A program made the position numbers and the translations under genes. The notes under the pieces were generated by a model. The model saw only the letters and a list, made by a program, of their open reading frames with translations, did no database searches and was not told the origin of the DNA. From Anaerolineae bacterium (GTDB lineage Bacteria > Chloroflexota > Anaerolineae > JAADDB01), in contig WFWT01000146.1 of NCBI GenBank assembly GCA_015490995.1, positions 1-60,746 of the forward strand: DNA of 60,746 nt, read 5' to 3'. Below are positions 1 to 60,746 of the stretch, piece after piece (the stretch's first letter is position 1; every line of letters begins with the position of its first letter).

Positions 1-1115
1 TGCCTGAGTCACAGCTGAACTTCCAGCCGGTAGGAAACGGGCCCTTTTACGTGGACACGTTGAATACCGATAGCGTGCTGTTAAAACCGAACCCTTACTT
101 TTCCGGCCCCAGGCCGTACTTGGAAGGCGTCGAGGTACGCTTTTACCCGGATGACGCGGCGGTTGTCGAAGCTTACCGGCGGGGAGAGGTGGATGCCATC
201 GGCCGGATGCTCCCTCGATTTTTGCCCGAAGTCCAAGCTCTGCCCGACGTTCAAATGTTCTTCAGCCCAGTACCCGGGTATACCGTGGTCTTGTTAAACT
301 GGCAAAACCCCAACGTGCCCTTCTTCCAGGACCTGGCGGTGCGTCAAGCCCTGCTGTACGCCATTGATCGGGAGGCTCTCGTTCAAGAGGTGCTTCATGG
401 GATGGCCGTGGTTGCCCATACGCCCTTCCTGCCCAACACGTGGGCCTATACGGGTGAGGTTACCCGGTACCCCTACGCGCCGGAAAAAGCACGCGCCCTC
501 TTGGAAGAGGCCGGATGGGTGGACCAGGACGGTGACGGCATCAGGGAGAAGGACGGTCAACCGTTACAATTCACCTTGCTCAGTGACGACGACCCGACAC
601 GAGCCGCCGTGGCGCAACGTCTCGCCGATGCCTGGCGAGCAATAGGCGTCCAGGCCATCCCCCAGGTGGTGACCTTTGCCGGCCTGGTCAACGATTTCCT
701 GGTGCCTCGACGATATGAGGCTGCACTGGTGGCATGGCGCTTGTACGGTGACCCGGACCCTTATCCCCTGTGGCATTCCACCCAGGTAGAAGAAGGACAG
801 AACTACAGTGGATGGCAAAATGTGACGGCGGATGAACTGCTGGAAGCAGCACGGCGGACCCCTGACCCGAACCGTCGCATCCGTCTTTACCGGGAATTCC
901 AGCAAATATTTGCGGAGGAGGTACCGGCTCTGTTACTATACCACCCGGTAGAAGGGTTCGCGGTTCGGACTAACGTACAGAACGTACACGTCGGCCCCTG
1001 GCAACAGCCAGGAGATAGATACCGTACCATTGCACAATGGTACATACGTGTGCGTCGAGTGCCTGTCACCGCCGCGACACCCACGTCCCAGTCACCGGAG
1101 GAGTCCGTCCGATGA
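1..1115 (+). CDS. ABC transporter substrate-binding protein, family 5, 5' truncated
   Basis: This is the C-terminal part of a peptide/opine/nickel-type extracellular solute-binding protein (SBP_bac_5). The frame is open to the left edge, so the start, signal peptide and first lobe are missing. Family-typical stretches are visible: VGNGPFY, then PNPYFSG, and a later lobe with [14 protein letters not shown] and [13 protein letters not shown]. The protein would act outside the membrane and hand ligand to a DppBC-type permease; no permease lies in the window. The stop overlaps the start of the response regulator by 4 bases (ATGA), an unusual partner for a transport protein, which may mean the gene belongs to a sensory rather than an uptake operon. 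Ligand unknown. Confidence 0.88.
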
Positions 1116-1876
1116 GCCGCAAATACAAGATCCTCATCGTAGACGACGAAGCCAGGATGCGTCGCTTCGTGCGCATGAACCTGGAGACCGAAGGGTTTGA
1201 CGTCATCGAAGCGGAAAACGCGTACGAAGCCATTGAAAAAGTACGCGATGAGATGCCGGATCTCGTCCTCCTGGACGTGGCCATGCCCGGCATGGACGGG
1301 TTTGAAGCTCTCCAATACATCCGAGAAATGTCCGACGTGCCGGTCATTATGTTAACGGTCAAGGATGAAGAGGAAGATCGGATTCGGGGTCTAGATCTCG
1401 GCGCGGATGATTACGTCACCAAACCCTTTAGTCCTCGCGAACTGGCCAGCCGTATTCGCGCAGTGCTCCGACGCACCACCCAGGCCGAAGAGCACGTGCC
1501 CGACGTGGTTGAAGTGGACGAAGATCTGAAAATCGACTTTGCCCGCCGCGAGGTCTGGGTACGTGGCCAGTTAGTAAAACTCCGTCCCACCGAGTTTCGC
1601 TTGCTCTATCACCTGGTAAAAAACGCGGGTTGGATCCTAACGCACGAACAACTATTAACGCGCGTCTGGGGGCCGGAGTACCGGGATGACAGCCACCTGT
1701 TACGGTTGTACATTACATACCTGCGCAAGAAAATTGAGCCCGATCCCGCGCATCCCAAGTACATCCTGACAGAACGAGGGGTAGGGTACCGGTTTGTAGA
1801 CTACAAAAAGCTTCGCCAGAACCAGGCTCAACGGGAGGAACCCAAAGCGGCCGACGATGCCCCTGCCCCGTCCTGA
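1112..1876 (+). CDS. OmpR/PhoB-type response regulator
   Basis: A 254-residue two-component response regulator: receiver domain in residues 1-120 with acidic pocket D11/D12, phosphoacceptor D55 (in LLDVAMPG) and K104 (in VTKPF), then a winged-helix domain about 145-235 ending RGVGYRF. ATG at 1112 is chosen because GGAGGAG sits just upstream and it overlaps the previous stop as ATGA; the frame extends further upstream but without family similarity. No histidine kinase is adjacent, so the kinase is upstream of the window or elsewhere. The tail after residue 240 is rich in Gln, Glu, Ala and Pro. OmpR-family proteins bind direct repeats spaced about 11 bp; such an array lies at 6869, but the link is inference. 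Confidence 0.94.
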
Positions 1877-1979
1877 CATGAAGTCCACCGGTAACGCTAA
1901 GGCACGTCACGGCCCACCCGGCCCTTAGGGAGGCCTTTCCATCGAAATATCCCTTGGCCTGCACAAGCTCCGTCTAGGA

Positions 1980-4805
1980 CTAAAGGTCGTCTCGCCGCCA
2001 ACGCCGACCGGAACGAGGTAAACGCCCTCGAATAATCTCGTCGTACACTTCTAAGCTTTCCGCGATAAGCGCCTGTTGACGTTCGTATTCCTTTTCTTCC
2101 TGCCGTCGCCGAAATTCCTCCAGGTACCGGTTAATCTCACTCACCACGTGCCCAGGGTTCACCACTTGCTCAAAGGTAAGGTCACCTTCCGCGGCGGCCG
2201 TCTGAATAAGGACATCCCCGTAGTTGAAGATGTTTTGTAACAGTCCACGTCGGTCCATGCGTACCGATTGTACTCGGTTTAAGGGCGCTTCACGGCGTTC
2301 TTCCGAAAGGAAGAACGGTTTCATTTCGATGTCGATTAGGCGATCAGGTGTGAGGATGTAAAGATCGTTCCGCCAATCATCGTAACGCCACAGAAGCCAT
2401 CCTAACCCACCAAGTCCCCACAGAAGAAGTACCAGGGTCAGACCAACGCGCACCGGCGCGTACGAAATATCCACGAAAAGAACCCGAAAGAAGAGCCAAT
2501 ATGCGGGGATAAGCAATAACAGCATGAACATCGGCTGTGCCAGACGCCCCATTAGGTTGAACAGATGTTTTCGCCAATAAATCCACCCCCCCGCGTACCA
2601 GTGAGTGCGCGGCTGCCAGGGCACGTACAGCCCGCTCTGAGGGGGAGGACGGCCTCGGAAGAACACCCGAGCAATGAGGTCGCGCCCAAGCCGGAAAGGA
2701 AGTAGCAGACCAGAGCCAATAGCCCGCAAGCGGCGCCTCACTCCAGGAGACGGAACACGGTCAGGCTGGGTCAGTTCGCGTTGCCGTTGCGCTCGAGCCT
2801 GTGGAGACCGTAGACGCTCTGGATAATCCTGCCCTGTGACCACTGCCGGCCACTCAGCGTGCAAGTGAACCTGCAGGCGATGTTGCAAGTCCTGACGCAG
2901 ACGTTCCCGGCGCCAGGCATGACGTTTAGCCATAGTGCGGGAACGTAGCTCCATGAGTAAGGAACGTACCAAGGCAGGATTGGGGACAAAGGACATAGTA
3001 ATCGCCCCTTGGGCAGCCGCGCTCTGGACAATGATAGTGCCGGTGCCCAAGATACGATCCCACAATGTCCGGGTTTGGATCACATCCTGCACCCGGTCCA
3101 GGGGAATTTCCTCCCACGACTCAAACAGGAGCACAATTCGCTCCCGGTGAATAATACGGCGGTCGGTAATGGCGTAAAAATCGTTCAGGTAATCTACGAT
3201 GAGGTACACGTTAACCAGCGCCAGCACAAGGGTAACCGCCAGCAGGATAGCGGTGAAAGAGCCTGTACTGCCCGCCAGCAACTGCGATAAGGTTAGACTC
3301 AGCGCGGCCGAGAAGAGAAACGCGAAGGGCGTAAAACGCATGAAAAAAGCCCATATGTGTTGACGGTCCTGCCATACCACGGTTTCATCGGGTTCGCGCC
3401 ACGTTAACGCCTGGCGCATTTGTTCCTCCTGACGGAGGTCAATGCCGCCCAGGAGAGACCACACCGAGTACCACGCGCCAGGACACGGGTGGGGAGCCCG
3501 TTGCTGCACCCACGCCCGCACGCGTTCCACTATCCGATGCCAAGCGCAACGCCATCGCTGACGACGGAGCACGGGAATGTCCGGCATAGTGTAGTCATTA
3601 AAGCGATCAAGATCCTCCCGGCTGAGGTAGAGCCAGCAACTAGATTGGGTCGCCTCCAAGGTAGCATCGTGGTGCGTGCCATGGAGCAGTGCGCTGCGGC
3701 CAAAGGCCTGGCCAGGCACCAGATAACTGCGCGGTCGGCGGCGTCCCCGTTCATCCTCGGCCCGGATAACAGCCTCTCCCCGCTCCAGCAGGTACATGGC
3801 CGTACCACGACGGCCTTGCTCAACGATCACCTGGGACCGAGGCGTGAAGATCCACCCGACAAAACCTCGCAAGTGTTGACGCCAGGCTACCGGCAGACGC
3901 TGAAAGGGGCGAACGTGGCCCAACAGGGCAGCCACATCTGGGAAACGGGTATACACGAGTACACTGCGCCCGTACTCTTCACCCGGTGTTTCAAAGCGCT
4001 CCAGAAGCGCTTCAAACGTACTGGCCGAGAGCCCGTAAAGAACCGTCCGGGAAACGGCCCGTACCTGACGGGGCGATAACCCCACTACAGGAATGGCCCC
4101 ATCCACGAACACATATCCTACCGTAGCCAACTCCAGGGAAAGAGGTTCGGCCACTTCAAAATGGGGGGGCGTCGTTCCCTCACTCGCTGCCAGAATAACT
4201 TGCCCCTCCCCAATAACCCAGAGGTGGGGGTGGTCAGGGGTACCACGATGTACTTCCCCTGGAGACAGTGTCTTTTCGACCACATGATCGGCCAAGCGAC
4301 GGATGTGTTCGTCAGGTAGGGCGGAGAACAGGGGCAACGCGCGTAAACGGTGAATGCGCTGGGTTGGAATAAGGCGCTCTCGCAGGTGAGGCCATCGGGC
4401 CAGAATGAGACTCACATCCGGCGCGGCAATCCGATAGAGATACCCATAATCCCGAGCCGTGACCGTGGTCTCCTGGGGAATGCCCAGGAGCAATGCATAA
4501 CGGCCAAACACATCGCCTCGTTGAAGAACACGGTCTAACCAAGGAATGCCATCCGGCCCCGTGCCCGATTGCAGAAGAGTCCCTTCCCCTACTACGTACA
4601 GGTAGTTGACTTCGTCGGTGACTTCTCCCTGGCGAATAAGGGTCATTCCTGGTACAAAAGGCACCGGCTCAGCGCGCTGGGCCACGTACAACAGATCATT
4701 GGAGCTGAAACCGGCAAACAGGGGTAGATTCGCCAGGTCCTGGGCACGCTGTTCCGGGGTCTGGTCACTCAGACCCGCCACGTGAATAGGCCGCGATACG
4801 GTCAT
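1980..4805 (-). CDS. Membrane protein with three degenerate cNMP-type domains and two bacterial PH domains
   Basis: A 941-residue protein. Residues about 25-130, 155-265 and 295-405 each resemble the CRP/cAMP-binding beta-roll (GEGTLLQ, GEGQVIL, ERGEAVI). The phosphate-binding cassette is degraded: domains 1 and 3 read FGRYALLLG and FGRSALLHG where cNMP binders have FGE and a later Arg, so nucleotide binding is doubtful. The second half has two units of paired hydrophobic segments followed by a bPH2-type domain: YAITDRRIIHRE with RVQDVIQ, then YILTPDRLIDIE with RVQSVRMD. No DNA-binding domain is seen, so this is a membrane-associated sensor or scaffold, not a transcription factor. The start overlaps the uvrC stop (ATGA), so the two are translationally coupled. 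Function unknown. Confidence 0.86.
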   Translation of the reverse strand: MTVSRPIHVAGLSDQTPEQRAQDLANLPLFAGFSSNDLLYVAQRAEPVPFVPGMTLIRQGEVTDEVNYLYVVGEGTLLQSGTGPDGIPWLDRVLQRGDVFGRYALLLGIPQETTVTARDYGYLYRIAAPDVSLILARWPHLRERLIPTQRIHRLRALPLFSALPDEHIRRLADHVVEKTLSPGEVHRGTPDHPHLWVIGEGQVILAASEGTTPPHFEVAEPLSLELATVGYVFVDGAIPVVGLSPRQVRAVSRTVLYGLSASTFEALLERFETPGEEYGRSVLVYTRFPDVAALLGHVRPFQRLPVAWRQHLRGFVGWIFTPRSQVIVEQGRRGTAMYLLERGEAVIRAEDERGRRRPRSYLVPGQAFGRSALLHGTHHDATLEATQSSCWLYLSREDLDRFNDYTMPDIPVLRRQRWRCAWHRIVERVRAWVQQRAPHPCPGAWYSVWSLLGGIDLRQEEQMRQALTWREPDETVVWQDRQHIWAFFMRFTPFAFLFSAALSLTLSQLLAGSTGSFTAILLAVTLVLALVNVYLIVDYLNDFYAITDRRIIHRERIVLLFESWEEIPLDRVQDVIQTRTLWDRILGTGTIIVQSAAAQGAITMSFVPNPALVRSLLMELRSRTMAKRHAWRRERLRQDLQHRLQVHLHAEWPAVVTGQDYPERLRSPQARAQRQRELTQPDRVPSPGVRRRLRAIGSGLLLPFRLGRDLIARVFFRGRPPPQSGLYVPWQPRTHWYAGGWIYWRKHLFNLMGRLAQPMFMLLLLIPAYWLFFRVLFVDISYAPVRVGLTLVLLLWGLGGLGWLLWRYDDWRNDLYILTPDRLIDIEMKPFFLSEERREAPLNRVQSVRMDRRGLLQNIFNYGDVLIQTAAAEGDLTFEQVVNPGHVVSEINRYLEEFRRRQEEKEYERQQALIAESLEVYDEIIRGRLPRSGRRWRRDDL

Positions 4806-6730
4806 CGATGCGTCTCCTCTGCTTCGGTTCCTTCCGCAAGGGCTGCTTTAAGCCGTTGTGCAACGGCACGGGTCATGCCCGGTACACGGGCCAACTCATC
4901 CACACCGGCCTGGCGAATAGCCTCCAAAGAGGTGAAATGGCGTAACAAGGCCTGTCGGCGTTTGGGACCAATCCCCGGTATAGATTCTAACACACTTTGC
5001 AAGGTTTGCCGCCGCCGCCGCTGACGATGACTGTACACGGAAAAACGGTGCGCCTCGTCACGCACACGCTGCAACAATTTCAGGGCCTCTGAATCGCGGG
5101 GCAAACGCAAGGGAGCCTCCTGATCTGGAAGATAAAGGAGTTCTTCCCGCTTAGCCAGCGCAACCAAGGCCACAGAATCCCGTAGACCGTAAGCCTCCAA
5201 CACCTCTTGGGCTACGTTCAGCTGCCCTCGCCCGCCGTCGATAAGCACCACGTCAGGCATAATTTTCCACACCTGGTCCTGACGACGGGCTTTAGCAGCC
5301 GGGTCAGGGGGGGTATCCTCTACCAGGCGACGGAAGCGACGTTGAAGTACTTCCCTCAGCGCAGTGTAATCGTCAGGAGCCAACACCTGCTGGACAGAAC
5401 GCACGTTAAATCGACGGTAATCACTCTTGCGCGGCACGCCCTGCACAAACACCACCATTACACCGACCGTACTGGTGCCTTGCAGGGTGCTGATATCGTA
5501 TCCCTCAATGCGAGCGGGAGGCGTTGGGAGGCGGAGCAGTTGCTGAAGTTCGGCCAATGCTCGTTCCTGACGGACCTGATCACGGGCCCATTGCTGTGCC
5601 AGGGTACGGAGGGCCTCCCGGGCATTTTCTTCTGCCAGGGCCACCAGGCGTTCCTGCCGCTCATCCTCCGGAGGAGCCAGGGTCACCGTGCGGCCTCGCT
5701 TGCGGGATAGCCACTCACTCAACAAGTGCGCGTCCGGCAAGGCCGTAGGGACGACCACGTGATCCGGCACCTGAGCGACCTCTTCGTAAAACTGCTGGAG
5801 AAACGACGTCAAGATCTCCACAGTGGCGAGATCCTGAACCCCCTCTAGGAAGAACGTCTCCCGACCTAACAGCTTGCCACGTCGGATGAAATACACCTGC
5901 ACACACGCCACCTGATCATCAACGGCAAGGGCAATCACATCCTCGTTGGTCATGCCTTGGGCCACCACCTGTTGCTGGGAAGCGATCATCCGAGCGGCCA
6001 GGATCTGATCGCGCAGGCGAGCAGCCCGTTCAAATTGCAGGGCTTCGGCTGCAGCCCACATCTCCGCTTCCAGCTCCGCAATCACACCCTCTGTATCCCC
6101 TTCCAAGAAACGGGCCAACCCCTCCACAATGCGCCGATACTCTTCCTGGGAGACGACGCCAATGCACGGACCGGCACACCGTTTGATGTCGTAATACAAA
6201 CACGCTCGGGTATCCTGACCGGTGATCTTGCGATCACATGTGAGGTAAGGAAAGATCTTGCGCAGCGCGTCGAGGGTCTCTCGTACCGCCCAGGCGCTGC
6301 CGTAAGGCCCATAATAGCGGGCCCCATCCTGCTCCATGCGTCGCGTGACGGATACCTTGGGGAAGGGATCTTGCCAGTGAATCTTGATGTAAGGGTAGTT
6401 CTTGTCATCCTTCAGGCGAACGTTGTAACGGGGTTGATAGGTTTTGATCAACTGATTTTCCAGGATAAGCGCGTCCAGCTCGGTGTCTACAACGATCCAC
6501 TCCACATCATGGATCTCGGCCGCTAAACGTTGGATGCGCGGTGACGTCTGCGCGCTGCGGTGGAAATAACTGCGCACCCGGGCCCTCAGGTCAACCGCCT
6601 TGCCAATGTAAAGAATATCCCCACGCTGACTCTTAAACAGATATACCCCCGGGCGACGGGGTACTGCTTCCAACTTCGTTGCCAAAAGGTGATTTGCGTT
6701 ATCCCGCACGCTCATGGCTCTCGTGCTCAC
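4802..6730 (-). CDS. uvrC: Excinuclease ABC subunit C
   Basis: UvrC makes the two incisions flanking a DNA lesion after loading by UvrA/UvrB. The 642-residue length is normal. The N-terminal GIY-YIG nuclease is at about 25-105 (GVYLFKSQRG, then ILYIGKAVDLRARV), the UVR motif that contacts UvrB at about 205-235 (ALQFERAARLRDQI), the RNase H-like second nuclease at about 375-540 (IEGYDISTLQG, VLIDGGRGQL), and tandem helix-hairpin-helix motifs at the C-terminus (SIPGIGPKRRQALL, RVPGMTRAVA). A second ATG five codons in (MSVRDNAN) is also possible. It is the first gene of a two-gene unit with the cNMP/PH membrane protein. A TATAAT element lies about 70 bases upstream. Confidence 0.97.
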   Translation of the reverse strand: MSTRAMSVRDNANHLLATKLEAVPRRPGVYLFKSQRGDILYIGKAVDLRARVRSYFHRSAQTSPRIQRLAAEIHDVEWIVVDTELDALILENQLIKTYQPRYNVRLKDDKNYPYIKIHWQDPFPKVSVTRRMEQDGARYYGPYGSAWAVRETLDALRKIFPYLTCDRKITGQDTRACLYYDIKRCAGPCIGVVSQEEYRRIVEGLARFLEGDTEGVIAELEAEMWAAAEALQFERAARLRDQILAARMIASQQQVVAQGMTNEDVIALAVDDQVACVQVYFIRRGKLLGRETFFLEGVQDLATVEILTSFLQQFYEEVAQVPDHVVVPTALPDAHLLSEWLSRKRGRTVTLAPPEDERQERLVALAEENAREALRTLAQQWARDQVRQERALAELQQLLRLPTPPARIEGYDISTLQGTSTVGVMVVFVQGVPRKSDYRRFNVRSVQQVLAPDDYTALREVLQRRFRRLVEDTPPDPAAKARRQDQVWKIMPDVVLIDGGRGQLNVAQEVLEAYGLRDSVALVALAKREELLYLPDQEAPLRLPRDSEALKLLQRVRDEAHRFSVYSHRQRRRRQTLQSVLESIPGIGPKRRQALLRHFTSLEAIRQAGVDELARVPGMTRAVAQRLKAALAEGTEAEETHR

Positions 6731-6797
6731 CGATGACCGAGTCCCTGCATTCCCCTATGCTCCCAAACCTGCTACCCCCTATGCCTGTACAACCAAA

Positions 6798-6803
6798 ATT
6801 ATA
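6798..6803 (-). promoter_or_regulatory. Candidate -10 element for uvrC
   Basis: The minus strand reads TATAAT here, 68 bases before the uvrC start. I see no convincing -35 at 16-18 bp, so only the -10 is proposed. Confidence 0.4.
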
Positions 6804-6868
6804 CGTGTCCTAAGGCAAGAGCTCCTAATTCCCCACAAAACGTCCCAATCTAAATCACTCTGAGGGCC

Positions 6869-6922
6869 TTCACAATACCTTCATGGTTCCCTCATACCCT
6901 CGTTACATTCATCATCTAGACT
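6869..6922 (+). promoter_or_regulatory. Four 11-bp-spaced direct repeats and -10 box before the PepSY gene
   Basis: TTCACA (6869), TTCATG (6880), CTCATA (6891) and GTTACA (6902) start exactly 11 bp apart, followed by TAGACT at 6917-6922 as a possible -10. No -35 is visible at the right distance; the last repeat occupies that place. This layout is typical of activator arrays bound by PhoB/PhoP/OmpR-family response regulators. Which regulator binds is unknown; the OmpR-type protein encoded at 1112 is a candidate. Confidence 0.6.
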
Positions 6923-6983
6923 GAACGTGCACTCAGGATATGAGCATCGACTAACGAACTCAAATATTCAGGAGGAACGAACC

Positions 6984-7823
6984 ATGAGCGGGAACAAAGC
7001 TATCGCTGTGATAGGTGCCGGACTGGTAATCGGGGTGTTACTGGTGGTCATGGTAGGGATCAGCTTGGCCAATGGTCCGTGGAACGGAAATACGACCTTC
7101 TCTGGGCGTGCAGTGCCACCGACGGAGAACACCACGACCGATATCGCGTCCCCCCGTGATGACGGGCGCCCGTGGGGAGCTCTGCGGAACACGTGGGGTA
7201 CCATGATGGGCAGTTGGGGCGGCATGATGGGTGGTGGCATGATGGGCGGGGGCATGATGGGAGGCTGGACCGGTAGCGCCACCGGCAGCCCCATAAGCGA
7301 TGAAGAGGCTATTCGCATTGCGGAGGAATATGTAGCAGGGTATGGCAACAGCGACCTGGAAGTGGCCGAGATCATGGTTTTCGACAACCAATTTTACGTC
7401 CAGGCCCGTGAAGCAAGCACCGGCCGGTACGCGTTCGAGTTCCTCATTGACCGCTACACAGGAGCTGCATATCCCGAACCCGGCCCCAACATGATGTGGA
7501 ATACCCGCTACGGTCACATGGGAGGCTCGGGTTGGGGAAGCTTTATGGGTGGTGGTATGATGGGAGGGGGCTGGAGTACCGGTGGTGAGATGTCCGTCAC
7601 CCCCGAAGAGGCACTCCAGCTTGCTCAAGCGTACTTGGATCGCACCCAGAGTGGCTTGACAGTAGCTGACGAAGCGGATGCTTTCTACGGATATTACACC
7701 ATCCACACTTTGCGGAACGGTCAAGTCGTGGGCATGCTTAGCGTCAACGGTTATACTGGAGAGGTGTGGCCACACACGTGGCACGGCACCTATATAGGCA
7801 TGATTGGAGATGAGGACCACTAA
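6984..7823 (+). CDS. Methionine/glycine-rich PepSY-domain protein
   Basis: A 279-residue exported protein. ATG at 6984 follows GGAGG; the hydrophobic N-terminus (AIAVIGAGLVIGVLLVVMVG) is a signal anchor. Two PepSY-like units, each with a helix starting EEAIRIAEEYV or EEALQLAQAYL and ending in a TGEVWP-type turn, are preceded by Met/Gly stretches (MMGGGMMGGGMMGG and a shorter copy). Clustered Met residues often bind Cu(I), so an extracytoplasmic metal-buffer role is possible; this is inference. It is preceded by a four-repeat operator-like array and followed by a strong hairpin. It may be co-transcribed with the methyltransferase, though the hairpin suggests partial separation. Confidence 0.8.
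   Translation: MSGNKAIAVIGAGLVIGVLLVVMVGISLANGPWNGNTTFSGRAVPPTENTTTDIASPRDDGRPWGALRNTWGTMMGSWGGMMGGGMMGGGMMGGWTGSATGSPISDEEAIRIAEEYVAGYGNSDLEVAEIMVFDNQFYVQAREASTGRYAFEFLIDRYTGAAYPEPGPNMMWNTRYGHMGGSGWGSFMGGGMMGGGWSTGGEMSVTPEEALQLAQAYLDRTQSGLTVADEADAFYGYYTIHTLRNGQVVGMLSVNGYTGEVWPHTWHGTYIGMIGDEDH
7200..7262 (+). repeat. In-frame Met/Gly codon repeat
   Basis: Units of ATGATGGGN GG type repeat within the PepSY gene, encoding MMGG blocks. A shorter copy occurs near 7547-7570. It is low-complexity coding sequence, not a mobile or CRISPR repeat. Confidence 0.7.
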
Positions 7824-7848
7824 TCGCTGGCCGGATGAACACAGAAGC

Positions 7849-7882
7849 GCGGGGAGGCCGGGTATTCATTGGGCCTCCCCGC
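7849..7882 (+). terminator. Hairpin after the PepSY gene
   Basis: GCGGGGAGGCC (7849-7859) and GGCCTCCCCGC (7872-7882) form an 11-bp perfect stem with a 12-base loop, 26 bases after the stop. There is no T-run, so it may be a weak terminator or an mRNA-stabilising hairpin between the PepSY gene and the methyltransferase. Confidence 0.5.
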
Positions 7883-7942
7883 ATCATCGATCCGGAGGGC
7901 ATTGAGGAACAGCCGACCACCAACGGTTAAGGAGGGTAAACA

Positions 7943-8605
7943 ATGCAGCATCTCCCTAGCAACAACGGGTTGCGCCGACTCACCGAAGTGACTCGTAAAC
8001 GGTATAATCGCATTGCCCCCTTGTACGACTGGATGGAAGCCCTTATTGAGCGTTCCCGATTTCAAGCCTGGCGCTCCCTCCTTTGGTCTCAAGTGTCATC
8101 GGGCCGAATTCTGGAAATCGGCGTCGGCACCGGGAAGAATATGCCCTTTTATCCTTCAAACAGCACGGTTATCGCCGTCGACCTGAGCGAGCGCATGCTT
8201 GTGCGCGCGGCCCAGCGTGCTCAGGAACTCCCTCACCACATATGCCTTTGTGGGATGGACGCGCAATTCCTTGCGTTCCCTGACAACACCTTCGACACCG
8301 CGGTGGCCACCTTTGTCTTTTGCTCTGTCCCTGATCCTATCTTGGGCCTGCGCGAGGTAGCCCGGGTGGTTAAACCCGGTGGGGACATCTGGTTACTGGA
8401 ACACGTACGGGTGGACAAACCCATCATCGGGCCGGTGATGGACGTGCTAAACCCTTTTGTGGTCCGGGTAGTAGGGGCCAACATCAACCGCCGCACAGTA
8501 GAAAATGTACGTCGCGCCGGCCTGGAGATCGTAGAAGTCCGCAACTTGAGCGGAGAACTGGTGAAACTCATTCATGCCCGTCCTCCCAACACCCTTGCAT
8601 CCTGA
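7943..8605 (+). CDS. Class I SAM-dependent methyltransferase (UbiE/PmtA-like)
   Basis: A 220-residue cytoplasmic methyltransferase with a Rossmann fold: motif I ILEIGVGTGKN (about residues 54-64), acidic end of beta-2 VDLSERML, and post-motif LREVARVVKPGG. The start ATG follows AAGGAGGG. The N-terminal YNRIAPLYDWMEALIE is typical of the UbiE/phosphatidylethanolamine N-methyltransferase group, so the substrate could be a quinone precursor or a phospholipid; the sequence alone does not decide. It lies between the PepSY protein and the DUF255 protein, which has its own promoter starting three bases after this stop codon. Confidence 0.87.
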   Translation: MQHLPSNNGLRRLTEVTRKRYNRIAPLYDWMEALIERSRFQAWRSLLWSQVSSGRILEIGVGTGKNMPFYPSNSTVIAVDLSERMLVRAAQRAQELPHHICLCGMDAQFLAFPDNTFDTAVATFVFCSVPDPILGLREVARVVKPGGDIWLLEHVRVDKPIIGPVMDVLNPFVVRVVGANINRRTVENVRRAGLEIVEVRNLSGELVKLIHARPPNTLAS

Positions 8606-8607
8606 CC

Positions 8608-8637
8608 TTGACAATCCCTCCTGACGCCCCCTATACT
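8608..8637 (+). promoter_or_regulatory. Sigma70-type promoter for the DUF255 gene
   Basis: TTGACA (8608-8613), an 18-bp spacer and TATACT (8632-8637), beginning 3 bases after the methyltransferase stop. Expected transcription start near 8644, giving a leader of roughly 195 bases that contains a 9-bp direct repeat GATCGGTCT near 8789 and 8802. Confidence 0.7.
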
Positions 8638-8839
8638 CCTTCCTGGACGCAGGGGGGCCTGATAGCCGGCCCTTGGGATTTTCACCAATCCACCTGGTCT
8701 GAAAACACCCAACCCTTCGACCTGACCGGGAACTCCCCACCTTCCCACCGCCACCTTAACCTTAAATTGAAATCACTTGTGCTGCAGATCGGTCTTCTGG
8801 ATCGGTCTAGAAGCTGCTGGTACACATGGGGAGGATGTT

Positions 8840-10888
8840 ATGCCAAACCGCCTGATCCACGAAACCAGCCCATATCTCCGCCAACATGCCCATAACCCGG
8901 TGGACTGGTATCCTTGGGGGGAAGAAGCTTTCCGTAAAGCCCAAGAGGAAGACAAACCCATTTTTCTCTCCATCGGCTACGCGGCTTGTCACTGGTGCCA
9001 TGTTATGGAGCGAGAATCTTTCGAGGACCCGGAGATTGCGGCCATCCTGAACCGTTATTTTGTCCCGGTCAAAGTGGACCGGGAAGAACGGCCCGACGTG
9101 GACCACATTTACATGACGGCTGTCCAGGTGATGACCGGTCAAGGCGGGTGGCCCCTTTCCGTGTTCCTCACCCCTGATGGCGTGCCCTTTTACGGCGGGA
9201 CATACTTCCCACCCACCGACCGATATGGTCTTCCCTCCTTCCGCCGTGTTCTGTTGAGCATTGCTCAAGCATGGCAAAGCCAACGGGAACGGCTGCTGGC
9301 CGGTGGAAAAGAGGTTGTTGAACGGCTGGCGCAACTGACCGCCTTTCAAACCGAAGGCGACCTGACCCCTGCCCTCCTGGAAAATGCCTTCCATGCCCTT
9401 GCTCGCGAGTTTGACGACTACAACGGGGGCTTTGGCACTGCCCCCAAATTCCCTCAACCTATGAACCTAGATTTGCTTTTAAGGATCTGGCGGCGCTTTG
9501 CCCTCGACCGCGCTCTCATCATGGTAGAACGCACCCTCGACCACATGGCACGGGGCGGGATCTACGACCAGATCGGGGGTGGATTCCATCGTTATTCCGT
9601 CGACGCCATGTGGCTGGTACCCCACTTCGAAAAAATGCTGTACGACAACGCCTTGATTCCCCGCGTTTACCTGCACGCTTGGCAGATCACCCACAACCCA
9701 GATTACCGGCGGATCGTTGAAGAGACCCTAGCGTACGTGCTTCGGGAAATGCAGCACCCCGAAGGTGGATTTTACAGCACCCAGGACGCGGACAGTGAAG
9801 GCGAGGAGGGGCGATTCTACCTGTGGACCCCCGACGAGATAGACGCAGTGTTGCCCCAAGACCTTGCCCACGTGGTTAAGACGTATTACAACGTCCAACC
9901 TGGCGGCAACTTCGAAGGTCGCAACATTCTCCACGTTCCTCAACCACCAGACGTGGTTGCAGCACAACTCGGCCTGACCCTGGACGAGCTGACTCACGCG
10001 CTTCAAGAAGCCCGTCATCAGCTGTACACAGCACGCGCCCAGCGCGTCTGGCCCGAGCGGGATGAGAAGATCATCGCTGCCTGGAACGGCATGATGATCG
10101 CCACCCTAGCAGAAGCAGGGCGTGTCCTCCAGAACTCGGTCTATGTGGAAGCAGCTCGACGGGGCATGACCTTCCTCCTTCAACACTTACGTCGGGACGA
10201 GAACCGGCTATGGCACACCTGGAAAGACGGCATCGCCAAAATTCCCGCATACCTAGACGACTACGCACATTGCGTGGATGCCCTGCTCCGTTTGTATGAG
10301 GCAACGTTTGATGAGCAGTGGTTAAACAACGCGTGGGAGTTGGCCGAAGTCCTCGTTGACCTCTTCCGGGATCCGGACACCGGCCTGTTTTACGACACAG
10401 GGCGGGATCACGAACAACTCATCGTCCGCCCGCGCGACCTGTTCGACAACGCCTATCCTTCCGGCAACGCTATAGCCGCAGATGTCCTGTGGCGCCTGGG
10501 GGTCCTGTTGGACGAACCACGCTTCCGTACACACGCAGAGGACATCCTTCGGCGGGCTGGGGGGGCCATGCAGCGGATGCCTACCGGCCTGGGGCACATG
10601 CTGTCGGTGCTGGACATGTACCTGGGCCCAATGTACGAAGTCGTCCTGGTGGCCGGGAAGGAGCCTCAAGCAACCGAGTCCCTCTTTCAGGCAGCCTTTC
10701 AACCTTATCAACCCAACAAGGTCGTGGTTACCCTGTTCCCGGACACTTCTCCCTCCCTGAAGGAACGTCCCTTATTGCAACATAAGTCTCCCCTTAACGG
10801 TCACGCGACGGCCTACGTGTGCCAGGGATATGCGTGTCAAGCACCCACTACCGACCCGGACGAGCTTATCCGCCAGCTTACCGGGTGA
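8840..10888 (+). CDS. Thioredoxin-fold DUF255 protein (YyaL/SPATA20 family)
   Basis: A 682-residue protein. ATG at 8840 is preferred over an upstream in-frame ATG at 8777 because the family begins at [21 protein letters not shown] and GGGAGGA lies in front. The N-terminal thioredoxin-like domain carries CHWCH (C50, C53) followed by [12 protein letters not shown]; the rest is an (alpha/alpha)6-barrel resembling glycosidase and epimerase folds ([34 protein letters not shown]). Length is normal. The biochemical role of the family is not established; a redox or sugar-linked function is often suggested. It is transcribed from its own promoter at 8608. Confidence 0.93.
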
Positions 10889-10981
10889 AAACTCTCCCGA
10901 CAACGAACTGCCTGCTCCCTAGAGGTCACGACAAGGACGGTCCGCCACCCTCGGGCAAACGCTGGTCCGCCCTCCTGGGCT

Positions 10982-11001
10982 GTCATGTCTGTTCACATGA
11001 C
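10982..11001. promoter_or_regulatory. Inverted repeat, possible operator
   Basis: GTCATGT, 6 bases, ACATGAC: a perfect 7-bp-arm palindrome 124 bases upstream of the -35 at 11125. It could bind a regulator or act as a weak hairpin after the DUF255 gene; the sequence does not decide. Confidence 0.35.
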
Positions 11002-11124
11002 TGCTTTGGAATGGGGCACCCGGTGAGAAAAAACCCGGGAACAGACACCGGCCAGCACGCTTTAGGTAGCCCGGCGAGCTTTCTTCTTACGAGGCTGAAA
11101 CATCCCCTCTATTCGTGGTCAAAC

Positions 11125-11153
11125 TTGACACTCGATGGAGAGATATGTATACT
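11125..11153 (+). promoter_or_regulatory. Strong sigma70-type promoter of the carbohydrate operon
   Basis: TTGACA (11125-11130), 17-bp spacer, TATACT (11148-11153). The -10 overlaps ATGTATACT, which resembles the GTNTANAC core of many GntR operators, a possible site for the GntR-type regulator encoded at 19115 (inference). Leader about 80 bases, then AGAGAGGAGG before the ATG at 11242. Confidence 0.75.
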
Positions 11154-11241
11154 GGGGGCGCAAATTTGTCATTACAAAGTACCCACATCCCCCGTGTTCC
11201 TCCCCGTGTACGCATAACCTAAACAGAGAGGAGGCGTCACC

Positions 11242-12681
11242 ATGAGGAGGTACATCCTGTTGTCCGTGGCAGCGGTGTTGGCGCTTTTGGTGCTGGCCGC
11301 GTGCGCGACGCCCACACCTCAGGTGATTCGGGAAACCGTTGTCGTGACTAAGGAGGTGGAGAAGGTCGTCACTAAAGAGGTAGAAAAGGTTGTCAAGGAG
11401 ACGGTCGTCGTCACCAAAGAGGTGGAGAAAGTTGTCGAGAAGGTGGTCACACCGACGCCGGTGGACTACGGCAAGGTGCTGATCCTCTCCACCCAGGCTA
11501 AGCCGGTCGAGGAAGCCGAGAAGATGCGGGGCATTGTCCTAAGGGACTTCCCCGGCCAAGCTGAGTTCATCCCCGAGGATGAAGGGGTCCTTATTGACCG
11601 AGTGTTGGCAGAGAAACAGGCCGGCAAAGGGTCCGTGGACGTGCTCATCGCCCTGCACGGCACCTATCCGGTGCTCCTCAAGGAGGACGCCCTCTCCGAT
11701 GTGAGCGCTCTGATGGAGCGCTTAAGCGATCGCGGGATTCCTGAGGCGTTTGTTGAACTGGGCAAACTGGGCACCGACACCCAATACTACATCCCGGTCA
11801 TGCAGGCTACGTACATCTTCGCCGCCAACAAGCAGGCTTTGGAGTACCTCCCCGAGGGCGCAGATATCAACGCGCTGACCTGGGATGAGCTGCTCCAATG
11901 GGCGAAGAACATTTACGAGGCCACCGGTCAGCGGAAACTGGGCTTCCCGGCCGGAGAGAAGGGCCTGATGCACCGCTTCCTGGAAGGGTACATTTACCCG
12001 TCCTTTACAGGTGGCATGGTCACCAACTTCCGCTCGGACGACGCGGTGGCTATGTGGGAGTTCTTCCAGGAACTATGGCAGTACGTGAACCCGCAATCGG
12101 TGACGTATGAGTTCATGCAGGAACCTCTCTTAGCGGAGGAGGTCTGGGTAGCCTTTGACCACACGGCCCGCTTGATCAACGCGTTCAAGGAGCGTCCGGA
12201 CGACTTCGTTGCCTTCCCGGCGCCGGCCGGTCCAAAGGGCCGAGGCTTTATGCCGGTCATTGTAGGTGCGGCCATTCCCACGACAGCGCCGAACCGGGCA
12301 GGAGCGGAAGCCCTCATCGAATACCTCACTGCGCCGGAGACCCAGATCGCCATCCTGCGCGAGATCGGGTTCTTCCCGGTGACCAATGTCGACTTCCCCG
12401 GGTACGTGTCGGTGGGCATCCGGCTGGAGGGTGAAGCTGTCACCAAACAGGCAGCAGCCCCTGATGCTTTGCCCGCCCTGTTGCCGGTCGGTTTAGGCGC
12501 GCGAGGGGGTGAATTTAACAAGATTTACCGCGACACCTTCACCCGCATCGTGCTAAACGGTGAGGACATCCGCACAGTACTGGATGAAGAGGCCGCGCTG
12601 CTCCAGGAGATTCTGGATGACACCGGCGCGCCGTGCTGGCCGCCCGATCCGCCCAGCGATGGCCCGTGCCAGGTGAAGTAA
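11242..12681 (+). CDS. Carbohydrate ABC transporter substrate-binding lipoprotein (family 1)
   Basis: A 479-residue extracellular solute-binding protein of the maltose/glycerol-3-phosphate type. The signal peptide ends in lipobox LVLAAC with C21 as the lipid-modified Cys. Residues about 33-73 form a charged stalk of repeated Val/Lys/Glu units, as often seen in Chloroflexota binding proteins. The mature domain shows TWDELLQWAKNI and FMPVIVGAAIPTTAPN, typical of SBP_bac_1. It is first in a plus-strand operon with two permeases and an ATPase. A 13-bp-stem hairpin follows the stop, so the binding protein is probably made in excess over the permeases. The ligand is unknown; the downstream sugar oxidoreductases and glycosyltransferases point to a sugar, polyol or glycoside. 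Confidence 0.93.
   Translation: MRRYILLSVAAVLALLVLAACATPTPQVIRETVVVTKEVEKVVTKEVEKVVKETVVVTKEVEKVVEKVVTPTPVDYGKVLILSTQAKPVEEAEKMRGIVLRDFPGQAEFIPEDEGVLIDRVLAEKQAGKGSVDVLIALHGTYPVLLKEDALSDVSALMERLSDRGIPEAFVELGKLGTDTQYYIPVMQATYIFAANKQALEYLPEGADINALTWDELLQWAKNIYEATGQRKLGFPAGEKGLMHRFLEGYIYPSFTGGMVTNFRSDDAVAMWEFFQELWQYVNPQSVTYEFMQEPLLAEEVWVAFDHTARLINAFKERPDDFVAFPAPAGPKGRGFMPVIVGAAIPTTAPNRAGAEALIEYLTAPETQIAILREIGFFPVTNVDFPGYVSVGIRLEGEAVTKQAAAPDALPALLPVGLGARGGEFNKIYRDTFTRIVLNGEDIRTVLDEEAALLQEILDDTGAPCWPPDPPSDGPCQVK
11338..11457 (+). repeat. In-frame stalk repeat (VVTKEVEKV units)
   Basis: Imperfect tandem codon repeats encode VVTKEVEKVV, TKEVEKVVKE, TVVVTKEVEKVV and EKVV units. It is part of the lipoprotein stalk and is probably a coiled coil or spacer between membrane and binding domain. 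Confidence 0.75.
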
Positions 12682-12703
12682 ACCTCGCCGGCGCGATGAC
12701 GCG

Positions 12704-12736
12704 ACCCGGCCCCCTCTCCAGCTGAGGGGGCCGGGT
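12704..12736 (+). terminator. Hairpin between binding-protein and permease genes
   Basis: ACCCGGCCCCCTC and GAGGGGGCCGGGT make a 13-bp perfect stem with a 7-base loop, followed by TTCTCAT. It lies 23 bases after the binding-protein stop and is likely to attenuate read-through into the permease genes or protect the upstream mRNA. Confidence 0.75.
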
Positions 12737-12828
12737 TTCTCATAAGCCCGGACCAACAGCGGATGCCTCGCGGTGTCGCCTCAATAGTACCTGGTCCGGC
12801 GAGGACAACCCGGCAAGGAGAACCCGCC

Positions 12829-13680
12829 ATGCGCCGACGATTTCAGTGGGAACCGTACATATTATTGCTCCCTTCCACCGTTTACCTTATGCTTTTCTTT
12901 GCCTGGCCTATGCTTCAGGCCTTTGAGCTGGCTTTCCGGGACGAGAATGGGGTCTGGACCTTGGAGTTCATCCAACGCATGGTAAACGACGTGAACTTTT
13001 GGAAGGCCGTGCGCACGACGTTTATTCTCATCGTGACCATCATCCCCTTGCAGTTCCTCCTGGCCCTGGCTATGGCATTGCTGGTCAACGCCAAGCTGCG
13101 GGGGTCTGATCTGTTCGTCTACATCTACGCGCTGCCTCTGGCCATCTCTGACCTAGCCGCAGGCATTATCTGGTTCGCCATCTTCACCGAACGTGGTTAC
13201 CTCAACACCGTGCTCTACTCGCTGGGGATCTTGGACCAACCCTATATCTTCCTAAATTATCAGACCGCCTGGCCGGTAGTCGCTGTGGTGCTGGCAGAAG
13301 TATGGCGGGCCACATCCATCGTTATGGTGGTGCTGGTCGCGGGATTGCAGGCCATCCCTCGAGAGTATGATGAGGCGGCCCAGGTGTTCGGCGCGGGGTG
13401 GTTTACCCGCCTGTGGCGTGTCACCCTTCCCTTGTTGCGTCCCAGCATTCAGGTGGCGTTGATTCTCCGCACCATTCTCGCGTTCCAAGTGTTCGCCGTA
13501 GTGTTGGCCGTGGCCGGCCAAGCCCTCACCGTACTGGCTGCCGAAGCCTACCGATGGTACGGCAGCTGGCGCAACCCCCACGTAGCCGCGGCGTACGCAG
13601 CCCTTATCCTCGTGCTCTCCCTGGGCACCACGGTGTTTTACCTGCGTACCCTGCAGGTGAGCGAGGAAGTGCGCGTATAA
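12829..13680 (+). CDS. Carbohydrate ABC transporter permease, MalF/UgpA type
   Basis: A 283-residue inner-membrane permease with about six membrane segments. ATG at 12829 is chosen because AAGGAG lies 8 bases upstream and the family starts at EPYILLLPSTVYLMLFFAWP. The cytoplasmic EAA loop that docks with the ATPase is visible as EYDEAAQVFGAGWF followed by RVTLPLLRPSI. It pairs with the MalG-type permease 15 bases downstream to form the transmembrane pore. An in-frame extension to 12763 lacks similarity and a ribosome binding site. Confidence 0.94.
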   Translation: MRRRFQWEPYILLLPSTVYLMLFFAWPMLQAFELAFRDENGVWTLEFIQRMVNDVNFWKAVRTTFILIVTIIPLQFLLALAMALLVNAKLRGSDLFVYIYALPLAISDLAAGIIWFAIFTERGYLNTVLYSLGILDQPYIFLNYQTAWPVVAVVLAEVWRATSIVMVVLVAGLQAIPREYDEAAQVFGAGWFTRLWRVTLPLLRPSIQVALILRTILAFQVFAVVLAVAGQALTVLAAEAYRWYGSWRNPHVAAAYAALILVLSLGTTVFYLRTLQVSEEVRV

Positions 13681-13695
13681 AAGGGGAGATGGACC

Positions 13696-14526
13696 ATGGA
13701 ACAAACACGCCCGCCTATGTCACAACGGATCAATCGCGGTCTTACCTACCTTGTCGCGCTGGCCATCGCGCTTTGGATTCTTATCCCCATTTACCTTATC
13801 GCCCTGGCCGCCTTTAGCCCACGACAGCTGGTGTACAGCTGGCCTAAACCGCTGTTACCTACCTCAATCTCAATAGAAACAATGCGCTTCTTTCTCACAT
13901 CATACGGGGTACTGGCCTCAGTGCGTAACAGCGTCGTCGTCGCTGTTATCACGCTGTTCCTCTCCTTGCTCATCGGCGCACCGGCCGGATACGCCCTGGC
14001 CCGTTACGTTTTCCGCGGGCATCACGCCTTTCAGTTGCTTATCCTTTCCACACGCGCGTTTCCCATCGTCATTCTGTCCATCCCTATGGCGGTGACCTTC
14101 ATTAACTGGGGGTTGTACGACACGGTGCTAAGTGTCGCGCTGGTACACACTGCCATGGCCCTACCGACGACGGTGTTGGTCACCAGCAGTGTGTTCATCG
14201 GCATCCCCAAAGAGCTGGAAGAAGCGGCTATGACCCTGGGATGTAACCGGTTGCAGGCCGTGTTACGGGTGGTATTACCCCTGGCCTTGCCCGGCTTGGC
14301 TGCCGCCGCCATCTTCACCTTCGTTCTGTCCTGGAATGAAGTGTTTGCCGCGGCCATCCTCACCCTCCAAAATCGCACGTTACCCGCCAAAATGGTGGTT
14401 CAGTTAAACGAATCCCCCATCCCCTTCCGGTTCGCCGGTGGTTTCTTCCTGTTGGTACCATCTCTGCTTTTTATCTTCGCCATTCGTAAGTACTTGTTCA
14501 ACCTGTGGGGAGTGAAGCTCAAGTAA
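13696..14526 (+). CDS. Carbohydrate ABC transporter permease, MalG/UgpE type
   Basis: A 276-residue second permease with about six membrane segments. Family marks are FSPRQLVYSWPKPLLP near the N-terminus and the EAA loop ELEEAAMTLGCNRLQ followed by RVVLPLALPG. AAGGGGAGA precedes the ATG. The gene is 15 bases behind the MalF-type gene and surely co-transcribed. The 87 bases to the ATPase gene hold only a weak CGTG...CACG inverted repeat. Confidence 0.94.
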   Translation: MEQTRPPMSQRINRGLTYLVALAIALWILIPIYLIALAAFSPRQLVYSWPKPLLPTSISIETMRFFLTSYGVLASVRNSVVVAVITLFLSLLIGAPAGYALARYVFRGHHAFQLLILSTRAFPIVILSIPMAVTFINWGLYDTVLSVALVHTAMALPTTVLVTSSVFIGIPKELEEAAMTLGCNRLQAVLRVVLPLALPGLAAAAIFTFVLSWNEVFAAAILTLQNRTLPAKMVVQLNESPIPFRFAGGFFLLVPSLLFIFAIRKYLFNLWGVKLK

Positions 14527-14613
14527 AGATACACGGCTGTAGGCTACCTTATACCGTGATATCATAACACGATTCTGATACCTAAAGACCTAAAGCGGTA
14601 AAGTGAGGGACCC

Positions 14614-15711
14614 ATGGCCGAAATTCGACTGGAAAACGTGCGCAAGGTGTTTGACCGTAAAGTCGTGGCCGTGGACGGTGTCTCATTAATGGTTAAGGAT
14701 CAGGAGTTCACGGTCCTGCTCGGTCCCAGTGGATGTGGCAAGACCACCCTCCTGCGGTGTGTGGCAGGGCTAGAACAGGTTGACGGTGGCCGGATCTTCA
14801 TTGGCGGCCGTGATGTGACCTTCCTGCCCCCACGCCAGCGACACATTGCCATGGTCTTTCAGAGCTACGCGGTGTTTCCTCACCTGACGGTCTTCGAGAA
14901 CATCGCCTTTGGGCTGCGCATGCAACGGCAACCGGAGGCCGCGATCCGGCAACGAGTGCAGGAAGCTGCCGAACTGTTGCACATAGCCGACTTGCTGGAA
15001 CGATATCCTTCGCAACTAAGCGGTGGACAACGCCAGCGCGTCGCGGTCGCCCGAGCCATCGCCGTCCACCCGGAGGTCTTGTTGATGGATGAGCCCCTCA
15101 GCAACTTGGACGCGCTGCTGCGCTTGGAAATGCGGGCGGAGCTCAAGCGCCTACTGCGTGATATTCACGCCACGACCATCTACGTTACCCATGACCAAGT
15201 CGAAGCGTTAAGCCTGGGGGATCGCATCGCGGTCATGCGCGATGGACGCATTTTGCAATACGATACCCCATTGGCAGTGTATGACCACCCCGCCAACACC
15301 TTTGTCGGTGGATTCATCGGCAACCCACCGATGAACTTCCTCAAAGGGATGTTGCGACACCGAGAAGACCGGTTAGAAGTTGCCACCAGTGGCGGCACGC
15401 TGGAAGTGCCCGAGGCAATGCGCTCCGCTTTGTTAGCCCAGAACCGGGACGATGTGATCATCGGGGTGCGGGCTGAGAACATTGAACCCCAAACCCAAGA
15501 GGCACCCAATACGTTGCGCGGGACGGTGCTCGTTGTGGAGCCTTTAGGCTCGCACAACTTGCTCACGGTACGGGTGGGCGAAGAACACGTGAAGGTCTCC
15601 ACCTCTGCGGACTTCCGGCCCCGCTCGGGAGAAACCCTGTGGCTGCGTGTCCATCCTGACAAACTCCGGTGGTTTGATCCGGAAACGGGTCAGGCCATCC
15701 GTGGCGAGTAA
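14614..15711 (+). CDS. Carbohydrate ABC transporter ATP-binding protein (MsmK/UgpC type)
   Basis: A 365-residue ATPase that powers the two permeases. Visible motifs: Walker A GPSGCGKTT, Q-loop VFQSYAVFPH, signature LSGGQRQRVAVARA, Walker B VLLMDEPLSNLDA and switch His in VTHDQ. Residues about 240-365 are the C-terminal OB/TOBE regulatory domain of the MalK/UgpC group (GVRAENIEP, VVEPLGSHNLLTVRVG). All catalytic elements are intact. It is 7 bases upstream of the first Gfo/Idh/MocA gene, so the transporter and the enzymes form one operon. Confidence 0.95.
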   Translation: MAEIRLENVRKVFDRKVVAVDGVSLMVKDQEFTVLLGPSGCGKTTLLRCVAGLEQVDGGRIFIGGRDVTFLPPRQRHIAMVFQSYAVFPHLTVFENIAFGLRMQRQPEAAIRQRVQEAAELLHIADLLERYPSQLSGGQRQRVAVARAIAVHPEVLLMDEPLSNLDALLRLEMRAELKRLLRDIHATTIYVTHDQVEALSLGDRIAVMRDGRILQYDTPLAVYDHPANTFVGGFIGNPPMNFLKGMLRHREDRLEVATSGGTLEVPEAMRSALLAQNRDDVIIGVRAENIEPQTQEAPNTLRGTVLVVEPLGSHNLLTVRVGEEHVKVSTSADFRPRSGETLWLRVHPDKLRWFDPETGQAIRGE

Positions 15712-15718
15712 GGGGATC

Positions 15719-16756
15719 ATGACGTCCATCGTGCGAGTGGGGCTGATCGGTTGTGGAAACATCGGCGCGCGTGCTCACGCGCCGGCTTACGCTCACATCC
15801 CGAGCGCTCAGCTGGTAGCCGTCTGCGACGTGAACACCACCCGTGCCCACGCCGTAGCTCGCGCCACCGGTGCAACGCCCTACTTCGACTATCATGAAGT
15901 GTTGGCCCGGGACGACATCGACGCAGTGGACATTTGTCTACCCACGTACCTACACGCCGCCGTCAGCGTAGAAGCCCTGCGCCAGGGCAAACACGTCCTG
16001 TGTGAAAAACCCATGGCCGTCACCCTAGAAGAGGCGGATGCCATGATCACCGCGGCGCGCGAGGCCAACCGGGTGCTGATGATCGGCCATGTGCGTCGTT
16101 TTGATCCCCGATATACCACGGTAAAACACGCCCTTGTGCAAGGCGAGATCGGGCACCTGGTACACGTGCGCCGTGCCGAACGCCAACATCTCCCCTTCCC
16201 GGGCGATGCCTGGTACTGGCACCCCCATGCCGGCGGAGGGATTTTCCTGGACATTGGCGTACACGTGACCGACCTGTTCCACTGGTACTTTGCCACCGAA
16301 CCGGAGACTATCTTCGCCCTTGGTCGACAAATTCGCCCGGAAGCCCAGGCAGCCCGCAGCTTTGACCATGCCGTGCTCCTCATCACCTTTCCGGACGGAC
16401 GCATCGCCCAAGCGGAGATCAGCTGGGCGTATCCACCTCACTTTGGCCGTAGTCAGTACGCCCTCCTGGAACTTATCGGCACCCAAGGACGCCTTGTCTA
16501 CTCCGACCGAGATGCTGCGCCGATGCTGGTGTACGACAGCAACGACGGCCTGGACTTACCCACCTACTTCCGTTTTATGTCCGCGCTGGAAGAGGCCTTT
16601 GTGGCGGAGATCGCCCACTTCATCGCGGTAGTTCGCGGGGAGGCTGAGCTGCTCATCACCCCGGAAGACGCCCGTACCGCCCTGGCACTGGCCATTGCCG
16701 CGGAGACGTCCGCCCGGGAACAACGACCTGTCTCCTGGCAGGAGGTGGCCCCATGA
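15719..16756 (+). CDS. Gfo/Idh/MocA-family oxidoreductase
   Basis: A 345-residue NAD(P)-dependent sugar or polyol dehydrogenase. Start ATG at 15719 follows AAGGGG; upstream in-frame codons lie inside the ATPase gene. The Rossmann dinucleotide motif is VGLIGCGNIGARAH, the catalytic Lys lies in CEKPMA and the substrate-side motif is GGGIFLDIGVHVTDL, with the expected His. All expected residues are present, so it is probably active. The stop overlaps the next gene by ATGA. In this setting it probably oxidises the imported sugar or a derivative; the substrate cannot be read from sequence. Confidence 0.93.
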   Translation: MTSIVRVGLIGCGNIGARAHAPAYAHIPSAQLVAVCDVNTTRAHAVARATGATPYFDYHEVLARDDIDAVDICLPTYLHAAVSVEALRQGKHVLCEKPMAVTLEEADAMITAAREANRVLMIGHVRRFDPRYTTVKHALVQGEIGHLVHVRRAERQHLPFPGDAWYWHPHAGGGIFLDIGVHVTDLFHWYFATEPETIFALGRQIRPEAQAARSFDHAVLLITFPDGRIAQAEISWAYPPHFGRSQYALLELIGTQGRLVYSDRDAAPMLVYDSNDGLDLPTYFRFMSALEEAFVAEIAHFIAVVRGEAELLITPEDARTALALAIAAETSAREQRPVSWQEVAP

Positions 16757-17835
16757 AGGACACAGTTGGCCTGGCTGTGATCAGCTACGCTCACCTCCAC
16801 GCGCCCCGCTACACCGCGGCCATCGTGGAGCATCCCCACGCTCGTCTGGTTGCCATCGTGGGCTACGGGGAAAACGCGGAGGTTGCCCGGGCAGAGGCAC
16901 AACGGTACGGTGTGCCCTACTGTACAACCCTGGACGATCTCGCCACGCTCTCCGGAGTAGACGCAGTCTACCTGGCCAGTGAGCCTAAAGACCACCGCCA
17001 CCTGGTTGCGTGGGCATCAGAACAGGGGTGGCACGTGCTCTGTGACAAACCCATTGCCACCACCCTCACGGACGCCGCAGCTATTGTTCATATCGCCCAG
17101 CAGGCGGGCATCAAATTAATGGTGCCCTTCAACCCGCGATATCAGCTTCCTGTCCAGCGCATCAAGAGCGAACTGGAAAGCGGAGAAGCCGGCGAGCTTA
17201 TTGCGGTGAACGCGCTTAAATACGGCAAGTTGCCCGTATGGGCCCAAAGTCCCCAACGGGCAGAGTGGTTCTTGGACCCTGCCCGCAGCGGGGGAGGAGG
17301 GTTTCTAGATATCGGCATTCACGCCCTGGACGCGCTCCGTTGGCTCAGCAACAGTGACCCAGCCCGCATTTATGCCCGGGTGGGCACCTACATCCACACC
17401 GGCCAGGTGGCCGAAGACCTGGGCACCCTCGTTGTCGAATTTGCCAACGGGGTCATCGGCACCCTAAGCGCCGGCTGGGTCAACCCACAAGGATTCCCCG
17501 GGTGGCTGGACATCGGCTTTGAAGTCCTCACCACCCGACGGGCATACCACGTCTACAGTCCTTACCATAGCCTCTCCATTTATACCCAGGATCGCGCCGA
17601 GCGCCGAGCATGGTGGCGTCGTGACGTTTACGGCCTCGTAGACGAGTTCGTGAGTGCTATACAGGAAGATCGGGACCCCGCCATCACCGGAGAAGACGGC
17701 CTTATCGCCTTAGCCATGGCCTTTGCAGCGTACGAATCCTCGCGCACCGGTCAGGTGGTAGAATTTAAGGAATGGTTGCAACGGCAACTCAAACCACTAT
17801 CTTCGTCCACCCGTACAGGAGAAACGCCACCATGA
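16753..17835 (+). CDS. Gfo/Idh/MocA-family oxidoreductase with atypical N-terminus
   Basis: A 360-residue paralogue of the preceding enzyme. The catalytic Lys is present (CDKPIATT) and so is GGGGFLDIGIHALDAL, but the N-terminal dinucleotide motif is unusual: GLAVISYAHLHAPRY stands where GXGXXG is expected, so the usual glycines are absent. This could alter cofactor binding or mark a distinct subfamily. It starts by ATGA overlap with the previous gene and ends by ATGA overlap with the first glycosyltransferase, so it sits in a translationally coupled chain. Two different oxidoreductases in a row suggest sequential or epimerising steps, for example oxidation followed by reduction (inference). 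Confidence 0.91.
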   Translation: MKDTVGLAVISYAHLHAPRYTAAIVEHPHARLVAIVGYGENAEVARAEAQRYGVPYCTTLDDLATLSGVDAVYLASEPKDHRHLVAWASEQGWHVLCDKPIATTLTDAAAIVHIAQQAGIKLMVPFNPRYQLPVQRIKSELESGEAGELIAVNALKYGKLPVWAQSPQRAEWFLDPARSGGGGFLDIGIHALDALRWLSNSDPARIYARVGTYIHTGQVAEDLGTLVVEFANGVIGTLSAGWVNPQGFPGWLDIGFEVLTTRRAYHVYSPYHSLSIYTQDRAERRAWWRRDVYGLVDEFVSAIQEDRDPAITGEDGLIALAMAFAAYESSRTGQVVEFKEWLQRQLKPLSSSTRTGETPP

Positions 17836-19118
17836 ACATCGGCATCGTATCCACCCGCCTGGCCGGCACAGACGGCGTCTCTCTGGAAACGGAAAAGTGG
17901 ACCACCATCTTTCGACGGCTGGGGCATCACGTCTACTACTGTGCGGGGGAACTGGAACCGGAAGGCCCTCCGGGGATGCTGGTGCCTAAAATGCACTTCA
18001 CGCACCCGGAAGTACAGTGGATATACACCCACGCGTTCGGCACCGAGACCCCTGCTCCGGACTTAATGCGTCGCATTGAAGCAGTGGTACTGGAACTGAA
18101 AGAACACTTGCAACGCTTCCTCCACGCATATGCCATCGAGGTGCTGGTTGTGGAAAACGCCCTGGCTATCCCCATGAATATCCCCCTGGGCATTGCCCTG
18201 CGAGATGTTATTGCCGAAACGCGTATTCCGACCATCGGTCACCATCACGACTTTTACTGGGAACGACAACGCTTCTTCCCCAATTGTATCCCCGAGATTC
18301 TCGACGCCGTCTTCCCACCAGATCTGCCCAACATTGTGCACGTGGTTATCAACACACCGGCCCAACAAAGCCTGCGAGAACGTCGCGGCCTCGAAAGCGA
18401 AATCGTGCCCAACATCTTTGACTTCGCCCGGGCTGCGCCCGGGCTTAATACCTTCAGTCGCGACCTCCGTAGTCGCCTGGGCATCGGCGACGACCAGCTC
18501 TTTATTCTGCAACCCACCCGGGTCATCCGCCGCAAAGGGATCGAGCTCTCCATCGAGCTGGTACGACGGCTGCGAGAGCCTCGCCAACGCGCACGCCTGT
18601 TGAACAAAGAGCCTATCTTGGTCATCACCCACCGCGCCGGCGACGAAGGGATGGAATACCTAGAGGAACTCAAAGCCCGGGCAGACCAAGCTCGCGTTCC
18701 CCTTATCTACGCCGCCACCCGCTTTGGACCTCGTCCCCGGGTGCTCCACAACCAGGAGAAAGTGTACTCGCTCTGGGACGCGTATGTACACGCGGATTTC
18801 GTCACTTATCCCAGCCGATACGAGGGCTTCGGGAACGCCCTGCTAGAAAGCATTTATTTCCGACTACCGACTCTGGTGAACCGCTATAGCGTATACGTGA
18901 CCGATATTGCGCCTCTTGGGTTCGATCTCATCGAAATTGAAGGTGCCATCACCGATGAAACGGTGGAACAAACCATCGAGGCCATTGTAGATCCTGTGCG
19001 CCGTCGGCGTATGGTGGAGTATAATTATTACCTCGCCTTGCATCACTTCTCCTATGAGGCCGTGATGCCAAAACTACAACGTATTTTAGCCCTGTGTGTG
19101 GATCGCAGAGCGCCATGA
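17832..19118 (+). CDS. GT4-type glycosyltransferase, first of two paralogues
   Basis: A 428-residue GT-B glycosyltransferase. ATG at 17832 overlaps the previous stop (ATGA) and yields the conserved start GIVSTRLAGTDGVSLE shared with the paralogue at 20667. The C-terminal nucleotide-sugar domain has LQPTRVIRRKGIELSIELV and the EX7E motif YEGFGNALLE. Another shared signature is PTIGHHHDFYWER. There is no signal peptide or membrane segment, so it is cytoplasmic. Retaining GT4 enzymes use UDP-, GDP- or ADP-sugars; donor and acceptor here are unknown. Placement in a sugar-uptake operon suggests a glycoside such as a compatible solute or a soluble oligosaccharide, by inference only. Confidence 0.88.
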   Translation: MNIGIVSTRLAGTDGVSLETEKWTTIFRRLGHHVYYCAGELEPEGPPGMLVPKMHFTHPEVQWIYTHAFGTETPAPDLMRRIEAVVLELKEHLQRFLHAYAIEVLVVENALAIPMNIPLGIALRDVIAETRIPTIGHHHDFYWERQRFFPNCIPEILDAVFPPDLPNIVHVVINTPAQQSLRERRGLESEIVPNIFDFARAAPGLNTFSRDLRSRLGIGDDQLFILQPTRVIRRKGIELSIELVRRLREPRQRARLLNKEPILVITHRAGDEGMEYLEELKARADQARVPLIYAATRFGPRPRVLHNQEKVYSLWDAYVHADFVTYPSRYEGFGNALLESIYFRLPTLVNRYSVYVTDIAPLGFDLIEIEGAITDETVEQTIEAIVDPVRRRRMVEYNYYLALHHFSYEAVMPKLQRILALCVDRRAP

Positions 19119-20599
19119 ACATGCCGGGAGGAAAGATCGATCGCACCTCGGCCCAGCCGTTACACGCGCAACTCAAGGATATTATCCGCACCGCGATTCA
19201 GGAAGGAGCGCTCAAAGCCGGAGACCGCCTTCCTACCGAACACGAACTCTGCCGGATCTACGGTATTAGCCGGACACCGGTCCGGCAAGCGCTCCAGGAA
19301 CTTGTCCAGGAGGGGTGGTTGGTGCGCATTCCCGGTCGAGGCACTTACGTGGCCGACAGGGAACGTCCGCGCGCCTCGCGGGGCTATTTGACCCTTCGTT
19401 TGGTCACAGAACCCGGGTGGAGCATGCCCCTCCAAGAGGCAGCTCGCTTGTGGAACCACGACCACCCCCATCGACCGCTGAACTTGGACATCGTCGAGAT
19501 CCCTTATCCCCGCCTGCGCGAACACCTAATGGATGCCGTGGCCACCGGTACCGCGCCCGATATCTCCTTGCTGGACTCCGCCTGGGTAGCTGAATTCGCG
19601 CACCTGCGCTACATACTGCCCTTAGAGGCCATCGCCCCACGGCGTGCCGAACAGGTCACTGCCCGGTTGTTGGCCGCAGCTGTCGCCGCTAATTCCTACG
19701 AGAACCAGCTGATGGCCCTGCCCGCCAGCGTGGACGTGGCTATCCTCTGGTATCGCCGTGATTGGCTGGAAGCCGAAGGGCTCGCCCCACCCCGTACCTG
19801 GGAGGACCTCGTCCGCGTAGGGACCCACTTTCACCACCCTAATGTCCGCAGCCGCTACGGCCCCGATACGTACGGCCTCGTCTTTGTGGGAGGACGGCGG
19901 GGTGGGGAAACCACCACCTACCAGCTGCTCCCCCTGCTCTGGAGCGCTGGTGGGGACCTCATCGCCGGAGGACGGGTGCTCCTGGACAGCGAATCAACCC
20001 ACCAATTCCTCACGTTCCTCCACGACCTTATTCATCGCTGGCACATAACCCCGCCGGAAGTGACCACCTACGCGTGGGATCAGGCAGCCCATACCTTTGC
20101 CCACCGCCGCGCGGTCATGGCCTTCGGTGGCTTGTACGAAATGCAGTTCATGCGCGCGGAGCGGGGGTGGAGTGAAGCCCAATTTCGCCAGCGCGTGGGC
20201 ATTATTCCTATTCCCGCCGCCAAGGAAGGGCCTTATGCCACTCTCGGTGGCATGTCATACGTCATCTTTCGGCAATCCCCTCAGCCAGATATTGCCTTCC
20301 GCTTTCTCGAGTACACAGGCCATCCGGCAGCCGTACGCACGTTCTGGCGTTACCTGCAACGTCACACTGCGTGGCAGGACCTCACGCCCGACCCGCGAAC
20401 CTCCGCCTTCCTGGCCGCTACCGCGCCCCTCCTCACCCTGGGACGCCCCCGCCCTTCTGTCCCCCAATACGCACGCGTCTCCGAGCAGTTCTGTTGGCTT
20501 ATTGAAGAAACCTTGCACGGCCACCCCGATCCCGGCACATTGTTACACCGTGTGGCGGACCGTATTGCTGTGCTTACCGGCTTACCCCTGTTAAACTGA
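19115..20599 (+). CDS. GntR DNA-binding domain fused to a family 1 solute-binding domain
   Basis: A 494-residue fusion. Residues about 8-78 are a GntR winged helix (QPLHAQLKDIIRTAI, GDRLPTEHELCRIYG, GRGTYVAD). Residues about 90-490 resemble an extracellular solute-binding protein of the SBP_bac_1 type (ATGTAPDISLLDSAWV, ALPASVDVAILWYRRDWLE, RTWEDLV), yet there is no signal peptide or lipobox. It is therefore probably a cytoplasmic sugar sensor that uses the transporter-type fold as its effector domain, replacing the usual UTRA, FCD or LacI-like domain. The start overlaps the glycosyltransferase stop (ATGA). Likely target: the operon promoter at 11125 (inference). The ligand may be the imported sugar. 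Confidence 0.85.
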   Translation: MNMPGGKIDRTSAQPLHAQLKDIIRTAIQEGALKAGDRLPTEHELCRIYGISRTPVRQALQELVQEGWLVRIPGRGTYVADRERPRASRGYLTLRLVTEPGWSMPLQEAARLWNHDHPHRPLNLDIVEIPYPRLREHLMDAVATGTAPDISLLDSAWVAEFAHLRYILPLEAIAPRRAEQVTARLLAAAVAANSYENQLMALPASVDVAILWYRRDWLEAEGLAPPRTWEDLVRVGTHFHHPNVRSRYGPDTYGLVFVGGRRGGETTTYQLLPLLWSAGGDLIAGGRVLLDSESTHQFLTFLHDLIHRWHITPPEVTTYAWDQAAHTFAHRRAVMAFGGLYEMQFMRAERGWSEAQFRQRVGIIPIPAAKEGPYATLGGMSYVIFRQSPQPDIAFRFLEYTGHPAAVRTFWRYLQRHTAWQDLTPDPRTSAFLAATAPLLTLGRPRPSVPQYARVSEQFCWLIEETLHGHPDPGTLLHRVADRIAVLTGLPLLN

Positions 20600-20615
20600 T
20601 AGGTTAAACTGATAG
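20590..20615 (+). repeat. 13-bp perfect tandem duplication at a stop codon
   Basis: GTTAAACTGATAG occurs twice in a row; the first copy contains the TGA stop of the GntR fusion. It is probably a replication-slippage duplication, though a regulatory role for the second glycosyltransferase is possible. Confidence 0.7.
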
Positions 20616-20666
20616 CACACAGCTACCGAGTAAGCACAGTGTTTATATCGACAAAAGGAGGACATC

Positions 20667-21956
20667 ATGTCCGCAGTGATCCCGCCGCGCAAGACATCTG
20701 CGCACCACCTGCACGTCGGGTTTGTCTCCACCCGCCTAAGCGGCACCGATGGCGTTTCCCTTGAGGTCATCAAGTGGGATCACGTGCTGGCAGCCATGGG
20801 GCATGAGCGATTTTACTTCGCGGGTGAACTGAGTTGGCCAGAAGAACGGAGCTATCTCGTACCGGAAGCGCACTTCCAACATCCCGACGTTCAGGCCATT
20901 AACGCGGACCTGTTCGACGACTACACCCGTACCGAAACCACCTCCCGGCGTGTGGGTGAGCTAAAAGCCCACCTGAAACACCACCTACGCGCTTTCATCC
21001 GCCAATACCACATCGATCTTCTCATCGTGGAAAACGCCCTATCCCTGCCCATGAACGTCCCCCTTGGCCTTGCGCTCGCCGAACTCATAGCTGAGACAGA
21101 TATCCCCACCATCGCGCATCACCACGATTTCTGGTGGGAACGCACCCGTTATGCCGTCCACGCCGCGGGAGACTATTTACAAGCCGCGTTTCCTCCCAAC
21201 CTGCCCTCCATTCGCCACGTGGTGATTAACTCTTTTGCCCAAGCCCAGCTTGCCCTACGTACAGGCATCAGCGCGGTACCCATCCCCAACGTCATGGATT
21301 TCGAACACCCCCCACCGCCACCCGACGTGTACGCGGAGGACATCCGGAAAGCCTTAGCTATCCCGGAAAATGCATACTTCATCCTTCAGCCCACCCGCAT
21401 CGTCCCCCGCAAACGGATCGAACACGCCATCGAACTGGTCCGACGCCTAGACCTGCCCGCTGTACTGGTGATCTCCCATGCTTCCGGCGACGAAGGCAAT
21501 GACTACGCGCAATACCTCAAAGAATACGCCACCTTAATGGGGGTAACCGTACGCATGGCAGCCGATCGCATTGCCTATCACCGCGGGCGCACGCCCGCCG
21601 GAGAAAAGGTATACGCCCTAGCCGACGCGTATCAGCACGCGGACTTGGTCACCTACCCTTCGGCCATCGAAGGCTTCGGCAACGCTTTCCTGGAGGCTAT
21701 CTACTACAAACGCCCTTTGGTCATGAGCGCCTATCCCATCTTTCGCACGGACATCCAACCAAAAGGGTTTCGGGTCATTGCATTTCAGGACTTCGTGGAT
21801 GATGCCACCGTCACCCAAACCCGGCATCTCTTGCTCCATCCGGAAGAGGCACAAGCCATGTGTGAGCACAATTACCAACTCGGTCGGCGATACTTCTCTT
21901 ACCGTACCCTGGAGAAACGTCTGGCCGCCCTCTTAAGCGATTGCTTCGGGGATTAA
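20667..21956 (+). CDS. GT4-type glycosyltransferase, second paralogue
   Basis: A 429-residue GT-B enzyme alignable over its full length with the product of 17832. Shared blocks: VSTRLSGTDGVSLE, ENALSLPMNVPLGLAL, PTIAHHHDFWWER, LQPTRIVPRKRIEHAIELV, and EX7E in IEGFGNAFLE. AAAGGAGGAC precedes the ATG. The 67-base gap from the regulator breaks the ATGA chain seen upstream. Duplication with retention of all motifs suggests two active enzymes with different acceptors or a heteromer. It ends 25 bases from the convergent livF without a visible terminator. No membrane segment. Donor and acceptor unknown. Confidence 0.88.
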   Translation: MSAVIPPRKTSAHHLHVGFVSTRLSGTDGVSLEVIKWDHVLAAMGHERFYFAGELSWPEERSYLVPEAHFQHPDVQAINADLFDDYTRTETTSRRVGELKAHLKHHLRAFIRQYHIDLLIVENALSLPMNVPLGLALAELIAETDIPTIAHHHDFWWERTRYAVHAAGDYLQAAFPPNLPSIRHVVINSFAQAQLALRTGISAVPIPNVMDFEHPPPPPDVYAEDIRKALAIPENAYFILQPTRIVPRKRIEHAIELVRRLDLPAVLVISHASGDEGNDYAQYLKEYATLMGVTVRMAADRIAYHRGRTPAGEKVYALADAYQHADLVTYPSAIEGFGNAFLEAIYYKRPLVMSAYPIFRTDIQPKGFRVIAFQDFVDDATVTQTRHLLLHPEEAQAMCEHNYQLGRRYFSYRTLEKRLAALLSDCFGD

Positions 21957-21981
21957 ATAACCTGAAGCCACCTCATGAGCA

Positions 21982-22692
21982 TTACGCCCAAAATGCCTTG
22001 CGCACGTCGGTAAACTCCTCTACCGGCCCCTCAAACTTGTTCCGCCCCAACTCGAGGACATACACATAGTCCGCGATCTTGAGGGCCTGACGGATCTCCT
22101 GATCCACCAATACAATGGTGATCCCTTCCTCATCTCGCAAACGGGTGAGCATCTCGTAGACCTCTTCCGAGAGAAGCTTGGCCAGACCCGCGGTGGGCTC
22201 GTCCACCAGGATTACCTTGGGATCGGTCATCAGGGTGCGAGCGAGCTCCACCATACGCTGCATCCCCCCCGAAAGTTCCCCTGCCTTGGACTTTCGCCGA
22301 TCCTTCAGGGCGGGAAAACGTTCGTAATTCTCCTCCAACTTGCGCCGGATGCGCTCCTTATCGTGGCGGAACGTCCACGCGCCTAACTCAATGTTTTCCT
22401 CAACGGTCATCCAGCGGAACACGCTGGGTTGCTGGGGAATGTAAGCAATCCCCTTGCGAATGCGTTGGTAAGTAGGCAACTGCACAATGTTCTCCCCGTC
22501 CAGAAGCACTTCCCCGGCGTTGGGCTTGAGAAAACCATAAACGGCCTTTAGTAAGGTTGACTTGCCTACCCCGTTGGCCCCCAGGATAGCGGTTAACTTG
22601 CCTTTCTGGGCTGTGATGGACACCCCCTGCAAAATGTTGAGGTCCTTGTAGTAGCCCACGTAGAGATCGCGCACCTCCAGCGTTGCGCTCAT
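21982..22692 (-). CDS. livF: Branched-chain amino-acid-type ABC transporter ATP-binding protein LivF
   Basis: A 236-residue ATPase, last gene of a five-gene livJHMGF operon. Walker A GANGVGKST, Q-loop IPQQPSVF, signature LSGGMQRMVELAR, Walker B VILVDEPTAGL and a switch region with VLVDQE (an Asp-Gln pair where His is usual) are visible. The last point deserves an alignment check, although LivF proteins commonly vary there. The start overlaps the livG stop. It couples ATP hydrolysis to LivHM. Confidence 0.94.
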   Translation of the reverse strand: MSATLEVRDLYVGYYKDLNILQGVSITAQKGKLTAILGANGVGKSTLLKAVYGFLKPNAGEVLLDGENIVQLPTYQRIRKGIAYIPQQPSVFRWMTVEENIELGAWTFRHDKERIRRKLEENYERFPALKDRRKSKAGELSGGMQRMVELARTLMTDPKVILVDEPTAGLAKLLSEEVYEMLTRLRDEEGITIVLVDQEIRQALKIADYVYVLELGRNKFEGPVEEFTDVRKAFWA

Positions 22693-23429
22693 GCGGCCAC
22701 CTCCTCTTCCTCCTCACCCAGGTATGCCTCAATCACGCGGGGGTCCTTTCGCACCGCTTCCGGATCACCGTCCGCAATAAGCTCACCATAATTCAGCACC
22801 AGAAGACGTTTGCTCAAGGTGAAGATAGTATCCATATCGTGGCTGATAATGATAAAAGCCCGCTCCAAGTTTTCGTTCACGTGCACAATGAAATCCCAGA
22901 TCGTCTGACGCAACTTGGGGTGAACGCCGGCAAAGGGCTCGTCCAGGATGATCAACTTGGGGTCCAGCATGAGCAACCGGCCCAGTTCCAGGAGTTTCTG
23001 CTGCCCACCGGATAGGTTACGGGCAAATTCGCGGGCCAGGTGGTCGATGGTGAGGAACTCCAAGATCTCGGTGGCTTTCTTTTCTAGAGCCCGACGATTG
23101 GCTGTTGGGTGCAGGGCCAAAGCAGGCACCAACATGTTCTCCATTACCGTCATGCGCCGAAAGGCGCGGGTAATCTGAAACGTGCGCCCCAGGCCACGCC
23201 GTGCGATCTCGTATGGTTTAAGGGGGTCAATGCGCTCACCGTTAAAGTAAACGGTGCCACTGGTGGGCTTGATCACCCCGCTAATGATGTTGGTTAACGT
23301 GGTCTTCCCCGCGCCGTTGGGGCCGATCAGGCCGATGCGCTCCGGCCCGTTAATGCGAAAGGAAACACCCTTTAGGGCCTGAAGCCCTCCGAAATGCTTG
23401 ACCACATTGCGAACTTCAAGCTCGATCAT
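22689..23429 (-). CDS. livG: Branched-chain amino-acid-type ABC transporter ATP-binding protein LivG
   Basis: A 246-residue ATPase. Walker A GPNGAGKTT, signature LSGGQQKLLELGR, Walker B LIILDEPFAGVHP and switch His in IIISHDMD are all present. The C-terminus carries a Glu run (GEEEEEV). The start overlaps the livM stop by 4 bases and the stop overlaps the livF start, so production is coupled to its partners. Livs transport leucine, isoleucine and valine in E. coli; homologues take amides, urea or aromatic acids, so the substrate is open. Confidence 0.95.
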   Translation of the reverse strand: MIELEVRNVVKHFGGLQALKGVSFRINGPERIGLIGPNGAGKTTLTNIISGVIKPTSGTVYFNGERIDPLKPYEIARRGLGRTFQITRAFRRMTVMENMLVPALALHPTANRRALEKKATEILEFLTIDHLAREFARNLSGGQQKLLELGRLLMLDPKLIILDEPFAGVHPKLRQTIWDFIVHVNENLERAFIIISHDMDTIFTLSKRLLVLNYGELIADGDPEAVRKDPRVIEAYLGEEEEEVAA

Positions 23430-24628
23430 CCTTCTCCCTCCTGGACCGTTTCCGGCACCAAGCGTCGCCGCGCCGCAATCTCTTCAGTTACCCCGGCGCG
23501 GGTAAGGCGTTGAATGATCGGGTAAATCAGCCCGTTGTTCTGGAAGCGCAGAGTTAACATGAGCAAGAGCCCGAAGAACACCAGACGCCAATCGGTCATG
23601 TCAATAGTCCAGGGCCCTATGGTAATGTTCTGGCGCAAGAACTCCAGCGCGAATTCGATGAGAATAGCCCCAATAGCCGCTCCCACCAGGCTCTCCATCC
23701 CGCCGATTACGGCCATCGCGATGACCAAGCTCATCTGAAGAATGAGGAGGATGTTAGGCGTGATCACCCCAATGTAATGAGCCTCCACAGCGCCAGCAGC
23801 CGCCGCGATCATGCTGGTAATAACGAAGAGCAACACCTTATACCGAACAATATTGACACCCAACGCCGCTGCTGCCTCCTCGTCCTCCCGAATGGAGCGG
23901 AAGAAGAGCCCGTAACGGGACGAGGCCAGCCAATGCATAAAGACCATGGACCCCAAGAAAAGGAAAAGCATCACGTAGTACGGTGGGATCTTACTGGTGG
24001 CATCAAAGTACATGCCAAAGATGGTTACACCCTTGGGGAAAAGGGGAGGTAACTCCAATCCGTTGGGGCCATCCGTAATCGCGATCTCCGCGTTCAGGGC
24101 CACCCGTAAAATCTCCGAAAACCCGATGGTAAAAAGTGCCAGGTATGCCTGCCGGAGGCGCAAGACCAGCACACCGATGAGAAAACCGAACACACCCCCC
24201 AACAACACCCCCAACAAAATGCCCACGTAAATAGGGGGTCGGTAGATCAAAGTACCCGCAGGCATAGTCGCCTTCGCGATGTCCAGACACGTGGGCTCTC
24301 CTGCCGTAACCGGGTTCAGCAGAAAGAGCGTGTAACTACCCACCGTGATCTCCGGACAAACTCCGGTCGGCACGGTGGTCAACCGCACGAATTTGGCGAA
24401 CAGGCCTGTGGTGTAGGCGCCAATGGCCATAAAGGCCATGTGGCCGAAGGAGAACTGCCCACCGTACCCGGCCAGTAACGCCCAGCTAGAAGCGAGAATG
24501 GCGTAAAAGTACGCCACGATGGCGATGTGCATAATATACGGTCGGGATACCAGCGCCAGAGGCGCCAGCAACATCACCACCACTCCTAACCCAAGGGGCA
24601 GCCAGATCCAGAGCGCATTTCGGTTCAT
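23426..24628 (-). CDS. livM: Branched-chain amino-acid-type ABC transporter permease LivM
   Basis: A 400-residue polytopic permease, longer than the usual 300-330. The core signature is AGYGGQFSFGHMAFMAIGAYT, and the cytoplasmic loop that meets the ATPases has SIREDEEAAAALGVN. A loop of about 50 residues between early membrane segments (residues about 85-135, with two Cys) accounts for part of the extra length. The start overlaps the livH stop by ATGA. It forms the pore with LivH. Confidence 0.94.
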   Translation of the reverse strand: MNRNALWIWLPLGLGVVVMLLAPLALVSRPYIMHIAIVAYFYAILASSWALLAGYGGQFSFGHMAFMAIGAYTTGLFAKFVRLTTVPTGVCPEITVGSYTLFLLNPVTAGEPTCLDIAKATMPAGTLIYRPPIYVGILLGVLLGGVFGFLIGVLVLRLRQAYLALFTIGFSEILRVALNAEIAITDGPNGLELPPLFPKGVTIFGMYFDATSKIPPYYVMLFLFLGSMVFMHWLASSRYGLFFRSIREDEEAAAALGVNIVRYKVLLFVITSMIAAAAGAVEAHYIGVITPNILLILQMSLVIAMAVIGGMESLVGAAIGAILIEFALEFLRQNITIGPWTIDMTDWRLVFFGLLLMLTLRFQNNGLIYPIIQRLTRAGVTEEIAARRRLVPETVQEGEG

Positions 24629-25854
24629 AACTCTCTCCCAAACAACCCGGTGGGTTTCAGGAGCAACACGAGCACCAGGATGAGCATACCGTAGGCAGGA
24701 ATATAGGCCGCAGCGCGATGGGGATCAGGCACACACCCGGCGCCGAGGGCTTCTACCACCCCCACGATCAAACCACCCACAAACGCACCGGGCAAAGATC
24801 CCATCCCACCCAGGACGATGATGACAAACGAGCGAGCAGCGGCCTGAGTACCCACCCAGGGCACCCAGGAGAACACCTGGACCAGCGAAGCGCCGGACAA
24901 ACCCGCCAGCATGCCGCCCAGACCAAAGGCAAGCGTGTTCATCACATTAGGGTTAATGCCGGTCACCGCGGCTGCCTGCCGATCCTGGCTCACCGCGCGC
25001 AACGCCTTACCAATCCAGGTGCGGTACAAAAACCACATGAGCAACCCCAACAAGATGAGCGCGATGACGGCCGCGGTTACCCGGGGGGAGGGAATGACAA
25101 TCTCCTCAAAAAGACGCACCGTCCCCGGAGTCACCTTAAGAAGGGACCCTTCCTCCCCAGGAATGGCCAGCCGGGGGTAATCAAAATAGCGGGGCACCTT
25201 CTTGGGATTGGCTCCCACTAAAGCCAGAGTCGTGTATTGGAGGAAGAAGGAGAGACCAAATGTCACCAAAATGGCATATTCCCCCGGGCGCTCCACCTGA
25301 CCGGTGTTCATCGGCCGGAGGAAGAGCACCTCAAACAGAGCGCCAATAACGAAGGTCAACACAGCGGACACCACCACCGCGGCCAAGGGGTGCAACCCCG
25401 GGAACCACTCTTGAGTTAAGTAGTACACGAACATGCCACCCAGCATGTAAAACTCGCCGTGGGCAAAACTGACGATGCCCAAAATAGAGAAAATGAGGGT
25501 TAAGCCCAGAGCCATCAAGCCATAAATGATGCCCACGACTAGGCCATTGACCACCTGGGTGAGCACAAATGCGGAGTTACTCACACACAAGTTATTAGGA
25601 TACGTGGCCGCGAAGGCGGTGAGAAAGATGGCCACCGTGGCTGCACCAGGCACTACAACCCACTTCCAGTCCAGACGGGGAGTAAAGTACGCCAGCAGGG
25701 CGAGTCCGAAAGGACCGGAAGCGGCTCCCACCATGGCTCCAGCCAAAGCCGCTTGTGAAACATCCAGATCCCGTCGGGCGTACACCCGGGGGATGAGCAC
25801 AGCACCTACGACGCCCCAACCGATGATCCACAACAGCGCTAACCATAAATACAT
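24625..25854 (-). CDS. livH: Branched-chain amino-acid-type ABC transporter permease LivH with N-terminal extension
   Basis: A 409-residue permease. The normal LivH core starts near residue 98 (VLTQVVNGLVVGIIYGLMAL, then SFAHGEFYMLGG), so the first about 95 residues are an extra module with roughly three hydrophobic segments (LWLALLWIIGWGVVGAVLIP, AALAGAMVGAASGPFGLALL, VVVPGAATVAIFLTAFAA). Such an extension is unusual against the typical length of about 300. The ATPase-contact loop reads AVSQDRQAAAVTGIN. It is separated from livJ by a 12-bp-stem hairpin. Confidence 0.93.
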   Translation of the reverse strand: MYLWLALLWIIGWGVVGAVLIPRVYARRDLDVSQAALAGAMVGAASGPFGLALLAYFTPRLDWKWVVVPGAATVAIFLTAFAATYPNNLCVSNSAFVLTQVVNGLVVGIIYGLMALGLTLIFSILGIVSFAHGEFYMLGGMFVYYLTQEWFPGLHPLAAVVVSAVLTFVIGALFEVLFLRPMNTGQVERPGEYAILVTFGLSFFLQYTTLALVGANPKKVPRYFDYPRLAIPGEEGSLLKVTPGTVRLFEEIVIPSPRVTAAVIALILLGLLMWFLYRTWIGKALRAVSQDRQAAAVTGINPNVMNTLAFGLGGMLAGLSGASLVQVFSWVPWVGTQAAARSFVIIVLGGMGSLPGAFVGGLIVGVVEALGAGCVPDPHRAAAYIPAYGMLILVLVLLLKPTGLFGREL

Positions 25855-25941
25855 TGCTGATGCTCCTTCCCCATGAAATTACCCGGTGGCATGGCGAGGT
25901 CACGCGCCCGATGACCCCTCACCGAACCAGGGCCATCATAA

Positions 25942-25969
25942 CCGGCCCCCACCCGAAGGTGGGGGCCGG
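25942..25969 (-). terminator. Hairpin between livJ and livH
   Basis: CCGGCCCCCACC and GGTGGGGGCCGG form a 12-bp perfect stem with a 4-base loop, 31 bases after the livJ stop in the transcribed direction. The following bases are only moderately T-rich (TTATGATGG). It mirrors the hairpin at 12704 in the sugar operon. Confidence 0.72.
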
Positions 25970-25999
25970 CCGGCACGCCACCGACACGCGCCGTCCCCC

Positions 26000-27496
26000 T
26001 TATGGGAGGATAGGCGGAGCGGTTTGGAACTTCTCAGGATAGACCACCGGCGCCTCAGAGGACGGCTGTCCCGGCTCCTGGTACTGGATGAACACCGCCG
26101 CGAAGTCGGGGAACTGGTGCCACCACTTGTCCTCCACGCCGGCTTCGGAGGGCGGATTCTTGGAGTTGTACGGGAAGGTGATGGTGCCCAGCACGCCTTC
26201 GTACTCAATGTTCTCCAGCGCCTCGATGATGGCCTGCGGGTCCGTGGAGCCCGCGTTGTTGATGGCCGTGGCCATCAGCCACAGGGAGTCATACGCCTCC
26301 ATCGCGTAAGACTCCACGCCCGTCTTGCCGGTGCGCTCCATGTACTTCTCGGCAAATGCCTTGGTCTTCTCATTCCAGAGCACCGGCGGCAGGCCCACCT
26401 TGCGGTAGAAGCAGAGATTGCCATCGGGCACGTTCTTCCAGAAGGACTCGCTGTCATCCGCCACCTGGTTACAAATCATCATCACATCCTGCGGACCAAT
26501 GCCGGCTTCCGCGGCTTGCTGTTCGAAGTTGTAGGAGGTCTCACCCGTGAGCAGCACCAGGATCAAATCGGGGTTCTCGGCCTTGATGCGCTCGATGATG
26601 CCGGAGAAATCCTGAGTTCCGATGTCTGCGGAGAAGGTCACCGCTTCAATGCCCCGCTCTTCCAGCTTCTTGGTGGTTTGCTCCGCGGCCGGGATACCGT
26701 ACCCGGTGTTTTCTGTCATGATAACCACCTTCTTGGCCCCCAGCCACTGGATGAAGTTCGCGTCCAGGTTGGCCACTTCCGAGGAGAGCGGCGCGATGCG
26801 GAAGACCTCAGGGTACAGGGACGCGGTAATGTTGTCATTCCACGTCTCAGCGAAGATGATGGGAATGCCGTACTTGTGCGCCACCTCTTTCGCAGTCAGC
26901 CCCACTGCGCTGTGGTACTCGCCCACCACACCGACCACCTTCTCCTGGGTGATCAGACGCTCCATGGCCGCGGTACCGCGCTCGGGCAGACCTTCGGTGT
27001 CCACCAGGATGAGCTCAACCGGCTTACCCAGCACACCACCCGCCTCGTTGATTTCCTCCAGCGCGATCTCGAAAGCGGCCTTCATGGCCTGACCGCCCGT
27101 GACCGAACCGGGGGCGGAAAGCGGGGCCAACGCGCCAATCTTAATGGTCTCACCCTCCGTGACACCTAGGGTCTGTGCACGGGTGGCGAAGTACGCCTGC
27201 GCTTCCTCCGGGCTGGGGATGTAGATCTTCCAGCCGATCTCGATGAGGTCATAATCGGTGATCTTGGCGTAAGAGGGATCTTCGGCCGCCTTCTGGTTAG
27301 TGTAGTAGGCAATGGCGGGATAGGCGAACACATCACCCAGGTACTTGAGCGCCAGCTTGCTCAGCCAGTCATCCTTCACCACAATGTAATCGAAACCAGC
27401 ATCCCCCTGCCGGGCGGGGGCTGCCACCGCCATGGGAACCATGGCGACCAAAATGGCCACAATTAACAGAACACTCCACAGTACCCGCTTCATCAT
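26000..27496 (-). CDS. livJ: LivJ-type substrate-binding protein with N-terminal LysM-like domain
   Basis: A 498-residue exported protein. Start chosen at the ATG pair at 27496/27493 behind GGAGGAGGGC; the upstream in-frame extension has no signal. A signal peptide ends near AAPARQG. Residues about 28-90 resemble a LysM or LysM-like unit (YIVVKDDWLSKLALKYLG ... GWKIYIP), then a Peripla_BP_6 domain follows (IKIGALAPLSAPGSVTGGQA). There is no lipobox, so the LysM-like module could hold the protein on peptidoglycan, sensible for a cell without a classical outer membrane (inference). It is the first gene of livJHMGF and is separated from livH by a hairpin. Confidence 0.92.
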   Translation of the reverse strand: MMKRVLWSVLLIVAILVAMVPMAVAAPARQGDAGFDYIVVKDDWLSKLALKYLGDVFAYPAIAYYTNQKAAEDPSYAKITDYDLIEIGWKIYIPSPEEAQAYFATRAQTLGVTEGETIKIGALAPLSAPGSVTGGQAMKAAFEIALEEINEAGGVLGKPVELILVDTEGLPERGTAAMERLITQEKVVGVVGEYHSAVGLTAKEVAHKYGIPIIFAETWNDNITASLYPEVFRIAPLSSEVANLDANFIQWLGAKKVVIMTENTGYGIPAAEQTTKKLEERGIEAVTFSADIGTQDFSGIIERIKAENPDLILVLLTGETSYNFEQQAAEAGIGPQDVMMICNQVADDSESFWKNVPDGNLCFYRKVGLPPVLWNEKTKAFAEKYMERTGKTGVESYAMEAYDSLWLMATAINNAGSTDPQAIIEALENIEYEGVLGTITFPYNSKNPPSEAGVEDKWWHQFPDFAAVFIQYQEPGQPSSEAPVVYPEKFQTAPPILP

Positions 27497-27642
27497 GCCC
27501 TCCTCCTTCCACAAATGTGCTGAACAGGGTGTAAAACTGAACACGCTTCCCGTGCAGCCAAATCTGTGCCTCCTCCTCGCTCGGCATCCCCCCTTTCCCA
27601 TTGAAGTGTGTTCCCGCCTCGAAGAGGTCGGGTGTGTCCAAG

Positions 27643-27659
27643 AAGCCCGTTACGGGCTT
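27643..27659 (-). terminator. Small hairpin containing the stop codon of the FGE-like gene
   Basis: AAGCCCG and CGGGCTT pair around the stop codon (TTA on the plus strand). In the transcribed direction it is followed by CTTCTTGG. Stem only 7 bp, so a weak terminator. Confidence 0.4.
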
Positions 27660-28660
27660 TCGACCGACTTGGCACAGCGGAAGCCCAGGTCATCGTTAGC
27701 GGTGATTTCCGGATCTCCCGCGTTACGGTTAGTAGTCCGCAAGAAGGTCGCTTCATCAAACCAACCGCCCCCACGAATGACCCGGTACTTTTCGCTGTAG
27801 AAGGGATCTTGGTAGGTGCTGTTGGGATAAGCGATGTAGGGCGAGTCGGTCCACTCCTTCACGTTGCCAGCCATATCGTAGACCCCGTACTCGTTGGGCG
27901 GGAAACTGCCCACCGCGACCGTCCCGCGATACCCGCTGTCGAACCCATTGGCCATGTTGGGGTCATACGTGTTGCCCCACGGGAAGATATACCCGTTAGG
28001 CCCTCGGGCAGCTTTTTCCCACTCGAATTCGGTGGGAAGCCGCTTGCCCAGCCACTCACAGTAGGCCAAGGCATCGTAAAAGGTGACAAACACCACCGGG
28101 TGATTGTCCTTCCCTTCCCGGTACGCCCATCGCCAGGTACGCGGGTCACCATTGCGCTCCTGGTATGTTTGATAACCCGTGGCTTCCACGAAGGTCGCGA
28201 AGTCCTTGTTGGTCACCTCATACGCGTCAATGAGGAACGCATCCAAGTACATCTCCTGGGCAGGGCCTTCGTCCGGTTCACCGTCGTTGCTTCCCAGGAT
28301 GAAGGGCCCGGCAGGAATCTCCACCATAATGTTGGTGACGGCCGCTACAGGCGTTTCCTGCACCGGTTCCGTGGTCACCGCGTTCTCCGGAGTAGCGGTG
28401 GGCGTCGGTGTAGGGCGAGGTGTCGGCGTAGGACGAGGCGTCGGTGTAGGGCGAATGGTGACCACGATCTTGGTGGGGGGCACCGTCGGGCGCCCGACCA
28501 GAGTCACTTTGGTGGGTGTGGGGGTAGGGGTCGGTTGCACCGGTGTGGGTGTGGGCGTCGGTTCCACCACGTCCACCACTTCGCCACAAGCCACCACGCC
28601 AAGAGCAAGGACCAGCATTACCAGCACCACACGCCAGCGGTACCTCCTTATTCGAATCAT
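27650..28660 (-). CDS. Lipoprotein with FGE/SUMF1-like domain
   Basis: A 336-residue lipoprotein. Start at MIRIRRYRWR; the lipobox is LGVVAC, so it is anchored to the membrane. A Thr/Pro-rich linker (about residues 35-95) leads to a formylglycine-generating-enzyme-type fold: EIPAGPFILGSNDGEPDEGP, YEVTNKDFATFVEATGY, LPTEFEWEKAARG, DMAGNVKEWTDS and GFRCAKS. True FGE enzymes have two Cys in the region just before the C-terminal strand; here RGGGWFDEATFLRTTNRN has none, so sulfatase activation is unlikely. It may bind a ligand or cell-surface partner. It lies upstream of livJ on the same strand, with a 153-base gap. Confidence 0.87.
   Translation of the reverse strand: MIRIRRYRWRVVLVMLVLALGVVACGEVVDVVEPTPTPTPVQPTPTPTPTKVTLVGRPTVPPTKIVVTIRPTPTPRPTPTPRPTPTPTATPENAVTTEPVQETPVAAVTNIMVEIPAGPFILGSNDGEPDEGPAQEMYLDAFLIDAYEVTNKDFATFVEATGYQTYQERNGDPRTWRWAYREGKDNHPVVFVTFYDALAYCEWLGKRLPTEFEWEKAARGPNGYIFPWGNTYDPNMANGFDSGYRGTVAVGSFPPNEYGVYDMAGNVKEWTDSPYIAYPNSTYQDPFYSEKYRVIRGGGWFDEATFLRTTNRNAGDPEITANDDLGFRCAKSVESP
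28385..28580 (-). repeat. Thr-Pro codon repeats of the lipoprotein linker
   Basis: Repeated ACGCCG/ACACCG/CCTACG-type codons encode TPTPTPRPTPTP runs. This is low-complexity coding sequence, typical of Chloroflexota lipoproteins, with no spacer pattern of a CRISPR array. Confidence 0.8.
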
Positions 28661-28685
28661 GCGCACCAATCCTCCACGACTCGGG

Positions 28686-28691
28686 ATTATA
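28686..28691 (-). promoter_or_regulatory. Candidate -10 for the FGE-like lipoprotein gene
   Basis: TATAAT on the minus strand, 26 bases before the ATG. I see no good -35, so low confidence. Confidence 0.3.
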
Positions 28692-28817
28692 GCCTCTCCG
28701 TGGGGGCCCATCCGTGCTACCTAAGCGACCACTCACCCATAGTCACGCCTTCCCCGGCAGCTGCCGGTACACGCAAGAAGGGCCTACCGTTCGGAGAGAG
28801 CACGTCCCCAGAACACC

Positions 28818-29615
28818 TCATAGCGCCACTTTGGTATGTTCGGGGGGCTGATAGCCCATCTGGGCCGAAATACGGTACGCGGTTTCCACCACCTGGGGGG
28901 CTATCTCCCGCGTGCGCTTTCGGCTCAGCCGATAACTGGGCCCGGAAACGGTCAACGACGCGATGACACGTCCTTCATAGTTGAAGATGGGCGCGGCCAC
29001 CGCGTGTAACCCTTCCTCCAGCTCCTCGAAGGCCGTCGCATATCCCTGCATCCGCACCCGGTGCAACTCGAGGCGGAGCTTTTTCACGTCGGTAATGGTA
29101 TACTTGGTTAACGCGTGAAAAGGCCCCTGTAACAGGGGTTGTTGTTCTTCCCGGGAAAGGAAGGCGAGGATCGCGCGCCCCGCCGCGGTGGCGTATGCGG
29201 GCATATGACGCCCTGCCCAGCCGACCCGCTTGACCAGGTGGCCCGGCGGCATGAAGACCTCCAGGTTGACCACATCGCTGCCGTGGAGCACGGCCAGGCT
29301 TACGGTCTCTCCCACCTGCAGGGCCAGCTGTTTCATGTAAGGGCGGGCCACCCGCCGCAGGTCGGTGAACTGATACGCGCTGTTGGCCAAACGAATCAAT
29401 TCCAGCCCCAACCGGTAGAGGCCTGTCTCCGGATCTCGGGCAACCAGCCCTTCCTCCTCCAAGGTGTGCAACAGGCGGGCGACCGTGCTCTTAGGCATGT
29501 TCAAACGCCGGCTCAATTCCGCCAGGCCCAGTTCGGGCTCCTCGGGGGAAAAGGCCTTCAGGATGGCAATCGCCCGTTTGACCGCTTGTACCCCCATTGT
29601 CCGCTTGGCGCTCAT
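28818..29615 (-). CDS. IclR-family transcriptional regulator
   Basis: A 265-residue regulator: winged helix-turn-helix at about 8-75 (KRAIAILKAFSP, LAELSRRLNMPKSTVARLLHTL, GLYRLG) and a C-terminal IclR effector domain at about 90-255 (LQVGETVSLAVLHGSDV, AYATAAGRAILAFLS, AAPIFNYEGRVIASLTVSGP). Effectors of this family are small acids or aromatic compounds. The gene has a TTGACA/TATATT promoter with an operator-like sequence that resembles the palindrome in front of kamA, indicating self-control and control of kamA. Alternative start MGVQAV six codons in is possible. Confidence 0.94.
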   Translation of the reverse strand: MSAKRTMGVQAVKRAIAILKAFSPEEPELGLAELSRRLNMPKSTVARLLHTLEEEGLVARDPETGLYRLGLELIRLANSAYQFTDLRRVARPYMKQLALQVGETVSLAVLHGSDVVNLEVFMPPGHLVKRVGWAGRHMPAYATAAGRAILAFLSREEQQPLLQGPFHALTKYTITDVKKLRLELHRVRMQGYATAFEELEEGLHAVAAPIFNYEGRVIASLTVSGPSYRLSRKRTREIAPQVVETAYRISAQMGYQPPEHTKVAL

Positions 29616-29633
29616 GGGGAGTGGATGGCTCCT

Positions 29634-29650
29634 GTTCTACGTTGTGGACG
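29634..29650 (-). promoter_or_regulatory. Imperfect operator at the iclR start of transcription
   Basis: The plus strand reads GTTCTACGTTGTGGACG, which matches 13 of 17 positions of the perfect palindrome at 31139. It lies 11 bases downstream of the -10, where a repressor would block initiation. Confidence 0.55.
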
Positions 29651-29660
29651 GGTGTTCCAT

Positions 29661-29689
29661 AATATAGCACAGCCCGTCCCTTCTGTCAA
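29661..29689 (-). promoter_or_regulatory. Sigma70-type promoter of the IclR gene
   Basis: On the minus strand TTGACA (29689-29684), 17-bp spacer, TATATT (29666-29661). Transcription would start near 29654. Confidence 0.75.
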
Positions 29690-29696
29690 ACAAGCA

Positions 29697-29727
29697 GAAG
29701 GGCCCCGGTGGAGGGCCAGGGCCCTTC
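29697..29727 (-). terminator. Hairpin at the end of the KamA gene
   Basis: GAAGGGCCC and GGGCCCTTC pair (9 bp, 13-base loop) across the stop codon. In the transcribed direction it is followed by TGCTTGTTTGA. It would end kamA transcripts just before the iclR promoter. Confidence 0.6.
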
Positions 29728-31114
29728 ACGCCACAACGTGGGCGGGAACCGAGAGGGGGTGGTCTGTCCCTTCCACCGCCCACCACTCGAAGGAGCGGCC
29801 TTCGATGTCCTTCTCGAAGAAGAACTTCTCCTCGCCAAAGGCGGGGCGCAGCTGGTCCAACCAGGTGGCCTTGGGGTCGTACTGGGCAAAGAAGGGACGG
29901 CCGTTCCAATCCGGGTTACGTCCCTGGAGAAAGTCCAGCACGATCACCTTCTCCCCCCGGATCTCCGCGGTGCCCAACACGCGCACCTTGCCGGGCCAAG
30001 CGGACATAGAGGGTCCGCGCACGGTACGGGCCAAACCGGACACCTGGGCGAAAGCTTGTCGGAAGATCTCGTGGGCTTCTACCAGGGGCACCTCGAAGTA
30101 GTTCTTAGGCCCTGTATCTCGCTCCACAAACATGTAATAGGGGATCATGCCCAGACGCACGCCCTCCTGCCACATGGTGGCCCACACTTCGGGGGAATCG
30201 TTCACGTGCCGGACCAAGGGCGCTTGCATGCGGATCTCGGCCCCGGTCTCGCGCACGCGGCGAATGGCCTCCTGGACAATGGGGGTAGCCATCTCGCGCG
30301 GGTGACTGAAGTGAGCCATAATGGCCAGGTGGCGCCCTGCCTTTACAATGGACTCAAACAACCGCAAGACATCATCCGCGTCCTCATCCGTCACGAAGCG
30401 CTGAGGCCAATAGGAAAGCACCTTCGTGCCAATGCGAATGGTCTGCACGTGGGCCAGGTCCGGGTGTAACACCGGTTCGATGTACCGGCGCAACGCCCGC
30501 GCTTTCATGATCATGGGATCGCCGCCGGTGTACAGCAGGTCGGTCACAAAAGGATGCCGACGCAAATATGCCACCAGGAGATCCACCTCCTTGGCTTCGA
30601 ACTTCAACTCGTCGATGCCCACAAACTGGGCCCACCGGAAGCAATAAGTGCAGTACGCGTGACAGGTCTGTCCCTGAGCGGGAAAGAAGAGCACCGTCTC
30701 CCTGTACTTATGTTGCATCCCCCACAGGCGCTGACCGTCCATCATGGGAACGTTGTGCGTCAGCTGCCCTGCCGGGTGAGGATTCAACTTATAACGGATT
30801 TCATTGGCCAGCGCGGTCACCTCCTCGCGACTGCCCCCCCGACGCAACAGGTCCCGCATGGCCTGGAAGTCCTCCGGGGCCAACATCCCACGCTGCGGAA
30901 AGGTCAGCTGGAAAATCGGATCGTCAGGGATGTTGGACCAGTCAATCAACTCGCGCACTACGTACACGTTCGTGCGGAAGGGCAACACACGCGCCACCAC
31001 CTCAATGCCTTCCCGCACCTCCGGGTCCAACCGCTGCCATTCCGGCTGCTTGGCAATGTTGTGAATAGTAATCGCTTGATAGCGCGTCGGATAGGTCCCT
31101 GCGAACATCCCCAT
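29726..31114 (-). CDS. KamA-family radical SAM protein (lysine 2,3-aminomutase-like)
   Basis: A 462-residue radical SAM enzyme. ATG at 31114 follows AAGGAGG; the upstream in-frame codons cross the promoter and operator. The iron-sulfur motif is CHAYCTYC (C151, C155, C158), placed as in lysine 2,3-aminomutase, followed by DLLYTGGDPMI and KVLSYWPQRFVT. The PLP-binding Lys is probably in the region PSMSAWPGKV, where aminomutases have a Gly-rich Lys motif. The substrate (lysine, glutamate, arginine or other) cannot be told. It uses S-adenosylmethionine and PLP to move an amino group. It sits between an IclR gene and the 2-oxoacid dehydrogenase genes, consistent with amino-acid degradation (inference). 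Confidence 0.9.
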   Translation of the reverse strand: MGMFAGTYPTRYQAITIHNIAKQPEWQRLDPEVREGIEVVARVLPFRTNVYVVRELIDWSNIPDDPIFQLTFPQRGMLAPEDFQAMRDLLRRGGSREEVTALANEIRYKLNPHPAGQLTHNVPMMDGQRLWGMQHKYRETVLFFPAQGQTCHAYCTYCFRWAQFVGIDELKFEAKEVDLLVAYLRRHPFVTDLLYTGGDPMIMKARALRRYIEPVLHPDLAHVQTIRIGTKVLSYWPQRFVTDEDADDVLRLFESIVKAGRHLAIMAHFSHPREMATPIVQEAIRRVRETGAEIRMQAPLVRHVNDSPEVWATMWQEGVRLGMIPYYMFVERDTGPKNYFEVPLVEAHEIFRQAFAQVSGLARTVRGPSMSAWPGKVRVLGTAEIRGEKVIVLDFLQGRNPDWNGRPFFAQYDPKATWLDQLRPAFGEEKFFFEKDIEGRSFEWWAVEGTDHPLSVPAHVVA

Positions 31115-31138
31115 GGCGTTCCTCCTTACGGTCAGTCT

Positions 31139-31155
31139 GTTCCACGATGTGGAAC
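31139..31155 (-). promoter_or_regulatory. Perfect 17-bp palindrome before kamA, likely IclR operator
   Basis: GTTCCAC GAT GTGGAAC: perfect 7-bp arms around 3 bases, 15 bases downstream of the -10. A related sequence overlaps the iclR start region. IclR-family sites are typically such short palindromes. Confidence 0.7.
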
Positions 31156-31170
31156 CACATACCGCACAAT

Positions 31171-31200
31171 AGCATAACACGAAGCATCACCCTCTGTCAA
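31171..31200 (-). promoter_or_regulatory. Sigma70-type promoter of the KamA gene
   Basis: On the minus strand TTGACA (31200-31195), 18-bp spacer, TATGCT (31176-31171). The transcript would start near 31164 and run into the operator palindrome. Confidence 0.72.
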
Positions 31201-31318
31201 ATCCTTCCATGGAGGACGAGGACGTTTGCCGGTCGCCCCGGGCACGCGAGGGGGGTCTTGGGGCTACTCGTGAGGCCGGATGTCACAGGCGGGTTAGAAA
31301 GGGAGGAGTTTGCCCCGT

Positions 31319-31355
31319 GTGACCGGGGGCACGCAACCACGTGCTCCCCGGTCAC
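31319..31355 (-). terminator. Long hairpin after the E2 gene
   Basis: GTGACCGGGG with CCCCGGTCAC, extended inward by GCACG with CGTGC across a single bulged base, makes about 15 pairs and a 6-base loop. It lies 25 bases after the E2 stop and is not followed by a T-run. Confidence 0.6.
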
Positions 31356-31379
31356 CGGTAGTACCCACAAACTGCAGGG

Positions 31380-32873
31380 TTAGCCGATTTCACCCTCCAG
31401 GGGCCAGTGCTCCAGGGCGTCCTTCACCGCTCGACAGAACAGGTCTGCAGTCGCACCGTCCAGCACCCGGTGATCATAACTCAACGCCAGGGTGACCATG
31501 GGGACAAACACCAACGCATCACCCGACGGCGATGTTCCCGTGTCCTCACGGGAAAGGACCACCGGTCGCTTCTCTACTGCGCCCACGCCCAAAATGGCCG
31601 CTTGGGGATGCACAATAATGGGCGTTTGTAAACGGCTGCCCCCAACCCCATAGTTGGTGAGCGTAATCGTGCCCCCCTTCAGGTCCTCGGGCGTCAACCG
31701 CTGTTCACGCGCGCGGGTGACCAGGTCCTGAATGCGTCGGGCGATGCCCTCCAAGGTTAACTCGTGAGCGTCCCGGATTACCGGCACCACCAGCCCACCC
31801 AAACCGTGTTCGTCGGGCGGAATGGCCACCGCCAGTCCCACGTGGACTCGACGTGAGATGAGAATACCCTCTTCGGTCCAGGAGCCGTTGGCGGCGGGCA
31901 CGGCCCGCACACCGGCCACCAGCGCCTTGACAAAGTACGCAGTGAGGGTTAGACGCACCCCCCGTCGGGCAAAAGCGTCCTTATGCCTGCGGTAATGGCC
32001 CAACACCGCGCTCATGTCGACATCCCACACGGTGGTGACATGGGGTGCGGTGAACGCGCTGCGCGCGGTGTTCTCCGCGATCAGGCGCCGCATTCGGGTA
32101 TGCGGTACCAGGATGGTGTCCTCTTCCACACGGGAAGCTTCCACCGTCTCGGGGGCGGGCGATGAGGGCGGCTCCGACTCCTGAACAGCGGGCGGACGCA
32201 ACGGATAACGTGGTTCGGTGGGCAAGAACGTGAGACCTTTCTGCTGCGCGACGTACGCCAGTACGTCAAACCGGGTGAGCTGGCTTAAAGGACGCCCCTG
32301 GGCCACTTCCCGAAGGTTCACGTTGAAGTCAGCGGCCAATCGCCGAACGCTTAGGGAAGCGACGTCCGCGAACTCCTCCGGCAGCGCGGTGGTGTGCTCA
32401 GGGGATGACGTCCCGTCCGTGGACGAAGCCTCCTGCGCTGCGAGGTATCGCGCCACGTCGGCCTTGGTCACCTGGCCACCAGGACCGCTGCCAGGCACAG
32501 CAGCCAGATCGATGCCGGCCTCCTCAGCCATGCGCCGGGCCACCGGTGTCGCCCGCACCCGTTCCCGTCGGGGCGCCGCCGACGTCACCACCGGGGCACT
32601 CTCGTCAGCAGGCGGCACATCCTCCACCTCATCCTCAGGATGTCCTATCCACCCGATCACCTCTCCCGCCTTGACCACCTCCCCATCCCCGCGCAAGATC
32701 TTCAACACCGTCCCCGCGGCGGGCGCGGTCACCTCGGTGTCCACCTTGCCGGTAGCCAGCTCGAGGATCACGTCCCCTTCGGCGACGGTATCCCCTTCCT
32801 TCACCTGCCACCGAATAATCGTGGCTTCTTCCACCTCTTTGCCCAGGTCGGGCACACGTATTTCGATCGCCAT
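31380..32873 (-). CDS. Dihydrolipoamide acyltransferase E2 of a 2-oxoacid dehydrogenase
   Basis: A 497-residue E2 subunit. Lipoyl domain residues 1-78 with the lipoyl Lys K43 in TGKVDTEV; first peripheral subunit-binding domain at about 104-146 (ATPVARRMAEEAGIDLAAV, GPGGQVTKADVARYL). A second, weaker subunit-binding-like unit follows at about 170-215 (SVRRLAADFNVNLREV, LTRFDVLAYVAQQ). The catalytic domain ends with SYDHRVLDGATADLF, with active-site H468 and D472 (HXXXDG). The usual E3 is not in the window. It is co-transcribed behind E1alpha and E1beta with a 22-base gap. The acyl substrate could be pyruvate or branched-chain 2-oxoacids. Confidence 0.94.
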   Translation of the reverse strand: MAIEIRVPDLGKEVEEATIIRWQVKEGDTVAEGDVILELATGKVDTEVTAPAAGTVLKILRGDGEVVKAGEVIGWIGHPEDEVEDVPPADESAPVVTSAAPRRERVRATPVARRMAEEAGIDLAAVPGSGPGGQVTKADVARYLAAQEASSTDGTSSPEHTTALPEEFADVASLSVRRLAADFNVNLREVAQGRPLSQLTRFDVLAYVAQQKGLTFLPTEPRYPLRPPAVQESEPPSSPAPETVEASRVEEDTILVPHTRMRRLIAENTARSAFTAPHVTTVWDVDMSAVLGHYRRHKDAFARRGVRLTLTAYFVKALVAGVRAVPAANGSWTEEGILISRRVHVGLAVAIPPDEHGLGGLVVPVIRDAHELTLEGIARRIQDLVTRAREQRLTPEDLKGGTITLTNYGVGGSRLQTPIIVHPQAAILGVGAVEKRPVVLSREDTGTSPSGDALVFVPMVTLALSYDHRVLDGATADLFCRAVKDALEHWPLEGEIG

Positions 32874-32895
32874 GGACGTCTTTCCTCCTTAAAAT

Positions 32896-33906
32896 TTACG
32901 CGTAGGCCACGCGCTCATGCATCATCTCCAGCACGGTGGCCATAATGTGCCGTTTCCAGGGCAAGATTTCCTGTTCCAGGGGCCGGGATACGGGAATGGG
33001 CACCGGCGGCATGCCAAGACGACGAGCTGGCGCCTTCAACAAGTGGGGTACTTCCTCATACGCCCGAGCGACGATCTCGGCCCCCACACCACAGTTGGCG
33101 TAGGACTCGTGTACGGCCAACAAACGACCGGTACGGGCCACTGAGGCCCAGATGGTCTCGGTGTCCATGGGGTTTACCGTCCGCAAGTCCACCACCTCCA
33201 CGTCAATACCGTATTTTTCGGCCAGCTCTTCAGCAGCGGCCAGGGCCTCCAGCAAGCAGTAACTGTAGGTGACCAGGGTGAGATCCCGTCCCGGCCGCTT
33301 CACCTCGGCCAGCCCAATGGGAACGGTATAATCCACATCGGGAGGTGGCACCTCCCCGGTGGTGAAGTACAACATCTTGTGCTCCAAAAACACCACCGGG
33401 TTGTCATCCCGAATGGCAGCCTTCAAGAGCCCCTTGGCATCATAAGGCGTAGCCGGGGCTACCACTCGCAATCCCGGGAAGTGAGCGTACAGGCTGTCTA
33501 AGGATTGGCTATGTTGGGAACCGTAGTTTTTGCCCCCTCCCTGTTGCCCACGAATCACCAGAGGCAAGTACACCCGTCCACCGGTCATGTAGGCATATTT
33601 CCCTATCTGGTTGAAGATCTGGTCAGCGGCCACCAGGGTAAAGTCCATGTACATGATCTCGACCACCGGACGCATACCCACCGCTGCGGCGCCCAAGGCC
33701 ATGCCGATGAATGCCTGCTCGCTAATGGGGGTATCCATCACCCGTTGGGGACCGAACTCCTCCAGTAAATTACGGGTTACGCGAAAGAGTCCCCCGTAAT
33801 ACGCCACGTCCTCCCCCATGATAAACACCCGCTCATCCCGTCGCATCTCCTCGCGCAGCGCCTCGTTCAGCGCTTGCAAGTACGTCGTCTTTCGCATCTG
33901 GACCAT
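32896..33906 (-). CDS. 2-oxoacid dehydrogenase E1 component, beta subunit
   Basis: A 336-residue transketolase-like beta chain of the pyruvate/branched-chain 2-oxoacid dehydrogenase E1. Marks: [44 protein letters not shown] and the C-terminal domain with [23 protein letters not shown] precedes the ATG at 33906; the next ATG (MRKTTY) three codons on is also possible. It pairs with the alpha subunit encoded upstream to form a thiamine-diphosphate enzyme. Confidence 0.95.
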
Positions 33907-33987
33907 ACCACCTCCTTACTTTGCCTGACCGATGTACAACTGGCTATCCCACGTCACGCCCAAACACCCTATGTCTCCTCCCCGGCG

Positions 33988-35055
33988 TCACAGGTGAAAC
34001 ACATCCGTGTACGCCTCCGCTATGTCCGGCCAGGGGCTTGTCTCCGCGAATTCCACTGCCCGGGCCAGGTCCTGTGCCACTGCCTCTTCAATGCGCGCCA
34101 GAGCTTCTTCGGTCACATTCCGATCCAGAAGCTTTTGACGCAGTACCAGGAGAGGATCGGCCTGGCGCTGGTGTTCCCGCTCCTCCGGGGTTCGATACGT
34201 TTCCAGGTCGCCTGCCATGTGACCGGCCAGACGATACGTAATGGCCTCAATGAAGGTCGGGCCTTCCCCGGACCGAGCACGTTCCGCGGCCCAGCTGACC
34301 GCAGCGTGCACGATCTCCACGTCGTTGCCGTTGATACGAATGGACTCTATGCCGTACACCTTGGGGAACGTGTACAAGTCCTCGATGGCCGACGTACGCC
34401 ATATGGGGGTCATTTCGGAATACTTGTTGTTCTCCATGTAGAAAATTACGGGCAGCTTCCACTTAGCGGCGATGTTAAAGGTCTCGTGCATCACCCCCTG
34501 ATAGATGGCACCGTCGCCAAAAAAGGTGAGTGCGATGCGGTCCTCACCGCGCATGCGCGCGGCCAACGCCATCCCGGCCGCGTGGGGTACTTGAGCTGCG
34601 ACCACTCCGTTGGTGCCCATAAGACCGTGCTCCGGGTCCACCATGTGCATGGAGCCCCCTTTCCCCCGAGCACATCCGCTCGCTTTGCCCAGCACCTCCG
34701 CGATCACCTGACCCGGATCCAATCCCCGGGCAATAGCATGGTGATGTCCCCGGTACGTGCAGGTCACGTAATCGTCCGGACGGGTGGCAAAGGCTGCCCC
34801 CACCGCGTTGGCTTCCATGCCGATGGCGGTGTGCATAGCCCCCCCAATGCGCCCTTCCGAGGCCGCGTCCAACAGGTACTCTTCGACCCGCCGGATCAAC
34901 AACATTACGTGATACATCTTCTGCAACACCTCTACCGACAGGGGCGGTACGTCAAACGGCGGCGGCACCTCCACCGGCAGAAGGTCGGGGGCCAGGGAGA
35001 TCGACCACCCTCTCTTGCGCTCCTGAGACGATGTTATTGTTTTAACCACGCTCAT
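33988..35055 (-). CDS. 2-oxoacid dehydrogenase E1 component, alpha subunit
   Basis: A 355-residue alpha chain that binds thiamine diphosphate. The TPP motif is visible as [10 protein letters not shown] with ENNKYSEM (GDG...NN). Other marks: [22 protein letters not shown] and [23 protein letters not shown] at 35055 with GAGGTGG upstream is preferred over a GTG four codons earlier, which lies inside that ribosome binding site. It is first in the E1alpha-E1beta-E2 operon. A promoter at 35222 gives a leader of about 160 bases with two hairpins, a possible regulatory site. Confidence 0.95.
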
Positions 35056-35103
35056 GATCCACCTCACTTTGCTCCTGGATTCACACCACTAACCCGACAT
35101 AGG

Positions 35104-35173
35104 TCCCCCACGCTTGAGGGGGAATATTGGCCCCGCCTAACAGGTAGGATACCCCCCTAAGAGGGGGATATCC
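35104..35173 (-). promoter_or_regulatory. Two adjacent hairpins in the E1alpha mRNA leader
   Basis: Hairpin one pairs TCCCCC (35104-35109) with GGGGGA (35118-35123). Hairpin two pairs GGATA plus CCCCCT (35147-35158) with AGGGGG plus TATCC (35162-35173), one mismatch, 3-base loop. Both lie between promoter and start codon. They may control translation or mRNA stability; no known riboswitch class is recognised. Confidence 0.45.
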
Positions 35174-35221
35174 CCTCCCTTTTTAGACTACGACATAAGT
35201 ACTACACCTGTACCCCCTATA

Positions 35222-35250
35222 ATCATACCTAAAATCACCCAAAATGTCAG
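35222..35250 (-). promoter_or_regulatory. Sigma70-type promoter of the E1alpha operon
   Basis: On the minus strand CTGACA (35250-35245), 17-bp spacer, TATGAT (35227-35222). Confidence 0.65.
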
Positions 35251-35377
35251 AAATAGGCCTCCTCCTAGAACGGTCCGGTATGCCGATGCCCTTGCATCCG
35301 ACCGGGCCTTGGTGTCCTTCTCTGGCCTTCACCGAGGTGTGGTGAGAAGGAGTACTTCTTTCCCATACACAGCCCCC

Positions 35378-35406
35378 TTGAAATCGGGGAGGGCGCATGT
35401 TATGAT
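35378..35406 (+). promoter_or_regulatory. Sigma70-type promoter of the two-component pair
   Basis: TTGAAA (35378-35383), 17-bp spacer, TATGAT (35401-35406), about 50 bases before the kinase-like gene. Confidence 0.65.
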
Positions 35407-35458
35407 GTAGGAGGAATGCAGGGTGTGTCGGCGTGCTTGAGACACACGAGAGGCCAAG

Positions 35459-36148
35459 ATGACAGGAAGGGCATTCCCTACCTGGCCAACCATGGAAGAG
35501 GATGAACGATACCGCCTGGCAGATCGCTTGCGGCAAGGACCTGGCCAAGCCCTGGCCAACGTCCTCGTAGATCTGCGCGTGCTGCTCTCCATGTCCCTCG
35601 ACAACGAGGAGGCGATACGGGAGGCCCTGCGCACCATCATCGCCGAGGTAGAAGCGGGATACTGGGAGCTCCAGGAGATTGTGGAGGAGGTGTGTCCCCC
35701 CTTTATCTTTCGCGAGTTGGGGTTAACCTCCTGGATGCACAGCTTTGCCGAACGGTACAAGGATCGCTACCACCTGCCGGTAGAAGTGCAGGTGTCGGCG
35801 GAGGAGATCGCACTGCCTCGCGAGGTAGCGGATGCGTTCTGGCGAGTAGTGGTGGAAGCTCTCCGCAACGTGCGCGAGCATGCCAAAGCCACCCGGGCCG
35901 TCCTTCGGCTGTCCCAGGAAGGGGACAACATTGTGCTGGAGGTGGAAGACAACGGCCAAGGCCTGTCTGAAGAAGTACTGCAGCGCACATATCAAGGCGT
36001 TCACCCCAAAATGACCTTTGGCCTTTTAATGATGCAGCGCTGGCTGGAAAAGGTAGGAGGGCGCCTGGAAGTGGGGCGCGGCCACGCCGGAGGTACTCTG
36101 GTCCGGGCCATTGTGCCGCAAGCAGGACGGGAAGGAGGTGATCCATGA
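35459..36148 (+). CDS. NarL-type sensor kinase-like protein lacking the phosphoacceptor His
   Basis: A 229-residue soluble protein shaped like a minimal HisKA_3/HATPase_c kinase. The dimerisation helix reads ADRLRQGPGQALAN; in active relatives it reads A-R-E-L-H-D-G-P-G-Q, so the phosphoacceptor His is replaced by Arg (R25) and the next Asp by Gln. The ATP-binding domain is well kept: N-box VVVEALRNVREHAKA, G1 VEDNGQGLSEE, G2 MTFGLLMMQRW with GGRLEVG and GGTLVRAIVP. No membrane segment or input domain is seen. It may be a pseudokinase, an ATP-dependent modulator or a phosphatase of the partner regulator. The ribosome binding site is weak. The stop overlaps the regulator start (ATGA). Confidence 0.87.
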   Translation: MTGRAFPTWPTMEEDERYRLADRLRQGPGQALANVLVDLRVLLSMSLDNEEAIREALRTIIAEVEAGYWELQEIVEEVCPPFIFRELGLTSWMHSFAERYKDRYHLPVEVQVSAEEIALPREVADAFWRVVVEALRNVREHAKATRAVLRLSQEGDNIVLEVEDNGQGLSEEVLQRTYQGVHPKMTFGLLMMQRWLEKVGGRLEVGRGHAGGTLVRAIVPQAGREGGDP

Positions 36149-36873
36149 GCCAGGGTGACGGCCTTATTCGGGTGATGATTGTAGAGGATCATCCCCTTTT
36201 CAGCACCGGACTGAAACGGGTGCTGGAAATGGAAGACGACATCGAAGTGGTTGCCGAGGCACGTACGGGAAAGGAAGCAGTGGAAAAAGCCGTAACAGTA
36301 CACCCTGACGTGATCATCATGGACGTGAACCTGCCCGAGATGAACGGGCTGCAAGCCACTCGCGAGATCACCAGCCGGTTGGACAACGTAGGGGTGATTG
36401 TCATCACCGCCTACCACGATGATGAACAGCTCTTTCACGCTCTGCGGGCCGGTGCGATGGCGTATTACTCTAAAGACGTCCAACCCAGCGAGCTTATCCC
36501 TGCTATCCGGCAGGTGGCCCGTGGGTACTACGTGGTGGGCGATGTCGTCATGAGTCGCCCCCAGGTAGCCTCCTGGCTCCTCAAGCGCTTCGAAGAGATG
36601 GCCCTTTTCCCCGACGCGGATGTGGTATTCGCGCCCCTAACACCGCGCGAGATGGAGATCCTCAAGCTTATCACTAAAGGCTACAGTAACAAGGAGATCG
36701 CCCGTGAGCTGGGGATCAGTCGCCAAACGGTGAAAAACCACATGAGCGCGATCCTGCGCAAATTAGCCGTCAACGACCGCACCCAAGCAGCGGTGCTGGC
36801 CCTTAAGCGGGGGTGGATCTCGCTGGCGGAACTGGAAGAACGTGAAGGTCAGGAGAAAAAGTCCGACACCTGA
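36145..36873 (+). CDS. NarL/FixJ-type response regulator
   Basis: A 242-residue regulator with receiver domain (VMIVEDHPLF, phosphoacceptor in DVIIMDVNLPEMNG, Lys in YYSKDV) and a C-terminal LuxR-type helix-turn-helix (LTPREMEILKLITKGYSNKEI, LGISRQTVKNHMSAILRKL). GGAGGTGATC, a near-perfect anti-Shine-Dalgarno match, precedes the ATG. The receiver Lys is in YYSKDVQPSEL, as in NarL. The linker before the HTH is a little long, with FPDADVVFAP. It is coupled to the kinase-like protein, which lacks its phosphoacceptor, so phosphate may come from another kinase or from acetyl phosphate. Confidence 0.95.
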   Translation: MSQGDGLIRVMIVEDHPLFSTGLKRVLEMEDDIEVVAEARTGKEAVEKAVTVHPDVIIMDVNLPEMNGLQATREITSRLDNVGVIVITAYHDDEQLFHALRAGAMAYYSKDVQPSELIPAIRQVARGYYVVGDVVMSRPQVASWLLKRFEEMALFPDADVVFAPLTPREMEILKLITKGYSNKEIARELGISRQTVKNHMSAILRKLAVNDRTQAAVLALKRGWISLAELEEREGQEKKSDT

Positions 36874-36924
36874 AGGTGTCCGCCGAACACGGAACACCTA
36901 TAGAGCGTTCATCATAATAAAGAT

Positions 36925-36949
36925 GGGGCGCAGCATAATGCTGCGCCCC
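36925..36949. terminator. Bidirectional hairpin between converging genes
   Basis: GGGGCGCAGC and GCTGCGCCCC form a 10-bp perfect stem with a 5-base loop, between the NarL-type regulator and the FTR1 gene. On the minus strand ATCTTTATTATG follows, so it serves FTR1 best. Confidence 0.75.
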
Positions 36950-37008
36950 ACGGGGGCAAGGGAGAGGGGCAATGGGAGGCGCTTCTCCACGCCTGCACGG
37001 GTTTATAA

Positions 37009-37824
37009 TTAAGCAACCGCCCGCCGCAAGGACACATCCGCCGGCCGCGCGGCCAGCCCCACAGTGAGCAGGTAAGCGAGGTACGCGCTCACCTCCAACA
37101 AACTGGGATTGCCGTTATAGCCGAACAGGGCTTTCAAGAAACTGCCCACCGTACCATTTTCGTCCAGGACGTTGTTGATGTTCCACACCTGCTCCACAAA
37201 CACGGGCAAAAGCCCCGCCTCCTGAAACTCGTGAACACCGCTGGCCACCAGACCCGCGGCTACCAGCAAGAGCAAAATCCCGGTAACGTTGAAGAACATG
37301 CGTAAGTTCAAACGCACACTGGCACCGAAGAGCAACACCCCCACCAACACAGCAAGCCCCAACCCAAGGGCTGCACCGGTCAGTGTAGTGGCTGCAGACG
37401 CCTGGAACATGGCCGCGGTGAGAAAGAGAGCGGTCTCCAGCCCTTCCCGCAGTACGGCGAAGAAGGTCACTCCAAAGAGAGCGACCACTCCCACCTGCAC
37501 TGCTTCCCGGGTCTCTTGTTCCAGCTTGCGAGCCAGCTCTCGTCCATGCGTCTTCATCCAGAAGATCATCCACGTTAACAGCGCGGCCGCGGCCAGCATG
37601 GTGGCCCCCTCAAAGATCTCCTCTGCCCGGCCTTCGAACTTCACCCCCATCACGTAGAGGGCAATCCCGGCCAGCAAGCTCAGAAATGCGGCCACCGCTG
37701 TCCCCGCCCATGCGTACCGCTTTAGATGGTGCAATTGCAAACGGGTCAGCACCCCCAGCACAATCCCGAGCACCAACGCCGCTTCCACACCTTCCCGCAA
37801 CGTGATTAACAGCGCAGCACCCAT
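37009..37824 (-). CDS. FTR1-family iron permease
   Basis: A 271-residue membrane protein with seven or so segments. Both family iron motifs are present: REGVE at 10-14 and REGLE at 126-130. FTR1/EfeU proteins import iron, usually with an oxidase or a periplasmic EfeO-like partner; none is adjacent, so this may be a stand-alone permease. A second acidic site GVHEFQEAG and a NNVLDENG stretch occur in the C-terminal third. Its promoter has a Fur-type palindrome and a second palindrome, so expression probably follows iron. Confidence 0.93.
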   Translation of the reverse strand: MGAALLITLREGVEAALVLGIVLGVLTRLQLHHLKRYAWAGTAVAAFLSLLAGIALYVMGVKFEGRAEEIFEGATMLAAAALLTWMIFWMKTHGRELARKLEQETREAVQVGVVALFGVTFFAVLREGLETALFLTAAMFQASAATTLTGAALGLGLAVLVGVLLFGASVRLNLRMFFNVTGILLLLVAAGLVASGVHEFQEAGLLPVFVEQVWNINNVLDENGTVGSFLKALFGYNGNPSLLEVSAYLAYLLTVGLAARPADVSLRRAVA

Positions 37825-37862
37825 TGCATCTATCCTCCCGCCATCCGGCCTCGGTAATGTAA

Positions 37863-37879
37863 TTGCGATTCATTCGCAA
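37863..37879 (-). promoter_or_regulatory. Fur-type palindrome before FTR1
   Basis: On the minus strand TTGCGA ATGAA TCGCAA: 6-bp perfect arms, very similar to the Fur/Mur consensus TGCGAATNATTCGCA. It lies just downstream of the predicted transcription start and 39 bases before the ATG, a repressor position. Confidence 0.65.
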
Positions 37880-37893
37880 CTTCATGTCGCCCG

Positions 37894-37923
37894 ATTATAC
37901 GGTGACGCGCGTCACAAAGTCAA
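37894..37923 (-). promoter_or_regulatory. FTR1 promoter with palindrome in the spacer
   Basis: On the minus strand TTGACT (37923-37918), 18-bp spacer, TATAAT (37899-37894). The spacer contains the perfect 14-bp palindrome GTGACGCGCGTCAC (37902-37915), which with its flanks reads TGTGA N6 TCACC, close to a CRP/FNR-type site. Confidence 0.65.
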
Positions 37924-38023
37924 GGCCCCAGGTTCCAACCCGGATTTTACAGGGAACGAATCCTGGTTTCACCCTGGATGTAACCCCTGTGTGCCTGGGC
38001 CCCTCGATCCCCTGTCGATGAAT

Positions 38024-38053
38024 TTGACAACCCATATGTGCCAAGAGTAGAAT
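38024..38053 (+). promoter_or_regulatory. Sigma70-type promoter of the subtilase
   Basis: TTGACA (38024-38029), 18-bp spacer, TAGAAT (38048-38053), about 210 bases before the start codon. Confidence 0.65.
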
Positions 38054-38264
38054 GAGAGTTAGCATTTCCCCCCACCTTGGAGCAGAGGATGTCTCCGCAG
38101 AAAGGAGGTGAAAACACACCGGAGAGGCCACAGTGGCAGTGGATTTTATTCTTTCTTAAATCTCCATGCACCACATCCTCACAATAATGACCTGTTCGCC
38201 ACGGAAATTTGGCAATGTTGGCGCAAAATAACGTAAGTTCCTGGTCGAAAGGAGGAGTTTCCCC

Positions 38265-41200
38265 ATGCCGAGCCGATGGTGGCGTCTAACAAGCATTGTG
38301 CTCATTATCAGTCTGTTGTTGCCTGTTGCCGCGCTGGCAGCGCCTTCTGATCCGTTCACGGATGATCCCTTTGCAACGGTGCAGACGGGCAACGGCAAGC
38401 GCTTCATTGTGCAGCTGGAAGGAGATCCCCTAGCGCGCTACTACCAAAAGATGGGCGCGCCGGTTTCCATGAGCCGAGCGCCTGGCCGGCTCGACGCGAT
38501 GGCCCCCGAAGCACAAAGGTACATTGACGCGTTACGCCAGAAACAGTGGGAGGTCTTTGAGGCCATCCAGCGGGTGGTGCCGGGCGCGCGCATGGCACAG
38601 TACATGGACGAACGAGGCCGCCTGCGCCCCCTGATGTATCAGGTGGTCCTGAACGCATTTGTTATCGAGCTACCCCGCGCCGATCGGGAGACGTTCATCA
38701 AGCTTTCCCGTATTCCCGGCATCAAGGCCATTACCCTTGAACGTCAGTTGACGTTAAACATGGAGGTGGTTAATCCCCTTGTCGGCGCCCCTGCGGTCTG
38801 GGACCGCGTGGGAGGCGTGGACGCTGCTGGTGAAGGGGTGAAGGTAGCAGTCATCGATACGGGCATCGACCCCGAACATCCGGGCTTGGATCCCACCAAC
38901 TACCGGTATCCTGTAGGATTCCCGAAGGGAGACACGCGCTTTACAACCCCCAAGGTCATTGTCATGCGGGGCTACTTCCGGCCTGATGATCCCCCTGTGG
39001 CCCCCTTCCCGCGACCGGGCCATCCCCACGGCACGGGAGTGGCTACCATCATCGGCACGAACCCGAACACTGTAGCCACGTACGAGGGCATTGATGTACC
39101 TCTCAGCGGTGTGGCCCCGAGGGTTTACCTGATGTCTTACCAGATCTTCTACCCCAGTGCCAGCGGTTCCAGCGCCCGTTACGCCTCCGAGCCTGAGGCC
39201 ATTCGGGCCATCGAGGACATGGTCATGGACGGGGCGGATGTAGTTAACAATTCGTGGGGCTCCACCGTCTTCATCCCCCTCAAGCGTGGCTTTAACCCCG
39301 TCATCGACGCGCTGGAATCCGCGTCGGCGGCCGGTGTGACGGTGGTGAAATCGGCTGGCAACTCCGGACCGGGCTCCGCTACGGTGGGAGGCAACGACCA
39401 GCCAGTGAGCGGCATCTCGGTGGGAGCCACGATTAACACGCGGGCCTTTGGCAATGAAATGAGCGTGGTAGCACCCGAACCGGTGCCCGAAGAGCTCCAG
39501 TCGATCTTAGCTGTACCCGCGGCCTTCGGTGGCTCCCTCGAGGAGGACTTGCCCCCCACGCCCATAATATGGGTAGGCCGTGTGGATGAGGACAACGCGG
39601 TTGCCTGTGACCCCATTGAGGACCCTGAGGGAGAACTGGTTGGCAAGGTGGCCCTCATCATCCGTGGCGCCTGTCGCTTCGATCGCAAGGTGACGAACGC
39701 CCAGGAAGCCGGTGCCATTGGCGCCATCATCTTTAACAACGTACCGGGGGCACCACCTATCACCATGGGCGGTGAGACAGACGGCATCACCATCTGGGCT
39801 TTCATGATCAGCAACCCGCAAGGAGCGGCATTGGCCCAGCTGGAAACGGAAAATCCGGGCCAGGTGCTCATCACCCTCGGTACCACGGTTTCGTACATCA
39901 CCGATGTCGTCGCACCCGACGTGCTGGCTACCTTCTCCAGCCGCGGTCCGGGCTATCCGCTGGACCGCATAGTGCCGGACGTGGTGGCCCCAGGCCAGAA
40001 TGTGCTCAGCGGTTATGGCCTTACCAGTGCGCCGGAAGAGGGCCTCTGGGCCCCGTGGCAGGGAACCAGTGCATCGGCACCGGTCGTGGCCGGCGCGGCC
40101 GCGTTGCTCAAGCAGGTCTACCCGGACTGGACCCCGGCCATGATCAAGAGCGCGCTCATGACCACCGCTGAACCACGCGTCTGGCTGGACTTCCAACAGA
40201 CGGTCATGGGCTCGCCCATGGATGTGGGTTCCGGTCGTATACGAATAGACCGGGCCATTAACCCCGGCGCCGTGGTGCAAGTTACCCATCCGGGCAGTGA
40301 CATACCGCCCAACGTCTCGGCCATGTTCGGCCAAGTTATGCCGGGCGAGACGAAGCGCCTTACCTTGAATTTCCAGAGCGTCATCGGCATCGACGCGACC
40401 TGGACCCTGGAGGTGAGGGATCCCTTCACCGTTGGGCTGTCCCTGAGCAGCACGACGGTCGATGTGCCGGCCATGGGCTCCGGCAGTGTCGACCTGATCC
40501 TAAACGTGCCGGAAGACATGCCACCGGGAGACTACTGGGGCCACATTGAATTCTCCCACGGCCCGCACTGGGGACACATTCCCTTCTGGGTGCGCGTCGC
40601 CGCACCGAAGGGAGAGGCGGAGGTCCTCCTGATCGATGACGACGGTTCTTTCCTCCAGCCAATTTTCTTCGGTGTGGATACCCCGGACTACCGACCTTAC
40701 TACGAAGCAATGCTTCAAAACCTGGGCGTCAGCTACGACGTCTGGGATGCGGAGCAGATGTGGCTCCAAGGATCCGGTCTGCCTGACCTCGCGACCCTCC
40801 AGCAGTACAAGGTCGTTATCTGGTTCACGGGTGATTCCTTCCTGACCTACTTCGGTGTGACGGCCAGCGCCGCGGACCGTGCCCGCCTGCTGGACTACCT
40901 GCACAACACACCGGGTAGCCGATTGCTCGTCACCGGCCAGGATTGGTCCGGCTACTTTGACAACTTCCTGAACGGCGCGGACAGCGGGTGCGTACTCTGC
41001 AGTCTGGGCGTTGGCCGGTGGCAGGAGGACGCGTACAGTCCGGCTGAACTCTTTGCATCGCCCTTCCCTGCAGCGTCGGGTGAAGGTCCCTTCCAGGACA
41101 TGATCATCGACCTGGGTGCCCCGATGACGGCCACCCTCACCTCGGGCGCGGGCAACCAGGCTTATGTGGACGGTCTGTTCCCTGATGGGCCCTTCGACCC

Positions 41201-42335
41201 GACATGGACCGGCTTTGCCGCCTTCCGAGCACTGATGCCACCTACAGAAGGGTCCGCCTCGGCCGTGCCCTTCATCGCTACCGGCCGTAGCGGTGAACCG
41301 CGACTGGAATGGCTGTTACTGGGTGACCCAGAAGGTACCACTACTTCCAGCGGCCGAGCCCTCTTCTTCGCCTTCGGTCTCGAAGGCATCAACAACGAAT
41401 ACGCGGCCGAAATGGGCTTCGCGACCCGTGAAGACGTCCTGAACCGTGCCCTCGAATGGCTCGAAGAGGAGGTGACCCTCAACGTCACCGGCACGGTAGA
41501 GGTGACATTGCCTGAACCGGTAGTGTTGACTGCTACTCTCGAGAGCAGCCTGCCCTACACGCAACCTATCACTTATCGTTGGTGGTGGGGGGACGGCACG
41601 GGTATCGTCAGCAGTGGCACCAACCCCACGGGCGTCCACCTCTACGAAGAACCCGGAACGTACACGGTGTTCGTGGAGGGAACAAGCCCGTTGGGTCACA
41701 GCGCCATTGCTAGCATCACCGTGACCGTGAACCCTGACCCGGTGACGCCGGTCACCTGGATTACGGAGACGGTGACTCTTGAGCCGGTGGCGGATACCTA
41801 CATCGATGCGTGGGCCGTGCCCTGGATGATGCCCACCGTCGGCGACGACGTGAACATCCGGGTCCGGGCCAAGGACATCCGCACCGGCCTGTTGGCCTTT
41901 GACCTGAGCACACTCCCCACGGACGCCGAAATCCTGTCCGCGAACCTCCAGCTGTATGCCACGGTCGTGCGAGGTGTCGCCAACATCGGTGCGTACAACG
42001 TGCTGCGACCGTGGTCGGAGATGAATGCCAGCTGGTGGGAGGCGGACACCGGCGTTAAGTGGGAAGTGCCAGGTGCTAACGGCCCTACGGACCGCTCCGC
42101 AATGCCCACCGATGTTCAAACTGTGTCCGGTACCGGCTGGGTATCCTTCGACGTCACTTCGGCCGCCCAAGCGTGGCTCGATGGCATGGGATATGGCATC
42201 GCCCTGCGGGGTGATGACGTGCTCACCCCCTTCGGCGGTGAAGTACACTTCATCGCCCGTGAGTTCCCCACCTTGCGGCCGAAACTTGAGATCACCTACC
42301 GGTACCCCTCTACAGGACCATCTACAGGACCATAA
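38265..42335 (+). CDS. Secreted S8 subtilisin-like serine protease, multidomain
   Basis: A 1356-residue exported protease. AAAGGAGGAG precedes the ATG; signal peptide ends near ALAAPSDP. A propeptide region with VVLNAFVIELPRAD (about 45-165) leads to the catalytic domain: D198 in AVIDTGID, H255 in HPHGTGVA, oxyanion Asn in KSAGNSGPG and S602 in GTSASAP. A PA-like insertion lies between His and Ser (about 400-540, RGACRFDRKVTNAQEAGAIGA). Downstream are an Fn3-like region, a DUF-like region around 790-1010, a PKD-type unit (YRWWWGDGTGI ... HLYEEPGTYTV, about 1090-1155) and a C-terminal DNRLRE-type domain (VADTYIDAW ... WVSFDVTSAAQAWL). No sorting anchor is evident. Likely role: extracellular protein degradation for nutrition. 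Confidence 0.94.
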   Translation: MPSRWWRLTSIVLIISLLLPVAALAAPSDPFTDDPFATVQTGNGKRFIVQLEGDPLARYYQKMGAPVSMSRAPGRLDAMAPEAQRYIDALRQKQWEVFEAIQRVVPGARMAQYMDERGRLRPLMYQVVLNAFVIELPRADRETFIKLSRIPGIKAITLERQLTLNMEVVNPLVGAPAVWDRVGGVDAAGEGVKVAVIDTGIDPEHPGLDPTNYRYPVGFPKGDTRFTTPKVIVMRGYFRPDDPPVAPFPRPGHPHGTGVATIIGTNPNTVATYEGIDVPLSGVAPRVYLMSYQIFYPSASGSSARYASEPEAIRAIEDMVMDGADVVNNSWGSTVFIPLKRGFNPVIDALESASAAGVTVVKSAGNSGPGSATVGGNDQPVSGISVGATINTRAFGNEMSVVAPEPVPEELQSILAVPAAFGGSLEEDLPPTPIIWVGRVDEDNAVACDPIEDPEGELVGKVALIIRGACRFDRKVTNAQEAGAIGAIIFNNVPGAPPITMGGETDGITIWAFMISNPQGAALAQLETENPGQVLITLGTTVSYITDVVAPDVLATFSSRGPGYPLDRIVPDVVAPGQNVLSGYGLTSAPEEGLWAPWQGTSASAPVVAGAAALLKQVYPDWTPAMIKSALMTTAEPRVWLDFQQTVMGSPMDVGSGRIRIDRAINPGAVVQVTHPGSDIPPNVSAMFGQVMPGETKRLTLNFQSVIGIDATWTLEVRDPFTVGLSLSSTTVDVPAMGSGSVDLILNVPEDMPPGDYWGHIEFSHGPHWGHIPFWVRVAAPKGEAEVLLIDDDGSFLQPIFFGVDTPDYRPYYEAMLQNLGVSYDVWDAEQMWLQGSGLPDLATLQQYKVVIWFTGDSFLTYFGVTASAADRARLLDYLHNTPGSRLLVTGQDWSGYFDNFLNGADSGCVLCSLGVGRWQEDAYSPAELFASPFPAASGEGPFQDMIIDLGAPMTATLTSGAGNQAYVDGLFPDGPFDPTWTGFAAFRALMPPTEGSASAVPFIATGRSGEPRLEWLLLGDPEGTTTSSGRALFFAFGLEGINNEYAAEMGFATREDVLNRALEWLEEEVTLNVTGTVEVTLPEPVVLTATLESSLPYTQPITYRWWWGDGTGIVSSGTNPTGVHLYEEPGTYTVFVEGTSPLGHSAIASITVTVNPDPVTPVTWITETVTLEPVADTYIDAWAVPWMMPTVGDDVNIRVRAKDIRTGLLAFDLSTLPTDAEILSANLQLYATVVRGVANIGAYNVLRPWSEMNASWWEADTGVKWEVPGANGPTDRSAMPTDVQTVSGTGWVSFDVTSAAQAWLDGMGYGIALRGDDVLTPFGGEVHFIAREFPTLRPKLEITYRYPSTGPSTGP

Positions 42336-42360
42336 TTACCAGTCCTGATGGTAAACATAC

Positions 42361-42393
42361 CCAGGGCCCAGGGGATTCTCCCCTGGGCCCTGG
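42361..42393. terminator. Strong bidirectional terminator
   Basis: A 15-bp perfect stem (CCAGGGCCCAGGGGA with its complement) and 3-base loop, followed by CTTTATCTTCTC on the plus strand. It ends the subtilase and may also stop the converging lipoprotein transcript. Confidence 0.88.
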
Positions 42394-42517
42394 CTTTATC
42401 TTCTCAGCCTCACCTTACCGGTAACGCTCTATGAGCTCAACATGCTGTTCCTCTCCTCCGCACTCCCATGCGGGCCATCATCTTATCCGGTGGATTGATC
42501 CGCTTAAGGGGTTCTAT

Positions 42518-43285
42518 TTACTGTTCCTCAGTTACACAGAGGAACAGCCGGCTCTTATCCCCTCGGTAGATATAGCGAACCTCTCCGGCAACTAACACCA
42601 CTTCATAGCCAGGTGTCTGTACCTGAGCGTAGGCCTGTCCCGGCTGAGGACACCCCGCACTGGCATCCGGCCACATGACTTCCTCGGCCTTCACCACCTC
42701 TATAGCGGACGTTTCGATGCCCAGACGTTGCGCCAGATCGGCCACAGCAGCGGTCCGGGCTTCTTCCAGCGAGAGGGGAGAAGCCCGGGATGCGACTTCC
42801 GCCTGTCGGCATATCCACAATGCGCCTTGGCTGCTGACCACGTAAATAGGGGTATCCTGATACTGGTACACCAAGGCTTCCCCTTCTCCAAATGTGGGAA
42901 GATCTCCCAACAGTTGATCCAGGCACACCAACTCAGCAGGGTTCACCTGTTGGGCCAGATCCGTCCACGGCACCGCCTCGGGGGATACCCCTAAGGAGTT
43001 GGCGAGCGCTTGTTGCACTTGGGCCGCGATTTCGCGGGGACGCCACACTGTGGGTTGGGCTTCCGGGGGTCGCGGTACGGCCAGAGTTTCCGTGGGCACC
43101 GGTGAAATGGGGGTATTACCGCTCATCACCTGAGGCACAACTTGGGATCTCGGTGAGGGTGTCATCTCCGGTGTGGCTACCACTCGGGTTACTGTCGGTA
43201 GCATCTGGGGTTCACCACACGCGGTCAATACCAAAACCAAAATCCCCAGAAATCCTCCCAACAACCCATTCATCCGATGTATCAT
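42518..43285 (-). CDS. Hypothetical lipoprotein
   Basis: A 255-residue predicted lipoprotein. Start MIHRMNGLLGG follows GGAGGG; lipobox LVLTAC. A Pro/Thr-rich linker (about 30-80) precedes a globular domain with LANSLGVSPEAVPWTDL, YQYQDTPIYVV and LAQRLGIETSAIEVVKAEEVMWPDASAGCPQPG. The last stretch recalls short secreted domains, with three Cys in the domain, that occur in other lipoproteins; I do not recognise a named family. It lies 57 bases behind the PHP gene on the same strand, so co-transcription is likely. Confidence 0.78.
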   Translation of the reverse strand: MIHRMNGLLGGFLGILVLVLTACGEPQMLPTVTRVVATPEMTPSPRSQVVPQVMSGNTPISPVPTETLAVPRPPEAQPTVWRPREIAAQVQQALANSLGVSPEAVPWTDLAQQVNPAELVCLDQLLGDLPTFGEGEALVYQYQDTPIYVVSSQGALWICRQAEVASRASPLSLEEARTAAVADLAQRLGIETSAIEVVKAEEVMWPDASAGCPQPGQAYAQVQTPGYEVVLVAGEVRYIYRGDKSRLFLCVTEEQ

Positions 43286-43342
43286 GACTGGCACCCTCCT
43301 CTTCGGTTTGGCCCGATAGTACAGGCTCATGGTTAGCACGTA

Positions 43343-44287
43343 TTACCCAACGGTGAGGTGACGTACAAAGGGAGCCACGCGTGCCTGTAATGTCTCAAAT
43401 TGGGGCCATGTCAACCCCTGTTCACCCAAGTGCACATCCTTATGTAAGCCATGGAAATCACTTCCTCCCGTTTTCACCATACCAAGGTGGTCTGCCAATC
43501 GCGCAAAGCGTTCACACCATTGTTGATTCTCCGCCTCCGAGCATCCCGCACACACCCGCGTTTTGTGATAGGGATACCACACTTCTAACCCCAACACTCC
43601 CAGGCGACGGGCGCGAGCGATCATTGCCGGCAGATCGCGCACGGCCGTATACAGGCCTGGATGGGCCAGTACGGGTATGCCGCCTGCCCGCCGAATCACA
43701 TTTACCGCTTCCTCCAACCGGAGGGCAAAGGGTCGGGGCACGTACGCGGGGCTATCCGGGCGTAACAAACGGGCAAACACCGCGTCGGTATCGGGAAACT
43801 CCTCAGGATGATGACGTACCAGAACCCGGGCAATGTGAGGACGTCCGGGCACCCCACGTGCCAAGGCCAACACTTCGTCCCAAGTGATTCGGTACCCCAG
43901 CTCGCGCAGCCGCTCCACCTGAGCCCGTTTTTGCGCAACGCGACCGGCTTGTACCCGCTGTAACACCTCCAGGAGCTCTGGATCACGGTGGTTAATCCAA
44001 TACCCTAACAGGTCCAGATCGTGAAAATCTCGCTCCGGCTCGTGTCGCAGACTCAGCTCCACGGCGGGAATCACGTGAACGTTATACGCTGCTCCGGCAG
44101 CCAGTGCCTCGTCTACACCGTCAACCGCATCGTGGTCTGTAATTGCCAGTACTTGCACTCCCACCCGCGCCGCCCAGGCAACGACATCCGACGGTGTCAT
44201 GGAGCCATCCGAACACGTTGTGTGCACCTGTAGGTCCACGGGGAAACGAGCAGGAGGGGAGGTACCGGTAGCCTCAGTTGCCTTCAT
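43343..44287 (-). CDS. PHP-domain metal-dependent phosphoesterase
   Basis: A 314-residue PHP protein of the TrpH/YciV (RNase AM-like) group. Metal-binding motifs: VDLQVHTTCSDGSMTP, AITDHDAVDG, the glutamate in IPAVELS, AHPGLY and GGSDFHG. All are intact. Relatives hydrolyse 3',5'-nucleoside bisphosphates or RNA 5' ends; the exact substrate is not shown. ATG follows GGAGGAAA. It lies back to back with trpB2. Confidence 0.9.
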   Translation of the reverse strand: MKATEATGTSPPARFPVDLQVHTTCSDGSMTPSDVVAWAARVGVQVLAITDHDAVDGVDEALAAGAAYNVHVIPAVELSLRHEPERDFHDLDLLGYWINHRDPELLEVLQRVQAGRVAQKRAQVERLRELGYRITWDEVLALARGVPGRPHIARVLVRHHPEEFPDTDAVFARLLRPDSPAYVPRPFALRLEEAVNVIRRAGGIPVLAHPGLYTAVRDLPAMIARARRLGVLGLEVWYPYHKTRVCAGCSEAENQQWCERFARLADHLGMVKTGGSDFHGLHKDVHLGEQGLTWPQFETLQARVAPFVRHLTVG

Positions 44288-44371
44288 CGGTCATTTCCTC
44301 CGGGAAAGGGTGATGCCGCGAGAGGAGCATAAAACGACCTGTGCCCATGGTTAGACACGCCACTCCGCACC

Positions 44372-44377
44372 ATTATA
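44372..44377 (-). promoter_or_regulatory. Candidate -10 of the PHP gene
   Basis: TATAAT on the minus strand, 85 bases before the ATG. The -35 is weak. Confidence 0.4.
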
Positions 44378-44443
44378 TCGCTATCCGGACAAAATGGGAA
44401 CGCGAGACGACCATAGCGCGTCCCCTCCCGGGGAGGTTCCGGC

Positions 44444-44472
44444 TTGCCGACATCCTAAGTCCTGACTACAAT
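44444..44472 (+). promoter_or_regulatory. Promoter of trpB2
   Basis: TTGCCG (44444-44449), 17-bp spacer, TACAAT (44467-44472). The leader would be about 139 bases. Confidence 0.55.
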
Positions 44473-44540
44473 AAGGGTCACCCTGCTCCTACGACAGTAG
44501 CCAGGGCAGATGGGAAGGACCCCCTACGCTCACCCTCACA

Positions 44541-44573
44541 CGTTGCCCGCAAACAGGAAATTCGCGGGCAACG
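44541..44573 (+). promoter_or_regulatory. Leader hairpin before trpB2
   Basis: CGTTGCCCGC and GCGGGCAACG form a 10-bp perfect stem with a 13-base loop, 25 bases before the AGGAGGAG ribosome binding site. No T-run follows, so it may act on translation or stability rather than as a terminator. Confidence 0.5.
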
Positions 44574-44617
44574 AGCAGTGCGGTCATCTAACCTTCAACC
44601 AGGAGGAGTAGCAGGCC

Positions 44618-45988
44618 ATGGAGCGCACCAAGTTCTTGTTGGATGAGCGAGACTTACCCCGAGCGTGGTACAACATCAATGCGGACTTGCCTGCAGCCGG
44701 CATCCAACTCCCCCCTGTGTTACACCCGGGCACAGGCAAGCCCATAGGGCCGGATGACCTGGCCCCCCTGTTCCCGATGGCTCTCATCGGCCAGGAGGTC
44801 AGCACCGAACGTTGGATCGAGATTCCCGAGCCGGTCTTGGCCGTGTACCGAATGTGGCGACCCACCCCCTTAATTCGCGCCCGGCGATGGGAAAAGGCCC
44901 TGGACACACCAGCGCACATCTACTTCAAGTACGAAGGGGTAAGCCCATCCGGGAGCCACAAACCCAACACTGCAGTCGCTCAGGCGTTTTACAACGCCCA
45001 AGAAGGGGTTCGTCGTCTCACCACAGAGACGGGAGCAGGCCAATGGGGCAGCGCCCTGGCCTTTGCTGCCCGTCAGTTCAACCTGGAACTCAAGGTGTAC
45101 ATGGTGAAGGTCAGCTACCACCAGAAGCCTTATCGTCGGGTGCTGATGGAAACTTACGGTGCCGAAGTAGTGCCCAGCCCCAGCCCGGATACCAATGCCG
45201 GCCGCAGCATCCTGGCCAAAGACCCGGAAAACCCGGGCAGCTTGGGTATTGCCATTTCCGAGGCCGTAGAGGACGCTGCCATCCATGATGACACGAAGTA
45301 TTCCCTGGGCTCCGTGTTAAACCACGTCCTCATGCACCAGACCATCATCGGCCTGGAAGCCCAGAAGCAGTTTGAACTGGCAGGTGAGGCACCCGATATC
45401 CTGATCGGAGCTATTGGTGGCGGGAGTAACTTCGCCGGTTTTACCTTCCCCTTCTTGCGGGACAAGATCACGCAAGGGAAGGCGTATCGGGTGATTGCTG
45501 TGGAACCTACGGCTGCTCCTAGCCTTACCAAGGGGCTATACACGTACGACTTCGGTGATACCGCCCAAATGACCCCCCTTATAAAGATGTACACCCTGGG
45601 TCACACGTTTATGCCCCCCCCTATTCATGCTGGAGGCCTGCGCTATCATGGAATGGCCGCCCAGGTGTGTGCCCTGTACGATAAAGGGCTCATCGAAGCT
45701 CGCGCGGTGCCCCAGACGGCTGTTTTTGAAGCGGCTGTTCACTTCGCCCGCCATGAGGGAATTGTACCCGCGCCGGAAAGCGCGCACGCGGTTCGGGTGG
45801 CCATGGAAGAAGCCCTTAAAGCGCGCGAGCGTGGGGAGAAGGTAGTCATTGCCTTTAACCTCTCAGGGCATGGACACTTTGACCTGGCCGCTTATGACGC
45901 TTATTTGGCCGGACAGCTGGAGGATTACGATTATCCGGAGGAGCAGGTCCGAGAAGCGCTAAAACACTTACCCCAAATCCGCACGTAA
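44618..45988 (+). CDS. trpB2: Tryptophan synthase beta-like PLP enzyme TrpB2
   Basis: A 456-residue TrpB of the second (TrpB2) type, longer than TrpB1. The PLP Lys lies in [10 protein letters not shown]; the phosphate-binding loop is [26 protein letters not shown] is the substrate-side motif. N-terminal [13 protein letters not shown] and C-terminal [15 protein letters not shown] are TrpB2 marks. It joins indole and serine into tryptophan. No trpA or other trp gene is nearby, as is common for TrpB2, so indole salvage is likely. Confidence 0.95.
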
Positions 45989-46050
45989 TGCTACAACCAT
46001 CGCTTGCTTTAGCCAGCAGTACAGGATACTCACAACGGCGCCCAAAAACC

Positions 46051-46076
46051 GGGGCGGCTCCATAGGGGGCCGCCCC
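46051..46076. terminator. Bidirectional terminator between trpB2 and the FmdB gene
   Basis: GGGGCGGC and GCCGCCCC pair (8 bp, 10-base loop). On the minus strand GGTTTTTGGG follows, so it is a good terminator for the FmdB gene, and also stops trpB2. Confidence 0.75.
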
Positions 46077-46318
46077 TATTCATCGGAACTTCCGGTCGTG
46101 CTTTCCGCTTGTTTCTCCTGGCTCTTCCCTTTGCCGTTATCCCGGCGACTATCGGTGATATACCACCCTGACCCCTTAAAGTGAATTGCCGGTGGCTTCA
46201 GTAGACGAACGACCTCCTCATGCCCTTCAGGACAGCGCGGCATGCTGGTGTCGGAAAAGGACTGCAACCGCTCGAACTCAGCCCCACACACCTGACAGCG
46301 ATACGCGTAAATCGGCAT
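46076..46318 (-). CDS. FmdB-family zinc ribbon protein
   Basis: An 80-residue protein starting MPIYAYRCQVCGAEFE, typical of the FmdB/CxxC regulatory protein family. First zinc knuckle CQVC; the second is CPEGH rather than CXXC, so the metal site may use Cys and His. Body LLKPPAIHFKGSGWYITD and a basic/Gln-rich disordered tail. The ATG three codons after an upstream one is chosen, as the family always begins MPIY. Function is not well known; a regulator or ribosome-related role has been suggested. Confidence 0.9.
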   Translation of the reverse strand: MPIYAYRCQVCGAEFERLQSFSDTSMPRCPEGHEEVVRLLKPPAIHFKGSGWYITDSRRDNGKGKSQEKQAESTTGSSDE

Positions 46319-46420
46319 CGTTCTCACCTCCGTTCCCCTTCGGGTTTTATCACATCAGCCTACCAGAACATCAGTAATGGGTTGCAACAGCCCCGTGGCA
46401 TCGTTCTGGCCAGATGAAAA

Positions 46421-46464
46421 CGGCGTGAGAAGAACAGCGTATTATCGCCGGTCCTCACACGCCG
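46421..46464 (-). terminator. Probable terminator of the unknown gene
   Basis: CGGCGTG and CACGCCG pair; in the minus direction TTTTCATC follows. The stem is short and the loop long, so only moderate confidence. Confidence 0.45.
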
Positions 46465-46545
46465 CTTTTACACACCGGTTATGCGCCATCACCACGGCCC
46501 CACCCGGGGCCCACATCGCGCCACCATCTACCTCAGTCAGGCTTA

Positions 46546-47178
46546 TCAAGATGCCTTCCCCCAGAAACGGGAAAGGTGTTGATCGGCTACCCAAGCGTTC
46601 GCCTCAAAGAAAGCATACGCCCGTCGCAAGGGGGAAGGGGGCAGCTCGGACATCGGTTTGATTCCTGCCCGGTATATGACCTGCTCGATTTCTTCCAGTC
46701 GATCCCAGATTTCTGCAGGGGAACGGGGAGCCGGAATGTCCGCGTACGTGTGGCTGGGAAAGATATGCCGCAAAGGGAAGGTCACCGCTTCCCTGGGCAA
46801 CTCGGGTGTAATGGCCAGCGCGATGGTCGCCATTGCAAATGCCACCAGCTGACGCCCCACCCGTTCCACCTGCTCCGGCAAGGCAAGGTCAATGCCCACC
46901 TCCTGGAGCCATGTCCAGTCCGTGAGCAGCTTGTTTAATAAATAGGACCACTCCCGAATATCCCGTGAGGCCTCGGTGCGCATGGTCAGGGTAAACCCTT
47001 CCCGCGCCTCGGCCAGATACTGTAATGCGTCCTGCAACGAGGGCAACGACCGACGCCGTATATGATACACCAGTTCCTGAAGAATCGCCTCCGAAAGCGC
47101 CTCACGGGTGGCGGTGGCCACGTTCCGTACGGCCACGAAGTGCATCAACACTTCACCGGTATCCCACGCACGTCCCAT
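46546..47178 (-). CDS. Hypothetical protein downstream of the min genes
   Basis: A 210-residue mostly helical protein I do not recognise. ATG at 47178 (MGRAWDTGEV) follows GAGGGG; a further ATG (MHFVAV) at 47145 is possible. Visible stretches: LQELVYHIRRRSLPSLQDALQYL, MATIALAITPELPREAVTFPL, PSPLRRAYAFFEANAWVAD. No signal peptide or clear membrane segment. It has its own TTGGCA/TATACT promoter 63 bases upstream of the ATG, so it is not simply part of the min operon. Confidence 0.72.
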   Translation of the reverse strand: MGRAWDTGEVLMHFVAVRNVATATREALSEAILQELVYHIRRRSLPSLQDALQYLAEAREGFTLTMRTEASRDIREWSYLLNKLLTDWTWLQEVGIDLALPEQVERVGRQLVAFAMATIALAITPELPREAVTFPLRHIFPSHTYADIPAPRSPAEIWDRLEEIEQVIYRAGIKPMSELPPSPLRRAYAFFEANAWVADQHLSRFWGKAS

Positions 47179-47240
47179 ACACCCCTCACATCCGTTCCTC
47201 GTCTGTCCCCTAGCATGCCTATGCTCTATCTTAATGACAG

Positions 47241-47269
47241 AGTATATCCACATCGCCGGAAATTGCCAA
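47241..47269 (-). promoter_or_regulatory. Promoter of the unknown gene
   Basis: On the minus strand TTGGCA (47269-47264), 17-bp spacer, TATACT (47246-47241). Confidence 0.65.
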
Positions 47270-47341
47270 AGCGCTCCTCAGGGCTTTAAGCCACAACCGA
47301 GGGGGGGCGTCCACACGTGAAGCAAGCGGGGGGCAAGCGAG

Positions 47342-48139
47342 TTATCCGCGGCCCAGCAACTTACTGAACCACTGCCACACACCCGAAGAGGTGTCCGGCA
47401 AGGTGATGGGGACCTCCTCACCCAACAGGCGTCGGGCCACATCCTGAAAGGCTTTGGCCGCACGAGAAGCCCCATCGAGGGTTACAGGGGTTCCCCGATT
47501 GCTGGAGACCAGAATCGCATCGTCCTCGGGAATGACGCCGATCAGGCGGAGCGCCAGAATGTCCAGGACATCCTCCACGCTCAGCATCTCACCGCGATGT
47601 ACCATTTGCAGGTCCACTCGGTTAATGAGCAACCACACGTCGTTCTTTCCTTCAGCCTCCACCAGGCCGATCACCCTATCGGCATCCCGCACTGCAGCGA
47701 CTTCGGGTGTTGTGACCACGATCACCGTATCCGCGGGGACCACCGCGTTGCGGAAGCCCTGCTCAATGCCTGCGGGGGAATCGATAAGGATAAAGTCAAA
47801 CGCCTCGCGTAACTGCCGACACAGAGCGTTCATTTGCGCCGGGTTCACAGCTGTCTTATCGCGCGTCTGTGCCGCGGGCAACAAGTACAAACCCTCCACG
47901 CGTTTATCCTTCACGAGGGCTTGCCGTAACCCACAGGCACCTTCCACCACGTCCACCAGGTCATACACGACCCGGTTTTCCAGGCCCATGATCACGTCCA
48001 GGTTACGCAAACCGATATCCGCGTCCACCACCACAGTGCGACGTCCTAGACGAGCGAGTGCAATACCCAGGTTGGCGGTGGTAGTTGTTTTGCCCACCCC
48101 ACCTTTTCCTGAGGTGACGGTGACAACTTGCCCTGTCAT
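47342..48139 (-). CDS. minD: Septum site-determining protein MinD
   Basis: A 265-residue ParA-type ATPase that places the division site. Deviant Walker A SGKGGVGKTTT at 10-20, ADIGLRNLDVIMGLENRVVYD, and IDSPAGIEQGF. The C-terminal SSGVWQWFSKLLGRG is an amphipathic helix of the kind that anchors MinD in the membrane when ATP is bound. It follows minC; no minE is present, as in many bacteria that use DivIVA or another topology factor. Confidence 0.96.
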   Translation of the reverse strand: MTGQVVTVTSGKGGVGKTTTTANLGIALARLGRRTVVVDADIGLRNLDVIMGLENRVVYDLVDVVEGACGLRQALVKDKRVEGLYLLPAAQTRDKTAVNPAQMNALCRQLREAFDFILIDSPAGIEQGFRNAVVPADTVIVVTTPEVAAVRDADRVIGLVEAEGKNDVWLLINRVDLQMVHRGEMLSVEDVLDILALRLIGVIPEDDAILVSSNRGTPVTLDGASRAAKAFQDVARRLLGEEVPITLPDTSSGVWQWFSKLLGRG

Positions 48140-48213
48140 GGGCGTCTCCTCCCTCTGTCAAAAGGGTAGGCCCCGGACGTGTGGCTCACGTCCGACGGGT
48201 CATGCACGGCCGT

Positions 48214-48927
48214 TCACTCCCTGTACAACCCGTTTTTCACCCGATGTCGGTACCACCGACGCCAGGGTTCCACGACAATGTGCCCCTCCTCCACCCGAGC
48301 TATTTCGGGTGCATCCGGGAGGGCAGATGTATCTCCCTGGGCCACAATGGGACCAATGCGTACCTGTGTGGGAGCGAATACCAGCGCGGCGATAAACACT
48401 TCGGTGCGATCGGGCACTCCCGCGTGGACAACCCCTTGTAAGCGCCCCCACACGATCAGGAAACCACCACAAATGACTTCCGCGCCCGGATGTACGTCGC
48501 CGATAACGACAAGGGAGCCTGCCTCCTCTACACGTTGGCCGGACCGCACAGGGCCAAACACTATTGTAGCCGGTTCAGCGCCGAGCGTCGAAGGCAACAT
48601 GTCGCCAGATGGCTGCACAGGGGGGCCAAGACCGGTCTCCAGGCCTAGAGCTGCCGCGTGGCGTTGGGTGGCCTCTGAGGAGGTCCATATAGCCCAAAGG
48701 GTGACCCCGTAACGGTGTAACAATTGCCCCAGCGCGTCCAGTGCCTCAGGGGCGAGGTGCCGTTCCCCCACGTATACGGCCACCCGTCCCCCACGGAAGA
48801 AGTCCGGTTTACGGCCTAGATGATCTTCCAGCTCGGCCAAGAGGTCATCCCATGGGCCCTCGCCGAGGGTGATGGTCAGGCCGTCCTTTGTACCCCGAAT
48901 GCGCACCTGCGATGACACGACCGTCAA
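48214..48927 (-). CDS. minC: Septum site-determining protein MinC
   Basis: A 237-residue division inhibitor. N-terminal domain IRGTKDGLTITLGEG ... LLAELEDHLGRKPDFF, C-terminal beta-helix with GPVRSGQRVEEAGSLVVIGDVHPGAEVICGG and VWGRLQGVVHAG. The start is a best guess: TTG at 48927 lies six bases after a G-run and overlaps the mrdA stop (48929-48931) by 0-1 base; GTG at 48918 is an alternative. Activated by MinD at the membrane it blocks FtsZ ring assembly. In operon with mre genes. Confidence 0.9.
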   Translation of the reverse strand: MTVVSSQVRIRGTKDGLTITLGEGPWDDLLAELEDHLGRKPDFFRGGRVAVYVGERHLAPEALDALGQLLHRYGVTLWAIWTSSEATQRHAAALGLETGLGPPVQPSGDMLPSTLGAEPATIVFGPVRSGQRVEEAGSLVVIGDVHPGAEVICGGFLIVWGRLQGVVHAGVPDRTEVFIAALVFAPTQVRIGPIVAQGDTSALPDAPEIARVEEGHIVVEPWRRWYRHRVKNGLYRE

Positions 48928-48928
48928 G

Positions 48929-50950
48929 TCAGTCCCCCCCTTCCGGGCTGGCCTGCTGGATAGGTGTGGCGTCCACACCGAAATAGGCGGCCAGTACTTC
49001 CCGCGCAATGGGCACAGCGGTAGCCGAGCCCTCTCCACCACCAAAGACAAAGACGACAATGGCCACTTCTGGATCTTCGTAAGGGGCGTACGCAGTAAAC
49101 CACGCGTGGGTCGGCAGGTTCCCTTGCTCATTCCGGTCGATACGCCCATCGCCGTCCAGATCAGCGGCGAACTCCGCCGTGCCTGTCTTACCCGCTACTG
49201 TAATCCCCGGCAACGCGGCCCGCCGTGCGGTCCCGCGCGGACCGTACACGGCGAGGTACATCCCACGGCGGACAATCTCCAAGTTCGCGTCGCTTACCGG
49301 CAAGCGGCGAATTACCTCTGGCTCAAAGGAACGCACCACACGGCCTTCCGCGTCTACTATTTGATAGACGATCTGGGGGCGGTAAAGGATACCACCGTTG
49401 GCCACCGCGGCTGTAGCATTCACCACCTGTAAGGGCGTTGACAGCACAAAGCCCTGCCCAATGGCCATGTTGTACGTGTCACCGGTAGTCCAGGACTCCG
49501 CGTACGTCAGGCGCTTCCAACGGGAGGTAGGAATTAACCCCCGATGTTCCCCGGGCAAATCAATCCCCGAAAGTTCGCCGTACCCGAATTGACGGGCATA
49601 ATAGGCGAGCGTGTCATTGCCCAGGCCGGGAAAGTCCTGGTAACCACCTCCTACGATGTAGAAGAAGATGTCGCACGAGACTTCCAATGCCTGTTCAACG
49701 TTGATCAGGCCGTGTTTTCCCCCGTACTTGGCAATCCAGCACACAAACCGTTGGGCCTGGGTGGGATCGTCTGGAAAATACTTGTTGGGCAACCACAGTT
49801 CGCCTTCGGCCAGGATACGGGTACGGGGTGTGATGACCCCTTCTTCCAGGGCTGCGGCCGCGACAACCAACTTAAACGTGGACCCTGGTGGATAAATGCC
49901 GCTGATGGCCTGGTTCAAAAGCGGTCGCCAAGGATCAGAGAGAAGCGCTTGATAGCGCTCAGGGTCAATGCCCGCGGCAAACCAGTTGTTGTCAAAGGTA
50001 GGCAGGCTGACCATGCTAAGGATGGCCCCCGTGCGCACATCTTCCAGGATAACCGCGCCTGCCGGAGCACCCGCCTCTTCCAGGTGACGCCGCAGGATAG
50101 CCTCAACTTGCCGTTGCAGCTCCAGGTCGATGGTTAACACCAGGCTGTATCCCGGTTGAGGGGGCCTTTCGCTGAGGGTGCGTATCATTCGCCCCTGCAC
50201 ATCGACGACGATTTCCCGTTCGCCGTCCATTCCACGCAACACATCCTCGTAGGTAGCCTCGAGTCCCGCCAGGCCGATCCACTGATCCGGCCGGTAGCCA
50301 CGAGCTTCGTAAGTCTGCCACTGGTTAGCCGGGATAGGTCCCATGTAACCCACAATGTGAGCGAGCAACGGCCCGTTGAGATACTCCCGCACAGGCACGG
50401 CCCGCACGCGCACCCCGGGCAGGCTGGGACGTTGTTCTTCCAGGTAGAGCGCAAGCCAGCGAGGCACCTTACGGGCGATAACAACAGGCCGATAAGCCGC
50501 ACCTAATCGTTCATCCTCTACCTCTTCCCAAATCGCTTGAGCATTGGAAAACAGCAAGGTCATCGTCTCACCGTAGACCGTTGTGGTCAACGACTCCGTA
50601 GCGACCACAGGGCCGGCGACCGGCATGGGAGGGGTTTGAAGCATCTGCAACGTCTCTTCCAAGATCGCCAGAGCCTCTCCTTTGTCTTCGGGGAGGAACT
50701 GTGGAATCACTTCCACTTGAAACATGGGACGATTGCGCACGAGGACCCGGTACTGCCGGTCATACATGATTCCGCGCGGGGCAGGCCAGGGCATAATGCG
50801 GATAGCGTTTTCTCGCGCCTGAACATAATAGCGGGCGGGGTTGCCCAGCTGGAGGCGCGCTAATTGCCCCACCACCGCCACAAAAGCCAACACCATACCC
50901 AATATCAAGAGGTACAATCGCTCACCGGCCTGAGGACGTTCTTCGTACAT
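48929..50950 (-). CDS. mrdA: Penicillin-binding protein 2 (MrdA), cell elongation transpeptidase
   Basis: A 673-residue class B PBP with an N-terminal membrane segment (LYLLILGMVLAFVAVVGQLA), a dimerisation region, and transpeptidase motifs SXXK in GSTFK, SXN-like SCD, and KTGTA. Shared IRIMPWPAPRGIMYD and ATYEDVLRGMDGER are PBP2 marks. An ATG at 50950 seven bases after mreD is preferred; a GTG at 50971 is possible. RodA, its usual glycosyltransferase partner, is not in the window. Builds peptidoglycan in the Rod complex with MreBCD. Confidence 0.95.
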   Translation of the reverse strand: MYEERPQAGERLYLLILGMVLAFVAVVGQLARLQLGNPARYYVQARENAIRIMPWPAPRGIMYDRQYRVLVRNRPMFQVEVIPQFLPEDKGEALAILEETLQMLQTPPMPVAGPVVATESLTTTVYGETMTLLFSNAQAIWEEVEDERLGAAYRPVVIARKVPRWLALYLEEQRPSLPGVRVRAVPVREYLNGPLLAHIVGYMGPIPANQWQTYEARGYRPDQWIGLAGLEATYEDVLRGMDGEREIVVDVQGRMIRTLSERPPQPGYSLVLTIDLELQRQVEAILRRHLEEAGAPAGAVILEDVRTGAILSMVSLPTFDNNWFAAGIDPERYQALLSDPWRPLLNQAISGIYPPGSTFKLVVAAAALEEGVITPRTRILAEGELWLPNKYFPDDPTQAQRFVCWIAKYGGKHGLINVEQALEVSCDIFFYIVGGGYQDFPGLGNDTLAYYARQFGYGELSGIDLPGEHRGLIPTSRWKRLTYAESWTTGDTYNMAIGQGFVLSTPLQVVNATAAVANGGILYRPQIVYQIVDAEGRVVRSFEPEVIRRLPVSDANLEIVRRGMYLAVYGPRGTARRAALPGITVAGKTGTAEFAADLDGDGRIDRNEQGNLPTHAWFTAYAPYEDPEVAIVVFVFGGGEGSATAVPIAREVLAAYFGVDATPIQQASPEGGD

Positions 50951-50957
50951 TGTCGCG

Positions 50958-51491
50958 TCAACGCCGAACACGCCATAAGCGTTCGTCAGGGACCCGTGGG
51001 TGGATGTAATTCAGGATAACCAGCGTCAGCCAAGTCACTCCCCCTGTGTAGGCCGCACCCAACAACGTACCTTCTTGAAGCCACATGGTCCAAGGCGCTA
51101 CATATCCCCACAATCGCGCCACAGGTATCTGAAGTATACCATACATTAGAGCGCCCAGCCCGCCTGCGAGGAAGGGGACAAGAAAACGACTACTGAGAAC
51201 GGTGCGGTGTGCCCAGCCTGCCGCATAGCCTACCAACATAAGGGGCAATGTCAGAATGCCGACCGGATGGGCAGCAAGCATGTCCAACAAGAGGCCTGTC
51301 AAAGCAGCCCAAGCCAGACCGGCCCAGGAGCCAAAGTGGAGGGCTAAGGCTATCGTCCAGGCAGCCGCGAGGGATGGCTGAGCATATCTCACTTGCAACC
51401 AGGGCATAAGGGCCATATCGGCCACTGCTGCTGCCCAGGCCGCCAACAGGAATAAAAGGACCGCGGCACGCCACCAGGAAGATCGCCGCAT
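50958..51491 (-). CDS. mreD: Rod shape-determining protein MreD
   Basis: A 177-residue membrane protein with about five hydrophobic segments; GLLLDMLAAHPVGILTLPLML is characteristic. It starts at TAATG, overlapping the mreC stop by one base. MreD helps link MreB, MreC and the peptidoglycan synthases. Confidence 0.9.
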   Translation of the reverse strand: MRRSSWWRAAVLLFLLAAWAAAVADMALMPWLQVRYAQPSLAAAWTIALALHFGSWAGLAWAALTGLLLDMLAAHPVGILTLPLMLVGYAAGWAHRTVLSSRFLVPFLAGGLGALMYGILQIPVARLWGYVAPWTMWLQEGTLLGAAYTGGVTWLTLVILNYIHPRVPDERLWRVRR

Positions 51492-52363
51492 TAAGGTGCC
51501 TCCGTGGACGAGGCCTCGTCCAGAATCTCCTTGACCTCCGGATTGAGGGTGAAATCGACCAAAATGAGCACCTGTTCCAGCTGCTGGAAGTTGACGGTGG
51601 GCCGGATTTCAGCCCGTTGAAACATGTCATAATCATGCCGTTCCACTGCCACAACCTGACCGATCAACAGCTTGGGGGGAAACACCCCCCCCAAACCACT
51701 GGTGAGGATCAGGTCCCCAACCGCGACCTCGGCGTCTAGAGGCAAGTATTCCATGATGAGGATAGGTCCTCCCTGGCCACGCACGATACCGGTCTGCCGG
51801 GAGGCCTGGACAATGGCATTGACGGCGCTTTCGGGTGCGGTAATGGGCAACACCACCGATGTCGTCCGGTACACCTGCACCACACGGCCCACAAGCCCCA
51901 CATCACTGACCACCGGCATCCCCGGACGAATGCCTTGTGCCTCACCGATGTTCAGGATCAGTCGGTCAATGGGCAACGCGGGGTCACGGCCTATAACTTG
52001 GCCGACCACGCTCGCGCCCCGCACATCGTAATAAGGGTGCTCTTCAGCAAAGCGCAACAGCGCCCGCAATCGCTGGTTTTCCATTTCGATCTCGGTGAAA
52101 CGTATCTGCTCGGCCCGCAAGCGCTCCAACTCCTCGCGCAACCGAGTGTTCTCCGCCTGAAGCTGGGCCACATCGGGGGGCAGGTCGAAGCGTTCCCGGA
52201 GGGCTATACCCTGCCGACTCACCCAGGTCACGGAGGGCATGGTTATCTGCCGCGTCATCTCTGCCAAGGAGCGAATGCGTCCGGTCACCACTGCGGCCAC
52301 CAGCAAGCCGGCCAGGACCAACGTAAAACCGGTAACCGTAATGCGGACATGCAGGCGCATCAT
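51491..52363 (-). CDS. mreC: Rod shape-determining protein MreC
   Basis: A 290-residue protein with one N-terminal membrane segment (VTGFTLVLAGLLVAAVVTG), a coiled coil at about 65-110 (QLQAENTRLREELERLRAEQ), and the MreC beta-barrel region with VVGQVIGRDPALPIDRLILNIG and DLILTSGLGGVFPPKLLIG. It connects MreB with PBP2. Two tandem ATGs; the first is used. Confidence 0.95.
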   Translation of the reverse strand: MMRLHVRITVTGFTLVLAGLLVAAVVTGRIRSLAEMTRQITMPSVTWVSRQGIALRERFDLPPDVAQLQAENTRLREELERLRAEQIRFTEIEMENQRLRALLRFAEEHPYYDVRGASVVGQVIGRDPALPIDRLILNIGEAQGIRPGMPVVSDVGLVGRVVQVYRTTSVVLPITAPESAVNAIVQASRQTGIVRGQGGPILIMEYLPLDAEVAVGDLILTSGLGGVFPPKLLIGQVVAVERHDYDMFQRAEIRPTVNFQQLEQVLILVDFTLNPEVKEILDEASSTEAP

Positions 52364-52388
52364 CTCATCCTGGGGGAATTGTGCACGC

Positions 52389-53453
52389 TCAATGGACGGT
52401 GCTGCCGCGCTCGGTACCCACCAGCACCTTGTTCAACCGCTCGAAATCCTCCAGAATCAGGCCAGCCCCACGGGCCACACAGGTGAGCGGCTCCTCGGCC
52501 ACATAACAGCGCATGCGTGTTTCCGCGGAGAGGCGTTCCGCCAACCCTGCCAACAACGCCCCACCTCCTGCCAGAGCGATCCCATGTTCCATCAGGTCGG
52601 CGATAAGCTCGGGGGGCGTCTCATCTAAAGCTTCCTGAACTGTCTCCACAATAGTGTTCACCGACGTGCTTAACGCCTCCCGGATCTCTACAGAGCTCAC
52701 CTCCACCGATTCCGGCAGACCGGTCACGAGATTGCGGCCTCGCAACACAAAGGTCTTCTCTTCCGGCAACGGGTAAGCGGACCCGATCTCGATCTTACAC
52801 CGTTCCGCCATCCGTTCGCCGATAAGCAGGTTATACTTGGTCCGCACATAGTTGATAATATCTTGGTCCATCTCATCTCCTGCAATGCGAATGGACCGGG
52901 CCACCACGATGCCGCCCAAGGAAATAACGGCTACCTCGGTGGTGCCTCCGCCGATGTCCACAACCATAGATCCCAAGGACTCGGCGACCGGCAACCCCGC
53001 GCCGATAGCCGCGGCCATGGGCTCCTCAATCAGGTAGGCCTCCCGGGCACCGGCGCTCAGACACGCCTCATATACCGCCCGTTTCTCCACCTCGGTCACC
53101 CCACTGGGAATACCTACCACCACCCGCGGCCGAGGGATGCGGAACGCCATTCGCTCGTGGGCCTTGTAGATGAAGTAATGCAGCATCTGTTCAGTGGTAT
53201 CAAAATCAGAGATAACCCCATCGCGTAAGGGGCGAATGGCCACAATATGGGCCGGAGTCCGACCTACCATTTCCTTGGCTTCTGAGCCAATAGCCACAAT
53301 CCGGTTGTTCTTCTTCACATCCACCGCGACCACAGAGGGTTCACTGATGACGATCCCCTTCCCCCGAACGTATACAAGCGTGTTCGCGGTGCCTAGGTCG
53401 ATGCCGATGTCCAGCGAAAACAGGCCGAGAAACCAGTTCAACGGGTTGACCAC
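52389..53453 (-). CDS. mreB: Rod shape-determining protein MreB, actin homologue
   Basis: A 354-residue actin-fold protein: phosphate-1 DIGIDLGTANTLVYVRGKG, phosphate-2 MVVDIGGGTTEVAVIS, adenosine motif GIALAGGGALLAGL. The start codon is GTG, preceded by AAGGAG. A TTGCTC/TATAAT promoter lies about 90 bases upstream. First gene of the mreB-mreC-mreD-mrdA-minC-minD operon. It polymerises along the membrane and guides cell-wall growth. Confidence 0.97.
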   Translation of the reverse strand: MVNPLNWFLGLFSLDIGIDLGTANTLVYVRGKGIVISEPSVVAVDVKKNNRIVAIGSEAKEMVGRTPAHIVAIRPLRDGVISDFDTTEQMLHYFIYKAHERMAFRIPRPRVVVGIPSGVTEVEKRAVYEACLSAGAREAYLIEEPMAAAIGAGLPVAESLGSMVVDIGGGTTEVAVISLGGIVVARSIRIAGDEMDQDIINYVRTKYNLLIGERMAERCKIEIGSAYPLPEEKTFVLRGRNLVTGLPESVEVSSVEIREALSTSVNTIVETVQEALDETPPELIADLMEHGIALAGGGALLAGLAERLSAETRMRCYVAEEPLTCVARGAGLILEDFERLNKVLVGTERGSTVH

Positions 53454-53541
53454 GGACTTTCTCTCCTTGTCTCAGGCTTAACAGGCTGGTGAACAGGGGG
53501 AAACGTGCCCCGGGGGAATATCCCCCCATTCCCGGCCTCGA

Positions 53542-53569
53542 ATTATAGCACCCTGATCCGGTTGAGCAA
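53542..53569 (-). promoter_or_regulatory. Promoter of the mre-min operon
   Basis: On the minus strand TTGCTC (53569-53564), 16-bp spacer, TATAAT (53547-53542). A short palindrome GGGGGATATTCCCCC lies in the leader. Confidence 0.6.
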
Positions 53570-53622
53570 ACGGGGAAGCATCGACGGGGTAACCGTCTCC
53601 CTACCCGCTATTCCCCTCCGGT

Positions 53623-55236
53623 TCAAGGAGCCTCTCCCTGAGGGCGCTCCTCCACGTCATACCGGACCCGGAACACCTTCAGTGGCGTACCAGGCACCGA
53701 GCCCTCCAACACAAACCGGGGGTCCTGCTCTTCACCCTCGTATAAGCTCTGAAACCGGTCACGGCGGGCGGGGAGCAACAGATGGGTGACCCCATACCGC
53801 CGAGCAACCTGGTATATGGTATCCCGATCTTCGGTGGGGATCTGTACCGTACGGAAACCGGTGGCTACATGCGTTTCCCACGGGGCAATGGTCATGAGGA
53901 CCACTTCGTCCCGGGCGTATCCGGCGGCCTCCAGCAAGGGGACCAGCTGGGCCAATGCCTCACCTGCCCGGCCATTAGAAAGGATGGTAAATCGGGCCGC
54001 GGTGTAACTGTGATACGCGGTCAACACCACGGCCACCGCTACAAACACCCATGCCGCCCAGCGCGGGTGCACATGACGGTATATTGTCTCTGCAATAAAC
54101 ACCATTAAAAAGGGAATGACCACCATAGAACTGCGCAGAAAGCCCCCTTGAATGCCGGGAAAGGTAAATACCACGCTGTAAACGCCATATAACAGCGCCA
54201 GGAAACCCATGGCCCACAGGTAAACATCCCACGTACACAGGCTATGGTGTATCGCCGAACGCCGCCGATACAGCCAGCAGCCCACCCAACCAACAACTAT
54301 CCACGCCCAGAAGAGGGAAGGCAGGTGGTTGTACAGGGTACGCGCGTTAAAGGCCAAGGCATAAGCCTTCGAACGCACAATGTTACTCACCCCCCAGGAC
54401 CAATAGTATTCCCAATTGATCTGGCGACCGTAAGCGTACATGTCGCCATAGTCCCGGAAAAAGATGGTAGTCATCGCGCTGCCGGCCATCGGCTGTCCGG
54501 TGTAGTAGGTGTTCAGTGTCCATAAAGGCACCATGCCCACCACGTAAATCCCCCAAACAAGGGCCAGGCGACGCCATCGACCCTGATGTCCACTCCACCA
54601 TGCAGCCAGAGATAGGGGTAACAGCAACAACACACCGTCCTGGCGAGTCATGCTGGCCAGGGCCGCCATGAGAGCAGCCCCTACCAAGTAACGCGGAGCT
54701 TCACGCGTAGCCCGCACCCCCTCGGCCATCAGAAAAAGAGCCCAGCCGGCGAAAAACGCGTAGAACACCGGCGTGTCAGTGATCAAGGAATACGTGAACA
54801 ACGAGGAGTTAAACACCGTCAACAACATAGCGGTAAGAGCCACGGCCAACGCGCGCGTACGGCGCCAGGCCACCACGTAGGCCAGCACCCCTAGAGCCAC
54901 GCCGAACACCATGGAGGCTACCACGGCCGCCGATAGCGAGGGACCCAACACCACCATAAACGCGCTCATTATCACGGACGTGAGCGGAAGCCAATAATCA
55001 TTGCTGTAATGTGTCAAACTGGCTGGCTGATTCCAAAAATGCCAAATGTAGTCGATCACAAAGCCGCGGCCGGAGACTAGGTTGAGTGCCACAGTGTAGT
55101 AAAACGCGTAATCCCCCCATCCCGGATAGGTCACCAGCCGCCACACCGGGAGACGTACACCTATCGCGAGTATGAACACTGCCACAGGCACCCACACCGA
55201 GATGTCCATAAGGCGCCGCCTGCCTCGTCGGCTCAT
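53623..55236 (-). CDS. Membrane glycosyltransferase, GT39/ArnT-like
   Basis: A 537-residue protein with about 11 hydrophobic segments and a C-terminal non-membrane part. The first extracellular loop has PGWGDYAFYY, where GT39/GT83 enzymes carry an acidic catalytic residue. Such enzymes transfer a sugar from a polyprenyl-phosphate carrier to lipid, glycan or protein outside the cell. The segment order and the C-terminal region fit a family member, but the acceptor is unknown. It has its own promoter at 55292. Downstream of mreB there is no functional link. Confidence 0.83.
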   Translation of the reverse strand: MSRRGRRRLMDISVWVPVAVFILAIGVRLPVWRLVTYPGWGDYAFYYTVALNLVSGRGFVIDYIWHFWNQPASLTHYSNDYWLPLTSVIMSAFMVVLGPSLSAAVVASMVFGVALGVLAYVVAWRRTRALAVALTAMLLTVFNSSLFTYSLITDTPVFYAFFAGWALFLMAEGVRATREAPRYLVGAALMAALASMTRQDGVLLLLPLSLAAWWSGHQGRWRRLALVWGIYVVGMVPLWTLNTYYTGQPMAGSAMTTIFFRDYGDMYAYGRQINWEYYWSWGVSNIVRSKAYALAFNARTLYNHLPSLFWAWIVVGWVGCWLYRRRSAIHHSLCTWDVYLWAMGFLALLYGVYSVVFTFPGIQGGFLRSSMVVIPFLMVFIAETIYRHVHPRWAAWVFVAVAVVLTAYHSYTAARFTILSNGRAGEALAQLVPLLEAAGYARDEVVLMTIAPWETHVATGFRTVQIPTEDRDTIYQVARRYGVTHLLLPARRDRFQSLYEGEEQDPRFVLEGSVPGTPLKVFRVRYDVEERPQGEAP

Positions 55237-55291
55237 GACACGCGTCCCTCTCCCCGGATCGATATCGCCTGCGTGTGGACGACATCAAGAG

Positions 55292-55320
55292 AGTATAGTG
55301 TGCTTCTATCCACCCGCCAA
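55292..55320 (-). promoter_or_regulatory. Promoter of the membrane glycosyltransferase
   Basis: On the minus strand TTGGCG (55320-55315), 17-bp spacer, TATACT (55297-55292). I could not find a convincing promoter for amtB in the other half of this intergenic region. Confidence 0.65.
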
Positions 55321-55498
55321 GCCAGAAAATTATCTCCTCGGCCGCCGGTTCCACAACGCACATCCAGCAGCACAATTTTGATCCTTTCGGGCAATAGATC
55401 CCGGACTTCGAATCGCGTACAGTGATAACAACACACAACATCACGGACCTGGTGAGGGCACGGGCATAGCCCCTGGGTCTGTATCGGGAGGAGGGCTT

Positions 55499-56878
55499 AT
55501 GGGTGTACGGCGTCGATTAGCCAGCGTGTTGACATTGAGCGGTGTGCTGATCCTGGCCATGGGGGGTGTCGCGTGGGCCCAAGGTCCTGATCCCAACGGC
55601 GCTGCCACTCTTGCCGCCGACCCCACCATGGCAGTGAACTTCACCTGGACACTTGTAGCTGCTTTTCTGGTGTTCTTCATGCAGGCGGGCTTTGCACTGG
55701 TGGAAGCGGGATTTACCCGCGCTAAAAACACCGTGAACATTCTTACTAAGAACATGATGGACTTCGCCATTGCCGCCCTGGCCTTCTGGGCCTTTGGGTT
55801 CGCCCTCATGTTCGGTGGATCAGAAGCCGCACCCGGACTGGACATAGGAAATGCCTTTGTAGGCCTATCAGGGTTTTTCTTGAGCGGTCCTGCTTATGAT
55901 GTCCAGACTTCTATGCTGTGGCTGTTCCAGATGGTCTTCGCCGCCACTGCCGCAACTATCGTCTCCGGGGCAATGGCCGAACGCACCCGGGTAACCACTT
56001 ATCTGGCATACACTTTCTTTATCTCCGCCATCATTTACCCCATCTTTGGTCACTGGATGTGGGGCGGTGGGTGGCTGGCTGCCATTGGTGCGGTGGACTT
56101 CGCGGGGTCTGGGGTGGTGCACGCGGTTGGTGGGTTGCTGGCCCTGGTAGGGGCATGGATGGTGGGGCCTCGACTGGGCAAGTTTAACCCCGACGGCACC
56201 CCCAACCCTATCCCGGCCCACAACTTGACCTACGTGGTCATTGGCACGTTCATTCTCATCTTTGGCTGGTTCGGGTTTAACGCCGGTTCCACCTTGGCAG
56301 CCACGGAACTGCGCATTTCGATCATCGCTACGAACACCATTTTAGCCGCGGCTGCCGGAGCCGTGAGCGCGTTCTACTACACCCTCGCCCGCACCGGCCG
56401 CGCGGACGTGACTCAGGCTGCCAACGGCGCCCTGGCAGGACTCGTCAGCATCACAGCACCTTGTGCCTACGTGGCTCCCTGGGCTGCCGTCGTCATCGGC
56501 GCGCTGGGTGGGTTGCTTCTCATTGCCAGCGTCCACTTCGTCGAACGCCGCCTGAAAGTGGACGATCCGGTGGGCGCCGTCTCGGTCCACGGTGCATGTG
56601 GCCTGTGGGGTCTGCTGGCCGTGGGCATCTTCGCCGACGGCACCTACGGCGTCAGCGGTCTGATTGCGGGCAACGTCTCCCAACTGGGCGCCCAGGTGGT
56701 GGCCATTATCGCCGTGGTCGTCTGGTCCCTGGCCACCGGCTGGATCCTCTTCTCCTTCCTTAAGGCTACCATGGGCTTGCGCGTACCCGAAACGGACGAA
56801 AAAGCGGGGCTGGACATTACCGAGCACGGCATGCGCTGCTACGTAATGGAAGAGGAACACGCGGCCGCGACCGCGTAA
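55499..56878 (+). CDS. amtB: Ammonium transporter AmtB
   Basis: A 459-residue ammonium channel. N-terminal signal peptide (VLILAMGGVAWAQG), then eleven membrane segments; marks GFALVEAGFTRAKNTVNIL, FGHWMWGGGWLAAIGAVDFAGSGVVH (twin-His first half) and VHGACGLWG (second His). GGAGGAGGG precedes the ATG. It conducts NH3/NH4+ and is usually regulated by a GlnK protein encoded next to it; none is present here. A 41-residue membrane protein follows instead. Confidence 0.96.
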   Translation: MGVRRRLASVLTLSGVLILAMGGVAWAQGPDPNGAATLAADPTMAVNFTWTLVAAFLVFFMQAGFALVEAGFTRAKNTVNILTKNMMDFAIAALAFWAFGFALMFGGSEAAPGLDIGNAFVGLSGFFLSGPAYDVQTSMLWLFQMVFAATAATIVSGAMAERTRVTTYLAYTFFISAIIYPIFGHWMWGGGWLAAIGAVDFAGSGVVHAVGGLLALVGAWMVGPRLGKFNPDGTPNPIPAHNLTYVVIGTFILIFGWFGFNAGSTLAATELRISIIATNTILAAAAGAVSAFYYTLARTGRADVTQAANGALAGLVSITAPCAYVAPWAAVVIGALGGLLLIASVHFVERRLKVDDPVGAVSVHGACGLWGLLAVGIFADGTYGVSGLIAGNVSQLGAQVVAIIAVVVWSLATGWILFSFLKATMGLRVPETDEKAGLDITEHGMRCYVMEEEHAAATA

Positions 56879-56927
56879 CTCCCTGCTTCAGAGGTGTATC
56901 CGAACTATCACGTTGAGGAGGTGACCC

Positions 56928-57053
56928 GTGGGTACGGAAGCAATCCTGGCGTTAGGTGCATTTGTGACCTTTACCCTGATGTGGGCTGTGCTCCCCTCCT
57001 TTCTCCACAAGGGCGGACGCCACACCGATTCGCCGCCGGGGGAATCGCGATGA
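56928..57053 (+). CDS. Small membrane protein after AmtB, 41 residues
   Basis: GTG start behind GAGGAGGTGACCC, then one hydrophobic segment (about residues 5-25, ILALGAFVTFTLMWAVLP) and a basic/Pro tail (HKGGRHTDSPPGESR). It lies 49 bases after amtB and before a good terminator, so it is in the amtB unit. It is not similar to anything I recognise. It may be a subunit or regulator of the channel, or fortuitous. Confidence 0.65.
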   Translation: MGTEAILALGAFVTFTLMWAVLPSFLHKGGRHTDSPPGESR

Positions 57054-57082
57054 TGTCCGCCACATGATGGTCCTCTTCCTAA

Positions 57083-57125
57083 CGGGCGGGTGAGGCACGC
57101 TTGTCCCATGTACCTCACCCGCCCG
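57083..57125 (+). terminator. Terminator of the amtB unit
   Basis: CGGGCGGGTGAGG and CCTCACCCGCCCG form a 13-bp perfect stem with a 17-base loop, followed by GATTCTTTGG. Confidence 0.75.
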
Positions 57126-57232
57126 GATTCTTTGGTATCCTCAGATCAAGAACCATCGCCTCCCTGTTGCTTGCCGTCTCCTACGCTGACTTCAGAGCAT
57201 CCGTCAATTCGTGCCCCTCCAGGTGTTGTGAT

Positions 57233-57238
57233 TATAAT
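57233..57238 (+). promoter_or_regulatory. Candidate -10 of aspS
   Basis: Perfect TATAAT, about 118 bases before the ATG. No good -35. Confidence 0.45.
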
Positions 57239-57253
57239 GAACGACGACGTGCC

Positions 57254-57302
57254 GGCCCCATGGCCCTCAGCACCCTGACCGTGCAGAGGCTGACATGGGG
57301 CC
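57254..57302 (+). promoter_or_regulatory. Structured aspS leader
   Basis: GGCCCCATG (57254) pairs with CATGGGGCC (57294) in a 9-bp perfect stem; inside, CCTC and GAGG, then GCAC and GTGC pair around an A-A mismatch, closing a 7-base loop CCTGACC. It lies between the presumed start of transcription and aspS. It might bind AspRS for self-control or act as an attenuator. Confidence 0.55.
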
Positions 57303-57355
57303 ATGTTTGCATTCACCAGGGGAAACATTACGGCGGAGGGAGGACCAGGTAGACC

Positions 57356-59128
57356 ATGTTGAAAACACACACATGTGGCGAATTGCGCCTGAGCCATGTG
57401 GGAACCCAGGTCACGTTAGCAGGATGGGTGCACCGACGCCGCGATCATGGCGCGTTGATCTTTATCGACCTGCGCGATCGAGAGGGAATTGTACAGGTCG
57501 TTGTGGACGCTGAGGCCGCGCCCGAGGCTCACAAAGTCGCGGAGAAAGCCCGGGTGGAATACGTACTGCAAATTCGGGGAGAAGTCCGTGCTCGGCCGGA
57601 GGGACTTCAGAACCCTAACCTGCCCACCGGCGAGATCGAGGTAGCCGCCCAGGAGGTAACCATTCTGAACCCGGCCAAAACGCCACCGTTCTACATCAAT
57701 GAGGACGTCCCTGTCGAAGAAGCCCTGCGACTGAAGTACCGTTACCTTGACTTGCGTCGAGAACGCATGCAACGGAACATTATCCTCCGCCATCACGTGG
57801 TAACTGCCATCCGAGAATTTCTGAATGCCCGTGGCTTTATCGAAATCGAAACCCCTCTGCTCATCAAGAGCACACCTGAGGGTGCACGGGATTTCATCGT
57901 CCCCAGTCGCCTTCACCCGGGCAAATTTTACGCCTTACCCCAATCTCCCCAACAGCTTAAACAGTTGCTGATGGTGGCCGGCTTTGAAAAGTACTATCAG
58001 ATCGCACGTTGCCTGAGAGACGAGGACCTCCGTGCCGACCGTCAACCGGAGTTCACCCAGCTCGACCTGGAAATGTCCTTCGTGGAACAGGACGACATTC
58101 TCGCTCTCATTGAAGAGCTATACCTCTACCTTGTCGAAAAGGTGGTCCCCCACAAACGCATCCGGGAAATTCCGTTCCCTCGCCTCACCTACCAAGAAGC
58201 CATAGCCCGCTATGGCACGGACAAACCCGACCTGCGCTTTGGGATGGAACTGATCGACTTGACGGACATCGTGGCCCACAGCGCCTTTCGCGTCTTTGCG
58301 CAGACGGCGGCCGAGGGAGGACACGTGAAGGCCATTACGGTGCCCGGCGCGGCAGGATACTCCCGCAAGGAGCTAGATGCACTGACCCAGCATGTGATCC
58401 CGTATGGAGCCAAAGGGCTCTTGTGGATGGCGTTCCGACAGGAAGGGGTGCGTTCCCCGGCCGCGAAGTTCCTTACCTCCGGAGAGATCCAGGCCATTCG
58501 GGAACGGACGGCTGCCAGAGAAGGGGACTTGGTGCTCATCATCGCGGATGAACCCACCGTGGTAGCCGAAGCGTTGGGGCACCTCCGCTTGGAGATGGGA
58601 CAACGCCTAGGGTTACGAGACCCTAACGAACTGGCGTTCGCCTGGGTGGTGGAGTTTCCGTTGCTGGAGTGGAACGAGGAGGAAGGACGCTGGCAAGCGG
58701 TTCACCATCCGTTCACCGCGCCTGTGCCAGAAGATTGGACGCTGGCCGACACCGACCCGGGACGCATGCGCGCGCTAGCCCACGATTCGGTGCTCAACGG
58801 ATGGGAGGTCGGAGGAGGCAGCATTCGAATTCACCGCAGCGATGAACAACAACGCATGTTCCAACTTCTAGGCATTACAGAGGAACAAGCCCAGGCTCAA
58901 TTCGGACATTTGTTGGAAGCGTTCCAATACGGCGCGCCGCCCCACGGCGGCATCGCTTTGGGACTGGACCGCTTGGTGGCTCTCTTCGCGGACGAGAACA
59001 GCATCCGAGAAGTAATTGCCTTTCCTAAAACCTCTTCCGCGCAAGACCTCATGTTAGGCGCGCCCTCCCCCGTCGCTGAGGAACAACTGCGCGAACTGCA
59101 CCTCGCCGTTCTCAGCCTGGAGCGGTAA
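57356..59128 (+). CDS. aspS: Aspartyl-tRNA synthetase
   Basis: A 590-residue class II synthetase of bacterial type. OB anticodon-binding domain at about 1-105 ([22 protein letters not shown]), class II motif 2 [20 protein letters not shown], a GAD insertion at about 290-420, motif 3 [14 protein letters not shown], and the family C-terminus [21 protein letters not shown] at 57356; a weak GGAGGGAGG 10 bases ahead. Charges tRNA-Asp. The last codons LER form one half of a terminator palindrome shared with the converging cytochrome gene. Confidence 0.97.
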
Positions 59129-59153
59129 GGACTTAACCCTTACCGCTCCAGGC
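59115..59153. terminator. Bidirectional terminator made of two coding ends
   Basis: GCCTGGAGCGGTAAGG and CCTTACCGCTCCAGGC form a 16-bp perfect stem with a 7-base loop. The left arm is the end of aspS (codons LER, TAA), the right arm, on the minus strand, the end of the cytochrome gene (also LER, TAA). Confidence 0.85.
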
Positions 59154-59751
59154 CTCGTGGGCCTCGTCCCCACACCGCGTGACATTTCTCACACCGGGCA
59201 AGCACCACCTCCTCAATCACAAAACCGGGAACACCGGGCGCCTCCTCGTGAGAAACATGGCAGTCCACGCAGCGAATCGCGTTGGCCGGATTGGCCTGCA
59301 CCTGGGGTAATTCCATGAACTCGGGCAACAGGTTATGCAGGTGATTCTCAAACCCAGGACGCTCTACCACCTCGGCATGACAGGTGAGACAGGAAACCTC
59401 TGCCAGAGTCAGGGCGCGTGGGTCCGCGCCAAAGGATCGCCCCGCGATGAAGGCTACCGTGTTCCGCACACCTAACTGTAACGCCGTCAACCTGTCCGGT
59501 AAGGACTGTGAACCCCGGTGACAGGCCACACAGTTGAGCGCCACGGCCGTATGGGCTGAGGCTAAATCCACAGCCTCTTCCCCTGCCCGTACCGCTTGCG
59601 CCCGATTAACGTACGTCACCTCCTGCGGCCGATGACAAGTGGCACAAAATGGATCGTACTCTTCTACGACCGAAAAGGTCCCAAAGCCGATGACCATCCC
59701 TCCTACCACCACGCCCAACATCATCAACGCAGTTGCCCACCACGCGCGCAT
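59140..59751 (-). CDS. Membrane-anchored five-haem c-type cytochrome
   Basis: A 203-residue protein with an N-terminal membrane anchor (about 5-27, ATALMMLGVVVGGMVIGFG) and five CXXCH haem-binding motifs at residues 36-40, 74-78, 121-125, 161-165 and 187-191. NapC/NrfH proteins are similar anchored quinol dehydrogenases with four or five haems, so this may pass electrons between the quinone pool and the adjacent molybdoenzyme; the direction is inference. It follows that gene on the same strand with an 81-base gap. Confidence 0.89.
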   Translation of the reverse strand: MRAWWATALMMLGVVVGGMVIGFGTFSVVEEYDPFCATCHRPQEVTYVNRAQAVRAGEEAVDLASAHTAVALNCVACHRGSQSLPDRLTALQLGVRNTVAFIAGRSFGADPRALTLAEVSCLTCHAEVVERPGFENHLHNLLPEFMELPQVQANPANAIRCVDCHVSHEEAPGVPGFVIEEVVLARCEKCHAVWGRGPRGLER

Positions 59752-59832
59752 AGCCGTTCCCCCCGACAGGGATTAGGATGGATAATCTCCCCTTGTGGCC
59801 GGACCTCCCTCCCGTTCACGTGTCCCTTGTTC

Positions 59833-60746
59833 TCAGCCGGCTGCCACCTGTACTACCACCGCGTGCATATAGTCGGACCCGGAGGGAAACGTGCCGGCCA
59901 GCAAACCACCCCGCCCCCGTCGCTGCGTGCGGCCATCCTTATCCCAAGCACGCGCGAACACCAGGTAGCGCCCCGGCCGCTCCGGCGTCCAACGAGTGCG
60001 CCAGACAACCCACGTGTACGGATTGTCCCCGTACCGCCGTACGGTGTCCATCCAAACCATCTGACCATCCTGCGCTTCGATCCCGACGTCTACCCGAGCC
60101 ACACCATGCTCATCGGCCATGGCCACACCCTCGATGTCCAGCACTTCTCCCAATGTCATCTGCACGCCGGTACGGGGCATGTCAATGCGACTGTTGGGTT
60201 TAATAATGGCCATGTCGTCCCAACCCCGCTTCTCCCAATACCCCAACACATCCCGGTCAACAAGCTCAATGCGCTCCAGCCACTTGGGCATCTTCTGCCC
60301 GTAATGCCCGGGAATGAGCACCCGCAAGGGGAACCCGTGCTCCCGAGGCAGTGGTTGCCCTCCCATTTCGTAGACAAGCATGGAATCGGGGTGGAGGACC
60401 CGTTCCAGAGGCAATGAGGTGATGTACCCATCGGCAGCTCGCCACAGAATACGAGTAGCCTCCGGCCGAATACCCGCCTCTTCCAGCAAGGGAACCAGGG
60501 GTGTGCCTCGCCACACCTGATTGCCAATGAGGTTGCCCCCAGGCGGGTTACTGATGCACTCTAGGGTCCACACAAACTCCCGGGCAGGAAGGGCGCGTAT
60601 ATCCTCTAGCGTTAGAGTCAGCGGCTTTTCTACCAGTCCATCAATGCGCAATCGCCACTCGCCAGGATCCACGCGCGGGGTGCCACCATACGATTGGATG
60701 TAAAACTCATCCAGCGGAGTAAACTTCATAGGGGGCGGGGGAAGAT
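59833..60746 (-). CDS. Sulfite oxidase-family molybdopterin oxidoreductase, N-terminus cut
   Basis: At least 298 residues counted from an internal Met at 60729, but the frame stays open to the window edge (LPPPPMKFTPLDEFYI), so the protein probably begins further right, perhaps with a signal or membrane anchor. Molybdopterin domain marks: RLRIDGLVEKPLTLT, the Mo-ligand Cys in LECISNPPGGNLIGN, LVYEMGGQPLPREHGFPLRVL and GYWEKRGWDD. A C-terminal immunoglobulin-like dimerisation domain follows (GEVLDIEGVAM ... WRTRWTPERPGRYLVFARA). Relatives oxidise sulfite or reduce sulfoxides. Paired with the multihaem cytochrome. Confidence 0.92.
   Translation of the reverse strand, partial: LPPPPMKFTPLDEFYIQSYGGTPRVDPGEWRLRIDGLVEKPLTLTLEDIRALPAREFVWTLECISNPPGGNLIGNQVWRGTPLVPLLEEAGIRPEATRILWRAADGYITSLPLERVLHPDSMLVYEMGGQPLPREHGFPLRVLIPGHYGQKMPKWLERIELVDRDVLGYWEKRGWDDMAIIKPNSRIDMPRTGVQMTLGEVLDIEGVAMADEHGVARVDVGIEAQDGQMVWMDTVRRYGDNPYTWVVWRTRWTPERPGRYLVFARAWDKDGRTQRRGRGGLLAGTFPSGSDYMHAVVVQVAAG

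Follow-up and report, generated by a model that had tools for sequence, protein, structure and literature searches.

The best solved match, in both sequence and fold, to the kinase described here is DesK of Bacillus subtilis, a HisKA_3 kinase built from a DHp hairpin and an ATP-binding domain. An engineered H188V variant of DesK is kinase-dead but still removes phosphate from P~DesR at the normal level, in vitro as well as in vivo, with Gln193 placed to position water, and the histidine is also dispensable for the phosphatase activity of NarX (PMC5231405). DxxxQ/H is the HisKA_3 phosphatase motif (PMC11502775); in the phosphatase complex of DesK, the aspartate of this motif is in contact with the regulator (PMC5231405). 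RocA of Streptococcus functions without a phosphoacceptor histidine (PMC7028121), as does DivL of Caulobacter (PMC9430884). In FasBCA of group A Streptococcus, two kinase-like proteins divide the labour around one regulator, and FasC needs its histidine but not its kinase domain (PMC12675982).

We analysed a 60,746-nucleotide stretch of DNA from an Anaerolineae bacterium (the window), in which the first gene of a two-component pair encodes a His-less protein of the DesK type. Its DHp hairpin and ATP-binding domain are those of DesK, with His188, Asp189 and Gln193 corresponding to Arg25, Gln26 and Gln30; what was engineered in H188V is, in this clade, a natural and clade-wide loss. Unlike DesK, the clade has also lost the adjacent aspartate and gained an invariant Glu63, and the window protein is without a transmembrane sensor. 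As in DegS/DegU, the regulator is of the NarL/DegU type and, in related loci, a second kinase matches Pfam DegS; unlike in DegS/DegU, there is an additional HisKA_3 protein, without the histidine, ahead of the regulator, and the window's lineage is without the DegS-like kinase. These related loci resemble FasBCA in holding two kinase-like proteins and one regulator, but FasBCA has membrane proteins and other regulators, the window holds one of the two kinases, and a heterodimer in the cassette would be hypothetical. RocA and DivL each act through another kinase (CovS and CckA, respectively), whereas the window protein forms a pair with a regulator alone.

A kinase-like protein without its phosphoacceptor histidine

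The window kinase is a cytosolic protein of 229 amino acids that lacks an N-terminal sensor part, and its ORF shares an ATGA overlap with that of the regulator, indicating translational coupling (Table 1). Pfam recognizes HATPase_c in the kinase at 50.1 bits (cut-off 26.4) and places HisKA_3 below threshold (15.3 bits, cut-off 24); the regulator matches Response_reg (receiver) and GerE (LuxR-type DNA-binding). An alignment-based AF2 model (pLDDT 86.7) contains the DHp hairpin and the ATP-binding domain, and its closest PDB matches are DesK and the VraS ATP-binding domain; the protein is predicted to combine a HisKA_3 DHp with a HATPase_c domain in a fold of the DesK type.

Table 1. Features of the kinase–regulator pair, in window coordinates.
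Feature	Position	Strand	Basis
His-less HisKA_3-type pseudo-histidine kinase	35459–36148	+	ORF, Pfam, His-less orthologues, DesK-like model and fold
DHp hairpin, helices 12–44 and 50–78	35492–35692	+	AF2 model; sub-threshold HisKA_3 match, residues 16–78
Arg25-Gln26, at the positions of the phosphoacceptor His and following Asp	35531–35536	+	Alignments
Gln30, counterpart of DesK phosphatase Gln193	35546–35548	+	Alignment; role from PMC5231405
Glu63, invariant in the His-less clade	35645–35647	+	Orthologue alignment
N box: E133, N137, H141	35855–35881	+	Orthologue alignment
G1 box DNGQG	35948–35962	+	Sequence and orthologue alignment
G2 box GLLMM	36020–36034	+	Sequence and orthologue alignment
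NarL/DegU-type response regulator, partner of the kinase (242 aa)	36145–36873	+	ORF, Pfam, regulator tree
Asp60, regulator phosphoacceptor	36322–36324	+	Regulator alignments

An earlier note on this DNA had described a two-component pair whose kinase lacks the phosphoacceptor histidine, with arginine and glutamine in place of the usual His and Asp. The ORFs, the Pfam matches and a profile alignment to DesK confirm this description, and the alignments show both substitutions in the H box, which reads ADRLRQGPGQ. Nor does a histidine elsewhere in the helix take over the aligned position, both DHp helices of the window protein being devoid of histidine. Autophosphorylation at the usual site, which the note had declared impossible, is excluded by Arg25 at the histidine position. 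The note was equally right that the N, G1 and G2 boxes are intact, as they are in the window protein and across its family, so that ATP may still be bound, and that the regulator has its full phosphorylation site (E14, D15, D60, T88 and K110 are all present). Of the DxxxQ motif, the window kinase has the catalytic glutamine (Gln30) and lacks the aspartate (Gln26).

The substitution is not confined to this sequence. The histidine, with its Asp, is kept in seven of seven aligned HisKA_3 paralogues from the same genome (three weaker hits were left unaligned). The closest hits likewise lack it: within the window's family, three further genomes have R-T, K-Q and K-Q at the His-Asp positions, and five genomes from other families have Q-E, M-S, R-E, R-E and R-A. 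The second position, Gln26 in the window, is Q or T within the family and mixed across the clade. A local mutation or assembly error was rejected, since orthologues from the three family genomes have R or K at the histidine position.

Divergent to the kinase gene lies a 2-oxoacid dehydrogenase-like set on the minus strand (31380–35067; E1 alpha, E1 beta and lipoyl E2 by sequence), for which conservation was not seen in the f1/f23 loci, which are short. Convergent with the regulator gene, the minus strand encodes an FTR1-type iron permease-like membrane protein (37009–37824), and farther along the plus strand encodes a 1356-aa secreted subtilase-like protein with a PA-like insert and a C-terminal PKD-like repeat (38265–42335), both named by sequence appearance. 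Five window neighbours were sought beside the pair in seven of these short f1/f23 loci and none was found (0/5); because none recurred, no target genes can be named.

The His-less clade and its three-gene cassette

A first scan for related loci with the kinase as query gave no matches, its 44-row alignment offered no sufficiently conserved stretch, and the named genomes were surveyed with the regulator as query. A set of 48 kinase orthologues was gathered from 396 genomes of the class by a search with a His-less profile and by inspection of neighbourhoods. The earlier note had advised looking for the same substitution in orthologues: the histidine is missing from 45 of the 48, across the class, with R, K, Q, M, L, E or S instead, and the three His-bearing members are all nested within family f39. 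Other aligned HisKA_3 kinases have it in 79 of 79 rows, or 72 distinct proteins (seven rows are duplicates), and a published survey found it lost in 56 of 16,025 HisKA_3 domains (0.3%; PMC12632262). Given 45/48 against 0/72 and against this background, the loss exceeds chance.

Positions 25–28 of the H box vary freely, unlike Gln30, where 46 orthologues have Q and two have H, and Asn34 and Glu63 are invariant in all 48. At the position of Glu63, orthologues from other classes that bear the histidine have D, V or Q, and the canonical second kinase described below has mostly A or S. The ATP boxes are kept (N137 in 45/48, D164 in 47/48, G166 in 47/48, G168 in 45/48 and G188 in 45/48; with E133, which is also kept, the range is 45–48 of 48), and the sole conserved histidine of the clade is H141 of the N box, as in other kinases. 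At E ≤ 5.5e-5, HisKA_3 is matched by 37 of 44 relatives and HATPase_c by 41 of 44. Selection on the His-less kinase is purifying: dN/dS is about 0.04–0.20 for five His-less pairs, among them one in the window's family, and the single canonical-kinase pair gave about 0.04, all rough values since synonymous distances are high. Kinase ORFs are intact in four species of the window's family, and together with dN/dS this led us to reject a pseudogene.

In one tree, where joined long branches were flagged, the window's family fell outside the His-less clade. Once the long rows had been removed, the clade including the window formed one side of a branch with support of 97 (short tree search, SH-aLRT only). 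The loss of the histidine is ancestral to the whole clade and not local, and the window protein is an inherited pseudo-histidine kinase of the HisKA_3/DesK type, which has the kinase fold, lacks the catalytic function and is maintained by selection.

In most families of the class, three genes follow one another on the same strand: the His-less kinase, the orthologous regulator and a canonical DegS-like kinase with an H-D-G-P-A-Q box. Each such locus holds two kinase-like genes and one regulator, an arrangement that most relatives have and the window does not. Several families have the regulator and the canonical kinase only. The window's family and f23 have only the His-less kinase and the regulator: sampled kinase-bearing members lack an adjacent canonical kinase, and a search of eight genomes yielded no full-length orthologue of it (completeness is 99% for the assembly of the window and lower for the others). 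The window's lineage has lost the second kinase.

The named genomes that carry the regulator are Chloroflexota MAGs labelled Anaerolineae, Caldilineae and Ardenticatenia. The regulators of the window's family and f23 form one clade (support 98) inside a class-wide group (97), and D15, D60, T88 and K110 are kept in every class regulator examined, which argues that its phosphorylation still matters. At fourteen loci, many of them from Caldilineaceae, no kinase gene was detectable adjoining it. At one locus it adjoins an extremely degenerate relative of the His-less kinase (L236:2244-2975, plus strand, LEQEIGHTLANA) with unrecognizable G boxes. A glycosyltransferase-like gene lies directly upstream of the regulator in L239, L248 and L259, and in L068 a family-2 glycosyltransferase gene precedes the His-less kinase gene; it looks as if the kinase gene had dropped out of the former three.

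Loci with these three genes in this order are also present in other classes of the phylum; their first kinase has its histidine in 16 of 16 cases and is sister to the His-less clade (94 in the tree with the long rows); the union of His-less and His-bearing first kinases has a support of 99 after long rows were dropped (short search, SH-aLRT only). The second kinase of these loci is intact in f78. In f79 and f89 its histidine is kept without a HATPase_c hit; one f93 genome has H→Q beside a retained HATPase_c, one f97 genome has H→R and gives no HATPase_c hit, and in f96 the H box is altered. The second kinases of L176, L177, L178, L179 and L181 are DegS-like, with HDGPAQ intact and no recognizable ATP-binding domain, a mirror image of the window protein. 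Different lineages have thus degraded different kinases of the same pair, in few independent events. No cassette with both kinases in this sample had lost both histidines, an observation on few independent events that carries no statistical claim. It is possible, if rather doubtful, that Chloroflexota had an ancient system of kinase, regulator and second kinase with complementary halves, either of which may lose its histidine or ATPase domain if the other keeps it, and that the window's lineage kept only the His-less half, now a stand-alone, dedicated phosphatase of the regulator.

Candidate functions of the His-less kinase

The family, its cassette and the loss of the histidine are established; for the biochemistry, the reading we prefer by inference, at about an even chance, is that the window kinase is a dedicated, nucleotide-gated phosphatase of its partner regulator, turning the switch off rather than on. 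By analogy with DesK, its DHp helix would bind the regulator, Gln30 would position the attacking water, and the ATP-binding domain would probably set the conformation of the protein. It would so drain phosphate supplied to the regulator by another source, which would be the adjacent canonical kinase in most lineages and a non-adjacent kinase or a small phosphodonor in the window's lineage. Favouring this reading are the absence of the histidine from most orthologues while position 30 is Q or H in 48 of 48, the persistence of phosphatase activity in H188V of the nearest solved relative, the retention of the ATP boxes, purifying selection, and the regulator's conserved phosphosite. Since the His-less kinase persists in the window/f23 clade where the canonical kinase is missing, it would act without that partner. 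Against it, Gln30 is conserved in active kinases too, which makes its retention unspecific; the Asp of DxxxQ is Gln in the window and varies across the clade; no donor of phosphate to the window's regulator came to light; and in many Caldilineaceae relatives the regulator is retained while no kinase gene can be detected beside it. It has also been argued that pseudo-kinases do not generally serve as phosphatases, since the histidine is lost less often in HisKA_3 than in HisKA kinases (PMC12632262).

The main rival, which we hold to be unlikely, makes the protein one half of a heterodimer, regulatory or catalytic: its ATPase domain would phosphorylate a His-bearing kinase, or its DHp would restrain one. 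The cassette found in most families would supply the adjacent DegS-like kinase as partner, the complementary degeneration in other classes (f93, f97, f79 and f89 beside 16 of 16 intact first histidines) is suggestive, and there is precedent in the FasB/FasC heterodimer, where the FasC kinase domain is dispensable (PMC12675982), and in RocA, which acts through CovS (PMC7028121, PMC7380576). Independent degeneration events are few, however, and heterodimerisation alone cannot account for the protein in the window, which lacks the second kinase; some other HisKA_3 kinase would be required there. A protein that merely binds and sequesters the regulator, as a phosphorylation-independent antagonist or scaffold, would account for the conserved DHp surface and regulator pairing and for the free variation at positions 25–28, but it would not require conservation of Gln30 and the ATP boxes, and the regulator's phosphosite is fully conserved; we consider it improbable.

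We think it very improbable that the protein is the decaying remnant of an outgoing kinase, as the Caldilineaceae with a regulator and no detectable kinase might suggest: the long branch of the window's family, the degenerate copy in L236 and the regulators without any copy point that way, but the intact ORFs, purifying dN/dS, conserved ATP boxes and translational coupling to the regulator do not. We give hardly any credence to an active kinase with another phosphoacceptor, for although the ATP boxes are intact, the clade's DHp, like the His-free window helices, has no conserved alternative, and H141 belongs to the N box.

Meaning for pseudo-histidine kinases

Pseudo-histidine kinases have so far been known singly, and HisKA_3 members without the histidine are rare. 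No description of this family was found in the open-licence literature; what is new, against the open literature searched, is a clade-wide HisKA_3 case that has orthologues with the histidine and a fixed regulator, and in which degeneration alternates between two kinases. Because part of the family scores under the HisKA_3 cut-off, surveys that apply Pfam cut-offs may undercount it. The family makes it testable whether pseudo-histidine kinases dephosphorylate or steer another kinase, since a clade under selection comes with His-bearing orthologues, a fixed regulator and lineages with and without the second kinase. The window's lineage, being without the usual partner kinase, is where this can be tested most cleanly.
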